From IMG/VR virus record IMGVR_UViG_3300005441_000005, positions 1-41,095 of that record: 41,095 bases of DNA. One strand, 5' to 3'. The stretch is from a virus. Positions 1 through 41,095 of the stretch are shown piece by piece. Position 1 is the first letter of the stretch. Every line of letters begins with the position of its first letter. The notes beneath the pieces are model-generated. The model saw nothing but the letters and a program-made list of their open reading frames with translations, was not told the origin of the DNA and made no database searches. Both the position numbers and the translations under genes were made by a program.

Positions 1-50
1 AGGGCTGAGGCCCAGGCCCGTGGGATCACGGATGCCGAGGGGCTCCTGGC
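1..50. repeat. Terminal direct repeat (left copy), circular contig overlap
   Basis: Bases 1-50 are identical to 41046-41095. The repeat lies inside the giant virion gene and the frame is preserved across the join, so it is best read as the assembly overlap of a circular contig, not a biological terminus. Confidence 0.95.
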
Positions 51-3000
51 CGCGGGCGAGGAGCGCACGCTCGGTGTCATGGCCCAGTGGGCACCGAACT
101 TTGACGAGCACATCACCAAGGCCCTTGCCGCCGCTCGCAACCCCGAGGACGTCCACATGGTTCTCATCTCCGCCATGCTCGGTGGGATCAGCGACCCGAT
201 GCAGTTCGACCGCATCGTGCAGCGGCTGACGAACACGGGCACCGAACTCGCCACGCTCGACAAGACGATCGAGACTCGCGCTGAGCTAGCGGACCAGATT
301 CACCAGATGATGCTGGACATGGGCTGGAACGGCAAGGCTGACGATGCCTCATTGTCCGCGCTCAACAACGAGATGAAGGGCATCACTCCGCCCCCGCTGC
401 AGGAGGGCATGGTCCGTCTGTTCCGTGGGGAGGGCCAGGGCTCGACCCAGAGCGGGGACTGGTTCGCTGACAACCCCACGTCGGCAGGCCGGTACGGCAA
501 CCAGATCAGCTACGTCGATGTCCCCAAGGAGGTAGCGAAGATCGCCCAGGACGAGGCTCGCGCACAGGGCGGAGTAGGCTACCTCCTGCCCCCGGACGTG
601 ACCGCGAGGGCCCAGGCCTTGGGCCGTGGGGCAGACACCCGTATGCTACCGCTCTCTACTGTGAACAAGCACGCCGACCCCGAACTCTGGAACCCGACGA
701 CAAGCATGGGCGTTAGCAAGCTTCCCCCCGTACCCGAAGGTCATGTCCGGCTTTATCGCGGACACACAACCTTGAAGGGGAAGGGGCTTCCCGAATGGGT
801 TGCCAAGGAAACAGAAGGAGCTAGGGGCAACTGGTTCACAGACAAACTAGAGCACGCGAAGTGGTATGCCGAACGTGCTCCCGAAGGCAGTATTTCCTAC
901 GTTGATGTTCCCCGTGCCGAAGCGGAAGCAGCAAGGGTTTCTAATCTTGGTGGCGAGGCCCTGTCTTTCTCCCGTGATCCAGAAAGAGAGTTTCTACTCT
1001 CTAAGGAAAGGGCTTCGGGAATGCAGCCCCTTGAGGTTCCGAAGGTTGGGAAACTCGACAAGCAGGAGTACGACGCACTCAAGGCTGACATCGAGGCCAA
1101 CGGCATCCGCGAGCCCCTAGAGATGGACTTCGACCCGGAGACGGGCAAGGCCAACATGTCCGAAGGATTCCACCGCTGGATGGCAGCGAGGGACCTGGGA
1201 CTTGAGAGGGTTCCCGTCCGACTGACCGAGGCCCCCGGCACTGAGGGTCCCGTGCTCGGCGGCACCAAACTCAAGGACATGGTGGAGAACTTCCAGGCCC
1301 TTGACAAGCAGGTGATCGCGGAGGACGCCCGCCGCTACGAACTCATGGCCGAGCGGCTCCACCTCCGCAGCCTCGTGGGTACGGACGACGTGACCATCCC
1401 AATGCGGGAACTTCCGGGCCGGGACCTGCTCAAGCAGATGCGGCGGTTCGCGCCCCCGGCTGAGCGCACGACGGCGGAGAAGTTCATGGCTGCCCTCGCC
1501 CGCTACCCTGGTGGGGTGACGACCAAGGACCTGATGCGCGTCATGTTCGGCGGCGAGGTCCAGGGGCGTCAGGCCCAGCGTGTTGCCAAGAAGGGGGAGG
1601 AGTTTCTAGAGAACAGAGCCAAAGAAGCGTTCGTCCGGCTCGGCCACGTCAAGCAGCAGTTGTCGGGTGGGCGACACATCTTCATGCCTCTCAAGGAGGG
1701 GCGCGTGGTCCCGCAAGGTCAGATGGCGGACTATGTTCAGCAGTCCCTGTCTGCCATCCGGGATCACGCCACACTGTTCGGGCTCGCGGACAAGGACGTC
1801 CAGAACCTACTCGCAGCCTACCTCAACGTGAGCAACAGGGAGGAGTGGTTCAACTTCATCAAGCGGCTCTGGGAAGATGTCGCTGACAAGAGCCCATTCC
1901 TCGATGCCGAAGGACGCAGGACCCTCCGCCAGACCCACGACGAACTGATGTCCGAGCGGGGCTCGGGCTACCTCCACGGGGATGACGAGGGATTCATGAT
2001 CCCGCGGCACACCCTCGACCGCGAGATAGTGGACAAGCAGACAGGGCGCAACCTGCGCTCCGGGATGCCCGCCTTCTCGGCTGACTTCATGGGCAACTCG
2101 ATGCGGCTGCCCCCGAACGAGGTCATGTACGAGTACCTCTCCGCTACGCGCCGCTGGACGCGGGGTCTACGCAAGCGGGGTAAGTTGGGCGAAGTCTCGT
2201 CCGAGGCAATCCAGGGCGCACGCGATGTCCTCAACGGATTCACGTACCTCTGGAAGTCCCTCATCCTCATGGGCCGGATGCCATTCGCCCTCCTCGCCCG
2301 TCTTACGGGGGAGCAGGGCTTCCGCATGGCTGCCCTCGACCTGGCCTCCTACGCGAACCACCCACTCGAATGGCTCAAGTCGATGCTCGTCAAGGGCGAC
2401 TATGCGAGGTTCGCGGACTCGCATGCCGAATTCCTGGGGACGCTGATGGACAACTACAATGATGTCCACTCGTTCGGCAGGGGCATGAAGGTCTACCGCC
2501 GAGGGCGTGCGGTCCTGCAGCCCAACGACGGACGGGCCTACTTCAACGCACTGTCATCGGTCTTCCGGCGTCGGCACATCTCGCCGGAGACAGTGAAGAT
2601 CATGTTCCGCAAAGACCCGGTAGAGGTCGAGAACTGGCTTCGCTCGGAGGCTAGCGGGCCTACCGGCCAGGCCATCATCGAGAATCTGGAAGCCTCGTCG
2701 CAAGGCGTGATCGAGGGTATCAAGAATATGAAGGCCGAGCTTGAACTTCTGACCGCTGGCCGCAATGACCTCAAGGGTGCGCTCCACATCGGGCACGCGC
2801 TCAACGAGTCGGGCAAGCCGATCGAAGTCGGGTCGCGGGCCTTCGGGGAATTCCTCGAGCGTGAGTATGAGGCGGGCCGGTACAAGCCGCCGCAGTTCAT
2901 CAATGCCAGGGCGTCGGAGTACGCCTTTGGAGAGGGCCAGTCGCTCGCGGCTCGCTTCCGGGACTTTGCGTTCAACCAGTTCTATTCCCGCCCAGACGTG

Positions 3001-5352
3001 TACATGTCCCGTGCCCCGATGTTCCGGCAGTTGGCGGTCAAAGAGTTTGACCGGCTCACCTCCCTTGGGTGGACGGCGAAGCGAGCGAAGGCAGCAGCTG
3101 AGTCCTACGCAGCGGAGACTACATCTCAGTGGATGTACAACCTGGCATCCAGGACGTCAGCCCAACACTTCCTCCGCAACATCATCCCGTTCTTCCCTGC
3201 GTACCAGGAGCTAGCGACCGTCTGGCTCAAGCAGTTGCCGGGGCGGTACGTGGCTGGTGTCGGCCACCTCTATTTCGCACGGCGGGCCGCCTTCTTGATC
3301 GCAGCATTTCGGGACATCGGCTTCATCAAGAAGGACTCCAATGGGCAGGACTACTTCACCGTGCCCTACTTGGACAAGGTATATGAGCACCTGACAGGGG
3401 AGAAGGGCGGTATCCTCAAGTTTCCGGTGTCATCAGCCGTCGGGATGCTGCCGGTCACACCGGACTCCCTGGTCCCCGCGCTGGGCCCTGCGCCCTCCGT
3501 GGCTCTCGCTCAGTTGGCAAAGCACAACGCCGTGGTCGAGGACATCGCTAACCTCGTGCTCCGCTACGGCAACGAAATCCAGATCGGGCCCACATCTTGG
3601 GACCACCTGCTCCACGCGGCGGGCGTCACCCCGCCGTGGGAATACCTGACGTCCGACACCCAGAAGCTCATGATGACGCTGGCCGTCGAGGACGCCATGC
3701 GCTCGGTGTCGATGGACATGCCGCCTGCGCCGGACCGCCTCAAGTTCAAGTCGCAGAAGGCGTACGAGGACGCGGCTAAGACGTGGAGCGAGGACTTGCT
3801 CGCACGAGCGCACAAGCGGGCTGGGGTCCACTACCTCATCCGCGGGCTCGCGGGGATGTTCCTCCCGACGTCCGTCCAGGTGACGAACAAATACGCCGAG
3901 GAGATGACCGGCATCTGGCGGGCCGTTGAGGCGTACCGTGAGGGCAAGCCGGACGATCCTTCCGCTGCCTCCCCGCTGATCGAGGCGTTCAAGGCCAAGT
4001 ACCCTGACGCCGTGTGGTACACCAACAGCAAGACGATCAACCAGGGCGAGCGCCGGGACTACGGGGACTTCGACAACTTCATCAAGGACTGGACCGAGGG
4101 CAAGGTCAAGGTCATGAGCCAGCAGGAATTCATTGACTGGAACCTGGGGATGACCGCGTACTGGCAGTACCTCAAGGACAACAAGCGCCCGACCAACGGC
4201 ATGTCCCCGCCCGAGATTCTCCGCAGCGGGTTCCAGATCAACGAGGAGAAGGCCTACGCCAAGGACGATTGGAGTACCTACCTGGCGACCCACAAGCAGT
4301 TCGCCAGTCTGTTCGACCAGTTCCAGAAGTCCTTTGACGACAGCGGACAGATCAGTAACACGCTGGCGACGGAGAAACTCATTGCTGTCAAGCAGCAGTT
4401 GGTCGCCCTCGACAAGTTGTTCACGACGGCGGGCATCCGGGATGCGGACTATCTCAAGGTCATTGGCAAGATCAGCGAGAACATCGACTATGTTGCGTCG
4501 AAGACAGACGATCCCCGCTGGCAGGCCGTCAACTGGTGGTGGGAGAACGTCGGCATCCCGACCTACTCCAAGATCGGGGACCTGTACGACAAGGCATTCA
4601 ACCTGCCTGCCCCCGAGCGTGGGCCCATCTTCGAGAAGATCAGGCAAATCCAGAACTCGATGAAGCCCGAGTCCCACAAGGGCGAGAAGTACCCGACGCC
4701 CGAAGAAGTATCATGGGGCCGGAAGAACGACAAGGAGCAGGCCCTTCGCAAGATGGAGTGGGTCACGATGCCGCCCGAATGGCTGACCCGCTTCGAGCGG
4801 AAGAAGGCGGGGCTGGGTGGCGGACCCGAGGTAGACAAGTTCTACACGTTCATCAACGACGGGCAGGCTAAACTCCGCCAGTGGGCTGCAGACAACTACG
4901 TCAGCACTTCGTCCAATGACTACAAGTTCAACGAGGACAGCCTGAATACCGCGATCCAGCAGTACGCTAAGGAGCACGGGCTGGACAAGTACCTGCTCTA
5001 CACGAAGGAGCCCGTGTTCCAGCGGATGCTCCTGGCGAAGCAATACGATGACAACCAGACCTTTGTCGCCATCGCGGCACAGGCCCGCCAGGTCTGGGAC
5101 CGGATCGCGGCTGATGGTCATTCACCAGCCGGGACCACACGCGAAGCACGCGAGGGCCAGGTCTGGCTGTTCCAGCAGATTGACCGGGCGCGTGAGATTG
5201 ACCAGGGCTTCGACAACCTCATGAAGCGGCTCGAACTTGCGACCGCTCCTTCGGGTCGGGACAAGGCTCCTGGCTACGAGATGTACTTCAAGGTGTTCTT
5301 CGACTACTTCGGCCCAACGCCGCAGTTGCCCAGTTCCTACTCCGGGAGGTAA
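1..5352 (+). CDS. Giant virion/ejection protein with ART-like and ParB-like domains (C-terminal 1,783 residues)
   Basis: This is the 3' part of the gene that starts at 39111; the frame enters at position 1 without a stop, giving 2,428 residues in all. Full-length numbering (first Met here at 79 = residue 672): an ART-like fold at about 779-825 (VRLFRG, then GDWF, then ISYVDVP; no clear catalytic Glu), a second ART-like fold at about 882-986 (VRLYRG, NWFT, ISYVDVP, EREFLL, so an R-S/T-E type set is present), and a ParB/sulfiredoxin-like segment at about 996-1063 (SEGFHRWMAARDLG, VPVRL). The rest is long, helical and without recognised motifs. Placement after portal and before scaffold, and the size, fit an internal virion protein ejected into the host, as in polyvalent phage proteins. 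The ART role, modifying host proteins or nucleic acid, is inferred from family knowledge. The codons at about 640-1030 differ from the flanks. Confidence 0.8.
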   Translation, partial: RAEAQARGITDAEGLLAAGEERTLGVMAQWAPNFDEHITKALAAARNPEDVHMVLISAMLGGISDPMQFDRIVQRLTNTGTELATLDKTIETRAELADQIHQMMLDMGWNGKADDASLSALNNEMKGITPPPLQEGMVRLFRGEGQGSTQSGDWFADNPTSAGRYGNQISYVDVPKEVAKIAQDEARAQGGVGYLLPPDVTARAQALGRGADTRMLPLSTVNKHADPELWNPTTSMGVSKLPPVPEGHVRLYRGHTTLKGKGLPEWVAKETEGARGNWFTDKLEHAKWYAERAPEGSISYVDVPRAEAEAARVSNLGGEALSFSRDPEREFLLSKERASGMQPLEVPKVGKLDKQEYDALKADIEANGIREPLEMDFDPETGKANMSEGFHRWMAARDLGLERVPVRLTEAPGTEGPVLGGTKLKDMVENFQALDKQVIAEDARRYELMAERLHLRSLVGTDDVTIPMRELPGRDLLKQMRRFAPPAERTTAEKFMAALARYPGGVTTKDLMRVMFGGEVQGRQAQRVAKKGEEFLENRAKEAFVRLGHVKQQLSGGRHIFMPLKEGRVVPQGQMADYVQQSLSAIRDHATLFGLADKDVQNLLAAYLNVSNREEWFNFIKRLWEDVADKSPFLDAEGRRTLRQTHDELMSERGSGYLHGDDEGFMIPRHTLDREIVDKQTGRNLRSGMPAFSADFMGNSMRLPPNEVMYEYLSATRRWTRGLRKRGKLGEVSSEAIQGARDVLNGFTYLWKSLILMGRMPFALLARLTGEQGFRMAALDLASYANHPLEWLKSMLVKGDYARFADSHAEFLGTLMDNYNDVHSFGRGMKVYRRGRAVLQPNDGRAYFNALSSVFRRRHISPETVKIMFRKDPVEVENWLRSEASGPTGQAIIENLEASSQGVIEGIKNMKAELELLTAGRNDLKGALHIGHALNESGKPIEVGSRAFGEFLEREYEAGRYKPPQFINARASEYAFGEGQSLAARFRDFAFNQFYSRPDVYMSRAPMFRQLAVKEFDRLTSLGWTAKRAKAAAESYAAETTSQWMYNLASRTSAQHFLRNIIPFFPAYQELATVWLKQLPGRYVAGVGHLYFARRAAFLIAAFRDIGFIKKDSNGQDYFTVPYLDKVYEHLTGEKGGILKFPVSSAVGMLPVTPDSLVPALGPAPSVALAQLAKHNAVVEDIANLVLRYGNEIQIGPTSWDHLLHAAGVTPPWEYLTSDTQKLMMTLAVEDAMRSVSMDMPPAPDRLKFKSQKAYEDAAKTWSEDLLARAHKRAGVHYLIRGLAGMFLPTSVQVTNKYAEEMTGIWRAVEAYREGKPDDPSAASPLIEAFKAKYPDAVWYTNSKTINQGERRDYGDFDNFIKDWTEGKVKVMSQQEFIDWNLGMTAYWQYLKDNKRPTNGMSPPEILRSGFQINEEKAYAKDDWSTYLATHKQFASLFDQFQKSFDDSGQISNTLATEKLIAVKQQLVALDKLFTTAGIRDADYLKVIGKISENIDYVASKTDDPRWQAVNWWWENVGIPTYSKIGDLYDKAFNLPAPERGPIFEKIRQIQNSMKPESHKGEKYPTPEEVSWGRKNDKEQALRKMEWVTMPPEWLTRFERKKAGLGGGPEVDKFYTFINDGQAKLRQWAADNYVSTSSNDYKFNEDSLNTAIQQYAKEHGLDKYLLYTKEPVFQRMLLAKQYDDNQTFVAIAAQARQVWDRIAADGHSPAGTTREAREGQVWLFQQIDRAREIDQGFDNLMKRLELATAPSGRDKAPGYEMYFKVFFDYFGPTPQLPSSYSGR

Positions 5353-5358
5353 GAGACA

Positions 5359-7029
5359 GTGCCCATCCAAGGCGGAAACGAATCCGCGACGACGCTAGAG
5401 AGTCTGGCTCAGGCGTTGGCTAACGCCGCCTCCTCGAAGGGTTGGAGTGTCAGCGAGGCCTCAGTCCTCAACCAGTTGCGTGTCTTGCAGCAGACCATGA
5501 TCGGGAAGGGCTGGACCGAGGACTCATCCTTCAACTTCCTTGTGACCCTGCACCTCAACGAGCAGGGACAACTGATGTACCAGCCACCGGGGGACAAGCC
5601 GCCCGTGGTCTTCACGCCCGGCAAGACGACTGGGCCGACCGGGCCGCAGAGTGACGGGCCCTGGGTTCCCAGCGATCCGGCTGACTCTCCGACCACAACC
5701 ACGGCCTCGATCACGCCGCTCTCGGCTTACGTCAATGCGATCTACCAGTCGGGCCTATTCCCTACCGCGGACCTGATGGCCCTGGCGAACCAGGCACAGG
5801 ACAATCAGTGGGACATGTCCCGGTTCCAGAACGCTCTCTTCAAGAGCGACGAGTATCACGCGGCTACCGCTCCGACATTCGAGCAGTACATCTTCAACGC
5901 TGGGCTGAGCATGACGTCCAGCTTGCAGGCCCTGGTCGATCGGGCTGTCTCGGAGAATTGGAGCACGGCCCGGTTCCAGGATGAGTTGCGTCAGTCGGGC
6001 GAATACCAGGACCGCGCCGCAATTTCGTACGATGCGATCCTCGGGCAGTACGGCCTCGACCCCGGCAAGTACGCGGACCTCATCAACCAGGCCGTGACGG
6101 GGAACTACACCGAGGCTGAGTTCATGTACTTCCTCCGTCAGACGCCTGAGTTTCACCAGCGCATGTCGGTCCAGTACAAGCAGTACCTCTCTCAGTTCGG
6201 GTTGTCGGGCGACAATCTCTCGACCCTGATTGACGAGGCGGTCAACAAGAACTACTCGTCCGAGGAATTCCTCTACTACCTCCGCCAGACGCCTGAGTAC
6301 CGGCAGCGGTTCGCTGGCATCTATGACCCCAAGACGGGACAGTTGCGGATGGACGAGGCATCGTACATCAACTTGGAGAACAGCCTCAAGCAGCTTGGCA
6401 AGCAGTACGGCTATGGCGTGTCGCACCACGACGTTGCCGTCGCCATCAACAAGGGGATCACCCCAGACCTGTACGAGCAACGGCTCAAGGCTCTGCAGCG
6501 GCTCCACGAGTACCAGCCGTCGATGGCCTCGTTCCGCGCCACGCTTGCCGCACGCGGGCTGGTGGACGGGAACAAGGACTTCACGCGGGCCGAGATGGAG
6601 AACTTCGTCACCGGCATGGCGAATCCCAAGTGGTATCAGGTATGGCAGGAGACACAGGGCCGGACTGCGGCGTTTGTCGCAGGCCTGACGGTTGGGGGCG
6701 GTAAGGACCAGTACACGTCAATTGCCCGGTCCGACATCATGCGGGTCCTCAAGACGCTCCCCGGCGAGCAGACCGAGGCTGAACTGCAGCAATACTTCAA
6801 CCGGATCGCCCAGCAGTTCGCTACCGTCCTGCCGATGGACGAGGCCAAGATGTTCGGCGTGAACAAGCAGACCATCGAGAAGGCCACTATTGGGGGCAAG
6901 GGGGCCCAGCAGGCAGCGATCAAGGTGGAGCGGGCTCAGGGCACGCAGCAGGCCTTCACCACTGGCCAGCGGGCTACTTCCGCATACGGGGCTGAGGACA
7001 AGGGGCCAGCCCGAGCACAGACTCAGTAA
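5359..7029 (+). CDS. Virion-associated protein with four tandem helical repeats
   Basis: 556 residues, GTG start 7 bases after the giant protein's stop, with the ribosome site GGGAGG just upstream. Residues about 121-310 hold four tandem repeats of roughly 47 residues. Each has an Y..(I/L)L...GL core, a helix ending in A...N(W/Y)(S/T), then F...LRQ..E(Y/F)..R. Residues 75-118 are a Pro/Thr/Gly-rich linker, and the C-terminus (after about 510) is Gln/Ala-rich. No enzymatic motif was seen. Position between the giant protein and the scaffold suggests a structural partner, perhaps a second ejected or core protein. The repeats could be a protein-binding solenoid. I do not recognise a named family. 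Confidence 0.7.
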   Translation: MPIQGGNESATTLESLAQALANAASSKGWSVSEASVLNQLRVLQQTMIGKGWTEDSSFNFLVTLHLNEQGQLMYQPPGDKPPVVFTPGKTTGPTGPQSDGPWVPSDPADSPTTTTASITPLSAYVNAIYQSGLFPTADLMALANQAQDNQWDMSRFQNALFKSDEYHAATAPTFEQYIFNAGLSMTSSLQALVDRAVSENWSTARFQDELRQSGEYQDRAAISYDAILGQYGLDPGKYADLINQAVTGNYTEAEFMYFLRQTPEFHQRMSVQYKQYLSQFGLSGDNLSTLIDEAVNKNYSSEEFLYYLRQTPEYRQRFAGIYDPKTGQLRMDEASYINLENSLKQLGKQYGYGVSHHDVAVAINKGITPDLYEQRLKALQRLHEYQPSMASFRATLAARGLVDGNKDFTRAEMENFVTGMANPKWYQVWQETQGRTAAFVAGLTVGGGKDQYTSIARSDIMRVLKTLPGEQTEAELQQYFNRIAQQFATVLPMDEAKMFGVNKQTIEKATIGGKGAQQAAIKVERAQGTQQAFTTGQRATSAYGAEDKGPARAQTQ

Positions 7030-7036
7030 TCACAAG

Positions 7037-7066
7037 TTCACAAGGTCTTAGCCGACGTGGTATGGT
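7037..7066 (+). promoter_or_regulatory. Sigma-70-type promoter for scaffold and capsid genes
   Basis: TTCACA (7037-7042), 18-bp spacer, TATGGT (7061-7066). The string TGG-TAYGGT-N2-TAGT-RG and the preceding G-TTCACA recur at the same spacing in the control region (34573-34602), which makes this more than a chance match. It opens the only sizeable gap before the scaffold/capsid block, where extra expression would be needed. Confidence 0.6.
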
Positions 7067-7109
7067 TGTAGTGGACGTGAGACAACCGGCTCCACGTCGG
7101 CACAAGACC
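7044..7109. repeat. Long inverted repeat embracing the capsid promoter -10
   Basis: GGTCTT-a-GCCGACGTGG (7044-7060) is mirrored by CCACGTCGGC-ac-AAGACC (7092-7109). This gives 16 paired bases with a small bulge and a 31-base loop that contains the predicted -10 and transcription start. The left arm is part of the promoter spacer. It could be an operator, or a folded leader at the 5' end of the capsid transcript. Confidence 0.6.
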
Positions 7110-7219
7110 GGCTTTGTGGGTTCGCTGCCCCCTCAAGCAGCAGTCTCTACGGGTTTCCCTCTGCATGGCGGAGGACGCAACCCGTTACTCGGTTCCCCAA
7201 CCACAACTGGGAGGTTGCT

Positions 7220-7789
7220 GTGCCAACAGCAGAAGAAATCCTTGCGTCCTTGACCGCTTCTGCGGACGAGGAGGAGCAAGAGGAGCAGGAGGAGTCCCCA
7301 GGAGCGGGCGACAACGCCGCTATCAAGGCGGTCCGCAAGTCGCAGCGCGAATGGGAGAGAAAGGCCAAGGCTCTCGCCAAGGAGGTCGAGGAACTCTCGG
7401 CGTTCAAGGCCCAGGTAGAGACGGGTGCCAAGGTCACGTCCGCTGAGGGCGTGCTCAAGGAACTCGGACTCTCGGAGAAGGCGGCTGCCAAGCAGTCGGA
7501 GTTGTTCCTCAAGGTTCACGAGGGGGAAGTGACTCCCGAATCTGTCAAGCAGTTCGCTCTCGACTACGGGCTCGTTGACGAGGAGGCCGATGGTAACACG
7601 GAGCAAGTCGTTGCCCCACCCCGTAAGGGGTTCGAACCAGGGGGCGCAGGAGGTACTCCGGTCAGCGGAGCCAAGGAACTCATGGACCGCGATACCTGGG
7701 AATCCCTGTACTTCCGGGACAAGGATGCAGCGATGCGCGTCGTCAACGAAGGCAAGCTCGACCTAAGCGGAACGCCGCTAGAGAGGTAA
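7220..7789 (+). CDS. Capsid assembly scaffold-like protein
   Basis: 189 residues, GTG start with GGGAGG seven bases upstream. The protein is short, highly charged and helical: an acidic stretch (DEEEQEEQEE) at residues 17-26, a basic coiled-coil-like helix at about 38-65, Ala/Glu/Lys-rich middle, and a Gly/Pro linker near 140. It sits directly before the major capsid gene (7-bp gap), the classical place for a scaffold. Scaffolds line the procapsid interior and leave or are degraded before packaging. The call rests on composition and position, not on a conserved motif. A ClpP-like protease is encoded far away in the early unit, so proteolytic removal cannot be assumed. Confidence 0.65.
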   Translation: MPTAEEILASLTASADEEEQEEQEESPGAGDNAAIKAVRKSQREWERKAKALAKEVEELSAFKAQVETGAKVTSAEGVLKELGLSEKAAAKQSELFLKVHEGEVTPESVKQFALDYGLVDEEADGNTEQVVAPPRKGFEPGGAGGTPVSGAKELMDRDTWESLYFRDKDAAMRVVNEGKLDLSGTPLER

Positions 7790-7796
7790 CAGTACA

Positions 7797-8654
7797 ATGG
7801 GTGGTGGCGCAAGCACTACGAACACGAACGACATCTTCTTCGCCAACATGCTTGAGGCGAGGATTCTGGACGAACTGCGTCCGGCGATGACCCCGGTCCG
7901 CCAGCACCTTCGGTGGGGTCCCAAGGGGAAGTCCACGGCGTTCAAGTTCGCCATCATGGACGACCCAGGTCCGACGTCCTCGTCTCTGACTGAGGGTACG
8001 GACTTCACTTCCGTCACGGACATCACGACCTCCATCACCTCTGCGGCCACCGCTGCGGAGACGGGGATCATGACGACCGTCTCGGACGTGCTCATCGAGG
8101 TGTCCCTCCTGGACATCCTCCCGTACGTCAAGAACCTCCTGGTCCGTTCGGGCTTGGAGAAGTGGGAGTCGGACGTCGCTGCACTGATGGACGACTTCTC
8201 CAACGTGACGACCGCGGCGTCCACGCTGACGCCGAGCGACCACCTGGCTGCCGTGTCTGCCCTTGAGCAGCGCGACATCCCCGGTTCGTTCGTCGCGTAT
8301 TACAGCCCCAAGCAGGCTGGGGAACTCCGAGCGGAAATCGCTGCGACCACGGCTATCGTGACCGCTGCGGAGTCCGGCTCGGTCCCGAAGGGTCCGCAGA
8401 ACGCGCAGGGCCAGTTCGGCTCGCTGTTCCAGGTCCCGATCCTGCAGACGTCTGCGGTCGTCACGACTGCGGGCCTCGTCGGTGGCGGCGTCTTCGCCTC
8501 CGGTCAGGCTCTCGGTGCGTACGAACTGTGGCCGACGCGGGTCGAGACTGAGCGGCGTGCCACGCTCCGTGGCTTCTACGTCATGGAGAGCGCGTGCTAC
8601 GGGCTGGTCGAAGTCTCGGACACCCGAGGCCAGACCGTCAAGTCTGTCGCCTAA
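7797..8654 (+). CDS. Major capsid protein
   Basis: 285 residues, ATG preceded by GAGGTAACAGTACA. The product resembles small HK97-fold phage coat proteins: an N-terminal arm (FFANMLEARILDEL), a Thr/Ser-rich E-loop-like region at about 60-95, a central helical segment at about 105-160 (WESDVAALMDDFSNV), and a mixed C-terminal A-domain-like region ending in VEVSDTRGQTVKSVA. Its place after a scaffold-like gene and a dedicated promoter, and before decoration-like proteins, supports the call. No protease motif is fused to it. I cannot prove the fold by eye, so the family assignment is partly positional. Confidence 0.7.
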   Translation: MGGGASTTNTNDIFFANMLEARILDELRPAMTPVRQHLRWGPKGKSTAFKFAIMDDPGPTSSSLTEGTDFTSVTDITTSITSAATAAETGIMTTVSDVLIEVSLLDILPYVKNLLVRSGLEKWESDVAALMDDFSNVTTAASTLTPSDHLAAVSALEQRDIPGSFVAYYSPKQAGELRAEIAATTAIVTAAESGSVPKGPQNAQGQFGSLFQVPILQTSAVVTTAGLVGGGVFASGQALGAYELWPTRVETERRATLRGFYVMESACYGLVEVSDTRGQTVKSVA

Positions 8655-8667
8655 GCAGCACCAGGCT

Positions 8668-8734
8668 GAGGGTAGTGACGACTGCTGAGCGCATCCGTGA
8701 CGACGGTTCCTAGGTAATCGTCGTCACTACCCTC
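8668..8734 (+). terminator. Large stem-loop after the capsid gene (attenuator-like)
   Basis: A perfect 15-bp inverted repeat (GAGGGTAGTGACGAC, 8668-8682, with its complement at 8720-8734) and a 37-base loop. The loop holds a second copy of GTGACGAC (8697-8704) that can pair with the same right arm, so two mutually exclusive stems are possible. There is no U-tract, so partial termination or RNA processing/stability between capsid and downstream genes is more likely than a simple intrinsic terminator. Confidence 0.5.
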
Positions 8735-8791
8735 TATCAACTTAGCCCCCTGGTCAGACGGGGGAACAACTCCCGGAAAGAGGGATAGGCA

Positions 8792-9622
8792 ATGGCTTAC
8801 ACCGCACCAAACCGAGGACTGATTCGTCCTTGGGACCTGCGTAAGAATCGCTACGTTCACCGCAAGGCCGTCATGACGGTCAGCGGTACGACCGCATCCG
8901 CTCACGTCACGATCCCTGGCCCCGGTCGCCTCATCGCCATCCAGTACGGCAAGGTGTCCACTGGCCCCGAGGTTTACGCGAACGCGACGTCCGGCGCTCT
9001 TGTCATTAAGGCTGACAGCGCAGATGGTGTCCAGATTTGGACGGACGGCGACCTATCCTCCGCCCAGGATGGCCCCGTGGCGCTCGGTACGACCGCCGTG
9101 GACGAGGCGCGTGGCGCTACGGCTGCGACGGACGGCTTCTCTGGCGGTTTCCCTGTCCGTGGTGGCGTGGCTCTGTCCATCTCCTCGGGTACGGCTGCCG
9201 AGGTCATCGTCGTGGACATGCTCTTCCGTCTCTGCACCTACGCTCAGGTCCGCCTACGTCCCACTGGCTCGGCTGGCTCGGCAACGGACACCGTGACGCT
9301 CAACCTCGGGAACGCTGGGGTCCTCGCGGCCCTTGCCATCGACTTCGGTGCCAGCGTCCCGGCAACGGCTGACCTCACGATCTACGCCGACGACGCTTCG
9401 GCTGGTACGGCTCTGTTCACGAGCACGAACAGCGCGACCGACCTGGCTCCCTCCCTGCTCGGCGCACCGGGCAAGGACGAAGCCATCGGTGCTACCGCCG
9501 CGACTGACGGTACGGAGTGCGGCAACATGTTCAAGAAGAAGTTGCTCGTCAAGATCGCTCAGGGCGACCCGTTCACGACCGCAGGGAACGATACCCTGGT
9601 TGAGTTGTGGATTGACGACTGA
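8792..9622 (+). CDS. Two-domain beta-rich capsid decoration-like protein
   Basis: 276 residues, ATG with AGAGG upstream. The protein contains two similar beta-sandwich-like halves. The first is at about 30-145 and the second at about 150-276. Both carry the phrase GATAATDG after a G..(V/D)EA segment and both end in a hydrophobic beta strand (VIVVDMLFRL and LVELWIDD), indicating an internal duplication. The composition (Ala, Thr, Gly, Val, few Cys or Lys) is typical of capsid-surface or head-fibre proteins, and its place directly after the capsid gene agrees. Similar single domains seem to recur in the protein at 14873-15331. The exact role is inferred. Confidence 0.55.
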   Translation: MAYTAPNRGLIRPWDLRKNRYVHRKAVMTVSGTTASAHVTIPGPGRLIAIQYGKVSTGPEVYANATSGALVIKADSADGVQIWTDGDLSSAQDGPVALGTTAVDEARGATAATDGFSGGFPVRGGVALSISSGTAAEVIVVDMLFRLCTYAQVRLRPTGSAGSATDTVTLNLGNAGVLAALAIDFGASVPATADLTIYADDASAGTALFTSTNSATDLAPSLLGAPGKDEAIGATAATDGTECGNMFKKKLLVKIAQGDPFTTAGNDTLVELWIDD

Positions 9623-9726
9623 TGCGACTGACCATCAACCTACTGACGCTCAAGGGACTCTGCGAACAGAGTCCCAAGTGCGTTCGCAAGAACGATCACG
9701 AAGGGAAGTGTTGGCCCAATGGCTGA
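9622..9726 (+). CDS. 34-residue Cys/His zinc-knuckle-like peptide
   Basis: A 34-codon frame that starts in a TGATG overlap with the previous stop and overlaps the next start by 8 bases, the same coupling style used by its neighbours. The peptide begins MRLTINLLTLKG and ends with a LC-x4-KC-x5-H-x3-KC pattern, a plausible CCHC metal-binding knuckle. There is no independent ribosome site, so it would depend on translational coupling. It is too short for ordinary gene finders. It could instead be a chance frame, but it fills precisely an otherwise empty 96-base gap. Confidence 0.45.
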   Translation: MRLTINLLTLKGLCEQSPKCVRKNDHEGKCWPNG

Positions 9727-10006
9727 GAGCAAGACGAAGGCTGCTGCCAAGGCGGAGCCGAAGGAGAAGTCCCATGCCGAGCGAGCACGCGAGCTTGCTG
9801 CGGAGGCGTCTGAGGCTGCTGAGAACGCTGAGTCCCGTGTCCAGGCGCACCTGGCGTCCGCTGCGCGGCACGCCCGCGATGCGGCGTCCGAGTTTGAGTC
9901 GGCTGCAAAGGCTGAGTCGGACGAGAAGGAGTTTGCCGAGCAGGTCCAGAAGGGCCACGACGACTCCGAGAAGTCCCGCAACGCACGCGCTGCGGCATCC
10001 AAGTAA
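9719..10006 (+). CDS. Ala/Glu/Lys-rich coiled-coil protein
   Basis: 95 residues, of which most are Ala, Glu, Lys, Ser or Arg, with no aromatic-rich core. It should form a long highly charged helix or coiled coil (residues about 15-90). GGGAAG lies upstream at a suitable distance. It is encoded among head genes. Possible roles are a minor head protein, an internal DNA-associated protein or a second scaffold-like chaperone. The sequence gives no family-specific motif, so function is unknown. Confidence 0.55.
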   Translation: MAESKTKAAAKAEPKEKSHAERARELAAEASEAAENAESRVQAHLASAARHARDAASEFESAAKAESDEKEFAEQVQKGHDDSEKSRNARAAASK

Positions 10007-10066
10007 CACCCATTCGCCCGAGAGGGTAGTATTCCTGGGGTGCTCTGCCCCGGAGAGGAGAACGAG

Positions 10067-10795
10067 ATGACAACGGCCAAGGCTGAGAAGCCCGAACTCA
10101 AGCAACTGCGCGAGTCACGCATCGGCGTCAAAGAAGCGATGTCGTACCGCAGGCTAGTCATGGTCCGACCGATCTGTCCGCTGGATGACAACGAGACGCG
10201 CAGGCGTGTCGTCAACGGCGAGGTGGTCGAGGTCCCGAACCCGAACTACACTGGCGAGCCCAACTGCCAGCGGACGTTCGCCGGGGCTGTCGGATGGTGG
10301 GACTACTGCACTGAGCAGGGGCATGATCCCTACTTCACCACCAAGCGCGTAACGCTTGAGGAGGAGCAGGAGGAAGAGCAGCCAGACGGCACGGTTCTGA
10401 TTACTGGTACGTCCAGGAAGAAGATGAAGATTCGTGCCCTCAACACTGTCTCAGTCGCCGCACATACTCGTGTCAACTCCGGGCAGGGTCCCGCTATCGC
10501 GCATCAGGTCAAGGGCTACCGGACGCTCCCCGAGATGGGGTACGCCCCGGTCTGCGACTACCGCAACTGCGAGATGAAGGTGCAGAAGGCCACTCGCTAC
10601 GGCAACTTCTGCAGCGATCGTCACGCCAGGCTGGTGGGTGCTGATGTCGAGGGCATCTTCCTCGAAGCCTCTCCCCAGAAGAGGGGCGTCAAGGAGAAGC
10701 AGTTGAAGGAAATCGACATCTCGCCGCTAGAGGGTGGGGCGATTCTCAAGCAGGAGCCCCCGGCCCTTGACACCGACGAAGGGATCGTCTCGTGA
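10067..10795 (+). CDS. Conserved-looking protein with C-terminal Cys/His cluster
   Basis: 242 residues from the ATG at 10067, chosen because GAGAGGAG lies eight bases before it; an upstream in-frame start at 10040 has no ribosome site. The N-terminal half holds RPICPLDD and GEPNCQRTFAGAVGWWDYC. A disordered acidic stretch (EEEQEEEQPDG) lies near 100-110. The C-terminal part has CDYRNCEMKV and NFCSDRHA, which could form a treble-clef-like zinc site. It lies in the head/connector block and overlaps the next gene by a GTGA junction. I do not recognise the family; a structural or assembly role is inferred only from position. Confidence 0.6.
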   Translation: MTTAKAEKPELKQLRESRIGVKEAMSYRRLVMVRPICPLDDNETRRRVVNGEVVEVPNPNYTGEPNCQRTFAGAVGWWDYCTEQGHDPYFTTKRVTLEEEQEEEQPDGTVLITGTSRKKMKIRALNTVSVAAHTRVNSGQGPAIAHQVKGYRTLPEMGYAPVCDYRNCEMKVQKATRYGNFCSDRHARLVGADVEGIFLEASPQKRGVKEKQLKEIDISPLEGGAILKQEPPALDTDEGIVS

Positions 10796-11307
10796 CGACC
10801 TTCATCGGCGGGCTGGACGTAGATCGGGTCTACACCGCAGATGAGATTGGGATGTTGATTCTCAGCGGAAAGATCAAGAACGTGACGATGCAGGGCTACG
10901 TGGCCCAGGCCAACTCGGATGGGACGTGCCGGTTTGTTCCGTACCACAAGTCCTCAATCTCAAGGCAGAGGGCCCTAGAGTTGAACAGGGCCAGGGGGAT
11001 CGAAGCCCCTCGCGTCTTCGAGGCCCAGTTCGACATGCAGGCTGAGTTGGAGAAGGACCTACCGAAGATCACAAAGCGGACCCCGCAGCAGCGCGTCGAT
11101 TCGCTGGCCCAAAGAATCCAGCCCGACGCTACGGTGCTTGGCGCTGATCCCACAGAGGGGGAGGCCGCTCGTCGCATTGCTGCGGGGCTCCTCGCAGAAG
11201 CAGAGAAGAAGAACGAACCGAATGCGGACACCCGGCTACGGGCTAACCGCAAGGAACGCCGTCGCCAGGCGAAACTGGAACGGCTGGAACGGAAGGGTCT
11301 GATCTAA
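10792..11307 (+). CDS. Hypothetical head/connector-region protein with basic C-terminus
   Basis: 171 residues, GTG start overlapping the previous stop by four bases (GTGA). The N-terminal part (about 1-60) is a compact mixed region (YTADEIGMLILSGKIKNV, then TCRFVPYHKSS). The middle is helical. The C-terminus is strongly basic (RANRKERRRQAKLERLERKG), which may bind nucleic acid or an acidic partner. Its stop overlaps the start of the following beta protein by one base (TAATG). No family recognised. Confidence 0.55.
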   Translation: MTTFIGGLDVDRVYTADEIGMLILSGKIKNVTMQGYVAQANSDGTCRFVPYHKSSISRQRALELNRARGIEAPRVFEAQFDMQAELEKDLPKITKRTPQQRVDSLAQRIQPDATVLGADPTEGEAARRIAAGLLAEAEKKNEPNADTRLRANRKERRRQAKLERLERKGLI

Positions 11308-11774
11308 TGGCAGCTATTACGACTACCGTCCCCGCGCTCGCGGGTGAGGTCCGGGTTCGTACTGCGACAGCGCAGGCGACGACCGGACAGACCGACTGGA
11401 TTGCGGTCCCCAAGTGGGCCAAGTACGCTAAGGTCTATCTCAACCTCACCGCTGTTGCGGGCACCACTCCGATCTGTACCCTCTCGCTCCGTGACGTGGT
11501 TCCGGGTTTCACGGCAGCGTCTGACGACTCGTACGTGATAAACCTCGCAGAGCACACGGCTCTGACTGGCATCACGGCTGCATCCATCTTGGTTGTGGAT
11601 GTCGGCCCCGGTATCACCGGCATCGCTGACGACGTGACGAACGCCGCTGCCGCTTCCTCGAGGGTTGCGATCAACACCATCCTGCCGACGCTGCTCGGCA
11701 TCAAGGTTCTGAATGACCGGACGACGGGCGACGAAACGTACACGTACACGCTTGATATCGTCTTCCGCGCCTGA
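11307..11774 (+). CDS. Beta-rich small structural protein
   Basis: 155 residues, Thr/Ala/Val-rich, starting in a TAATG overlap. The pattern of short hydrophobic strands separated by Thr/Gly/Asp turns (for example VYLNLTAVAG, CTLSLRDVV, YTLDIVFRA) suggests a beta-sandwich of the kind found in phage head decoration or connector-stabilising proteins. There is one cysteine and no enzymatic motif. The gene lies between the connector-region protein and the adaptor-like gene. Function is inferred from position and composition. Confidence 0.55.
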   Translation: MAAITTTVPALAGEVRVRTATAQATTGQTDWIAVPKWAKYAKVYLNLTAVAGTTPICTLSLRDVVPGFTAASDDSYVINLAEHTALTGITAASILVVDVGPGITGIADDVTNAAAASSRVAINTILPTLLGIKVLNDRTTGDETYTYTLDIVFRA

Positions 11775-11813
11775 TCCGTATACGCAGGGGCTAGGCCCCA
11801 GTAGGAGTAGAGC

Positions 11814-12716
11814 ATGGCCTTCTCACAGGCGACTATTGTGTCGCGTGCCCGGCACATCCTAAACGACAACCCGTTTGTCGAGACTGCCCGGACCGTTGCG
11901 GCAGCAGGCACGACCTCCGTCACCGTCGCTGACAGTACGCTGTACGACGTGGGTGACATCCTCGAATGGCAGGACGACGGGGATCAGATGCTCGTCACCG
12001 CCGTCCCCAACGCCACGACCCTGACGGTCGCCCGCGGGATCAACGGCACTACGGCTGCTGCTCACTCCTCGATCACCCTCGCCAAGAATCCCGTGTTCCA
12101 GTACATCCAGATCACGGATGCCATCTCGGCGTGCATGTCAGACCTCTACCCCCACGTCTATCGCCAGGTGGACGTGACGCTGACCCCGCTGACGAACGGC
12201 AACAACTACTACGAGTTGACGTCGGCATCGGGTGCGGACAAGATCATCGAACTATCTCAGGTTTCCCAGGAGATTGGGACCGGGGCTACGTCGATGATCT
12301 TCTTCTACGGTGACAGGCCGGGGGCCTACCCCGTGACGCTGCAGCGCAACGTTCCGACTTCCAAGGTGGCGTCGGGCGTTGGGCTCTACATCCCGTTCCT
12401 GCGGGACACGACCAACTCGATCATCGTTGCTGGCATCGCTGAGATTGACGATACCGTCTCGGGCGGCAACTACTCCTACATCACCTCTGGCGTCGAAGTC
12501 AACACCGTCCTCTACTACGCCATCGGTCGGCTCGTCTCCGAGGCCGACATCTCGCGCTTGACCCAGGATGACACCAACATGTACGACCAGTCCGTCAAGC
12601 CCTTCGCTCGCACGCAGGGCGGCATGTACTGGGAGAACAAGGGACTACAAGAGCGGAGAAAGTGGGAGGCCCGGCTGAGGGCTCGGACGCCTCGACTCAA
12701 GAAGTGGAACCGCTGA
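11814..12716 (+). CDS. Head-tail adaptor-like protein with inserted beta domain
   Basis: 300 residues, ATG with AGTAGGAGTAG upstream. The layout resembles podovirus adaptor (gatekeeper) proteins: an N-terminal helix (QATIVSRARHILND), then an inserted small beta domain at about 28-85 (VTVADSTLYDVGDILEW, LTVARGINGT), then a second helical segment starting ITDAISACMSDLYP, a beta-rich centre, and a C-terminal helix pair (YYAIGRLVSEADISRLTQDD) with a basic tail. The adaptor joins portal to nozzle. Adjacency to the nozzle-like gene, one base downstream, agrees. The call is by resemblance and context. Confidence 0.5.
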   Translation: MAFSQATIVSRARHILNDNPFVETARTVAAAGTTSVTVADSTLYDVGDILEWQDDGDQMLVTAVPNATTLTVARGINGTTAAAHSSITLAKNPVFQYIQITDAISACMSDLYPHVYRQVDVTLTPLTNGNNYYELTSASGADKIIELSQVSQEIGTGATSMIFFYGDRPGAYPVTLQRNVPTSKVASGVGLYIPFLRDTTNSIIVAGIAEIDDTVSGGNYSYITSGVEVNTVLYYAIGRLVSEADISRLTQDDTNMYDQSVKPFARTQGGMYWENKGLQERRKWEARLRARTPRLKKWNR

Positions 12717-12717
12717 C

Positions 12718-14670
12718 ATGTTGGCGTCTAAGGCGCACGTCAAGATCGGATCATACGAGTACCTGCTAGATGAAAGTGTCGAGCAGCCGTACATCTACGA
12801 CGCACAAGGGCTGTACGATCCACAGCAGCAGGTCCCTGGCGGCATGGGTATGCGGTCGGTTCGCGCCGACCGGCTGTTCTGGCCTGTGACCGACTGGTCA
12901 GGCGGCGAGGGCAACCGGGTATGGTATCCCGACATGCCGACGACGTACTACTACGCCGACGACCTGAACACCCGCATCCCCGGCCAGTTCACCGGGCGAC
13001 CCACCATTGCCTCCGTGAGCAAGACGGTCACGGACCAGCAGAAGCCCTGCTTCCTCACCATCGGGGGCGGCAGCATCTGGCTCAATGGCAGCATCGAGAC
13101 GTTCGAAAGCACGGACGGCAACTCATTCACGTCCCGGTCCAACGGCCTGACGGCTGGCACCGCTCGCCGGATCACGGCTGTCGCCGGGGACGAGAACAAC
13201 ATCTACATCGCTGCGTGGGACACCGCTTCGTCGGGCACCCGCGTCGTCCTGCAGATGGCTGCGGGCGGCACGACGACCACGCTTGAGTCCTCTGCCACGA
13301 GCAAGAAGCCCTACATGGGGCTGTGCGTCCTGCAGAACAACCTCTTCGGCTGGACGGGCCGGAAGCTGTACCAGTTCGACCTGAACCAAACCTTCCCACT
13401 CACCGCGGTCAAGGTGTACGACACCGGCGTTGACCTGTCCCCCGATGCAGGGGGTACGGTGTGGTGGGCGGACTGCGTTCCCGGCTCGAACTCGGTCTTC
13501 TTCTTCGTCGGGTCGGACGGCATGACCCAGATTTACGAGGCCCGGTCCAACTCGGACAACGTGTTCATCACGACGCCTATCTGGACGCTGCCGTACGGCT
13601 TCACCTGCAAGGACATCCGGTATCAGAACAACTCCCTCTACGCCTCGGGCCACTGGGGCACGGAGAACGCGGGTGGTGACGGTGCGCTCTACGTCCTTCG
13701 CCTCGACACGATGCGGGAGAACAACCTAGGGTGGGTTCGCAAGGGGCCTGCGCTCAACTTGCAGATGCAGCAGACCGCCAACTCCTACGGCAAGCAGATC
13801 ATGACGGCTGCCGCACGGACGGGGCGAGTCTTCATCTTCGACGCCGACTACAACGGGCTCTCGATGCTCCACGACCTGGACACCGCTGAGTCGTTCACGA
13901 ACAACGACAACCGCATCGGGGCTTTGGCAACCTACGGCCCGTACCGACTCGCAGCCGTCTACCGGCCCGGTGCATCGGGCACGACCCACAAGGTCTACCG
14001 CTGGCTCGCTGACGAGCCGGGCTTGCGGGACACAGCCAACAGCATGACGGGGACGCTGTACTCCGGGGAGTGGGACTTCGACATTCCGTTCGAGACGAAG
14101 GTGCTCGACGGATTTCACGTCACGTTCAAACCCCTGGTCGCTAACCAGCGCATCCTCATCGAATACCAGAAGGATCAGGACGGCAACTGGACGACGGCTG
14201 ATGCCCGCATCACGTCCTCGTCCCACACTGGGTCCAGCACCACGGGCCGAGTGTTCCTGCCTGTCTCCACGTCGAGCAGCACCGTCAAGTTCCACCGGCT
14301 GCAGTACCGTGTGACCATCGACAACAACGGAACAGCAGGGGCGGGAGCCGTCGCCCCACCGATCGTCTACGGCATCTTCGCTGAGGCGAGGGTCACGGCG
14401 TACGACGAGACATGGGTGCTCTACCTCCGGGTCAAGGAGGAGGCCAACCGCACCCGCCCATCCACCCGCCGTTGGACTGCGGAGCAGGCGAGGGACAACC
14501 TCCGCTCGCTCGTCTCGTCCCGCAACCTCGTGGCCCTGCGTGACGGCTACCGCTCGAAGCAGAATGGCGAGTACACCACCCACACGGTCTACGTGGATTC
14601 GATCCAGGATGTCATCACAGGGCACGCCGAAGGGACGATGCGTGTCGTACTGAGAGCGAGGGCCCAGTGA
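12718..14670 (+). CDS. Tail nozzle-like protein (beta-propeller type)
   Basis: 650 residues, ATG one base after the adaptor stop. The body from about 50 to 450 shows repeated blade-like units with aromatic/Gly motifs (ENNIYIAAWDT, NNLFGWTGRKLYQF, NNSLYASGHWG), suggesting a beta-propeller. The last 200 residues are beta-rich and include WVLYLRVKEEANRTRPSTRR. In short-tailed phages the nozzle forms the distal tail tube and is encoded after the adaptor, as here. No tape-measure gene exists in the window. A receptor-binding role is an alternative. Confidence 0.5.
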   Translation: MLASKAHVKIGSYEYLLDESVEQPYIYDAQGLYDPQQQVPGGMGMRSVRADRLFWPVTDWSGGEGNRVWYPDMPTTYYYADDLNTRIPGQFTGRPTIASVSKTVTDQQKPCFLTIGGGSIWLNGSIETFESTDGNSFTSRSNGLTAGTARRITAVAGDENNIYIAAWDTASSGTRVVLQMAAGGTTTTLESSATSKKPYMGLCVLQNNLFGWTGRKLYQFDLNQTFPLTAVKVYDTGVDLSPDAGGTVWWADCVPGSNSVFFFVGSDGMTQIYEARSNSDNVFITTPIWTLPYGFTCKDIRYQNNSLYASGHWGTENAGGDGALYVLRLDTMRENNLGWVRKGPALNLQMQQTANSYGKQIMTAAARTGRVFIFDADYNGLSMLHDLDTAESFTNNDNRIGALATYGPYRLAAVYRPGASGTTHKVYRWLADEPGLRDTANSMTGTLYSGEWDFDIPFETKVLDGFHVTFKPLVANQRILIEYQKDQDGNWTTADARITSSSHTGSSTTGRVFLPVSTSSSTVKFHRLQYRVTIDNNGTAGAGAVAPPIVYGIFAEARVTAYDETWVLYLRVKEEANRTRPSTRRWTAEQARDNLRSLVSSRNLVALRDGYRSKQNGEYTTHTVYVDSIQDVITGHAEGTMRVVLRARAQ

Positions 14671-14876
14671 GACGCCCCGCCCTCGTAGCCTGGACTGACG
14701 CCGTGTTCCGGGACTACCCCGGTGGCCTTGTCACGCGCAAGTCTGTCGGGTTCCTGGTCCGCAACAAGGGTGGGCAGGTCCGCCTGGCCCAGACCGCTGA
14801 CCGCCACGGCATCGAGCAGGTCCTGACGATCCCCTCTGTCAACGTACTCTCGATCAAGTACCTGGATGAGCGATGA
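14667..14876 (+). CDS. Small tail-region protein
   Basis: 69 residues, GTG start overlapping the preceding stop by four bases (GTGA). The protein is basic and compact, with RKSVGFLVRNKGGQVRLAQT as its centre and two short beta strands near the end (EQVLTIPSVNVLSIKYL). It ends in an ATGA overlap with the next gene. Similar small proteins occur next to fibre genes in many phages, but I do not recognise a family. Confidence 0.55.
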   Translation: MRRPALVAWTDAVFRDYPGGLVTRKSVGFLVRNKGGQVRLAQTADRHGIEQVLTIPSVNVLSIKYLDER

Positions 14877-15331
14877 AGAAGGACGCACGCGATCTTCGAG
14901 ACAGGCCGCACCTCGTTCACGACGAGGGAGCGGACTTCAACTATGCTGCCCACCGTCGCTCGCACATGGGCGAAATCAAGGTGATGACCTACACCAGCAA
15001 GGCCACGCTTGACACCAACGCGAGCACGCCGATCTACCCCATCGTGCCAGGGCGGATCATCTCCGTCCGCCTCAACGTGGCGGGAGCACCGTCGAGCACC
15101 TTGACGTGCGACATCCTCAAGGACGGGGCCAGCATCTACACTGTGTCCTCGAAGCCGACCATCGCATCCTCCGCCCTGTACGGCGATCCGGCTGTCCCTG
15201 ACGTCCGAGACTTCACGACGAGCACGAAGCTTCAAGTCCAGTTGACGGCCACTGGTTCTGCCACCGGGCCGCTCGTTGTCCAGATCAAGTGCTTCGTCGC
15301 AATCGAGACGCAGATGGGGACGGCATCGTAA
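14873..15331 (+). CDS. Beta-sandwich tail/fibre-associated protein
   Basis: 152 residues, ATG in an ATGA overlap. Residues 1-40 are charged (DLRDRPHLVHDEGADF). Residues about 42-152 form one beta-sandwich-like domain with the pattern of a phage accessory domain: PGRIISVRLNVAG, LTCDILKDGASIYT, then LQVQLTATG and VVQIKCFVAIE. That layout resembles each half of the protein at 8792-9622, so the same domain may be used on the capsid and on the tail. It likely binds or extends the tail protein encoded downstream. Confidence 0.5.
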   Translation: MKKDARDLRDRPHLVHDEGADFNYAAHRRSHMGEIKVMTYTSKATLDTNASTPIYPIVPGRIISVRLNVAGAPSSTLTCDILKDGASIYTVSSKPTIASSALYGDPAVPDVRDFTTSTKLQVQLTATGSATGPLVVQIKCFVAIETQMGTAS

Positions 15332-16846
15332 ATGGCTTGGACGCAGGTACAGACCAAACCCTACGGGGAACACACGTCTGGGCCGAGCGGATCAGGCGGT
15401 CAGGTCAGTGCAGCCTCGTTTACCCTGACCTTCACTTCTACGGCTACGTCGGGGAACCTCCTGATCGCTGGCTGGTACAGCGAAGGTGATACTGTCAACA
15501 CCCAGGCGATCACCACGCCGACTGGCTGGACGCTCCTCGTGGCCGACACGGTAGCGCCGAAGGTCTACACGACGGCCATGTACTACAAGATTTCGGATGG
15601 CACTGAGACTGCCGTCACGTTTGCACTGGCATACGCCGCAATTGGGGCCGGAGAGTTTCGGGAGTATTCGGGCGTAGACACGAGCAGCCCGGTAGACAAG
15701 TTCGCCAACAACACGAGATTCGCAGCGGCTGACGCTAGCCTGGGGACCGTCAACTACACGAGTGCAACCGACCTGCCTGACTTCCAGGACGGACTGCACA
15801 TCGCCTGGTTCGCCGCCCGATCGGGTTCTTCGAGCAAGGCCTCGCTCGATACGGCCTACTCGAACACCGTGGGGCGAAACCTCCACGGGGCTACACTAGG
15901 TACGGAGTCACGCAACGGGACCTATACGGGTGTGACCACTTGCTTCTCGATGACCGAACGGACAAGCGGTACGGGAGGTGATCCGGGCCACCAGCAACGG
16001 GTCAGCGGTGGGTCTACCAACGCCAACCGTGGGCCCGGCATCGTCATCTTCAAGGCTTCGGGTGCCGCCAGCAACTCGCCGATGGCAGCCACCTCGGGGA
16101 CTGGCTCCAACCGCACCATTACCAGCAGCGAGGTTAGCACAGCAGCAGCAACGATCGTTGTCAACAAGCCCACGGGTACGGCCTCGGGGGACCTGCTCAT
16201 TGCCTGGATATGGTGGCTGACGTCAGCGGGGGTGGGCTCGGAGACAATGACCACACCGGCAACGGGGTGGACGAAGTGGGGTTCGACGTTCAACAAAGAC
16301 ACCTTCGACAACGACACCGCAGGTGGCACAGCGTACGCTGCTGAGGTCTACTACCGAGTTGCGGACGGGACCGAAGGAGGTAGCTGGACGTGGACGATTT
16401 CTGCCAGCAGCCGCCCCCGCGGGGGCATTGTCTGTGCCTTTATCGGCCCAGGCTTTACGGGCACCACTTGGCAAGGAGTAACGCCAAACGCTGACGCCCA
16501 CCGGCAATTGCAAGGGACTGCCTACATCAGCGCAGCGAAGCAGCAGTATTCTGGTAGAGGTAGCTGGACGTACAGACCCCTAAGCAACACGCTTTCGGGT
16601 AACGACGGCATGATCGGGGTACTCTCGATCTTCCAAGTCTCGGCACCGGATGAGACACTGATCGGTTTCTCCTCGTCTAGCACCAACTGGATTCAGGCAG
16701 CGGGTACGGGATGGACTAGTCTTGGTGGCACCAACTCCGCGAAGATGCACGTCCGCTATGGACCGGGGCTCGCAGGAGGGGACCACTGGGGCTGGTGGCA
16801 CTGGGCAGAAGGCTCTGACTCTAGTGATTCATGGGTGATGCACTGA
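15332..16846 (+). CDS. Tail fibre / receptor-binding-like protein with duplicated domain
   Basis: 504 residues, ATG right after the previous stop. Two homologous halves: about 1-245 and 246-504. Each starts with Ser/Thr-rich strands, then (S/T)GNLLIAGW or SGDLLIAWIWW, then TPTGWT or TPATGWT, then a Y(Y/M)(K/R)(I/V)(S/A)DGTE motif. Both halves look like carbohydrate-binding jelly rolls. Such Ser/Thr/Gly-rich duplicated proteins before the lysis cassette are usually host-recognition proteins. It ends in a TGATG overlap with the endolysin. Receptor unknown. Confidence 0.55.
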   Translation: MAWTQVQTKPYGEHTSGPSGSGGQVSAASFTLTFTSTATSGNLLIAGWYSEGDTVNTQAITTPTGWTLLVADTVAPKVYTTAMYYKISDGTETAVTFALAYAAIGAGEFREYSGVDTSSPVDKFANNTRFAAADASLGTVNYTSATDLPDFQDGLHIAWFAARSGSSSKASLDTAYSNTVGRNLHGATLGTESRNGTYTGVTTCFSMTERTSGTGGDPGHQQRVSGGSTNANRGPGIVIFKASGAASNSPMAATSGTGSNRTITSSEVSTAAATIVVNKPTGTASGDLLIAWIWWLTSAGVGSETMTTPATGWTKWGSTFNKDTFDNDTAGGTAYAAEVYYRVADGTEGGSWTWTISASSRPRGGIVCAFIGPGFTGTTWQGVTPNADAHRQLQGTAYISAAKQQYSGRGSWTYRPLSNTLSGNDGMIGVLSIFQVSAPDETLIGFSSSSTNWIQAAGTGWTSLGGTNSAKMHVRYGPGLAGGDHWGWWHWAEGSDSSDSWVMH

Positions 16847-17658
16847 TGATTCAATACGAGATTGACGCAGCAGGCTGGTTCAAGTCGATCAATGGGCGAG
16901 CCGTCATCAAGATCGACCTGTCCGCCATGTCGCACACCACGTTCGCCATGTTCGCCCCGAATGGGTTGATATGGCACTACACCGCTTCGTGCAACGACGA
17001 CACGAGCGGGGGCATCAAGGCCCGTGGCTACCTGACCCACGCCCTGACCGTGGGCCGGGACGGTACGGTGCGGCAGTACGCGCCTCTGTTGGAGGCTGCC
17101 TCGCACGCCTACGACGCAGCGCGGTACAAGGTAGGCGTAGAACACACGGCTCTCCCTGGCTCCTGTGACCTGACGGACGTGCAGCTACAGGCCAGCGCGG
17201 AGTTGTTCGCCGCTGTCATCATGGAAATCAAGGTGCGGATCGGTGTGACCGTACCACTCATACACGTCCCAGGCTGTGACTACAAGAGCCCTGGTCTAAA
17301 GGAGCACAAGGATGGGGTCGGCTGTGACTGGGACCCCAACACCCACACGGACGCGCTCTACGGATGGGGCTGGCCCAAGTACCTCGCCGCTATCGCAGCG
17401 GCCATGACTCAGGAGGAAGACATGCAAGACTTCATCGCAGGGTCTAGGGCCCGCCAGCAAGACCTGCCCCTCGACACGACGAAGAGTGCGGAGTGGCAGT
17501 TCGGCTGGTTCATGGAGAACAGGATCGAGAGGGCGACCACGCTGCCCAAGCCTACGCCCAGTAGCGGGGTGAGTAAGGCCGACTTCGACGCACACGCGGC
17601 AGACCCAGCGGCACACCACTCGCACGCTGCCGTGAAGCATCCGGGGGCAACGCCGTGA
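16846..17658 (+). CDS. Endolysin, N-acetylmuramoyl-L-alanine amidase type
   Basis: 270 residues from the ATG in the TGATG overlap at 16846; an in-frame ATG at 16831 is possible but would overlap the fibre gene more. An amidase_2/PGRP-like catalytic domain spans about 25-185: WHYTAS (first zinc His, residue 44), a TVGRDG turn, VGVEHT, and the LKEHKDGVGCDWDPN segment that supplies the second His (about 154) and third ligand. It cuts the bond between MurNAc and L-Ala in peptidoglycan. The C-terminal tail (about 190-270) is Ala/His/Pro-rich with no obvious wall-binding domain. No signal peptide, so export needs the holin. Confidence 0.8.
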   Translation: MIQYEIDAAGWFKSINGRAVIKIDLSAMSHTTFAMFAPNGLIWHYTASCNDDTSGGIKARGYLTHALTVGRDGTVRQYAPLLEAASHAYDAARYKVGVEHTALPGSCDLTDVQLQASAELFAAVIMEIKVRIGVTVPLIHVPGCDYKSPGLKEHKDGVGCDWDPNTHTDALYGWGWPKYLAAIAAAMTQEEDMQDFIAGSRARQQDLPLDTTKSAEWQFGWFMENRIERATTLPKPTPSSGVSKADFDAHAADPAAHHSHAAVKHPGATP

Positions 17659-17891
17659 TGCCGGACGAACGGGAAGAGGGAGGGGTCAGAGTCTCCAACC
17701 GGGCCATCTACGAGATGCTGATGGCTCTGAGGTTCGAGGTTGCAGACTTGAAGAAGGACCTACAGGTCTTCCAAGACAAACAAAGAGAGAACACTAAGCG
17801 CATCCGCGCCCTAGAGCTACGCTTCTACGGGATCATGGCAGGAGGCGTAGCCGCCTGCATGACACTCCTAAAGATTGGAGGTGTACTCTAA
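17658..17891 (+). CDS. XhlA-like membrane-anchored coiled-coil lysis protein
   Basis: 77 residues from the ATG in a TGATG overlap (a GTG at 17655 is the alternative). The centre (about 20-55) is an amphipathic coiled coil (FEVADLKKDLQVFQDKQ), followed by a C-terminal membrane helix (FYGIMAGGVAACMTLLKIGG). This is the arrangement of XhlA-type hemolysin/holin-associated proteins. It lies between endolysin and holin genes and probably assists membrane permeabilisation. It starts and ends in coupling overlaps. Confidence 0.6.
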   Translation: MPDEREEGGVRVSNRAIYEMLMALRFEVADLKKDLQVFQDKQRENTKRIRALELRFYGIMAGGVAACMTLLKIGGVL

Positions 17892-18175
17892 TGCCTGACC
17901 GCTTGAAGAAGACTGGTGCAGCCGTTGGACGGCTGTTCCTCTACGCTCTCGTCACAGCCCTGCTGACCCTAAGCCTGGCGTTCGCGTTCTCGAACGCGAG
18001 CAACAAGCAGGCCATCCAGTTGCTAAGGGACGTGAGGAACTCCTCGCGTGCAACGGCCTGTGTCCTGGCCCTGCCAGTTACGGACAACGGTCGCTCGCCA
18101 GACGACGTAGCCGAATGCTTCATTTCCAACGGGATCAATCCCCCACAACTAGGGAGAAACGATGCAAATCCGTAA
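17891..18175 (+). CDS. Membrane protein of the lysis cassette
   Basis: 94 residues, ATG in a TAATG overlap. One hydrophobic helix at about 14-35 (LFLYALVTALLTLSLAFAF) is followed by an outer domain with two cysteines (TACVLALP and AECFISNG), which could form a disulfide outside the membrane. The topology would suit a lysis regulator, a spanin-like or anchoring protein. Family not recognised. It overlaps the holin start by 14 bases. Confidence 0.55.
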   Translation: MPDRLKKTGAAVGRLFLYALVTALLTLSLAFAFSNASNKQAIQLLRDVRNSSRATACVLALPVTDNGRSPDDVAECFISNGINPPQLGRNDANP

Positions 18176-18377
18176 TGCGCTGGTCCGGGCGACACGTACA
18201 GCAATCCAGGTGCTAGCCGCAGCCGTCCCGTCTGCACCCGTTGCCGTGTCCACGGACCTACTCAGGAGTTACGCCGCTGCGTGGTCGTACGCCGCTGTGT
18301 TGGCCGGGTCTGCCTTCGTAGTCTCCCTGCTGCAGAACCTGGCGGAAGACAACAGCGATACGAACATCACCAAGTAA
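18162..18377 (+). CDS. Holin (r1t-like)
   Basis: 71 residues, ATG with AGGGAGA upstream. Two hydrophobic segments: about 8-28 (RATRTAIQVLAAAVPSAPVA) and about 37-60 (AAWSYAAVLAGSAFVVSLLQ), followed by a short polar tail with NLAEDN. This matches the small two-helix holins of the r1t type common in actinobacteriophages. It would open the membrane for the amidase encoded upstream. It is the last gene of the rightward unit; the terminator begins immediately after its stop. Confidence 0.7.
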   Translation: MQIRNALVRATRTAIQVLAAAVPSAPVAVSTDLLRSYAAAWSYAAVLAGSAFVVSLLQNLAEDNSDTNITK

Positions 18378-18411
18378 GCAAAGAGCCCTCGCTTCGGCGG
18401 GGGCTCTTTGC
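18378..18411. terminator. Bidirectional intrinsic terminator between convergent units
   Basis: GCAAAGAGCCC-T-CGC-TTCG-GCG-G-GGGCTCTTTGC: a 15-bp stem (one T-G pair) closed by a TTCG tetraloop, with A/T runs at its base on both strands and CTTTGT following on the plus strand. It sits between the holin stop and the stop of the leftward gene at 18423, so it can end both units. Confidence 0.9.
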
Positions 18412-18422
18412 TTTGTCCGCTG

Positions 18423-18995
18423 TTAGGTACAGTAGACGTCGTGCGGGTACGACTGACGCCAAGAGGTCCATGTCCCCCAGTAGTCGAAGGTCCACGGAAT
18501 CCAGACCCTCATGCGGGCCTGGGTTGCCATGCGGAAACTCTGGTGGTCCGTCGCCCAGCAGTCCACCGCAGCGATGAACGAGCGCACCTTAGAGTGGTTG
18601 ATCTGTACTTGGAACTCGTAGGTGTTCGTCTCTGCCGTGGGTGCCAGAGTCAGGCTGCACTCCGCAGGAATGCACCACTTGTAGCGCAGTTGAATCTGAA
18701 CCTTGTACCAGTTAGGGCAGTTGCCTGTTGACACCCAGCAGTAGCCGATGCCAGCCCACCCGCTGACAGCCTGAACGCCTGGGTAGTACAGCGTCTGAGG
18801 CTGGTTCGCGTGGTAGTTGCCCTTAATCGTGTACGTGACCGGAGCCGGGGCCGCCTGCTGCGCGACGACAAGATCGTTGCCGTCTTGAGCGAGGTCGTCC
18901 TGCGGGTCGGGGTCAACCGCGTCTGTGCCCGCAAAGGCGCTCGCACTCGTCAGGAATGTCGCCAGAACACAGGCGACAAAGATGATGCGTTTCAC
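18423..18995 (-). CDS. Secreted protein with six cysteines
   Basis: 190 residues, GTG start in a GTGA overlap with the upstream gene. A clear signal peptide (MKRIIFVACVLATFLTSASA, cleavage near AFA-G) is followed by an acidic Asp-rich linker (about 24-45) and a domain rich in Trp, Tyr and beta strands with six cysteines after the signal, enough for three disulfides. It is the last gene of the leftward unit. Exported small proteins at this position are unusual for a lytic operon. They may modify the host surface, for example superinfection exclusion, or act outside the cell. No family recognised. Confidence 0.6.
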   Translation of the reverse strand: MKRIIFVACVLATFLTSASAFAGTDAVDPDPQDDLAQDGNDLVVAQQAAPAPVTYTIKGNYHANQPQTLYYPGVQAVSGWAGIGYCWVSTGNCPNWYKVQIQLRYKWCIPAECSLTLAPTAETNTYEFQVQINHSKVRSFIAAVDCWATDHQSFRMATQARMRVWIPWTFDYWGTWTSWRQSYPHDVYCT

Positions 18996-19147
18996 GGTCT
19001 TCCTCTCAGATACTCATCGTGGACGCACCCGTTGGTGTCGAGAATGCCGAGCGCGTCGATTGTCCTGCCCACCTGGGGAGCAGCGAAGAGGGCCAGTCCC
19101 CCAATCACAATCACAAGGGCTAGCAAGCCCCCGATTACTTTCCTCAA
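18992..19147 (-). CDS. 51-residue single-pass membrane protein
   Basis: The TTG at 19147 is chosen as start because AGAGAGGAGG lies a few bases upstream; longer in-frame starts have no ribosome site and would overlap the upstream gene. The peptide is MRKVIGG followed by a 19-residue hydrophobic helix (LLALVIVIGGLALFAAPQV) and a short polar tail with one cysteine (NGCVHDEY). Encoded between two secreted proteins, it may anchor or assist them. Confidence 0.5.
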   Translation of the reverse strand: MRKVIGGLLALVIVIGGLALFAAPQVGRTIDALGILDTNGCVHDEYLRGRP

Positions 19148-19169
19148 TTGAAGCCTCCTCTCTAGAGGT

Positions 19170-19805
19170 TTACCCCCTGCGGCCTGTGCAGGGCTGACCG
19201 TTTGACGGGTCGCCGTAGAACTGACCGTAGGTGTCAACTTCTGGCGAGATGCTGCGTGGAAGGTCGTTGGGGTCAGTAGCCCAGAATGCCCCGTTCAATT
19301 CCTGCGTGAACGAGTGGCAAGTGACCTGCCCCTCTTCCTTGTCCTTTAGGTCGTAAAAGAAGATGACCTGACCGGACGTGTACTTCCAGCCCCACGGAAC
19401 ACATGATGGGGCGTCGTTACCCTTGCCGCAGGTACTGACGTGGAAGTGTCCGTTATCCAAACCCACATCGGTCTTGTTGTTACAATGCCATCCGCCAAGA
19501 GGAGCGAACGCACAGTCATAGCGATACAGAGCCGAAGGCCCGATCTTGAGCGCAGCCTTGGGGGTGTCGCACGCGACCATGCCCCTGACCTTGAGTAGCG
19601 AGTTGAGCGGGTCTGCAGGGTCTTGCACGATGGTCGGCGTGTACCCAGTAAGGGTACAGTCCCCCTCATTGGACGTACACTTGTCCACGCTGTTGTGACA
19701 TGAAGCGCCGTAGCCAAGACCCACAGCGGCCACAGCCGTTGGGGCGAGGTAGATGATCCCCGCTCCGAGTGCAAGCGCGATAAACGCGCCAACCAACTTC
19801 TTCAT
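19170..19805 (-). CDS. Secreted Cys-rich protein
   Basis: 211 residues, ATG in an ATGA overlap. The signal peptide is MKKLVGAFIALALGAGIIYL followed by an APTAVA cleavage region. The mature part has ten cysteines spread over its length, Gly/Asn/Asp-rich loops and several aromatic strands (GGWHCNNK, VPWGWKYTSGQVIFFYDL), typical of a disulfide-stabilised extracellular domain. It pairs with the other secreted protein at 18423-18995. No catalytic motif was seen. Adhesin-like, surface-exclusion or toxin-like roles are all possible. Confidence 0.6.
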   Translation of the reverse strand: MKKLVGAFIALALGAGIIYLAPTAVAAVGLGYGASCHNSVDKCTSNEGDCTLTGYTPTIVQDPADPLNSLLKVRGMVACDTPKAALKIGPSALYRYDCAFAPLGGWHCNNKTDVGLDNGHFHVSTCGKGNDAPSCVPWGWKYTSGQVIFFYDLKDKEEGQVTCHSFTQELNGAFWATDPNDLPRSISPEVDTYGQFYGDPSNGQPCTGRRG

Positions 19806-20089
19806 TGTGTCTCCCCTCTGGGCACGTTGCCCGTTTCAACGCACGCGATGGCGAGGGCTCGCCACGCGACATGGACGAGGGGATGAGCCCCGCTGTCGGG
19901 ATCAACCACCTCCCCCTTCTTCCACTTCATGAAGTGCGAGAAGATCGCAGCCTCGTGACTCTTGTCTTCGTACCACGGGGGCTTGATCCCCGCCGCCCGC
20001 TTGGCGGAGCCGTCACCAGTTGCTTTGACTAGTTCCTTCATGAACCGTTCCAGTAGGTCGTAACGTTCCTCAGCAAAGTCAGTCGGCAT
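19802..20089 (-). CDS. MazG/DUF5664-like dNTP diphosphohydrolase
   Basis: 95 residues from the ATG at 20089, which has GAGGAGG seven bases upstream. The sequence carries the phage DUF5664 pattern: KRAAGIKPPWYED, then HEAAIFSHFMKWKKGE, then DPDSGAHPLVHVAWRALAIA. The E..(H) and D..SG..H positions fit an all-alpha NTP pyrophosphohydrolase that hydrolyses dATP/dGTP to monophosphates; the MazZ members of this family support 2-aminoadenine synthesis. No PurZ-like gene is present, so a general nucleotide-pool role is more likely. It overlaps the HAD nucleotidase gene, suggesting joint action. Confidence 0.55.
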   Translation of the reverse strand: MPTDFAEERYDLLERFMKELVKATGDGSAKRAAGIKPPWYEDKSHEAAIFSHFMKWKKGEVVDPDSGAHPLVHVAWRALAIACVETGNVPRGETQ

Positions 20090-20669
20090 TGAGCATCCTC
20101 CTCGCCACCCCCACAACGGCAGGCCAGCCCTCGACTCTCATGCTGGGTGAGAAGTCAAAGTAACCTCGGTTCCACTCACGCCCGAACATGATGACGCTGC
20201 CCACGTCCGCCAACTCAATGCAGTTCTGGGGCTTGTCTTCGATGTACAGATTGAACGCAGGCTTGACAGCAGCCTTGGGTTCCTGGTGCGTCAGGAGGTG
20301 GACCCCACGCAGCGGCAACTTCATGAACGACAGCCAGCCGAGGGTGTCCTCGACGGCATTCGCCGGACGGTGGGTGATAACCTCGATGTCCGCGAACCGA
20401 GACAGTTCACGGACACCGTTGATCGCACCCCTGACGACGTGGCCATAGCGGAAGAGCCCTAGGCGCACGCCCTCGGACCACAGCCAGTTCCAGGCTGCCG
20501 GGGGCACACAGTCCTCGACGTAATCCCAGGAGCGGGACTCCTCCTCTAGCAGACGCCGAACGTAGGAGGTCATGGGCACGGGGCAGACCTCACGCAGCAT
20601 GTAGCGAGCAGTCTTGTCCCACTCGTACACAACTCCGTCGAGGTCTAGCCCCACACGCGCCCGTGACAT
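20079..20669 (-). CDS. HAD-family 5'(3')-deoxyribonucleotidase-like phosphatase
   Basis: 196 residues from the ATG in a TAATG overlap with the protease gene. HAD motif I is GLDLDGVVYEW (nucleophile D9, acid/base D11), motif II is VITHRPAN, and the acidic motif near the end is YIEDKPQNC, followed by VIMFGREWN. The insertion between motifs I and II is helical, as in NT5C-type nucleotidases. It would dephosphorylate (d)NMPs. Next to the diphosphohydrolase it could finish dNTP breakdown or salvage. Length is usual for the family. Confidence 0.7.
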   Translation of the reverse strand: MSRARVGLDLDGVVYEWDKTARYMLREVCPVPMTSYVRRLLEEESRSWDYVEDCVPPAAWNWLWSEGVRLGLFRYGHVVRGAINGVRELSRFADIEVITHRPANAVEDTLGWLSFMKLPLRGVHLLTHQEPKAAVKPAFNLYIEDKPQNCIELADVGSVIMFGREWNRGYFDFSPSMRVEGWPAVVGVARRMLNAD

Positions 20670-21442
20670 TACCGAACCTCGTCCACGATGCCGCCTCGCA
20701 GGCACTCGTCCGAGGACAGCCACCAGTCCTTGCGCTTCCAGTTCGTTTCCAGCGTCTTGCGAGAGAACGGCTTGCCCGCTGTCCCCTCCTCCGCCGCGGT
20801 CTTCGTCCGCTCTGCGAAGATGTCGAGGATGCGGCCCTGGATGCGCTTGAGCCACTCAATGCGGTCCTCCATCTGACCCATCGAGCCCATCATCCCAGCC
20901 TGAATCTCGTGGATCAGGACCCACGCCTCCTTGCCGACCCAGCGGGTGTTGCCCGCCTGCAGCAAGATGCCCGCCATGCTGGCAGCCATGCCAAGGGAAC
21001 CCGTGGTGACGTGGATACCCTCACGCTTGAGAATCTGGATGAAGTCGTACAGTTCGAGGCCATCGATGACCGACCCTCCCCCAGAGGAGAAGATGATCTC
21101 GATGTTCTTCGCGCCAGTACGACGCCAGATGTTCAACTGCTTGACGCACTTGTCCACGCTGCCAGCGTCCACGCTACCCGTGAAGTGGTAGACGTGGTTG
21201 TACTTGTCGCTGGCGTTCGTCTCCGCGTGGAGACGGGCGATGGCGTCACGCTCCAACTTGGCGACGGCCAGCACAGTCTCCAACTGGTCCGCCTCGAAGT
21301 CAGCCTTGCGAGCCTCAGCCTTGAGCTTGAGAATCTCAGCCTCAGACTTGGCCTGTTCAAGTTCAATCTCCTGCTCAAGTTTGCGGGTTTCCGCTTCCAC
21401 CTTTCGCAGTTCCTCGGTAGACAGTTCACGCTTGTCAGTCAC
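20669..21442 (-). CDS. ClpP-like serine protease with N-terminal coiled coil
   Basis: 257 residues. Residues 5-75 form a heptad-like Glu/Lys/Leu coiled coil that ordinary ClpP lacks. The peptidase fold follows: SSGGGS oxyanion loop (119-124), nucleophile S155 in GMAASMAG, H178 in VLIHEIQAG, and D239 in KDWWLS, so the triad is complete. Phage ClpP-like proteases usually mature heads, but this gene lies in the early unit among nucleotide and recombination enzymes. It may therefore act on host or regulatory proteins. The coiled coil could recruit a partner or substrate. It overlaps genes on both sides. Confidence 0.8.
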   Translation of the reverse strand: MTDKRELSTEELRKVEAETRKLEQEIELEQAKSEAEILKLKAEARKADFEADQLETVLAVAKLERDAIARLHAETNASDKYNHVYHFTGSVDAGSVDKCVKQLNIWRRTGAKNIEIIFSSGGGSVIDGLELYDFIQILKREGIHVTTGSLGMAASMAGILLQAGNTRWVGKEAWVLIHEIQAGMMGSMGQMEDRIEWLKRIQGRILDIFAERTKTAAEEGTAGKPFSRKTLETNWKRKDWWLSSDECLRGGIVDEVR

Positions 21443-21615
21443 TCTCCACCCTCCTCGAAGTCAACGCCCTCATCGTAGAGGGCATCCTCGATGTATCCGA
21501 TAGTATAGGTCAGTGCATCTAGGTAGACCTTGCCGTACGCATCCTCCCTTCCCGCGAGGCTCTCGGCCAGAGAGCGCAGGTGGTTGAGGGTGCGATAGAG
21601 AATCTCAGCCTCCAT
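21439..21615 (-). CDS. 58-residue acidic helical protein
   Basis: The ATG at 21615 is chosen because AGAGGGG lies just upstream; the longer frame has no ribosome site. The peptide is helical and acidic (EAEILYRTLNHLRSLAESL, then ending in GVDFEEGGE). It overlaps the resolvase gene by 11 bases and the protease gene by four. No family recognised. Confidence 0.5.
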   Translation of the reverse strand: MEAEILYRTLNHLRSLAESLAGREDAYGKVYLDALTYTIGYIEDALYDEGVDFEEGGE

Positions 21616-21955
21616 AGCGTCCCCTCTTCTTGTTCTCGTAGCGTTCCAGGTAATCTGCCGCGCCCCTATGCTTAGCGGGTGTCCCGTAGCGGGTGAGGAT
21701 GTAGTGATTGCAAACGGTACAGACGACCCCCCGTACAAACAACCTCCGTTCATCCTTCGGCTTGTCCTTCCAGCCCCTTACGTGCTCGTGGTCGGTGACG
21801 TACCGGCCCGAGGGAGGCTCTCGCTTGCACACAGGGCAGGGCGCGGGTGCCCCGGCCTGCCACTCCTCGACGGTAAGGCCGAGGTGCCCGACCCATTCCT
21901 CGAGCGTCAGGCCGTAGCGATCCAGTGTGCCCTTAGTCGGCGTCCGGCGTAGCAC
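21605..21955 (-). CDS. Endonuclease VII-type Holliday junction resolvase
   Basis: 116 residues. Pattern of the phage recombination endonuclease VII family: CPVCKREP (C40, C43), the catalytic DHEH segment (D55, H56, H58), GVVCTVCNHYI (C79, C82, with N83 and H84), and a C-terminal helix. Four cysteines bind structural zinc; His and Asn residues bind the catalytic metal. It resolves branched DNA before or during packaging. The N-terminal 35 residues (LTLEEWVGHLGLTVEEW) contain a small duplicated helix, LT(L/V)EEW. It lies in the replication/recombination block. Confidence 0.8.
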   Translation of the reverse strand: MLRRTPTKGTLDRYGLTLEEWVGHLGLTVEEWQAGAPAPCPVCKREPPSGRYVTDHEHVRGWKDKPKDERRLFVRGVVCTVCNHYILTRYGTPAKHRGAADYLERYENKKRGRYGG

Positions 21956-22151
21956 TTTGAGTGTCTCCCTGCACGCCGTCCTCGTTGCCCAGTTGTTCGC
22001 GGAGCCTGCGCGTGAACTCTTGTGCGTTCTTGAGCCGACGCTTGTACTCCCGCTTTGTACGCACGGATTCGCTCACCCTGAGCACGTTGACCGTGATAAC
22101 TAGGGCTACGACGATGGTCACACCGTAGAATACGTAGTCCAGAAACGACAT
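21933..22151 (-). CDS. 72-residue single-pass membrane protein with basic helix
   Basis: Start at 22151, seven bases after AAGGGTGG; an ATG two codons earlier is too close to that site. One membrane helix near the N-terminus (YVFYGVTIVVALVITVNVL) is followed by a basic helix (RTKREYKRRLKNAQEFTRR) and an acidic tail. This topology places the charged helix in the cytoplasm. It overlaps the resolvase gene by 23 bases. Function unknown; a membrane tether for DNA processing is conceivable. Confidence 0.55.
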   Translation of the reverse strand: MSFLDYVFYGVTIVVALVITVNVLRVSESVRTKREYKRRLKNAQEFTRRLREQLGNEDGVQGDTQSATPDAD

Positions 22152-22181
22152 GTGCATCCACCCTTCTGTCGGAAATAGGTC

Positions 22182-22595
22182 CTATACTGGGGCAGGGGCC
22201 ATGCCCCCGACCAACACCCCGCTGATGGGGTGATAGGTGATGTAGGCCCCGAGGTAGTGCTTCTCTAGCAGAGCGACGACACGGAGAGGGAGGGGGGCGG
22301 GCCAATTGAGGAGTTTGGCATACTCCTCGACCACCTCGTAGACACCCCAGGTATCGTACGGGGGAGGGTAGTCCTTCTTGAGCCGGGCTACGATCTTCTC
22401 GTAGGGCTCGCCAGCGAACCGCCGCATCTGCCGGACCAGGGAGGAGACAGGTATCTTCTCCAAGTTGTGCTCGCGCCGAAGCCGCTCGGTCTCCCGTTTA
22501 TTGGCGAGAGCCACGGCTCGCTCAGCGCGAGCCTTACACTTGGCGATCTGCTCCTCGGTGCGGTGCCGCTTGCCGCAGAACTCGCAGTCGATCAC
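22182..22595 (-). CDS. Zinc-finger-like hypothetical protein
   Basis: 137 residues, ATG in an ATGA overlap with the preceding primase-helicase stop. The N-terminus is a compact CEFCGKRH-x9-C motif, a single zinc finger, followed by a long basic helix (about 20-45) and a mixed C-terminal domain with VYEVVEEYAKLLNW and HYLGAYITYHP. Linked tightly to the primase-helicase, it may be a replication accessory or loader. No family recognised. Confidence 0.55.
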   Translation of the reverse strand: MIDCEFCGKRHRTEEQIAKCKARAERAVALANKRETERLRREHNLEKIPVSSLVRQMRRFAGEPYEKIVARLKKDYPPPYDTWGVYEVVEEYAKLLNWPAPLPLRVVALLEKHYLGAYITYHPISGVLVGGMAPAPV

Positions 22596-24205
22596 TCCTC
22601 GACCACCTCCTTGAACTTGTCCTTGATGCGTGCGATAGCTAGCATGGCGGACAGGTCCGGCGGAGCAGGGGCTTCGACGGGTGCGACAGCGACGTGTATC
22701 ACGTCCTCGGTGGGCTCCCCCGTCCAGGCCGACGCCGCTGGCAGGCCAGCCTCATCGACGTAGAAGAACTCGATGGGGTCACAGTCGGACGGTGCGATCA
22801 CGAGACGGGGCTCGGGGATGGGGAAGTCGAACCGCATCTTCTTGACCGTCACCTTCGTCAAGTAGTTGTTGTCCGCGTACGGACGGTCGAGCCAGATGGT
22901 GGTGTCCATCTTGTCGCCCTTAGCGGACGAGCCGCGGGCGTGCTCCTGCTTGACGGGCCCGTCCTTCGTCATCGAGGCGTGACCCGTGTTGTCCAAGATC
23001 ATGAGCGTAGCCCCCGTTTCCTCGACCATCGGCAAGAAGAACTCGCGGTCGAGTGCGGCTACCTGATCGTCCGACGTCCCGCCGTTCCGACTGAACTGAT
23101 AGGACGAATTCCATGAGTCCACCACGATTAGGTCATACCCCTTGAGGGCCTTCGTGATGAGGGCTAGGTGCGTAGGGCTGCCGAGTTTGAGGTTGGACAG
23201 CAGCAAGAAGTTCTCCTGCGGAGGGGCGAACCTACGGAGCCGTCCGACTGCTTGAGATGGCAGCATCTCAAGCGAGAAGTAGGCCACCCTACCTCCATCC
23301 TTCGCCAGCTTTGCGGCGACCCACATGGCCCACAAGGACTTGAGGCTGCCCGCCTCACCGAATACCAGCGTGCGCCCACCCCGAGGGATGTACGGCTTGT
23401 ATAGCCACTCGGTATCCTCGACCTCGTAGTGCTCCCAGTCGAGAGGCGTGAACTCTTCGAGGGCCAGGACTCCCGACAGGGGCACAAGAAAGGGGCCGTC
23501 TCCTGCATTGACAGCATCGGTGACGTCCTTACCCCGAGCCGGAGCCATGACCTCGACCAACGAGGCCACCCCTTCAAGAGCCTCCTCGACCATGAGGGCG
23601 TGCTTCGTGCCAGGCTCGTCGTTGTCTCGGACGATAACGACACGCTTGCCACGCAGGGCCTCGGTGGCGGTGGCATCCCACTTGCCCGCACCACCCATGA
23701 ACGTAGTACCGACAAGATCGAGCATACGCAGAGTCTCGACGTCCTTCTCCCCCTCTACAACGTGAACAACCGGAGCCTTGTTGACCTCGACCAAGTTGTA
23801 CAGCGGGCGGGGTGCGTTCTTGTCGAGCCCCAGTTTCCACTCGCCGTCCTCGTACCGCTCCTGGAAGAAGCCCTTGTCCGACGTACGGTTGACCCGGAAC
23901 ACGGGCTCGCCGTCAGCGTCGGTGTACACGTACTGCGCGACCACGATCCTATCCTGGTGGTCCGTGAACAGGTCGGCCATCTCTAGGCCAAGGCCGTCCA
24001 CGATGTCTTCGAGCGAGCAACCGACGTGGCAGTAGACCAGGGCCCTGCCGTCGTCGCCCTCCCCGATGGAGAGGGACGGGCGTCGGTCCCCGTTCCCGTG
24101 CAGCGGACCGGGACACGATGCCATGATGTTCTTGCCGTAGCCCCCGCGAACGAGGTCGTTCGCTTCGAGGGCCTCGTGTACCCGTTCCCAGCCTGATAGC
24201 GGCAT
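22592..24205 (-). CDS. Primase-helicase (zinc-binding, TOPRIM, RecA-like ATPase)
   Basis: 537 residues from the ATG at 24205, which has GAGAGGAG upstream. Domains in order: primase-type zinc region (ASCPGPLHG near 30-38, YCHVGCSLED near 58-67), TOPRIM (VEGEKD at 150-155, RDNDEPG at 193-199), and a RecA/AAA_25-like ATPase (Walker A GEAGSLKS at 283-290, Walker B LIVVDSWN near 359-366, ARGSSAKGDKMD sensor region). The C-terminus is Ala/Pro-rich, then helical. This is the central replication enzyme. No DNA polymerase gene is visible, so host polymerase is presumably used. Confidence 0.8.
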   Translation of the reverse strand: MPLSGWERVHEALEANDLVRGGYGKNIMASCPGPLHGNGDRRPSLSIGEGDDGRALVYCHVGCSLEDIVDGLGLEMADLFTDHQDRIVVAQYVYTDADGEPVFRVNRTSDKGFFQERYEDGEWKLGLDKNAPRPLYNLVEVNKAPVVHVVEGEKDVETLRMLDLVGTTFMGGAGKWDATATEALRGKRVVIVRDNDEPGTKHALMVEEALEGVASLVEVMAPARGKDVTDAVNAGDGPFLVPLSGVLALEEFTPLDWEHYEVEDTEWLYKPYIPRGGRTLVFGEAGSLKSLWAMWVAAKLAKDGGRVAYFSLEMLPSQAVGRLRRFAPPQENFLLLSNLKLGSPTHLALITKALKGYDLIVVDSWNSSYQFSRNGGTSDDQVAALDREFFLPMVEETGATLMILDNTGHASMTKDGPVKQEHARGSSAKGDKMDTTIWLDRPYADNNYLTKVTVKKMRFDFPIPEPRLVIAPSDCDPIEFFYVDEAGLPAASAWTGEPTEDVIHVAVAPVEAPAPPDLSAMLAIARIKDKFKEVVEE

Positions 24206-24227
24206 GTGTTCTCCTCTCACAAAGGAA

Positions 24228-24318
24228 CAGGACCAGGGGCTACTCTACCGGCAGGATTCGAACCTGACCTGTGAGTTGCGATCCCAAGAAGCCAGTCCTC
24301 GGTTCGCCCCTGATCCTG
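24228..24318 (-). other. tRNA-like structure, anticodon-like CGC, non-canonical
   Basis: On the minus strand a 13-bp acceptor-like stem pairs 24306-24318 with 24228-24240 (one wobble). Inside are a D-arm-like hairpin with a GG-containing loop (GAACC-GAGGACT-GG(C)TTC), an anticodon-like arm with a 7-base loop ATCGCAA (CGC at 24278-24280, preceded by U and followed by A), and a T-arm with loop TTCGAAT and stem CAGG/CCTG. Ten extra bases between T-arm and acceptor stem, and the over-long acceptor, break the tRNA rules. It fills the gap between two early genes. It could be a degenerate tRNA-Ala, a tRNA mimic or an RNA-processing signal. Confidence 0.45.
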
Positions 24319-24322
24319 TGTC

Positions 24323-24658
24323 TTACTCGTCGTCTCCGACGATGCGGAGCAAGACGCTCTGCTTGTCTAGCTCCATGTAAAGTTCTGTGGGCTCAGCGTC
24401 GTCCGACAGAAGGTAGCCCTGCAGCGCGTCGAGCATACGGTCCCTGCTCTCAACGCTGCCAGCCCCGAACGAGATGACTCGCTCCTCGCCGTCCAACACA
24501 GTGTGGACGTTGTACTTCGGGCCGAACCTACCAGCCTCAACCCTCGTGACCCTCGTCACGGGGAAGGGGACATTGCCCTTTACGAGTACGGCCTTCTCCT
24601 CCTTGCCGACGTAGTTGTTACCGCCCTCGTCCTGGAAGATGTCGTTGAACTTGGTCAT
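24323..24658 (-). CDS. Small acidic protein, possible single-stranded DNA-binding protein
   Basis: 111 residues, ATG with GGGAGG upstream. The core is beta-rich (KAVLVKGNVPFPVTRVTRVE, then GPKYNVHTVLDGEERVISF) with an acidic C-terminal tail ending in GDDE. An OB-like strand order plus an acidic tail next to primase-helicase and nuclease genes suggests an SSB-type role. I see no defining motif, so this is a guess from shape and context. Confidence 0.45.
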   Translation of the reverse strand: MTKFNDIFQDEGGNNYVGKEEKAVLVKGNVPFPVTRVTRVEAGRFGPKYNVHTVLDGEERVISFGAGSVESRDRMLDALQGYLLSDDAEPTELYMELDKQSVLLRIVGDDE

Positions 24659-24661
24659 GTT

Positions 24662-25495
24662 TCACCTCCCTCGCAACTTCTCGTAGACATCGAGCAGGGA
24701 CAGGAACGTCTCCGCCTCGATGTGGTCCGACGTGTACTCACCCCAGGTTCCGTCCTTTCTGGCGACGAGCACCCTTCGCTCGTCCACCTTCGGTCCGATA
24801 CGCTCCTCAAGGGCTATCTTGTACGCCCCTGTCTGAACGTGGTCTGAGATGTATGCTCCTATCTCGTGGCATGCGGCCGCCGCTTCCGGTGTCTTGTGGT
24901 TCACGAAGCAGGGCTTGTTCGCCTTGCGGTTCTTGAGATCGGTCAGCACCCGCTTGCCGGGTGGTGTCTTCCAGTACAAGTCTAGCGTACCACGGTATGT
25001 GAACCTGTTGCTCCACACCTGCCGCTCGGTGGCTAGCACCGTGGGCTGGCGCATGAGCCACCAGTTACCGATGGCTGACTTGTGGCCGGGCTCGCCCCTC
25101 GCGGCCTGGATCGCCATAGTATACGCCCGGTCCTCGTCCACTTGTAGCTGAGCCAGGGCGAGAGATTCGAGAAAGTCATGACCCTCCTTACCTTCGTCCG
25201 CCAGGCCGTTGAGGATGTCGCGGGCGGTCATCTTGTTCTCAACGAGAACCTCCCTGATCCAGTCGGCGTCGGTCAGGACGTCGAGGATTAGTTGTCCGTC
25301 GTTGAGGTACACGCCGGACCCGTCCTGTTGCTCGACAAGATGGGACACTAGTCCCGCAACGATGTCGATGGCCTGGTAGTACGAGAACTCCACCAACTCG
25401 GGTGCAGCCAGCGTGGACTTGATGACATCCGTCACACGGGGCCAGGCCTCCGCCTCACGAGGGAGGGTCCAGGGGTCAAGTGGTCTATCGACCAT
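24662..25495 (-). CDS. PD-(D/E)XK exonuclease, Cas4/RecB-like
   Basis: 277 residues, ATG with GGAGAGGAG upstream. Nuclease signature in the second half: TERQVW (E157), RGTLDLYW with D172, LTDLKNRK with D186 and K188, and a downstream helix with QTGAY (motif Q-x3-Y of RecB-like nucleases). There is no CxxC iron-sulfur cluster pattern. Such enzymes resect ends for recombination in phage replication modules. The N-terminal 120 residues are helical (about 25-115) and may bind a partner. It is flanked by the SSB-like and zinc-ribbon genes. Confidence 0.7.
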   Translation of the reverse strand: MVDRPLDPWTLPREAEAWPRVTDVIKSTLAAPELVEFSYYQAIDIVAGLVSHLVEQQDGSGVYLNDGQLILDVLTDADWIREVLVENKMTARDILNGLADEGKEGHDFLESLALAQLQVDEDRAYTMAIQAARGEPGHKSAIGNWWLMRQPTVLATERQVWSNRFTYRGTLDLYWKTPPGKRVLTDLKNRKANKPCFVNHKTPEAAAACHEIGAYISDHVQTGAYKIALEERIGPKVDERRVLVARKDGTWGEYTSDHIEAETFLSLLDVYEKLRGR

Positions 25496-26024
25496 GCTTC
25501 CGTCTCCTCTCCTTCTCGTACGCGGCGTGACAAGGCTTGCAGTAGGGGCCAGTGAAGAAGCCTGCGTCCCCGCACCGTGGACATGGACGAATCTTGTTCT
25601 TCATCTTTCTACGGTACTCGCCGTTGTACCGGCGTTGGTGCTCTCGCTTGCACACGTAGCACCTGATGTACGTCTTGCCCTCCCTGATGTAGTGGCGCAT
25701 GTCTTCGTTGCCGTGCTTGTTGCACACCACCTCATCATCCTCGATGCGGGTGCGCTGCATCCGCTCACGCACGGCCTGAGCCTTGGGTGACAGCCAGGGC
25801 AGGTCGATGCCTAGCCGCTTGGCCGTGTCCGCTAGGGAGAGGGACTGCAACTGGCGCGTGCTGTCGGCCACCGTGTCACCCAGCGTGGTCCGTCCCTCTG
25901 TCGTGGAGAGGGGCTGATCGAGGCTGGGTCCATACTGCAGCCTGAGTTTGCGCTCGTCTTTCTGCTGCTCCCTCCACAGTTGGAGCATCTCCAACTCGGC
26001 CTCAGACACCTCGACGCTAGGCAT
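25485..26024 (-). CDS. Two-zinc-ribbon protein with basic helix
   Basis: 179 residues from the ATG in the TGATG overlap at 26024. The N-terminal half is helical (SEAELEMLQLWREQQKDERK; then SLADTAKRLGIDLPWL). The C-terminal half has paired metal sites: VCNKHGN (C, H), then RCYVCKREHQRR, and CPRCGD, then GPYCKPCHAAY, separated by a basic helix. This looks like HNH-less zinc-ribbon DNA-binding proteins of phages. It overlaps the exonuclease gene by 11 bases, so a role in nucleic acid handling is likely but unspecified. Confidence 0.6.
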   Translation of the reverse strand: MPSVEVSEAELEMLQLWREQQKDERKLRLQYGPSLDQPLSTTEGRTTLGDTVADSTRQLQSLSLADTAKRLGIDLPWLSPKAQAVRERMQRTRIEDDEVVCNKHGNEDMRHYIREGKTYIRCYVCKREHQRRYNGEYRRKMKNKIRPCPRCGDAGFFTGPYCKPCHAAYEKERRRKHGR

Positions 26025-26242
26025 CAGTACACCATTGGCACCGGAGGGTGCGGCTGATGGATGGTCGTGTCGTCCATGACTGCGCCACATTCGTCGCACT
26101 CGACACGGGCGTTGAACTCCAAGCCGAGACTGAACAGGTTGCCGATCGCAACGGTCGGGTCAGACCAGTCGGGAAGCCCGACGCTCCTGCTCTTACACGT
26201 AGGGCAGTACCCATGAACGTGCTCGTACTGGTGGGTAGCCAT
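26024..26242 (-). CDS. Small zinc-ribbon protein
   Basis: 72 residues. Two CxxC pairs, GYCPTCKSR (near 12-20) and VECDECGAVM (near 48-57), make one four-cysteine zinc ribbon around a hydrophobic centre (VAIGNLFSLGLEF). The C-terminus is His/Pro-rich. Starts and ends in coupling overlaps. Zinc ribbons of this size bind DNA, RNA polymerase or other proteins; no more precise function can be read. Confidence 0.6.
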   Translation of the reverse strand: MATHQYEHVHGYCPTCKSRSVGLPDWSDPTVAIGNLFSLGLEFNARVECDECGAVMDDTTIHQPHPPVPMVY

Positions 26243-26433
26243 CAGTCCTCCTCCGTCTCAGTCGTAGCCATGAACCCGCTAGAGGCCCACTGTTCCAGGG
26301 CTTGCTGGTCCTCCTTGTACTTCTTGACGTTGAGCCAGTAGCGGACACGCTCACGTCGAGACATCTTGTTGAGGCTAGCGAGTACACTACCCTCTGCCTC
26401 ACCGTAAGGTCCTAGTTGCAAGAGGTCAGTCAT
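26242..26433 (-). CDS. 63-residue hypothetical protein
   Basis: The start at 26433 follows AGAGGAAC; a longer frame up to 26469 lacks a ribosome site and would overlap the HTH gene further. The peptide begins MTDLLQLGPYGEAEGSVLAS and continues as a basic helix (MSRRERVRYWLNVKKYKED) with an acidic tail. It overlaps both neighbours. No family recognised. Confidence 0.5.
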   Translation of the reverse strand: MTDLLQLGPYGEAEGSVLASLNKMSRRERVRYWLNVKKYKEDQQALEQWASSGFMATTETEED

Positions 26434-26677
26434 CTTCTGTTCCTCTCTGGGTAAGGCGTTCGACAGCATCGTCTATCTTGTTGAGTGCTTGAACGCTGAC
26501 GTTGTGTAGTTTGTTGTTGAGTACCCTTGTCAGGTAGGAGCGTGAGACTCCTAGTTCTTCCGCTACCTGCTGGTAGGTGAACCCGCGATTCAGGATCATG
26601 AGGCGGAGGTGCAGCACCCGGTAGGCACCGACAGGATCAGCCTCAAGATGCGCCTGGAATGCTGCCCTGTTCGCCAT
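26426..26677 (-). CDS. XRE/Cro-type HTH regulator
   Basis: 83 residues from the ATG at 26677 with GAGGAGGAAC directly upstream. A helix-turn-helix lies at about 30-60: FTYQQVAEELGVSRSYLTRV, followed by LNNKLHNVSVQALNKIDDAV, which is the usual Cro-like recognition-helix plus dimer layout. It is the only clear transcription factor in the leftward unit, and is too short to have a LexA/CI-type protease domain. It might act on the control region at 34.3-34.7 kb, alone or with host LexA. That link is inference. Confidence 0.7.
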   Translation of the reverse strand: MANRAAFQAHLEADPVGAYRVLHLRLMILNRGFTYQQVAEELGVSRSYLTRVLNNKLHNVSVQALNKIDDAVERLTQRGTEDD

Positions 26678-26685
26678 GTTCCTCC

Positions 26686-27309
26686 TCATGCGTGGTACTT
26701 GCCCGAGCCCTTTGCACTGGGCGACCACAGTTTGGGCGGTCCGAGGATACCAAGGTCTAGCATCCGCTGCCGCATCTCGATGTGCTGCTCGACGTCACCG
26801 ACCACCCGCTCTTTGGCGAGCATGATGCCCTCCAAGAGTAGCATGTTGGCGTCGGCCCACTTGCCGGTGTTCATGCCCACCTTGTCATGCGACAGGCCGA
26901 GCATGGCACCGAGGTTCTCCTGCGAGGTCGAGAGGCCCTGCCTCTTGACCATATCCAACTTCGTGTCCTGGCTCATCTTAGGCGACAGGCCTGGCGCACC
27001 AAGGCGCATGAGTGCGCCGTTGAGGAGCGGCAGGTCGAAGCCCCTGATGTAGTGCCCGGTCACAATGTCTGCCTCGTCGTACGCCCTGCGGAAGTCCGCC
27101 AACATCCAGCGTTCCTCGAGGAGCACGCGCTCATTATCCCCTGATCCACCGATCCAAGCCACGCTAGTCGGGCCGGGTTCACCGATGAATTTCCAGGCAA
27201 TTAGCGTCGGCTGCTTAGTAACGAAGTCCCCTCCGTACCAGGCCAATGGCCTGCATTCGCAGTCGAAATCGAGGATGCGTGCGCCCTTGCCACCGAAACG
27301 GGCGTTCAC
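26686..27309 (-). CDS. RNase H-like 3'-5' exonuclease
   Basis: 207 residues, GTG start in a GTGA overlap. DnaQ/PolB-type exonuclease motifs: Exo I ILDFDCEC (D16, E18), Exo II TGHYIRGFDLP (D92), and Exo III ERVVGDVEQH (D172). SQDTKLDM follows the middle strand as in PolB exonuclease domains. There is no polymerase domain, and no polymerase elsewhere in the window. It probably trims 3' ends during replication or recombination, or degrades host DNA. It sits between the HTH regulator and small early genes. Confidence 0.7.
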   Translation of the reverse strand: MNARFGGKGARILDFDCECRPLAWYGGDFVTKQPTLIAWKFIGEPGPTSVAWIGGSGDNERVLLEERWMLADFRRAYDEADIVTGHYIRGFDLPLLNGALMRLGAPGLSPKMSQDTKLDMVKRQGLSTSQENLGAMLGLSHDKVGMNTGKWADANMLLLEGIMLAKERVVGDVEQHIEMRQRMLDLGILGPPKLWSPSAKGSGKYHA

Positions 27310-27500
27310 TGGAACACGCTCCCGACTTCAAGTTCATACGCCTGACCTGCGGAAACAGCCCGGTCGAACTCTTCAAGCACCAATGGCAGGACTTCGTTGA
27401 TCTCTCTGTCCCCTGCCAGGGAATGCTTCAAGCGGATTGCGGTGCGAACTGCTTTCACAATTCGCAGGCGTTCCATGTCGATGTCAGACTTCTGCTGCAT
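27306..27500 (-). CDS. 64-residue hypothetical helical protein
   Basis: Start at 27500, with GGAGG-AACTTG before the ATG; upstream in-frame starts have none. The peptide is helical (DMERLRIVKAVRTAIRLKHS; EINEVLPLVLEEFDRAV) and ends ELEVGSVFQ. It overlaps the zinc-ribbon gene upstream and the exonuclease downstream. No family recognised. Confidence 0.5.
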   Translation of the reverse strand: MQQKSDIDMERLRIVKAVRTAIRLKHSLAGDREINEVLPLVLEEFDRAVSAGQAYELEVGSVFQ

Positions 27501-27714
27501 CAAGTTCCTCCATTCTGCGGCGAGAAGCGTGGCGCATCTCGGCGAGTATCCCCGGCGTCGTCGCCTTGTAGGCAGCGTGCTTTGCACGCAGAGCGGCTGC
27601 GTTCCGGCAGTAATACAGGCGGTTCCGTTCTCTGTTGCACCCGCTGCAGTAGCCCCAGGTGGTGCGGCCTACGAGCAGGGTGTCGTGCCCTTGTGGGCAG
27701 TACCTCACGCGCAC
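27484..27714 (-). CDS. Small zinc-binding protein, HNH-like layout
   Basis: 76 residues from a GTG at 27714 with TAAGGAGG six bases upstream. RYCPQGHD and GYCSGCNRERNR give a CxxxH plus CxxC metal site, followed by LYYCRNAAALRAKHAAYKA and a basic helix. This is the short N-CPxGH zinc-ribbon seen in many actinophage proteins, often with HNH-like character, but the catalytic HNH residues are not evident. It is the first gene after the promoter at 27743-27771. Confidence 0.55.
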   Translation of the reverse strand: MRVRYCPQGHDTLLVGRTTWGYCSGCNRERNRLYYCRNAAALRAKHAAYKATTPGILAEMRHASRRRMEELDAAEV

Positions 27715-27742
27715 GGATACCTCCTTACGTGCTGTACCGAGT

Positions 27743-27771
27743 ATCGTATCATAGGGCACCCGGCTGGTGAA
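27743..27771 (-). promoter_or_regulatory. Internal leftward promoter
   Basis: On the minus strand TTCACC (27766-27771), a 17-bp spacer and TACGAT (27743-27748), 28 bases before the ribosome site of the next gene. The TTCAC-type -35 matches the other two promoters predicted here. It would drive the exonuclease-HTH-primase block separately from the distal small genes. Confidence 0.5.
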
Positions 27772-27779
27772 CCTAGTGT

Positions 27780-27802
27780 GGGAGGGGGGACCTTCCCCTC
27801 CC
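27780..27802 (-). terminator. GC-rich hairpin upstream of the internal promoter
   Basis: An 8-bp perfect stem (GGGAGGGG / CCCCTCCC) with a 7-base loop lies between the end of the upstream small-gene cluster (27862) and the promoter at 27743-27771. It has no U-tract, so it is at best a weak or factor-assisted terminator. The rest of 27803-27861 shows nothing else. Confidence 0.35.
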
Positions 27803-27861
27803 GTGGCTTTAGGTCCCGTACTGTTGGGTAAGAGAGGCCGCACGCCCGCCCCCGCCTGCCC

Positions 27862-28113
27862 TCAAGGGGCAGACTCCTTCACGATAATCAAGATAGATTC
27901 CGCTGGCCCTCCGATGTGGGTCTGGATGGTGCCCCCCCTGCGCTTGTACTCCTTGAGAGCACCGAGCATGAAATTGAAGTTGGGGCGGCCTGATGCGTGG
28001 AGGTAGGAATCCCAGTCGAGAACGCCCTCCATGTCCTCGGCCATCGCTTGGATCACGGGGTCCTTGATCAACGCATCTCGTGTCTCTTGGTAGTGCGCTG
28101 CTTCGATTGCCAT
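27862..28113 (-). CDS. 83-residue hypothetical protein
   Basis: ATG at 28113 in a TAATG overlap, with GGAGGAC eight bases upstream. The peptide begins MAIEAAHYQETRDALIKDP, continues with a helix, and ends in short strands (GGTIQTHIGGPAESILIIV). No motif of a known enzyme. It is the last gene before the hairpin and promoter at 27.75 kb. Confidence 0.5.
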   Translation of the reverse strand: MAIEAAHYQETRDALIKDPVIQAMAEDMEGVLDWDSYLHASGRPNFNFMLGALKEYKRRGGTIQTHIGGPAESILIIVKESAP

Positions 28114-28277
28114 TACTGTGTCCTCCAACTGACGGTAGTGGTGTGCTCGTCCCTATTGAACTGCACGGCAAACTCCTGGCGCATGAAGATGCGGTCCTCC
28201 ACGCAAGCCCTGAGCCAGATGCTGTCGGTTTCGTGGAACACTCGGAAGTCACTCCACTCACCAGTTCCATCGATCAC
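28113..28277 (-). CDS. 54-residue hypothetical protein
   Basis: GTG at 28277 is chosen because GGGAGGTGG lies a few bases upstream; an earlier GTG (28304) has no such site. The peptide is MIDGTGEWSDFRVFHETDSI followed by a beta-rich end (FAVQFNRDEHTTTVSWRTQ). It overlaps neighbours at both ends. No family recognised. Confidence 0.45.
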   Translation of the reverse strand: MIDGTGEWSDFRVFHETDSIWLRACVEDRIFMRQEFAVQFNRDEHTTTVSWRTQ

Positions 28278-28419
28278 GCCGGACCACCTCCCTCTCTTCG
28301 TCACAGGTCGGGCAGTACGCTGTGTCGCCTATCTCCTTGCCGCCCCCGACTTCATGCTTGCAGTCGAGGGTGTTCCACTGTCGCTTCCACCAGGGCTTAG
28401 AGGTACTGGCCCGTGCCAC
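28258..28419 (-). CDS. 53-residue Cys/His zinc-binding-like protein
   Basis: GTG at 28419 with GGAGG six bases upstream, stop at 28258. The peptide begins MARASTSKPWWKRQWNTLD and carries DCKHE then AYCPTCDEE, giving a CxH...CxxC metal site, and ends WNW. It overlaps the upstream gene by 23 bases and the downstream one by 20 bases, as many genes here do. It falls below usual length cut-offs but has a good ribosome site and a plausible fold. Confidence 0.55.
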   Translation of the reverse strand: MARASTSKPWWKRQWNTLDCKHEVGGGKEIGDTAYCPTCDEEREVVRRDRWNW

Positions 28420-28687
28420 GGGTGTCCTCCGTTCTCTTGGGTTGGTGACTCTTGCGGTACGGCACCGGCAGGTACAGGCACCCGCCTGCGTTGGTCATGC
28501 GCTCGGCTGCCTCTGCCGCCTCCACGTTGGAGGGGTATGGTCCGGTGCAGATGTGTCCCTCGGAGCAGACCACCATGAAGCCATCCCCCGTGGACCCAAG
28601 GGTGTTCTGCGCCAGAGCCAGCATGTGACGGTACTCTTCGCTCGTGAATGCGGCATGGCTTGGCTCGTGCTTGCGTTTGCGTCTCAT
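28397..28687 (-). CDS. 96-residue hypothetical protein
   Basis: ATG in an ATGA overlap with AAAGGAG upstream. The start is strongly basic (MRRKRKHEPSH), the middle is a small mixed domain (GFMVVCSEGHICTGPYPSN, then VEAAEAAERM), with two cysteines and a His spaced as CSEGHIC, and the end is basic. Possibly a small metal- or nucleic-acid-binding protein. No family recognised. Confidence 0.5.
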   Translation of the reverse strand: MRRKRKHEPSHAAFTSEEYRHMLALAQNTLGSTGDGFMVVCSEGHICTGPYPSNVEAAEAAERMTNAGGCLYLPVPYRKSHQPKRTEDTRGTGQYL

Positions 28688-29055
28688 GTGTCTCCTTTGT
28701 ACGGGGTCAGGGTGAAGACGTTGCCACGTCCCACCGCTAGGTGTGCGTGTACGTGCTCGGGGCAGGCGGGTTCAAGTGCCCTGTCCAGCAGCACGACGTA
28801 CTCTGCGGGGAATCCACAGGCGAACGTCATGGGTGCGCCCTCTAGTTCTACCTTGATAGGGTAGTCGCACGTCATCACGAACGAAGGGTCGGGCTTGTGC
28901 TCTTTGTACTTGGGCTCGGCGTGTCTCAGCCTGTCCACCTCATCTTCGAGGCGGGCGATGGTGTCTCGGCTCTGTTCCCATTGCGAGTAGCGGAGGTCAG
29001 CGAGAGCCTCGGCTCGCTGCATCCTCTCATATGGGTCCTTGGTGTTTACGCTCAT
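28684..29055 (-). CDS. Coiled-coil protein with Cys pair
   Basis: 123 residues, ATG with GAGAGGA upstream in the repeated leader described at 29157-29257. The N-terminal half is a coiled coil (about 8-48, RAEALADLRYSQWEQSRDTI, then ARLEDEVDRLRH). The C-terminal half holds MTCDYPIKVELEG, TFACGFPAEYVVL and PACPEHVHAHL: a C..C..CPxH set that may bind zinc. No enzymatic motif. Function unknown. Confidence 0.5.
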   Translation of the reverse strand: MSVNTKDPYERMQRAEALADLRYSQWEQSRDTIARLEDEVDRLRHAEPKYKEHKPDPSFVMTCDYPIKVELEGAPMTFACGFPAEYVVLLDRALEPACPEHVHAHLAVGRGNVFTLTPYKGDT

Positions 29056-29071
29056 ATTGGTGTCCTCTCGG

Positions 29072-29161
29072 TCATCGGTGCAGTCCGCGGTGCCACCGCA
29101 GTCGGGCGCAGCGCCGCCACCCGTGCGGCTCGACTGCGCGGCACCGCCACCAGCACCTCAC
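29072..29161 (-). CDS. 29-residue Arg/Trp/Cys-rich microprotein
   Basis: GTG at 29161 within the repeated GAGAGGACGCCAACGTGA leader; the ribosome site belongs to that repeat. The peptide (MRCWWRCRAVEPHGWRRCAR and onward) is Arg-, Trp- and Cys-rich. It could be a real microprotein or only a reading frame sustaining translation across the repeat unit. Confidence 0.3.
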   Translation of the reverse strand: MRCWWRCRAVEPHGWRRCARLRWHRGLHR

Positions 29162-29257
29162 GTTGGCGTCCTCTCGGCCCGGATCAGCCTGCCGACGACG
29201 CACCTCCGACAGAGGCGCGGGATCAACTCCTGCCCGCTCACGTTGGCGTCCTCTCGG
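29157..29257 (-). repeat. Duplicated 21-bp translation-start cassette
   Basis: Identical 21-bp segments at 29157-29177 and 29237-29257, 80 bp apart; a third partial copy covers 29057-29072. On the minus strand each reads CCGAGAGGACGCCAACGTGAG. It holds a ribosome site (GAGAGGA), encodes the end of the upstream protein (ERTPT-stop) and gives the next GTG start in a GTGA overlap. Confidence 0.75.
29158..29241 (-). CDS. 27-residue CxxC microprotein
   Basis: GTG at 29241 overlapping the upstream stop (GTGA), with GAGAGGA eight bases upstream. The peptide MSGQELIPRLCRRCVVGRLI ends in AERTPT, the same C-terminus as its upstream neighbour because both end in the repeated cassette. It has one CxxC pair. 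Translation is plausible; function unknown. Confidence 0.35.
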   Translation of the reverse strand: MSGQELIPRLCRRCVVGRLIRAERTPT

Positions 29258-29519
29258 TTGATAGGGCCGCGTACTCGCGGACGAGCCTGTCGTGGTTGCC
29301 GAGGTTCAGGTGGCAGCCCTCGCGCTCCGCGATGACTGTTGCGGCCTCGATGGCGAGCTTGGCTTCGAGCATCCACTCCTCCACTTCTCTGAGTCGTGTG
29401 GTGAGGGTGTCGATGTAGGTTGCAGCCTCTCCGTACAGAATGGCGGGTCGGTTCGCGTAGTGGCCGCGACGCGCCGCCTCCCGCAGTTCCTTCGTCAGCG
29501 TCTCTGGGTTCGGGGTCAT
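29238..29519 (-). CDS. 93-residue helical protein
   Basis: ATG at 29519 with AAAGGAG seven bases upstream, preferred to a longer frame to 29588 without a site. The peptide is helical throughout (TLTKELREAARRGHYANRP; YIDTLTTRLREVEEWMLEAK; AIEAATVIAEREG) and ends ERTPT inside the repeated start cassette. The spacing suggests a coiled coil. It is the first gene after a 333-bp intergenic region. No family recognised. Confidence 0.5.
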   Translation of the reverse strand: MTPNPETLTKELREAARRGHYANRPAILYGEAATYIDTLTTRLREVEEWMLEAKLAIEAATVIAEREGCHLNLGNHDRLVREYAALSTERTPT

Positions 29520-29852
29520 GTCGTATCTCCTTTGATTGTCGGTTGACAAGGACAGGGACGGCAGTTCTCTAGGCCCCACCGCACCCATCCAAGTTCACCC
29601 AGGTAATCCCTGTCCTTGCCAACCTGTTCCCAAGGACCTGCGTTGGTAGCCCACCCTGGCCCTTCTTCCAATCGGTGCTAGTCAAGCGGTCACATCATAC
29701 TCACAAAGGGCAAGTATCATCCCTGAGAGAATGAACCCTCCACTTGACGGGCGAACCGTCGCCTAGCCACGCTCCACTGGGCTGGCTAGTAGCTCGCTAT
29801 GGACACGAGCAAGCCGCTCAAGCCCCTGCCCCTGACCGGGTATTGATGTGGC
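29520..29852. other. Intergenic region with inverted repeats
   Basis: No convincing gene on either strand. It contains a 16-bp inverted repeat with one mismatch (TTGACAAGGACAGGGA at 29543-29558 against 29607-29622), a 7-bp hairpin CTAGCCA/TGGCTAG (29763-29789), and GTCAAG/CTTGAC arms near 29681 and 29742. No clear promoter was found. It separates the phosphatase/paralogue block from the small-gene cluster and probably holds a terminator and a start site. Confidence 0.45.
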
Positions 29853-30602
29853 CTAATCCGATGAGACAGGCGCCTCGACAGTCGGTTGCCACACCCTCGA
29901 CCTGGCCGCAAGATTACGCCAACGACGTGCGACAAACGGTGTCGCTCGTACACTGAGCGCCCGGTAGTCACCCGCCGCTTGCTCCTCTAGGGCCTTGGTC
30001 AAGTCTTTAAGGTTGCCGTATGTCTTGTCGAAGATGTGTCCGTTGTTGTGCTGGATGGTGAAAGCACGATCGACAAACGTGCGAGCCCTTAGTGTACCAC
30101 TGAGGTAGTCGAATGTGACACGGGCAGCGAGTGCCCATCCGTCACCGCCTACCCCGTCGCCCTTCCACTCGTAGGACGTGAACGCTCGTGCCGCCTGCCG
30201 TAGCCAGGGCAGGGTAGCCTTCGGTGCCTTGCGTCTCGCCCGCATCCACGCATCCCACGCAAAGGATCGACTGAACTCATGCTCGTTGCACGGCATGAGG
30301 TATTCCCTCGTGAATCTACCGTCGAACGGCTCGATCCTGCTGGGCCAGCAGAACCCGTGCCGCACCTCTCCGCCTACCGCCATGTCGAGGTAGGCCGAGA
30401 ACTCCTTGGCTACCTCAGCGACGTGCCGCTCGAAGAGGGTGATAGCCATGCCGTCACCGTCGTAGACGTCACCCCTCAGCCCGTCGTTCCTCTTGTATCC
30501 GATGATGGATTCAAGCAGATAGAAGTCGGCCACGTCACCACCGAGGTTGCGCTCGGGGTGCAGGCCGATCCTCTTGAACACGGTCTTGCTACGCCTCGAC
30601 AT
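29853..30602 (-). CDS. Paralogue family protein A (short form)
   Basis: 249 residues, ATG with GGGAGG nine bases upstream. It shares with the protein at 32153-33244 the segments DFYLLES (26-32), a helix EVAKEFSAYLDMAVGGE, GGDGWALAARVTFDYLSG near 152-169 and FVDRAFTIQHNNGHIFDKTY near 176-195. The order is the same, so the two arose by duplication. This copy lacks the Cys-rich insert and instead has MPCNEHEFSRSFAWDAWMRA. The IQHN-x-G-x-IFDK motif is the most conserved part and may be an active or binding site. I cannot name the family. Confidence 0.6.
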   Translation of the reverse strand: MSRRSKTVFKRIGLHPERNLGGDVADFYLLESIIGYKRNDGLRGDVYDGDGMAITLFERHVAEVAKEFSAYLDMAVGGEVRHGFCWPSRIEPFDGRFTREYLMPCNEHEFSRSFAWDAWMRARRKAPKATLPWLRQAARAFTSYEWKGDGVGGDGWALAARVTFDYLSGTLRARTFVDRAFTIQHNNGHIFDKTYGNLKDLTKALEEQAAGDYRALSVRATPFVARRWRNLAARSRVWQPTVEAPVSSD

Positions 30603-30605
30603 CTC

Positions 30606-30782
30606 CTATTGCCTCCCGCTCATCTTGTCAGCGTGTCGTTGGGTAGCCTTGTCTGCCGTCTCTTTGGCAAGGCGTCGATGGACTAGGTACTTGTTGAGTG
30701 CAGCCATGCGGGGTACGAATCCTCGCTTACCATTGAGGTCAATCTGGTCCTGCAATGTCCACGGGCTAGAAGTCTTCGACAT
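30606..30782 (-). CDS. 58-residue basic protein
   Basis: ATG at 30782, overlapping the end of the phosphatase gene by 17 bases, with GGGGTGGAG just before it; stop TAG at 30606, three bases before the next start. The peptide is basic and helical (MSKTSSPWTLQDQIDLNG, then NKYLVHRRLAKETADKATQR, ending MSGRQ). It exactly fills the gap between two longer genes and falls below common length cut-offs. Function unknown. Confidence 0.5.
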   Translation of the reverse strand: MSKTSSPWTLQDQIDLNGKRGFVPRMAALNKYLVHRRLAKETADKATQRHADKMSGRQ

Positions 30783-31926
30783 CACTCCACCCCTTCTTGT
30801 ATTCTTCTACCGATTTCTGGTAGTCGTCTATCATGGTGGCTACCATTTCACGGTGGCAACCGCCGTGCTCCTCGGGCTCGCACTGGTCGGCGTACTGGCA
30901 GGGCGGGAAGGCACAGAGGTCGTCGTTCTTCCGTGACTGCGCCTCCCAGTTGCGAATGCTGGTGCCTTGTTTCTCCCACTCTTCACGGGAGCACAGTTCC
31001 CAGTCGCCGTCGCTGTTCTTCGCCATGAACTGCCAGCCCATCGTGCCGTCTTTCTGCCTGCCCCACCAGGGCTGGACGACATCCTTTGCGGAGTCGCTAT
31101 CGTCGTGCTCCTCTAGCCACTGGTCGAGTAGTTGCTGCTCGTCCCTGAGTAGGACTGCGCCGGTGTCGTCAGTGAAATCCGTACGGGGTACGGTCGGGCG
31201 AGACGAGGTGACTACCGTACCACTCTTGTTCGAGGTGGTGGTGTACCCGTTGCCCTTCCACGAGTCGGCCCGCAGTTTGTTGAGCAGGGTGTACTCATCG
31301 GGCATCGGCTGACGCTGATTGACTTCCATGTCGAACGCCACGAGGTAGTTCACCTGTCTCGCTGTCTCGATAGCCTCTTGGCAGTATTGGGTTCGGACTT
31401 TGTTGACTGCCTGAGCGGCGGTCAATCCTTGTGCAATGAGAATGGCAGCAATGAGCGTGCCCGTCCTACCGTGGCCGCCGAAGCAACCGATTTCTACCCG
31501 CTCACCCTGCACAATCTGGGTGAGCATCCACTTCACGAGGGTAACGAACTCTTCCATGTCGTCGGGCACGGACATGTCAGCCCACGGATACATCACGTAT
31601 CGGTGCTTGCCACCGGGGAACGGGAGGTCAATGCCCGGTGTAGCAAGCACGCCTGTCTGTTCCCACAACCTGTCGAGGTACACCGACAGGGTTTCGTAGC
31701 GCACCGCTAGGCTGTTGTTCTTGTGCTTCGGGCGGTCGGCGTAGCCAGAGGCGATGAGCGTAAGCCCGTTCTCCAACTGTACGAGGTCGCGCCAGTGCGA
31801 GCAGTCGGCCCAAGCGTAGGTACTGTACGACGTAGCCTGTTGCTTAGGCGCTGCTGCCTGCGGCTGACCGGGCTTGGACTTCTGGCCCTGCCGCCGAAAC
31901 TGTCTGCCTTTATGACGTCGGGCCAT
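30766..31926 (-). CDS. Protein tyrosine / dual-specificity phosphatase-like protein
   Basis: 386 residues. The PTP signature CX5R(T) is present as GCFGGHGRTG (C148, R154). The general acid is D117 in YPWADMSV, and the spacing between them fits a cysteine phosphatase. The N-terminal 30 residues are basic and disordered. After about residue 225 comes a separate region: Ser/Thr/Asp-rich linker, WWGRQKDGTMGWQFMAKN, and a Cys cluster (LCAFPPCQYADQCEPEEHGGC) that may bind metal. It could dephosphorylate host Ser/Thr/Tyr kinases' targets or a nucleotide-like substrate. It overlaps its neighbours. Confidence 0.7.
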   Translation of the reverse strand: MARRHKGRQFRRQGQKSKPGQPQAAAPKQQATSYSTYAWADCSHWRDLVQLENGLTLIASGYADRPKHKNNSLAVRYETLSVYLDRLWEQTGVLATPGIDLPFPGGKHRYVMYPWADMSVPDDMEEFVTLVKWMLTQIVQGERVEIGCFGGHGRTGTLIAAILIAQGLTAAQAVNKVRTQYCQEAIETARQVNYLVAFDMEVNQRQPMPDEYTLLNKLRADSWKGNGYTTTSNKSGTVVTSSRPTVPRTDFTDDTGAVLLRDEQQLLDQWLEEHDDSDSAKDVVQPWWGRQKDGTMGWQFMAKNSDGDWELCSREEWEKQGTSIRNWEAQSRKNDDLCAFPPCQYADQCEPEEHGGCHREMVATMIDDYQKSVEEYKKGWSDVEDF

Positions 31927-32156
31927 TAGACCACCTCCTCATCATCGAAGTCGGGTTCGCCGTACCATTCCAGTCGCTCGATGTAGTCGAGCCTGTCGTT
32001 TATCTCCTCTTGTGCATTGAGGAGTCGAAACTCCATGTCGTTCACGTATTCGCTCGCAGCACGAGCGATGTTAGTGAGTCGATGTCGCTTTGACGGTTCG
32101 ACTTCTCGAACCATGAGTACAAGCAAGTCAGCGAGCCAGTCGGGGAAATTACTCAT
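31926..32156 (-). CDS. 76-residue helical acidic protein
   Basis: ATG in an ATGA overlap with GGGAGG upstream. The peptide has a hydrophobic N-terminal helix (FPDWLADLLVLMVREV), a coiled-coil-like middle (EFRLLNAQEEINDRLDYIER) and an acidic tail (DFDDEEVV). It links the paralogue gene and the phosphatase gene by TAATG and ATGA junctions, so the three are probably made in one go. Function unknown. Confidence 0.5.
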   Translation of the reverse strand: MSNFPDWLADLLVLMVREVEPSKRHRLTNIARAASEYVNDMEFRLLNAQEEINDRLDYIERLEWYGEPDFDDEEVV

Positions 32157-33244
32157 GATCCTCCCATCATTGGGTTAGGCCGGATGATTCTCAGGTCCCC
32201 CATCCTGCGGAGGAGTCGCTTTGTCTCGTGCCACAGCCCGCCGTAGTTGGCATGCCGGGCGAGGTAGTCGTAGTCATTCTGTTCCTGCCGTTGCAGGACA
32301 GATATGAGTGAGGGTGCGTGGACGTCACTACAGTTATTCCCCCAGTTGCACTCGTAGCAATGGGAACTGACGTTGTAAACTTTGTCGAAGATGCTACCGC
32401 CGTTGTGCTGGATTGACCACAGCCTGTCGATAAACGTGGTCTTGCTGATATTCCCACGTTCGGCGTCAGCCATCAGCCTGTACGGCAGAGCCCACCTCTC
32501 GCCACCGTACCCGGCTGACCAGCCACCGTTCTCGAATGCGTCAGCAATCCACTCTGCCACTTGACCGGGTTCGAGGCCTGCCGCCAGGTCGATTACCCGC
32601 TGTTCACCCCACGCACCCCGCTTGATTTCGCCTAGCATCTCCGCCTGTTCGGGCTCGAAGATGCTAGGACTAGAGGTCGAGCCGCAAGTGCAGTACCCGT
32701 CGCCGTCCTCATCCCAGGTGAGGTTGTCCGAACAGTGACAGCACTCGCAGTATTCCTCCTCCCAGGTGCAGTTGTCGTAGTCCTCGGTGCAGGTGCAGTC
32801 GTCGCTGTCGTAGTCTTCTGCCCCCGTGTCGCAGTGGCATTCCTGATTGCAGCGACACCAGTATTCCTCAGTGCTACCGCATATCGACCACTCGCCCTTG
32901 TCCTCCTCGTGGTCAGGGCAGTAGTCGTAGTTGCGTGTCTGCTGTGTGCCGTCGGGGTTGTGGATGTAGCACAACTCCCCCGTGCCCGCGTAGTACAAGT
33001 ACATGCGGAACTCGTCATACATGTCGTTGACCAGGCTGTCGAAGTTCTTTGCCGCCGCAATCTGCCGCAACTCTAGCGGGCTGTCGGGCGGGGCCGAGAA
33101 CTCGTAGATGGGCTTGCGATCGGCATCGAACCAGGCGATGCGCCTGCCCTGATTGACGAGCGACTCCAACAGGTAGAAGTCAGCGCATCGGGTGGACAGT
33201 GGCACCTCCCGCTTGATTCCGATTTGCTCGAACCAGTCGTTCAT
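32153..33244 (-). CDS. Paralogue family protein B with 15-cysteine acidic insert
   Basis: 363 residues, ATG with AGGGAGGTGG upstream. The outer parts match the protein at 29853-30602 (DFYLLES near 22-28, the DEFRMYLYYAG helix, GGERWALPYRLMADAERG, FIDRLWSIQHNGGSIFDKVY near 271-290). Between them, residues about 109-187 hold 15 cysteines, in CxC and CC pairs, among many Asp and Glu residues. This looks like a multi-metal site or a disulfide-rich knot; a cytoplasmic protein makes metal binding more likely. A second small Cys pair (YECNWGNNC) lies near 296-305. No family recognised. Confidence 0.6.
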   Translation of the reverse strand: MNDWFEQIGIKREVPLSTRCADFYLLESLVNQGRRIAWFDADRKPIYEFSAPPDSPLELRQIAAAKNFDSLVNDMYDEFRMYLYYAGTGELCYIHNPDGTQQTRNYDYCPDHEEDKGEWSICGSTEEYWCRCNQECHCDTGAEDYDSDDCTCTEDYDNCTWEEEYCECCHCSDNLTWDEDGDGYCTCGSTSSPSIFEPEQAEMLGEIKRGAWGEQRVIDLAAGLEPGQVAEWIADAFENGGWSAGYGGERWALPYRLMADAERGNISKTTFIDRLWSIQHNGGSIFDKVYNVSSHCYECNWGNNCSDVHAPSLISVLQRQEQNDYDYLARHANYGGLWHETKRLLRRMGDLRIIRPNPMMGGS

Positions 33245-33253
33245 GCCACCTCC

Positions 33254-33445
33254 CTACTTCGGAGCCTGCCTGATTTCGAGGAGCACCACGTCAATCGGAA
33301 CGGACTTGACTAGTGCCTCCACCTCATCTTCGCCTAGCGTCGTGGTGCCTGTAATGCGGTCGCCGTTTGCCATCGTAATGCGGTACTCCGTGCGTGCGGG
33401 CTTGTTGATGTAGAGTCCCTGCTCGAAGTCGAAGTACAGTGCCAT
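33254..33445 (-). CDS. 63-residue beta-rich protein
   Basis: ATG with AAGGAGG upstream. The peptide forms short strands (YFDFEQGLYINKP, TEYRITMANGDRITG) and a helix (LGEDEVEALVKSVPIDVVL). It is a compact acidic protein. It lies a few bases after the upstream gene and before the Cys-rich paralogue. No family recognised. Confidence 0.5.
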   Translation of the reverse strand: MALYFDFEQGLYINKPARTEYRITMANGDRITGTTTLGEDEVEALVKSVPIDVVLLEIRQAPK

Positions 33446-33448
33446 AGG

Positions 33449-33655
33449 CTAGGCCTCCTTGCTCGCGTAGTTCCAGACCACCACGAACCGCTTGACCTCC
33501 GGGACGTACCGAACAATCCGGGTGTCACCGGACGGGTAGACCTTCACCCTGTCCCCGTGCTGCGCCTGTGCGAGCCGGATTGCCTCCGCCTCGGACTTTC
33601 CAGCGAAGTCACTCGGCGTGACCTGCCGGTTGAAGATGTAGGCTCGTGTGCTCAT
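33449..33655 (-). CDS. 68-residue hypothetical protein
   Basis: ATG with GGGAGG eight bases upstream. A small alpha/beta protein: MSTRAYIFNRQVTPSDFAG, a helix KSEAEAIRLAQAQ, then two strands (KVYPSGDTRIVRYVP, RFVVVWNY). It looks like a compact stand-alone domain. No known motif. It follows the hairpin-rich gap at 33656-33898. Confidence 0.5.
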   Translation of the reverse strand: MSTRAYIFNRQVTPSDFAGKSEAEAIRLAQAQHGDRVKVYPSGDTRIVRYVPEVKRFVVVWNYASKEA

Positions 33656-33702
33656 GCCCGTATCCTCCCGTGCTCGTGGTGCCGACTATCGGGTAGCGTG
33701 CG

Positions 33703-33763
33703 ATCCTACCCTGCGCTTGCGTCGAGGACTGTGCCTGCGGTTAGCAGAGGCGCAGGGTAGGAT
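33703..33763. repeat. 14-bp perfect inverted repeat
   Basis: ATCCTACCCTGCGC (33703-33716) and its exact complement GCGCAGGGTAGGAT (33750-33763), 33 bases apart. The right arm overlaps GGTTCAATCC, a T-arm-like string on the minus strand. No gene covers 33656-33898, and this may be a processed RNA hairpin or a degenerate tRNA. Confidence 0.55.
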
Positions 33764-33825
33764 TGAACCCTGCCCGTAGGTGTGGTGCCCGTGTGACCGA
33801 TTGCCTGACACGAGAAGCATAGCAC

Positions 33826-33895
33826 CCGTGCCCGGTGGCCGTCAAGTCAGCCATTTGGGGGACACGGCGGGAGTCGAACCCGCCGTGCCCGGTGG
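33826..33895 (-). other. T-arm-like hairpin ending in CCA, with 13-bp direct repeat
   Basis: On the minus strand GGCGGG-TTCGACT-CCCGCC forms a perfect T-arm with the conserved loop, followed by GTGTCCC and CCA as in a tRNA 3' end (about 33856-33890). No pairing 5' half with a normal anticodon arm was found; upstream is coding sequence. The string CCGTGCCCGGTGG occurs at 33826-33838 and 33883-33895. A tRNA remnant or tRNA-3'-end mimic is possible. Confidence 0.35.
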
Positions 33896-33898
33896 AGC

Positions 33899-34255
33899 CT
33901 AGTCGGACAGTAGCCCGACCGATTCGAGTCCGCTACCGTAGCGGATCGTGCCGACCTTAGGTGCGCGGACGGGCGTAGCCTCGGAACGTGCCGCCGAACG
34001 CGAACCCTTGCGCGTAGGACCGTAAATGTCGCGGACCATGCGCCCGGTGATACCGACATCCCCGATGAAGTCCCGAGTCTCGCGCCCGTCCGCCTTGATA
34101 CGGGGACGTGCGGTGACTCGGACCTCAGGGACGTTCGGGCCGAACGTACCGTTGCCAGCGTAGACTTTCCCGGAGGGAACCCGCGAACCTTTTGGTTCGA
34201 CGTGATACCGCCGGACCTCCGCCCTGGCGTCGGCACGTCGGGAACGAATTCCCAT
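33899..34255 (-). CDS. First leftward gene: 118-residue basic protein
   Basis: The ATG at 34255 is chosen because GGGAGG lies seven bases upstream; the longer frame to 34459 runs through the operator region without a site. The protein is basic and Gly/Arg-rich (MGIRSRRADARAEVRRYHVE; KADGRETRDFIGDVGITGRM; GPTRKGSRSAARSEA). As the first gene after the leftward promoter it would be made earliest. That position suits a host-takeover or regulatory protein, but no family is recognised. Confidence 0.5.
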   Translation of the reverse strand: MGIRSRRADARAEVRRYHVEPKGSRVPSGKVYAGNGTFGPNVPEVRVTARPRIKADGRETRDFIGDVGITGRMVRDIYGPTRKGSRSAARSEATPVRAPKVGTIRYGSGLESVGLLSD

Positions 34256-34319
34256 GATCGTGCCTCCCGTGTAACCGATTGCCCGGTGAGCCGTGTGGCC
34301 CGGCGGGTGAAGCGGGGCC

Positions 34320-34348
34320 ATCGTCCTCCCGTGGGCCGATTCTGTCAA
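34320..34348 (-). promoter_or_regulatory. Leftward promoter
   Basis: On the minus strand a consensus TTGACA (34343-34348), 17-bp spacer and GACGAT (34320-34325), about 65 bases before the first leftward gene. The first LexA-type box (34365-34378) lies 16 bp upstream of the -35. The -10 is imperfect. Confidence 0.5.
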
Positions 34349-34364
34349 GAGGCAGGCACGAAAG

Positions 34365-34378
34365 CGAACGCACGTTCG
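34365..34378. promoter_or_regulatory. LexA-type box 1
   Basis: CGAACGCACGTTCG, outer half-sites GAAC/GTTC spaced by four, followed by A. It lies just upstream of the leftward -35, 26 bp from box 2. Confidence 0.6.
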
Positions 34379-34390
34379 AGCGAGGACGGT

Positions 34391-34404
34391 CGAACGCGTG
34401 TTCG
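34391..34404. promoter_or_regulatory. LexA-type box 2
   Basis: CGAACGCGTGTTCG, with flanking T and A at 34390 and 34405 giving the full 16-bp mycobacterial-type form TCGAAC-N4-GTTCGA. Confidence 0.65.
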
Positions 34405-34464
34405 AGCCCGTCCGTCGATCGTGCCTGACGTCCGTCCGCCTTGTCCCAGTTTGCCCCAACTACA

Positions 34465-34478
34465 CGAACGTATGTTCG
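34465..34478. promoter_or_regulatory. LexA-type box 3
   Basis: CGAACGTATGTTCG, followed by A. It stands alone between the two promoter regions, about 74 bp from box 2 and 144 bp from box 4. Confidence 0.6.
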
Positions 34479-34505
34479 ATCGGCACGGGCATCCGGCAGT
34501 CGGCA

Positions 34506-34584
34506 GGCACGGGAGGCACGGGGCCAGCGGGGCACAGGCACGAGCAGGCACGAGCAGGCACGGCGGGCTAGGTTCACAGGCACG
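34506..34584 (+). repeat. GGCACG iteron cluster
   Basis: GGCACG starts at 34506, 34515, 34537, 34547, 34557 and 34579; the middle three are an exact 10-bp tandem CAGGCACGAG. Further copies lie at 34355, 34482, 34688 and 34732. Helically phased repeats beside the switch resemble iterons bound by an initiator or regulator. Confidence 0.5.
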
Positions 34585-34602
34585 GGCCAGGCATGGTACG
34601 GT
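34573..34602 (+). promoter_or_regulatory. Rightward (late) promoter overlapped by LexA-type box 4
   Basis: TTCACA (34573-34578), 18-bp spacer and TACGGT (34597-34602), followed by CATAGTAG. Spacing and flanks match the scaffold/capsid promoter at 7037-7066. The expected start site falls at about 34609, inside box 4. It points to the terminase gene 360 bp downstream. Confidence 0.6.
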
Positions 34603-34608
34603 CATAGT

Positions 34609-34622
34609 AGAACGCACGTTCG
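34609..34622. promoter_or_regulatory. LexA-type box 4 at the rightward start site
   Basis: AGAACGCACGTTCG. The core GAACGCACGTTC is identical to box 1. It begins seven bases after the -10 of the rightward promoter, the classical position for a repressor operator. Confidence 0.6.
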
Positions 34623-34637
34623 GAGAACAGGGTTAGT

Positions 34638-34651
34638 CGAACAGTTGTTCG
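34638..34651. promoter_or_regulatory. LexA-type box 5
   Basis: CGAACAGTTGTTCG with flanking T and A (34637-34652), a full TCGAAC-N4-GTTCGA match, 29 bp after box 4 and so on nearly the same helical side relation as boxes 1 and 2. Confidence 0.65.
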
Positions 34652-34969
34652 ATGTCGTGCCTGGGAGGTAGAAGGCAGGCAGGCAGAGGCACGGGCAGGC
34701 AGGCAGACCCTCCGACTCTCGTGCCCCCGCAGGCACGACGCCCCGGTCAGGCGGGGGGGGACTAAGCCGAGGTATGTGTGTGTAGTGTGTTGTCTGACCA
34801 GCACTTTCCCTGAAATCAGTTCCAGGAGGCCCCGGAACAGGGGGCTAGACCCTCCACCTACCCTGACCTGCAGGAATAGGCTCTCATTTCCGCCCTCATT
34901 TCCCTCGTTTCCACTGGGCGCGAAACCGCAGGCCAGGGCATTGACGCCGGAAGCGAGAGAGGAAGCGGA

Positions 34970-36835
34970 GTGCCCACAGATCAGAGGACACATGACCTCA
35001 TGGCCTGGGGGCGGCGTTCCAGAGCACGGCTGTTCGAGCGGCTAGGCCATACACGCCCCAACGAGGTGGAGTGGTGGCCCGAAGTCCAGGACGGGCTGCG
35101 CCGGAACTACTCGATCACCGACATCTCCAAGGCTCTGCAGTTCTCGGAGCGCCGGGTACGCCAGATCATCGCCACCGGGAGGGCACCTGACTCAGAAATC
35201 CCCCGCAGACAGGTCAAAGAAGAGGACCAACCACTAATAGACTGGTCCGTAGACGCTTTCGCAGCCTTCTTTGAACGGTTCTCGGGAAAGAAGTTCATGC
35301 CTCACTTTCGTCCTTGGGTAGAGGCCTTCCTCCGCGAGAGGAACTTGATCCTCAACGTCCCCCCAAGGCACGCGAAGAGCACGATCTTCTCCCTCTGGCT
35401 CCCGATCTGGCTCATCTGCAGGGACGTCAACGTCCAGATCATCCTGGTTTCCAAGACCGGGGGGTTCGCAAGGACGTGGGCGCGGGGTATCGCTGACCAG
35501 TTGACGCTCAACCAGGACTTGATCGAAGCATTTGGGCCCTTCGCGCCCGACGTACGAGGGAAGATTCCCTGGAAGCCGAACTCTGGCGAGCTAATGGTCG
35601 TCGGTAGGACCAGGGACACCAAGGGTCCGCAGCTAACGATCCAGTCCCGCGGGGCGATGCAGCAGATTCTGGGGATGGAAGCGGATTTCGTCATCATTGA
35701 CGACCCTACGGACCAAGGGGTGGCCCGCGAGGAGGTAGCACGGAAGCACGAACTCACCTGGCTCCGCGAGCAGGTGCTCACGAGGCTGCAGCCCGGAGGC
35801 CGCGCCGCCGTAATCATGCAGCGGGTCCACATGAACGACCTGTCGGGCACGCTCTCCGCGCAGATGGTGGAGTTTGGGGCTCGGAAGGGGTCGCCGCTCT
35901 GGCATCTAGAGAGGTATCCCGCCGTCCTGAACTGGGACACACAGGAAGTCCTCTGGCCCGCGGAGTACGATGAGGCGGGCAACCACATCTCCGGCTGGTC
36001 GTTCGAGGAACTCATGGCCTCCTACGAGCGGGTCGGTGGCCGCGAGGCATTCGAGACGCTGTACCAGCAGAACCCGATGCCAGAGGGAGGGTCCACGTTT
36101 GACCCAGCCCACATAGAGGCTTCCCGCGTAGATCGCCCTGGCTGGCAGGGCGTCCGCTCTGTGGACAACGTGAGTAAGGTTTCGCGGGTTCTGAGCCTCG
36201 ACCCAAGCCCGTCGCAGTACAACGGGTGGGTCCTAGGGGACCTGCACTTCAACAGAGAGAACTTCCGCTTCGACGTAATGGGGGCGTGGCGGACGAAGGC
36301 CGGTAGCTTGTCCGCCCTCATGGCTGACGTCATCCGAGTCCTAGACGAATACAAGCCGGACTACTTCATCTTCGAGGAGTCTGGATTCGGGCGATGGTTC
36401 TACGACGACCCGGCGTACTACCGGGTCAAGGATCAGGTCAGCTTCGTACGACACAAGACTACTGGCATCTCGAAGCACCACACCGAGTACGGATTTCGCA
36501 GTATGGCGGGGGACTTCGAGATGAACCGGATCACTCTCCCCGCGGGGGATCAGGTGGGCCGGGACATGACGGATGAGTTGACCCGAGAACTCGTCACTTG
36601 GCCGGACGGCCAGCTAGACGACATCGGGATGGCTCTGTGGTTCATCAAGTACAACTGGCTCAAACTCCGCCCGCGGATGGAGTTTACGGGTCGGATCAAG
36701 GGGACACCCGAGGTCACGATCGGCTGGCGTCAGAAGTACACGGAGAAGGAAGACATGTACGCTAAGGTCAAACGGCTTCGAGAGGCCGCGATGAGGGAGG
36801 ATACGCCTGATGGCACCCGGAACTTCAACGTCTGA
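34970..36835 (+). CDS. terL: Terminase large subunit with N-terminal HTH
   Basis: 621 residues, GTG with AGAGGAAG upstream. Residues 46-70 form a helix-turn-helix (SITDISKALQFSERRVRQII), unusual at the front of TerL and probably doing the DNA-recognition job of a small subunit, which is not seen as a separate gene. ATPase: Walker A VPPRHAKST at 130-138, Walker B VIIDDP at 241-246, coupling motif QRVHMND at 284-290. Nuclease: D411 in LSLDPS, E469/E470 in FIFEES, and a late Asp pair in QLDDIG. It packages DNA into procapsids. The portal gene overlaps its end by 26 bases. Confidence 0.9.
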   Translation: MPTDQRTHDLMAWGRRSRARLFERLGHTRPNEVEWWPEVQDGLRRNYSITDISKALQFSERRVRQIIATGRAPDSEIPRRQVKEEDQPLIDWSVDAFAAFFERFSGKKFMPHFRPWVEAFLRERNLILNVPPRHAKSTIFSLWLPIWLICRDVNVQIILVSKTGGFARTWARGIADQLTLNQDLIEAFGPFAPDVRGKIPWKPNSGELMVVGRTRDTKGPQLTIQSRGAMQQILGMEADFVIIDDPTDQGVAREEVARKHELTWLREQVLTRLQPGGRAAVIMQRVHMNDLSGTLSAQMVEFGARKGSPLWHLERYPAVLNWDTQEVLWPAEYDEAGNHISGWSFEELMASYERVGGREAFETLYQQNPMPEGGSTFDPAHIEASRVDRPGWQGVRSVDNVSKVSRVLSLDPSPSQYNGWVLGDLHFNRENFRFDVMGAWRTKAGSLSALMADVIRVLDEYKPDYFIFEESGFGRWFYDDPAYYRVKDQVSFVRHKTTGISKHHTEYGFRSMAGDFEMNRITLPAGDQVGRDMTDELTRELVTWPDGQLDDIGMALWFIKYNWLKLRPRMEFTGRIKGTPEVTIGWRQKYTEKEDMYAKVKRLREAAMREDTPDGTRNFNV

Positions 36836-38636
36836 GCAAGACTTGGAGGGCCTGCTCGGCAGATACGATGCAGACTACCTCCTCGACCAGTGGGAGAACT
36901 CCACGTCTGACTCGTACCAGGACTGGAAGGACCGGATCAACGCCGTCACCGACCTGGCGACGGGGCAACTCCTTACTAAGAGGGGCAAGATCAGCAGCGG
37001 AGCGGTCGGGGTCATCACACCCTCGACGGCTTCGACCGATGACACCCTCGTAGTCGAGAACCTCATCAAGAACGCGATCCTCGACACGGCTGCGCTGGCG
37101 ACCGACGCCCAAGCCAGCATCCAGGCGGTCCAGCGTGGGGCCAGCGACATGGCCAAGAAGGAGCGCGTGCTCAAGGAGGCCATCGCGCATACCATTCTAT
37201 GGGCCGGACGGTGGGAGCGGAACCGTACACCGCTCTATATCGACCTTATCAAGTCCGGTGTCATGGCCGTAGCCACGTACTACACCGAAGGTGAGCCGTA
37301 CGCGCAGTTCGCCCGGCTGGACCCGGTGGGCTGCTACCCCTCAGTCAAGAACGGCAAGCTCATTGACATGCTCTACCGCGAGAAGGTCCTCCTCCGCAAC
37401 CTCGCCAACGAGTACCCAGAGGAGTTGCAGAACGCTCCTATGGAGGACTGCGACAAGGAGGTCGAGCGGATCGACTACTACGCGAAGGATGAGGTGGTCA
37501 AAGCCCTCGTCTTCACGAAGGATGGCAAGGTCCCGCGGGATGGAAAGAACCGCGTGGTCATCGTCAACCGCTGGAAGCACAACCTGAACCGCGTCCCCGT
37601 CGCGTTCGAGGCCCTCGACACCGTTGATGGGGCCTTCCGTGGGCTTATGGATCAGGCCGCAGGCCCATTCCTCGCCAAGAACTCGATCGTGACATACCTT
37701 CTAGAGTACATCGAGGACATGGTTCACGCTCCGCTTGAGGAGAAGAACATCATCGGCGGCGCTGAGGACCAGCAGCCTGGCCCGAACACCGTCTACCACC
37801 ACGATCCCAACGCCCCAGAGTCCTTCATCCGCCGCGTCTCCCCTGCTGCCCCCGCGGGAGCGGTCTTCGGACTCACTCAGTTCCTTGACAGGTCCATCTC
37901 AGGCGAGGTGAACCAGCCCCCCGCCCGCCAGGGCGACGTGCGGCAGTCCATCGCCACAGGTTCCTTCGTGGACAAGACGCAGGGACGGCTGACGTCGGTC
38001 GTCAAGAACCTGCAGGACCTCATGGGATTCCTGATCGAAGACCTCGTTGCCCTCCTATGGGGGATCGAGAAGACTGAACTCAACGTCGAGAAGCCCCTGT
38101 GGCAGCCGGTCGGGAATGAGTACACCTACAAGCCCGACGAAGCCCTCGGGGACTTCCTCTACGTCCGCGTCGAGCACGGCGCAGCCGCAGGCCTCGACCG
38201 TTCGCAGGCTGACATGCGGGTGGCTACCCACTTGGGCATGAAGCTCCTCGACAGGGGCACGGCCCGCGCCCAGATCGACTACCTGCGGGACGACATCGAC
38301 CTGCAGAACCGGATCGACGCCGAACTTGTGGCCGACGCCCGGATGCAGCGGTTCGCAGCAGACCCACGTATGGACATCTCGACCCTCATCAAGTTCGAGC
38401 TAGCTATTGCCGAGGGCAAGTCGTCCATCGACGCGCTCAAGGAGGCTCTGCCCGAGGTTCAGGCTACGGAGCAGCGTGCCGCGCAGGCCGCCAACCCCGC
38501 TGCAGCCCCCGCTCCCGAGGGTATGCCCGCTGAGGGTGGCCCCGCACCGCAGCCCGGTGAGCAGCAGCCCGATGAAATCCTGCCTCTGCAGTTCGCCCGC
38601 GCTCCGCTGCAGCAGCAGATTCTACGAGTCCAGTAA
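36810..38636 (+). CDS. Portal protein
   Basis: 608 residues, ATG with GGGAGG nine bases upstream, overlapping the terminase end. The pattern fits large podovirus portals: an N-terminal helical region (DWKDRINAVTDLATGQLL), a wing with VNRWKHNLNRVPVAF and LEYIEDMVHAPLEEKN, a long stem/crown helix (QGRLTSVVKNLQDLMGFLIE), and a Pro/Ala/Gln-rich tail (about 545-608). Twelve copies would form the DNA channel at the capsid vertex and dock terminase, then adaptor. Order terminase-portal is usual. Confidence 0.8.
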   Translation: MAPGTSTSEQDLEGLLGRYDADYLLDQWENSTSDSYQDWKDRINAVTDLATGQLLTKRGKISSGAVGVITPSTASTDDTLVVENLIKNAILDTAALATDAQASIQAVQRGASDMAKKERVLKEAIAHTILWAGRWERNRTPLYIDLIKSGVMAVATYYTEGEPYAQFARLDPVGCYPSVKNGKLIDMLYREKVLLRNLANEYPEELQNAPMEDCDKEVERIDYYAKDEVVKALVFTKDGKVPRDGKNRVVIVNRWKHNLNRVPVAFEALDTVDGAFRGLMDQAAGPFLAKNSIVTYLLEYIEDMVHAPLEEKNIIGGAEDQQPGPNTVYHHDPNAPESFIRRVSPAAPAGAVFGLTQFLDRSISGEVNQPPARQGDVRQSIATGSFVDKTQGRLTSVVKNLQDLMGFLIEDLVALLWGIEKTELNVEKPLWQPVGNEYTYKPDEALGDFLYVRVEHGAAAGLDRSQADMRVATHLGMKLLDRGTARAQIDYLRDDIDLQNRIDAELVADARMQRFAADPRMDISTLIKFELAIAEGKSSIDALKEALPEVQATEQRAAQAANPAAAPAPEGMPAEGGPAPQPGEQQPDEILPLQFARAPLQQQILRVQ

Positions 38637-38646
38637 AGGATGACTG

Positions 38647-39111
38647 ATGGCAAAGCAACCAGCCAAGCCCAATTACGCCATGCAGGGTGCGACCTCTCAG
38701 GAGGCCACCCTCATGGGGCGGCAGGCCGACCAGGCTCACGCCCAGATGCAGGCCAACGCCCAGCAGATGCAGCCCGTGAACCCACAGGCCAGCGGTGCAG
38801 GGCCCGCTAAGGGGCTGCCACCGGAGGCGGTCAACCTGGCCCCTAACGACATGGGCCCGCAGGGTCTCCCGTCCGGGGACCCCGATGACATGAACTTCCT
38901 GTACGCGGACCCGAAGAACCCCGCGGACCTGCAGACCATCATGCAGCAGGCCCAGGAGCAGAACTACTCGCGGGACATACCCGTCCCCACCCGGCTCCTA
39001 CGCTACCTCCCCATCCTGCGCCAGATGGCGTACGACCCTGACGCACCCAAGAGCGTCCAGGCCTTCTACCGACACGTCGTTGACTCGATCGAACGACGGA
39101 GGCAGCAGTAA
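38647..39111 (+). CDS. Gln/Pro-rich protein between portal and giant virion protein
   Basis: 154 residues, ATG with AAAGGATG upstream. The first 60 residues are disordered and rich in Gln, Ala, Asn and Met (QADQAHAQMQANAQQMQP). The last 60 form a helical domain (ADLQTIMQQAQEQNYSRDI, PVPTRLLRYLPILRQMAYD). It ends in a TAATG overlap with the giant gene. It may be a small internal virion protein or chaperone of that protein. No family recognised. Confidence 0.6.
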   Translation: MAKQPAKPNYAMQGATSQEATLMGRQADQAHAQMQANAQQMQPVNPQASGAGPAKGLPPEAVNLAPNDMGPQGLPSGDPDDMNFLYADPKNPADLQTIMQQAQEQNYSRDIPVPTRLLRYLPILRQMAYDPDAPKSVQAFYRHVVDSIERRRQQ

Positions 39112-41095
39112 TGTCTGATCCTTACGAAGACCAGACGGCTACAGACAACGGGATGACGAAGGAGCAGGAGAAGTTCGTCGGCAACTTCTTCGTCCCCGAC
39201 CCCTCGTATACCCCCGATCCCTACCAAGCACAGTCCCAGACAGCGAATCCCGTAGACCAGTGGGTCTTCGGGGAGTACCTTGGGTCCAAGGTCCAGGCCA
39301 TGCGCCCGCTGTCGGATAAGATGATCGTGTCTGGGGCGGACACTCACCTGTGGACTACGGTGAACCCACAGCAGTTGTTTGGCATCGCGGGTAGCGAGGC
39401 AGCCAACTGGTTCGAGAGTCTCTACGGGGGCGACATCTCCCCCTGGCTTGAGGCTGCGCTGATCCAGGACAAGGACAAGCGGGACCAGGCGTACGCCCTA
39501 CTCACCACGAAGGACCAGGCGAAGGGTGAGATTGGTCAGGCTCTCAACGAGAAGGCCTCCAACCTGGGGCTGACGGGCATCTCCGCCCGCTACGCTGCGA
39601 CCACCGCGTTCCTCGCTTCACGACGGGACCGCGAGGAGAATGGCAAGGTCCTATCGAACTACGACTACGATCAGGTCCTTACGCCCCACGAGCAGTTGCT
39701 CTTGACCGAAGCCGTCCGCGCCTCTGTCAATCCCGCTGGGATCGGCGAGCGGGCCCTGCAGGTCCTCACTCCATTCTCTACGGGCAAGGTGAGCAACTCC
39801 ATCGTGCGCGTCGAGCCCGGCTCTACTGACTTCGCGCTGGACGAGGAGTGGGCGAAGGCTCACCCTGTCAAGGCCCTAGCGGCATCGAAACTCCTGCAGG
39901 AGTACAACCCCGGAGCCAACGTCCGCATCGGGGAGAACGGGGTCGTGTCCAACGTCCTCAACGCTGCAGGCCGCCCGATCGACTGGGTATCCGGCCCCAT
40001 CGCCCTGGCCTACCGCTACGCCGCCCGTGGCTTCGGAGAGATGGGCGAGTATGGAGCCGTTGGTGATAGGTCACAATACTTGAAGCAGGCGAACCAGATC
40101 AAACAGGACATCGCCAGGGGCCTCTACGACCCGACCGAGATTCCTGCTGCCATGCAGGACTACGAGCGGTTCCTCGACTGGGGAACGCCTGGGAACATCA
40201 ACAACCAGGGCGAGTCGTTCAGCGACACGATGCACGACACCTTCATGCCCGAGGTCGGGGGCTGGGGGCTGGCACAGACATCAGCCGATGCCATCGGCCT
40301 CCTCCCTGGTGACCCCGCGTACGGGGCATGGACTACGGCTGTCGGCCTGATCCACAACTTCTCGTCCCTCGACCCGCTGGGGTGGGCGGGTGCAGCCAAG
40401 CAGGCGAAGGCCCTGGCCGGGCAGGTCCGTGGGGTCGAGACTGAGGTCCGCAAGGCCGCTACCCTCAAGGGGCTGCAGGCCGCGGCCAAGCCGGTGGACT
40501 ACCTCCGGGGTCGGAACTGGGCCATCATCGGCTCGCACCTGGACAACCTGACGTACGCCGAGAACGAGGCCCGGCACCAGGAACTCCTCCGTATCGCGCA
40601 GCAGTTCGCCACGAAGAAGGGCTACGATGTCACCCAGGTTTCCACGGCACAGGGCCCGAGGGTCATGATCCTGGGGATGCGGGGGGATGAGGCCCTCGTC
40701 ACCGCCCGCCACTTCGAACAGGCCTCCTTCCACACGGCGGACGGCCTCGTCCACACCAACCGGACCATCACCCCGTTCGACTGGGGCCTGTCCGGCAAGA
40801 CGTCGGCGGCAGCCGCTGACGCCTTCAACATCACGATGCCCAACAAGTTCGAGAGCGTGAACTTCCACATCCCGGCTGACGCCAAGCCCGTGAAGTTCGC
40901 CCCGCCTCGCGTCTCCTCTAACTGGATGACGCAGCACCTCTTCTCCAAGATGTACCGCACGCCGGACGAACTCCTCTACGGGGACCAGGCCGTCGATGCC
41001 GCACGCCAGATTTACGACACGATCAAGACGGCCCGCTCGATCGGCAGGGCTGAGGCCCAGGCCCGTGGGATCACGGATGCCGAGGGGCTCCTGGC
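39111..41095 (+). CDS. Giant virion/ejection protein (N-terminal part, continues at position 1)
   Basis: ATG at 39111 in a TAATG overlap with GGAGG nine bases upstream. The frame is open to the end of the contig and, since 39111-41045 is exactly 645 codons, continues in frame at position 1 to 5352, giving 2,428 residues. This N-terminal part is Gln/Ala-rich and mainly helical, with WFESLYGGDISPWLEAALIQ near 100, IDWVSGPIALAYRYAARGFG near 285-304, and no recognised enzyme motif. It is likely stored in the capsid and released with the DNA, as the large core proteins of T7-like phages are. Confidence 0.85.
   Translation, partial: MSDPYEDQTATDNGMTKEQEKFVGNFFVPDPSYTPDPYQAQSQTANPVDQWVFGEYLGSKVQAMRPLSDKMIVSGADTHLWTTVNPQQLFGIAGSEAANWFESLYGGDISPWLEAALIQDKDKRDQAYALLTTKDQAKGEIGQALNEKASNLGLTGISARYAATTAFLASRRDREENGKVLSNYDYDQVLTPHEQLLLTEAVRASVNPAGIGERALQVLTPFSTGKVSNSIVRVEPGSTDFALDEEWAKAHPVKALAASKLLQEYNPGANVRIGENGVVSNVLNAAGRPIDWVSGPIALAYRYAARGFGEMGEYGAVGDRSQYLKQANQIKQDIARGLYDPTEIPAAMQDYERFLDWGTPGNINNQGESFSDTMHDTFMPEVGGWGLAQTSADAIGLLPGDPAYGAWTTAVGLIHNFSSLDPLGWAGAAKQAKALAGQVRGVETEVRKAATLKGLQAAAKPVDYLRGRNWAIIGSHLDNLTYAENEARHQELLRIAQQFATKKGYDVTQVSTAQGPRVMILGMRGDEALVTARHFEQASFHTADGLVHTNRTITPFDWGLSGKTSAAAADAFNITMPNKFESVNFHIPADAKPVKFAPPRVSSNWMTQHLFSKMYRTPDELLYGDQAVDAARQIYDTIKTARSIGRAEAQARGITDAEGLL
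41046..41095. repeat. Terminal direct repeat (right copy)
   Basis: Identical to 1-50. See the left copy; the unique genome is 1-41045. Confidence 0.95.

Follow-up and report, generated by a model that had tools for sequence, protein, structure and literature searches.

We have found that a virus genome, IMG/VR record IMGVR_UViG_3300005441_000005, carries five palindromes of the form GAAC-N4-GTTC in one non-coding region, and their sequence supports well the view that they have LexA-type specificity and are putative SOS boxes of the actinobacterial type. The window we analysed is the whole virus contig, 41,095 nt in length, and the palindromes lie in a 714-bp gap between a leftward and a rightward gene unit. 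The best reading of the sites, to which we give slightly better than an even chance, is that host LexA would bind them and block the rightward structural and lysis unit until the SOS response begins; what recommends it is the combination of LexA-type sites, their position at a predicted promoter, the absence of an integrase and an S24-type repressor, and a likeness to the Bacillus tectivirus GIL01.

The palindromic feature is real and correctly located. The preliminary description of this DNA had reported five GAAC-N4-GTTC palindromes within 290 bp, two of them of the full form TCGAAC-N4-GTTCGA, and all five are present (cores at 34366, 34392, 34466, 34610 and 34639; full sites spanning 34364-34652), with no further copy elsewhere in the complete genome. 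Box 2 (34390..34405, TCGAACGCGTGTTCGA) and box 5 (34637..34652, TCGAACAGTTGTTCGA) are the two perfect 16-mers, box 1 (34364..34379, GCGAACGCACGTTCGA) and box 3 (34464..34479, ACGAACGTATGTTCGA) each have one mismatch to the full form, and box 4 (34608..34623, TAGAACGCACGTTCGG) has two. That the cluster is a functionless accident appears to us a negligible prospect: in 100 dinucleotide shuffles of the window the mean was 0.64 sites and the maximum 2, so that none reached five, and when the non-coding gap alone was simulated 20,000 times, no trial gave more than 2 sites, the counts being 0, 1 or 2. All that speaks for chance is that distant relatives do not conserve the sites.

The fit to known LexA sites is close. 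Gram-positive LexA recognizes the consensus CGAACRNRYGTTYC with a spacer of the form RNRY (PMC2248561), and the five sites match the sequence of this actinobacterial and Gram-positive class of boxes (CGAACRNRYGTTYC or TCGAAC-N4-GTTCGA). Nine of the ten half-sites read CGAAC; the spacers (GCAC, GCGT, GTAT, GCAC and AGTT) follow R-N-N-Y in all five boxes and RNRY in four, the exception being box 5, with RNYY, which nevertheless differs by a single base from the SOS box of M. tuberculosis dnaE2. A whole-genome scan with a LexA position matrix, the check proposed in the preliminary description, used a matrix built from the published sites of S. venezuelae (PMC9380542, Table 1) and M. tuberculosis (PMC8607333, Table 1). 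The five boxes took ranks 1 to 5, with scores of 22.9 (box 5), 22.7 (box 2), 19.4 (box 3), 16.3 (box 1) and 13.8 (box 4), and the next best site in the genome scored 13.2; known M. tuberculosis sites score 19.5-25.1 with the same matrix. Because the best site in simulated genomes scores 13.2 on average (19.7 at most), box 4 taken alone is at background level, and it is notable for its place. An alternative matrix, from lexA promoters of a sample labelled by phylum, was dropped in favour of the published sites, having failed because the sampled group of MAGs does not use the TCGAAC-N4-GTTCGA motif.

We also looked at viral sequences more widely. Among the matches listed, a control pattern of the same composition was as plentiful as paired CGAAC-N4-GTTCG boxes, and the scan therefore provides no evidence of viral enrichment. 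The box clusters seen in other viral contigs are mixed, comprising tandem 21-22-base repeats and gut phages with boxes ahead of several genes. In two contigs (L134, 1207-1354, and L031, 811-911) LexA-like palindromes sit in iteron-like tandem arrays of 21- or 22-base units, so not every LexA-like palindrome is a lone SOS box. Two low-GC contigs (L058 and L084) hold 20 and 16 GAAC-N4-GTTC sites, some ahead of short genes, and these are perhaps a promoter-associated operator of a different phage group.

The arrangement of genes around the boxes bears on what they might control. The first and last 50 bases of the window are identical (1-50 and 41046-41095), which indicates that the map is complete and circular, with a length of 41,045 bp; the junction is crossed by one open frame of 2,428 aa, whose counterparts in two relatives (G005 and G006) are genes of 2,014-2,051 aa. 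The rightward unit (plus strand) opens with the large terminase (34970..36835), the first gene downstream of the boxes, continues with the portal gene (36810), passes through the junction and runs to an amidase endolysin (16831..17658, plus strand) close to its end. The N-terminal segment of the terminase is HTH-like (34970-35190), as it is in relatives, and we saw no separate small terminase gene in this genome or in theirs. The leftward unit runs on the minus strand from 34255 down to 18423. Its first gene (33899..34255, minus strand) encodes a 118-aa protein that matches no known family, and further leftward genes encode a primase-helicase (22592), a RecB-like exonuclease (24662), an RNase H-type exonuclease (26686), a small XRE/SinR-type HTH protein of 87 aa (26426..26689, minus strand) and a ClpP-like protease (20669-21442), which is 37-40% identical to mycobacteriophage proteins and is present also in one relative (G001). 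A protein with a tyrosine/dual-specificity phosphatase domain (30766-31926) is likewise among them.

Between 34200 and 35000, a scan of both strands for promoters of the TASVKT type gave a single match, the rightward TTCACA-18-TGgTACGGT (34573..34602, plus strand), in which TTCACA at 34573 and TACGGT at 34597 are separated by 18 bases and an extended TG precedes the latter. Its predicted start, at about 34609, falls inside box 4, as had been proposed; relative to that start, box 4 covers approximately -1 to +15, including +1, and box 5 approximately +29 to +44. Such matches occur in the genome at a background of 0.74 per kb per strand, which makes the rightward promoter moderate evidence, and the boxes can be said to lie at a promoter-like sequence of moderate strength. 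The leftward side agrees less well with the preliminary description, in which box 1 abutted a leftward -35 element: a perfect TTGACA, read by eye (34343..34348, minus strand), does stand ahead of the first leftward gene, but 15 bases separate it from box 1, and it is paired with a poor -10. A more convincing leftward promoter, TTGACG-18-TATGCT (33816..33845, minus strand), lies beyond the first leftward gene, where it could serve the remaining leftward genes; it is outside the box region, so that the boxes need not control most of the leftward genes.

If the host LexA reading is correct, LexA dimers would bind the five boxes, and those at boxes 4 and 5 would block RNA polymerase at the predicted rightward promoter, such that intact LexA keeps the unit from terminase to lysis switched off. 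RecA activated by DNA damage, or by single-stranded DNA arising from phage replication, would then stimulate LexA self-cleavage, lifting the block and allowing particle production and lysis. Boxes 1-3, which are further off, might raise occupancy or act leftward. We infer rather than observe the identity of the host, the binding of LexA, the repression and its trigger. Counting against host LexA control are the relatives, at 32-53% terminase identity, that do not have the boxes, the moderate strength of the promoter call, and the distant boxes 1-3, which would be superfluous for a simple block.

Phage GIL01 provides the closest precedent. There, tandem boxes bound by LexA together with gp7 keep the late promoter P3 repressed, and after damage P3 requires gp6, a truncated LexA homologue (PMC6182141); the early promoter, P1, carries a box whose centre is at +17 (PMC4551915). 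The comparison with GIL01 made in the preliminary description is sound in this respect, P3 being blocked by LexA-gp7 at tandem boxes much as boxes lie over the predicted rightward promoter here. In both phages LexA-type boxes lie in tandem near the start of a promoter for structural and lysis genes (a predicted promoter in the present case, with terminase as the first gene downstream), and in both an integrase is not needed. The two differ in that GIL01 is a small, membrane-containing tectivirus maintained as a linear plasmid, whereas the present phage has a 41-kb genome encoding terminase and portal; and GIL01 encodes gp7 and the LexA homologue gp6, whereas we find here an XRE-type HTH protein, five boxes and, among the proteins scanned, no gp6-like LexA domain.

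The proposal that the small HTH protein is a partner like gp7 is not supported, the analogy failing in one respect. GIL01 gp7 alone does not bind DNA (PMC4551915), whereas the 87-aa protein has an XRE domain by Pfam, closest to SinR/SlrR, and so a DNA-binding domain of its own. This protein is instead the basis of the main rival explanation, in which a phage product, likeliest this HTH protein (26426-26689) or else the 118-aa product, binds the palindromes and operates an early-to-late switch independent of SOS. We regard this as a serious alternative, though the less likely one. In its favour, the phage does encode a small DNA-binding domain, the only regulator-like protein found (no LexA DNA-binding domain is present among the proteins scanned); both the boxes and the HTH protein are missing from the six long relatives searched, as would be expected of a co-evolving pair; and relatives have different short repeats at the corresponding place. 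We note, however, that SinR operators carry GTTC outward in inverted repeats, with sites of the form GTTCTYT (PMC3163267), which is the opposite of the polarity in the boxes. The boxes accordingly do not form a SinR/XRE-type operator array, we rejected the idea that the HTH protein reads GTTC by virtue of its likeness to SinR, and that likeness does not explain the boxes. Moreover, no GAAC-N4-GTTC site lies near the HTH gene, and the boxes have exact LexA specificity and differ from one another in spacer and flanking bases, as LexA sites do, rather than being near-identical operators.

A comparison with relatives shows how restricted the boxes are. Profile scans of IMG/VR brought up about 30 terminase relatives, with identities of 32-53% and none higher, and a repeat terminase scan with tighter alignment gave nothing above 53%. 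In none of these approximately 30 relatives do GAAC-N4-GTTC sites cluster upstream of the terminase, where the LexA matrix gives scores of at most 12.1; in the complete or long relatives almost all of the best matrix sites score within background, and they form no cluster. Relative G006 has one strong box (33843, score 16.6), which was set aside as within background, the null maximum being 17.5. The boxes are thus a lineage-specific cluster that the phage family as a whole does not conserve.

The gap holds other elements that suggest a further alternative. A second class of repeats, AGGCACG/CGTGCCT, occurs in 12 copies between and around the boxes (34259..34737), out of 14 in the genome, a number that exceeds that of any 7-mer in shuffles of a 1,200-base stretch; three copies (34536, 34546 and 34556) are spaced by exactly 10 bases. 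Some relatives have single copies of CGTGCCTAGCTT in the region corresponding to these repeats. Upstream of the terminase is an element (34753..34830, plus strand) that consists of GGTCCATAAAAG followed by a sequence like TGTGTAGTGT and is common to many terminase relatives, in which it lies 150-800 bases upstream of terminase; a profile built without the window finds it as the sole match in the window (nhmmer E 0.012). It is possibly a late promoter or packaging site, and may mark a rightward start other than that at about 34609, a point against the host LexA reading. The region could accordingly be a replication origin or packaging site at which the palindromes and the 12 AGGCACG copies bind an initiator or the HTH-like N-terminus of the terminase, an explanation we consider improbable. 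The AGGCACG array, with three copies 10 bases apart, the neighbouring terminase with its HTH-like segment and the conserved element beside terminase in many relatives are all in keeping with it. The boxes themselves are not: their spacing is irregular (26, 74, 144 and 29), unlike that of iterons, they are missing where the conserved element occurs, and AGGCACG is a better candidate for such sites. A tRNA-like element (33861-33952, minus strand), with T-arm GGTTCGACTCCC, a correctly spaced CCA and a weak match to tRNA-Sec, stands directly past the first leftward gene, and a similar one is found in another relative (L143) near 4165-4245; it is possibly an att relic, a terminator hairpin or a tRNA mimic.

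The preliminary description stated that the genome encodes no CI- or LexA-like repressor and no integrase, and six-frame domain searches of the complete genome indeed found neither an integrase (PF00589, PF00239) nor an S24 peptidase of CI/LexA-type repressors (PF00717), an absence that is meaningful because the genome is complete. The S24-type cleavable repressor and integrase of a classical temperate phage are therefore both lacking, and ten relatives that were searched likewise gave no integrase. A search of about 85,000 genomes turned up no close terminase relative, the best match having 28% identity, and plasmids yielded no close relative either. Nothing in the phage family points to integrated lysogeny, and a plasmid-like carrier state is possible; the earlier suggestion that damage triggers lysis in the sense of induction of a lysogen thus finds no backing. 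Terminase, portal, primase and ClpP-like protein have their best matches, among those with stated hosts, in phages of Actinomycetota (Streptomyces, Microbacterium, Gordonia, Arthrobacter and Mycobacterium), all at low identity, from which we infer that the host is probably an actinobacterium; the LexA of Actinomycetota recognizes the motif seen in the boxes. It is conceivable, if rather unlikely, that this is a virulent or carrier-state tailed phage, without its own integrase or repressor, whose late genes are held back chiefly by host LexA, a form of SOS-gated lytic timer or deferment; that single-stranded DNA born of replication, or damage to the host, would then set the time of particle production is a suggestion we make with equal reserve.

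Switches under LexA control have already been described in a few phages; among the relatives of the present phage, none has the boxes. In S. venezuelae, prophage genes are bound by LexA and strongly induced by damage (PMC9380542). The boxes described here share the TCGAAC-N4-GTTCGA sequence of the LexA regulons of M. tuberculosis and S. venezuelae, but those regulons concern host or integrated prophage genes, usually with 1-3 sites per promoter, whereas here there are five in a free phage genome. Cluster A actinophages likewise have several repeated sites, the stoperators, but these are asymmetric, occur throughout the genome and serve as targets of a phage repressor, whereas the present boxes are palindromic and confined to one region. 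The actinobacterial tectiviruses WheeHeim and Forthebois are without such LexA sites (PMC6950372), and we found no known system with five boxes over 290 bp, which also counts against host LexA control. Host regulators are used by other, virulent phages that have no lysogeny genes, namely Spo0A by phi29 and CtrA by phages of Alphaproteobacteria, the latter described as lytic deferment (PMC9437464). As in those phages, sites for a host regulator would lie in promoters and lysogeny genes are not evident, although phi29 and the CtrA phages use other regulators, whose binding has been demonstrated.

If host LexA does control the late unit, this phage would add another independent example of the damage alarm of a host being put to use by a phage, here in a lineage that encodes terminase and portal and gives no indication of lysogeny, and would broaden the kind of sensing seen in GIL01, phi29 and the CtrA-controlled phages. 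The phage makes it possible to ask directly whether the SOS response can set the time of lysis where there is no lysogeny, and such control would be relevant to the effect of DNA-damaging antibiotics on phage output in actinobacteria.
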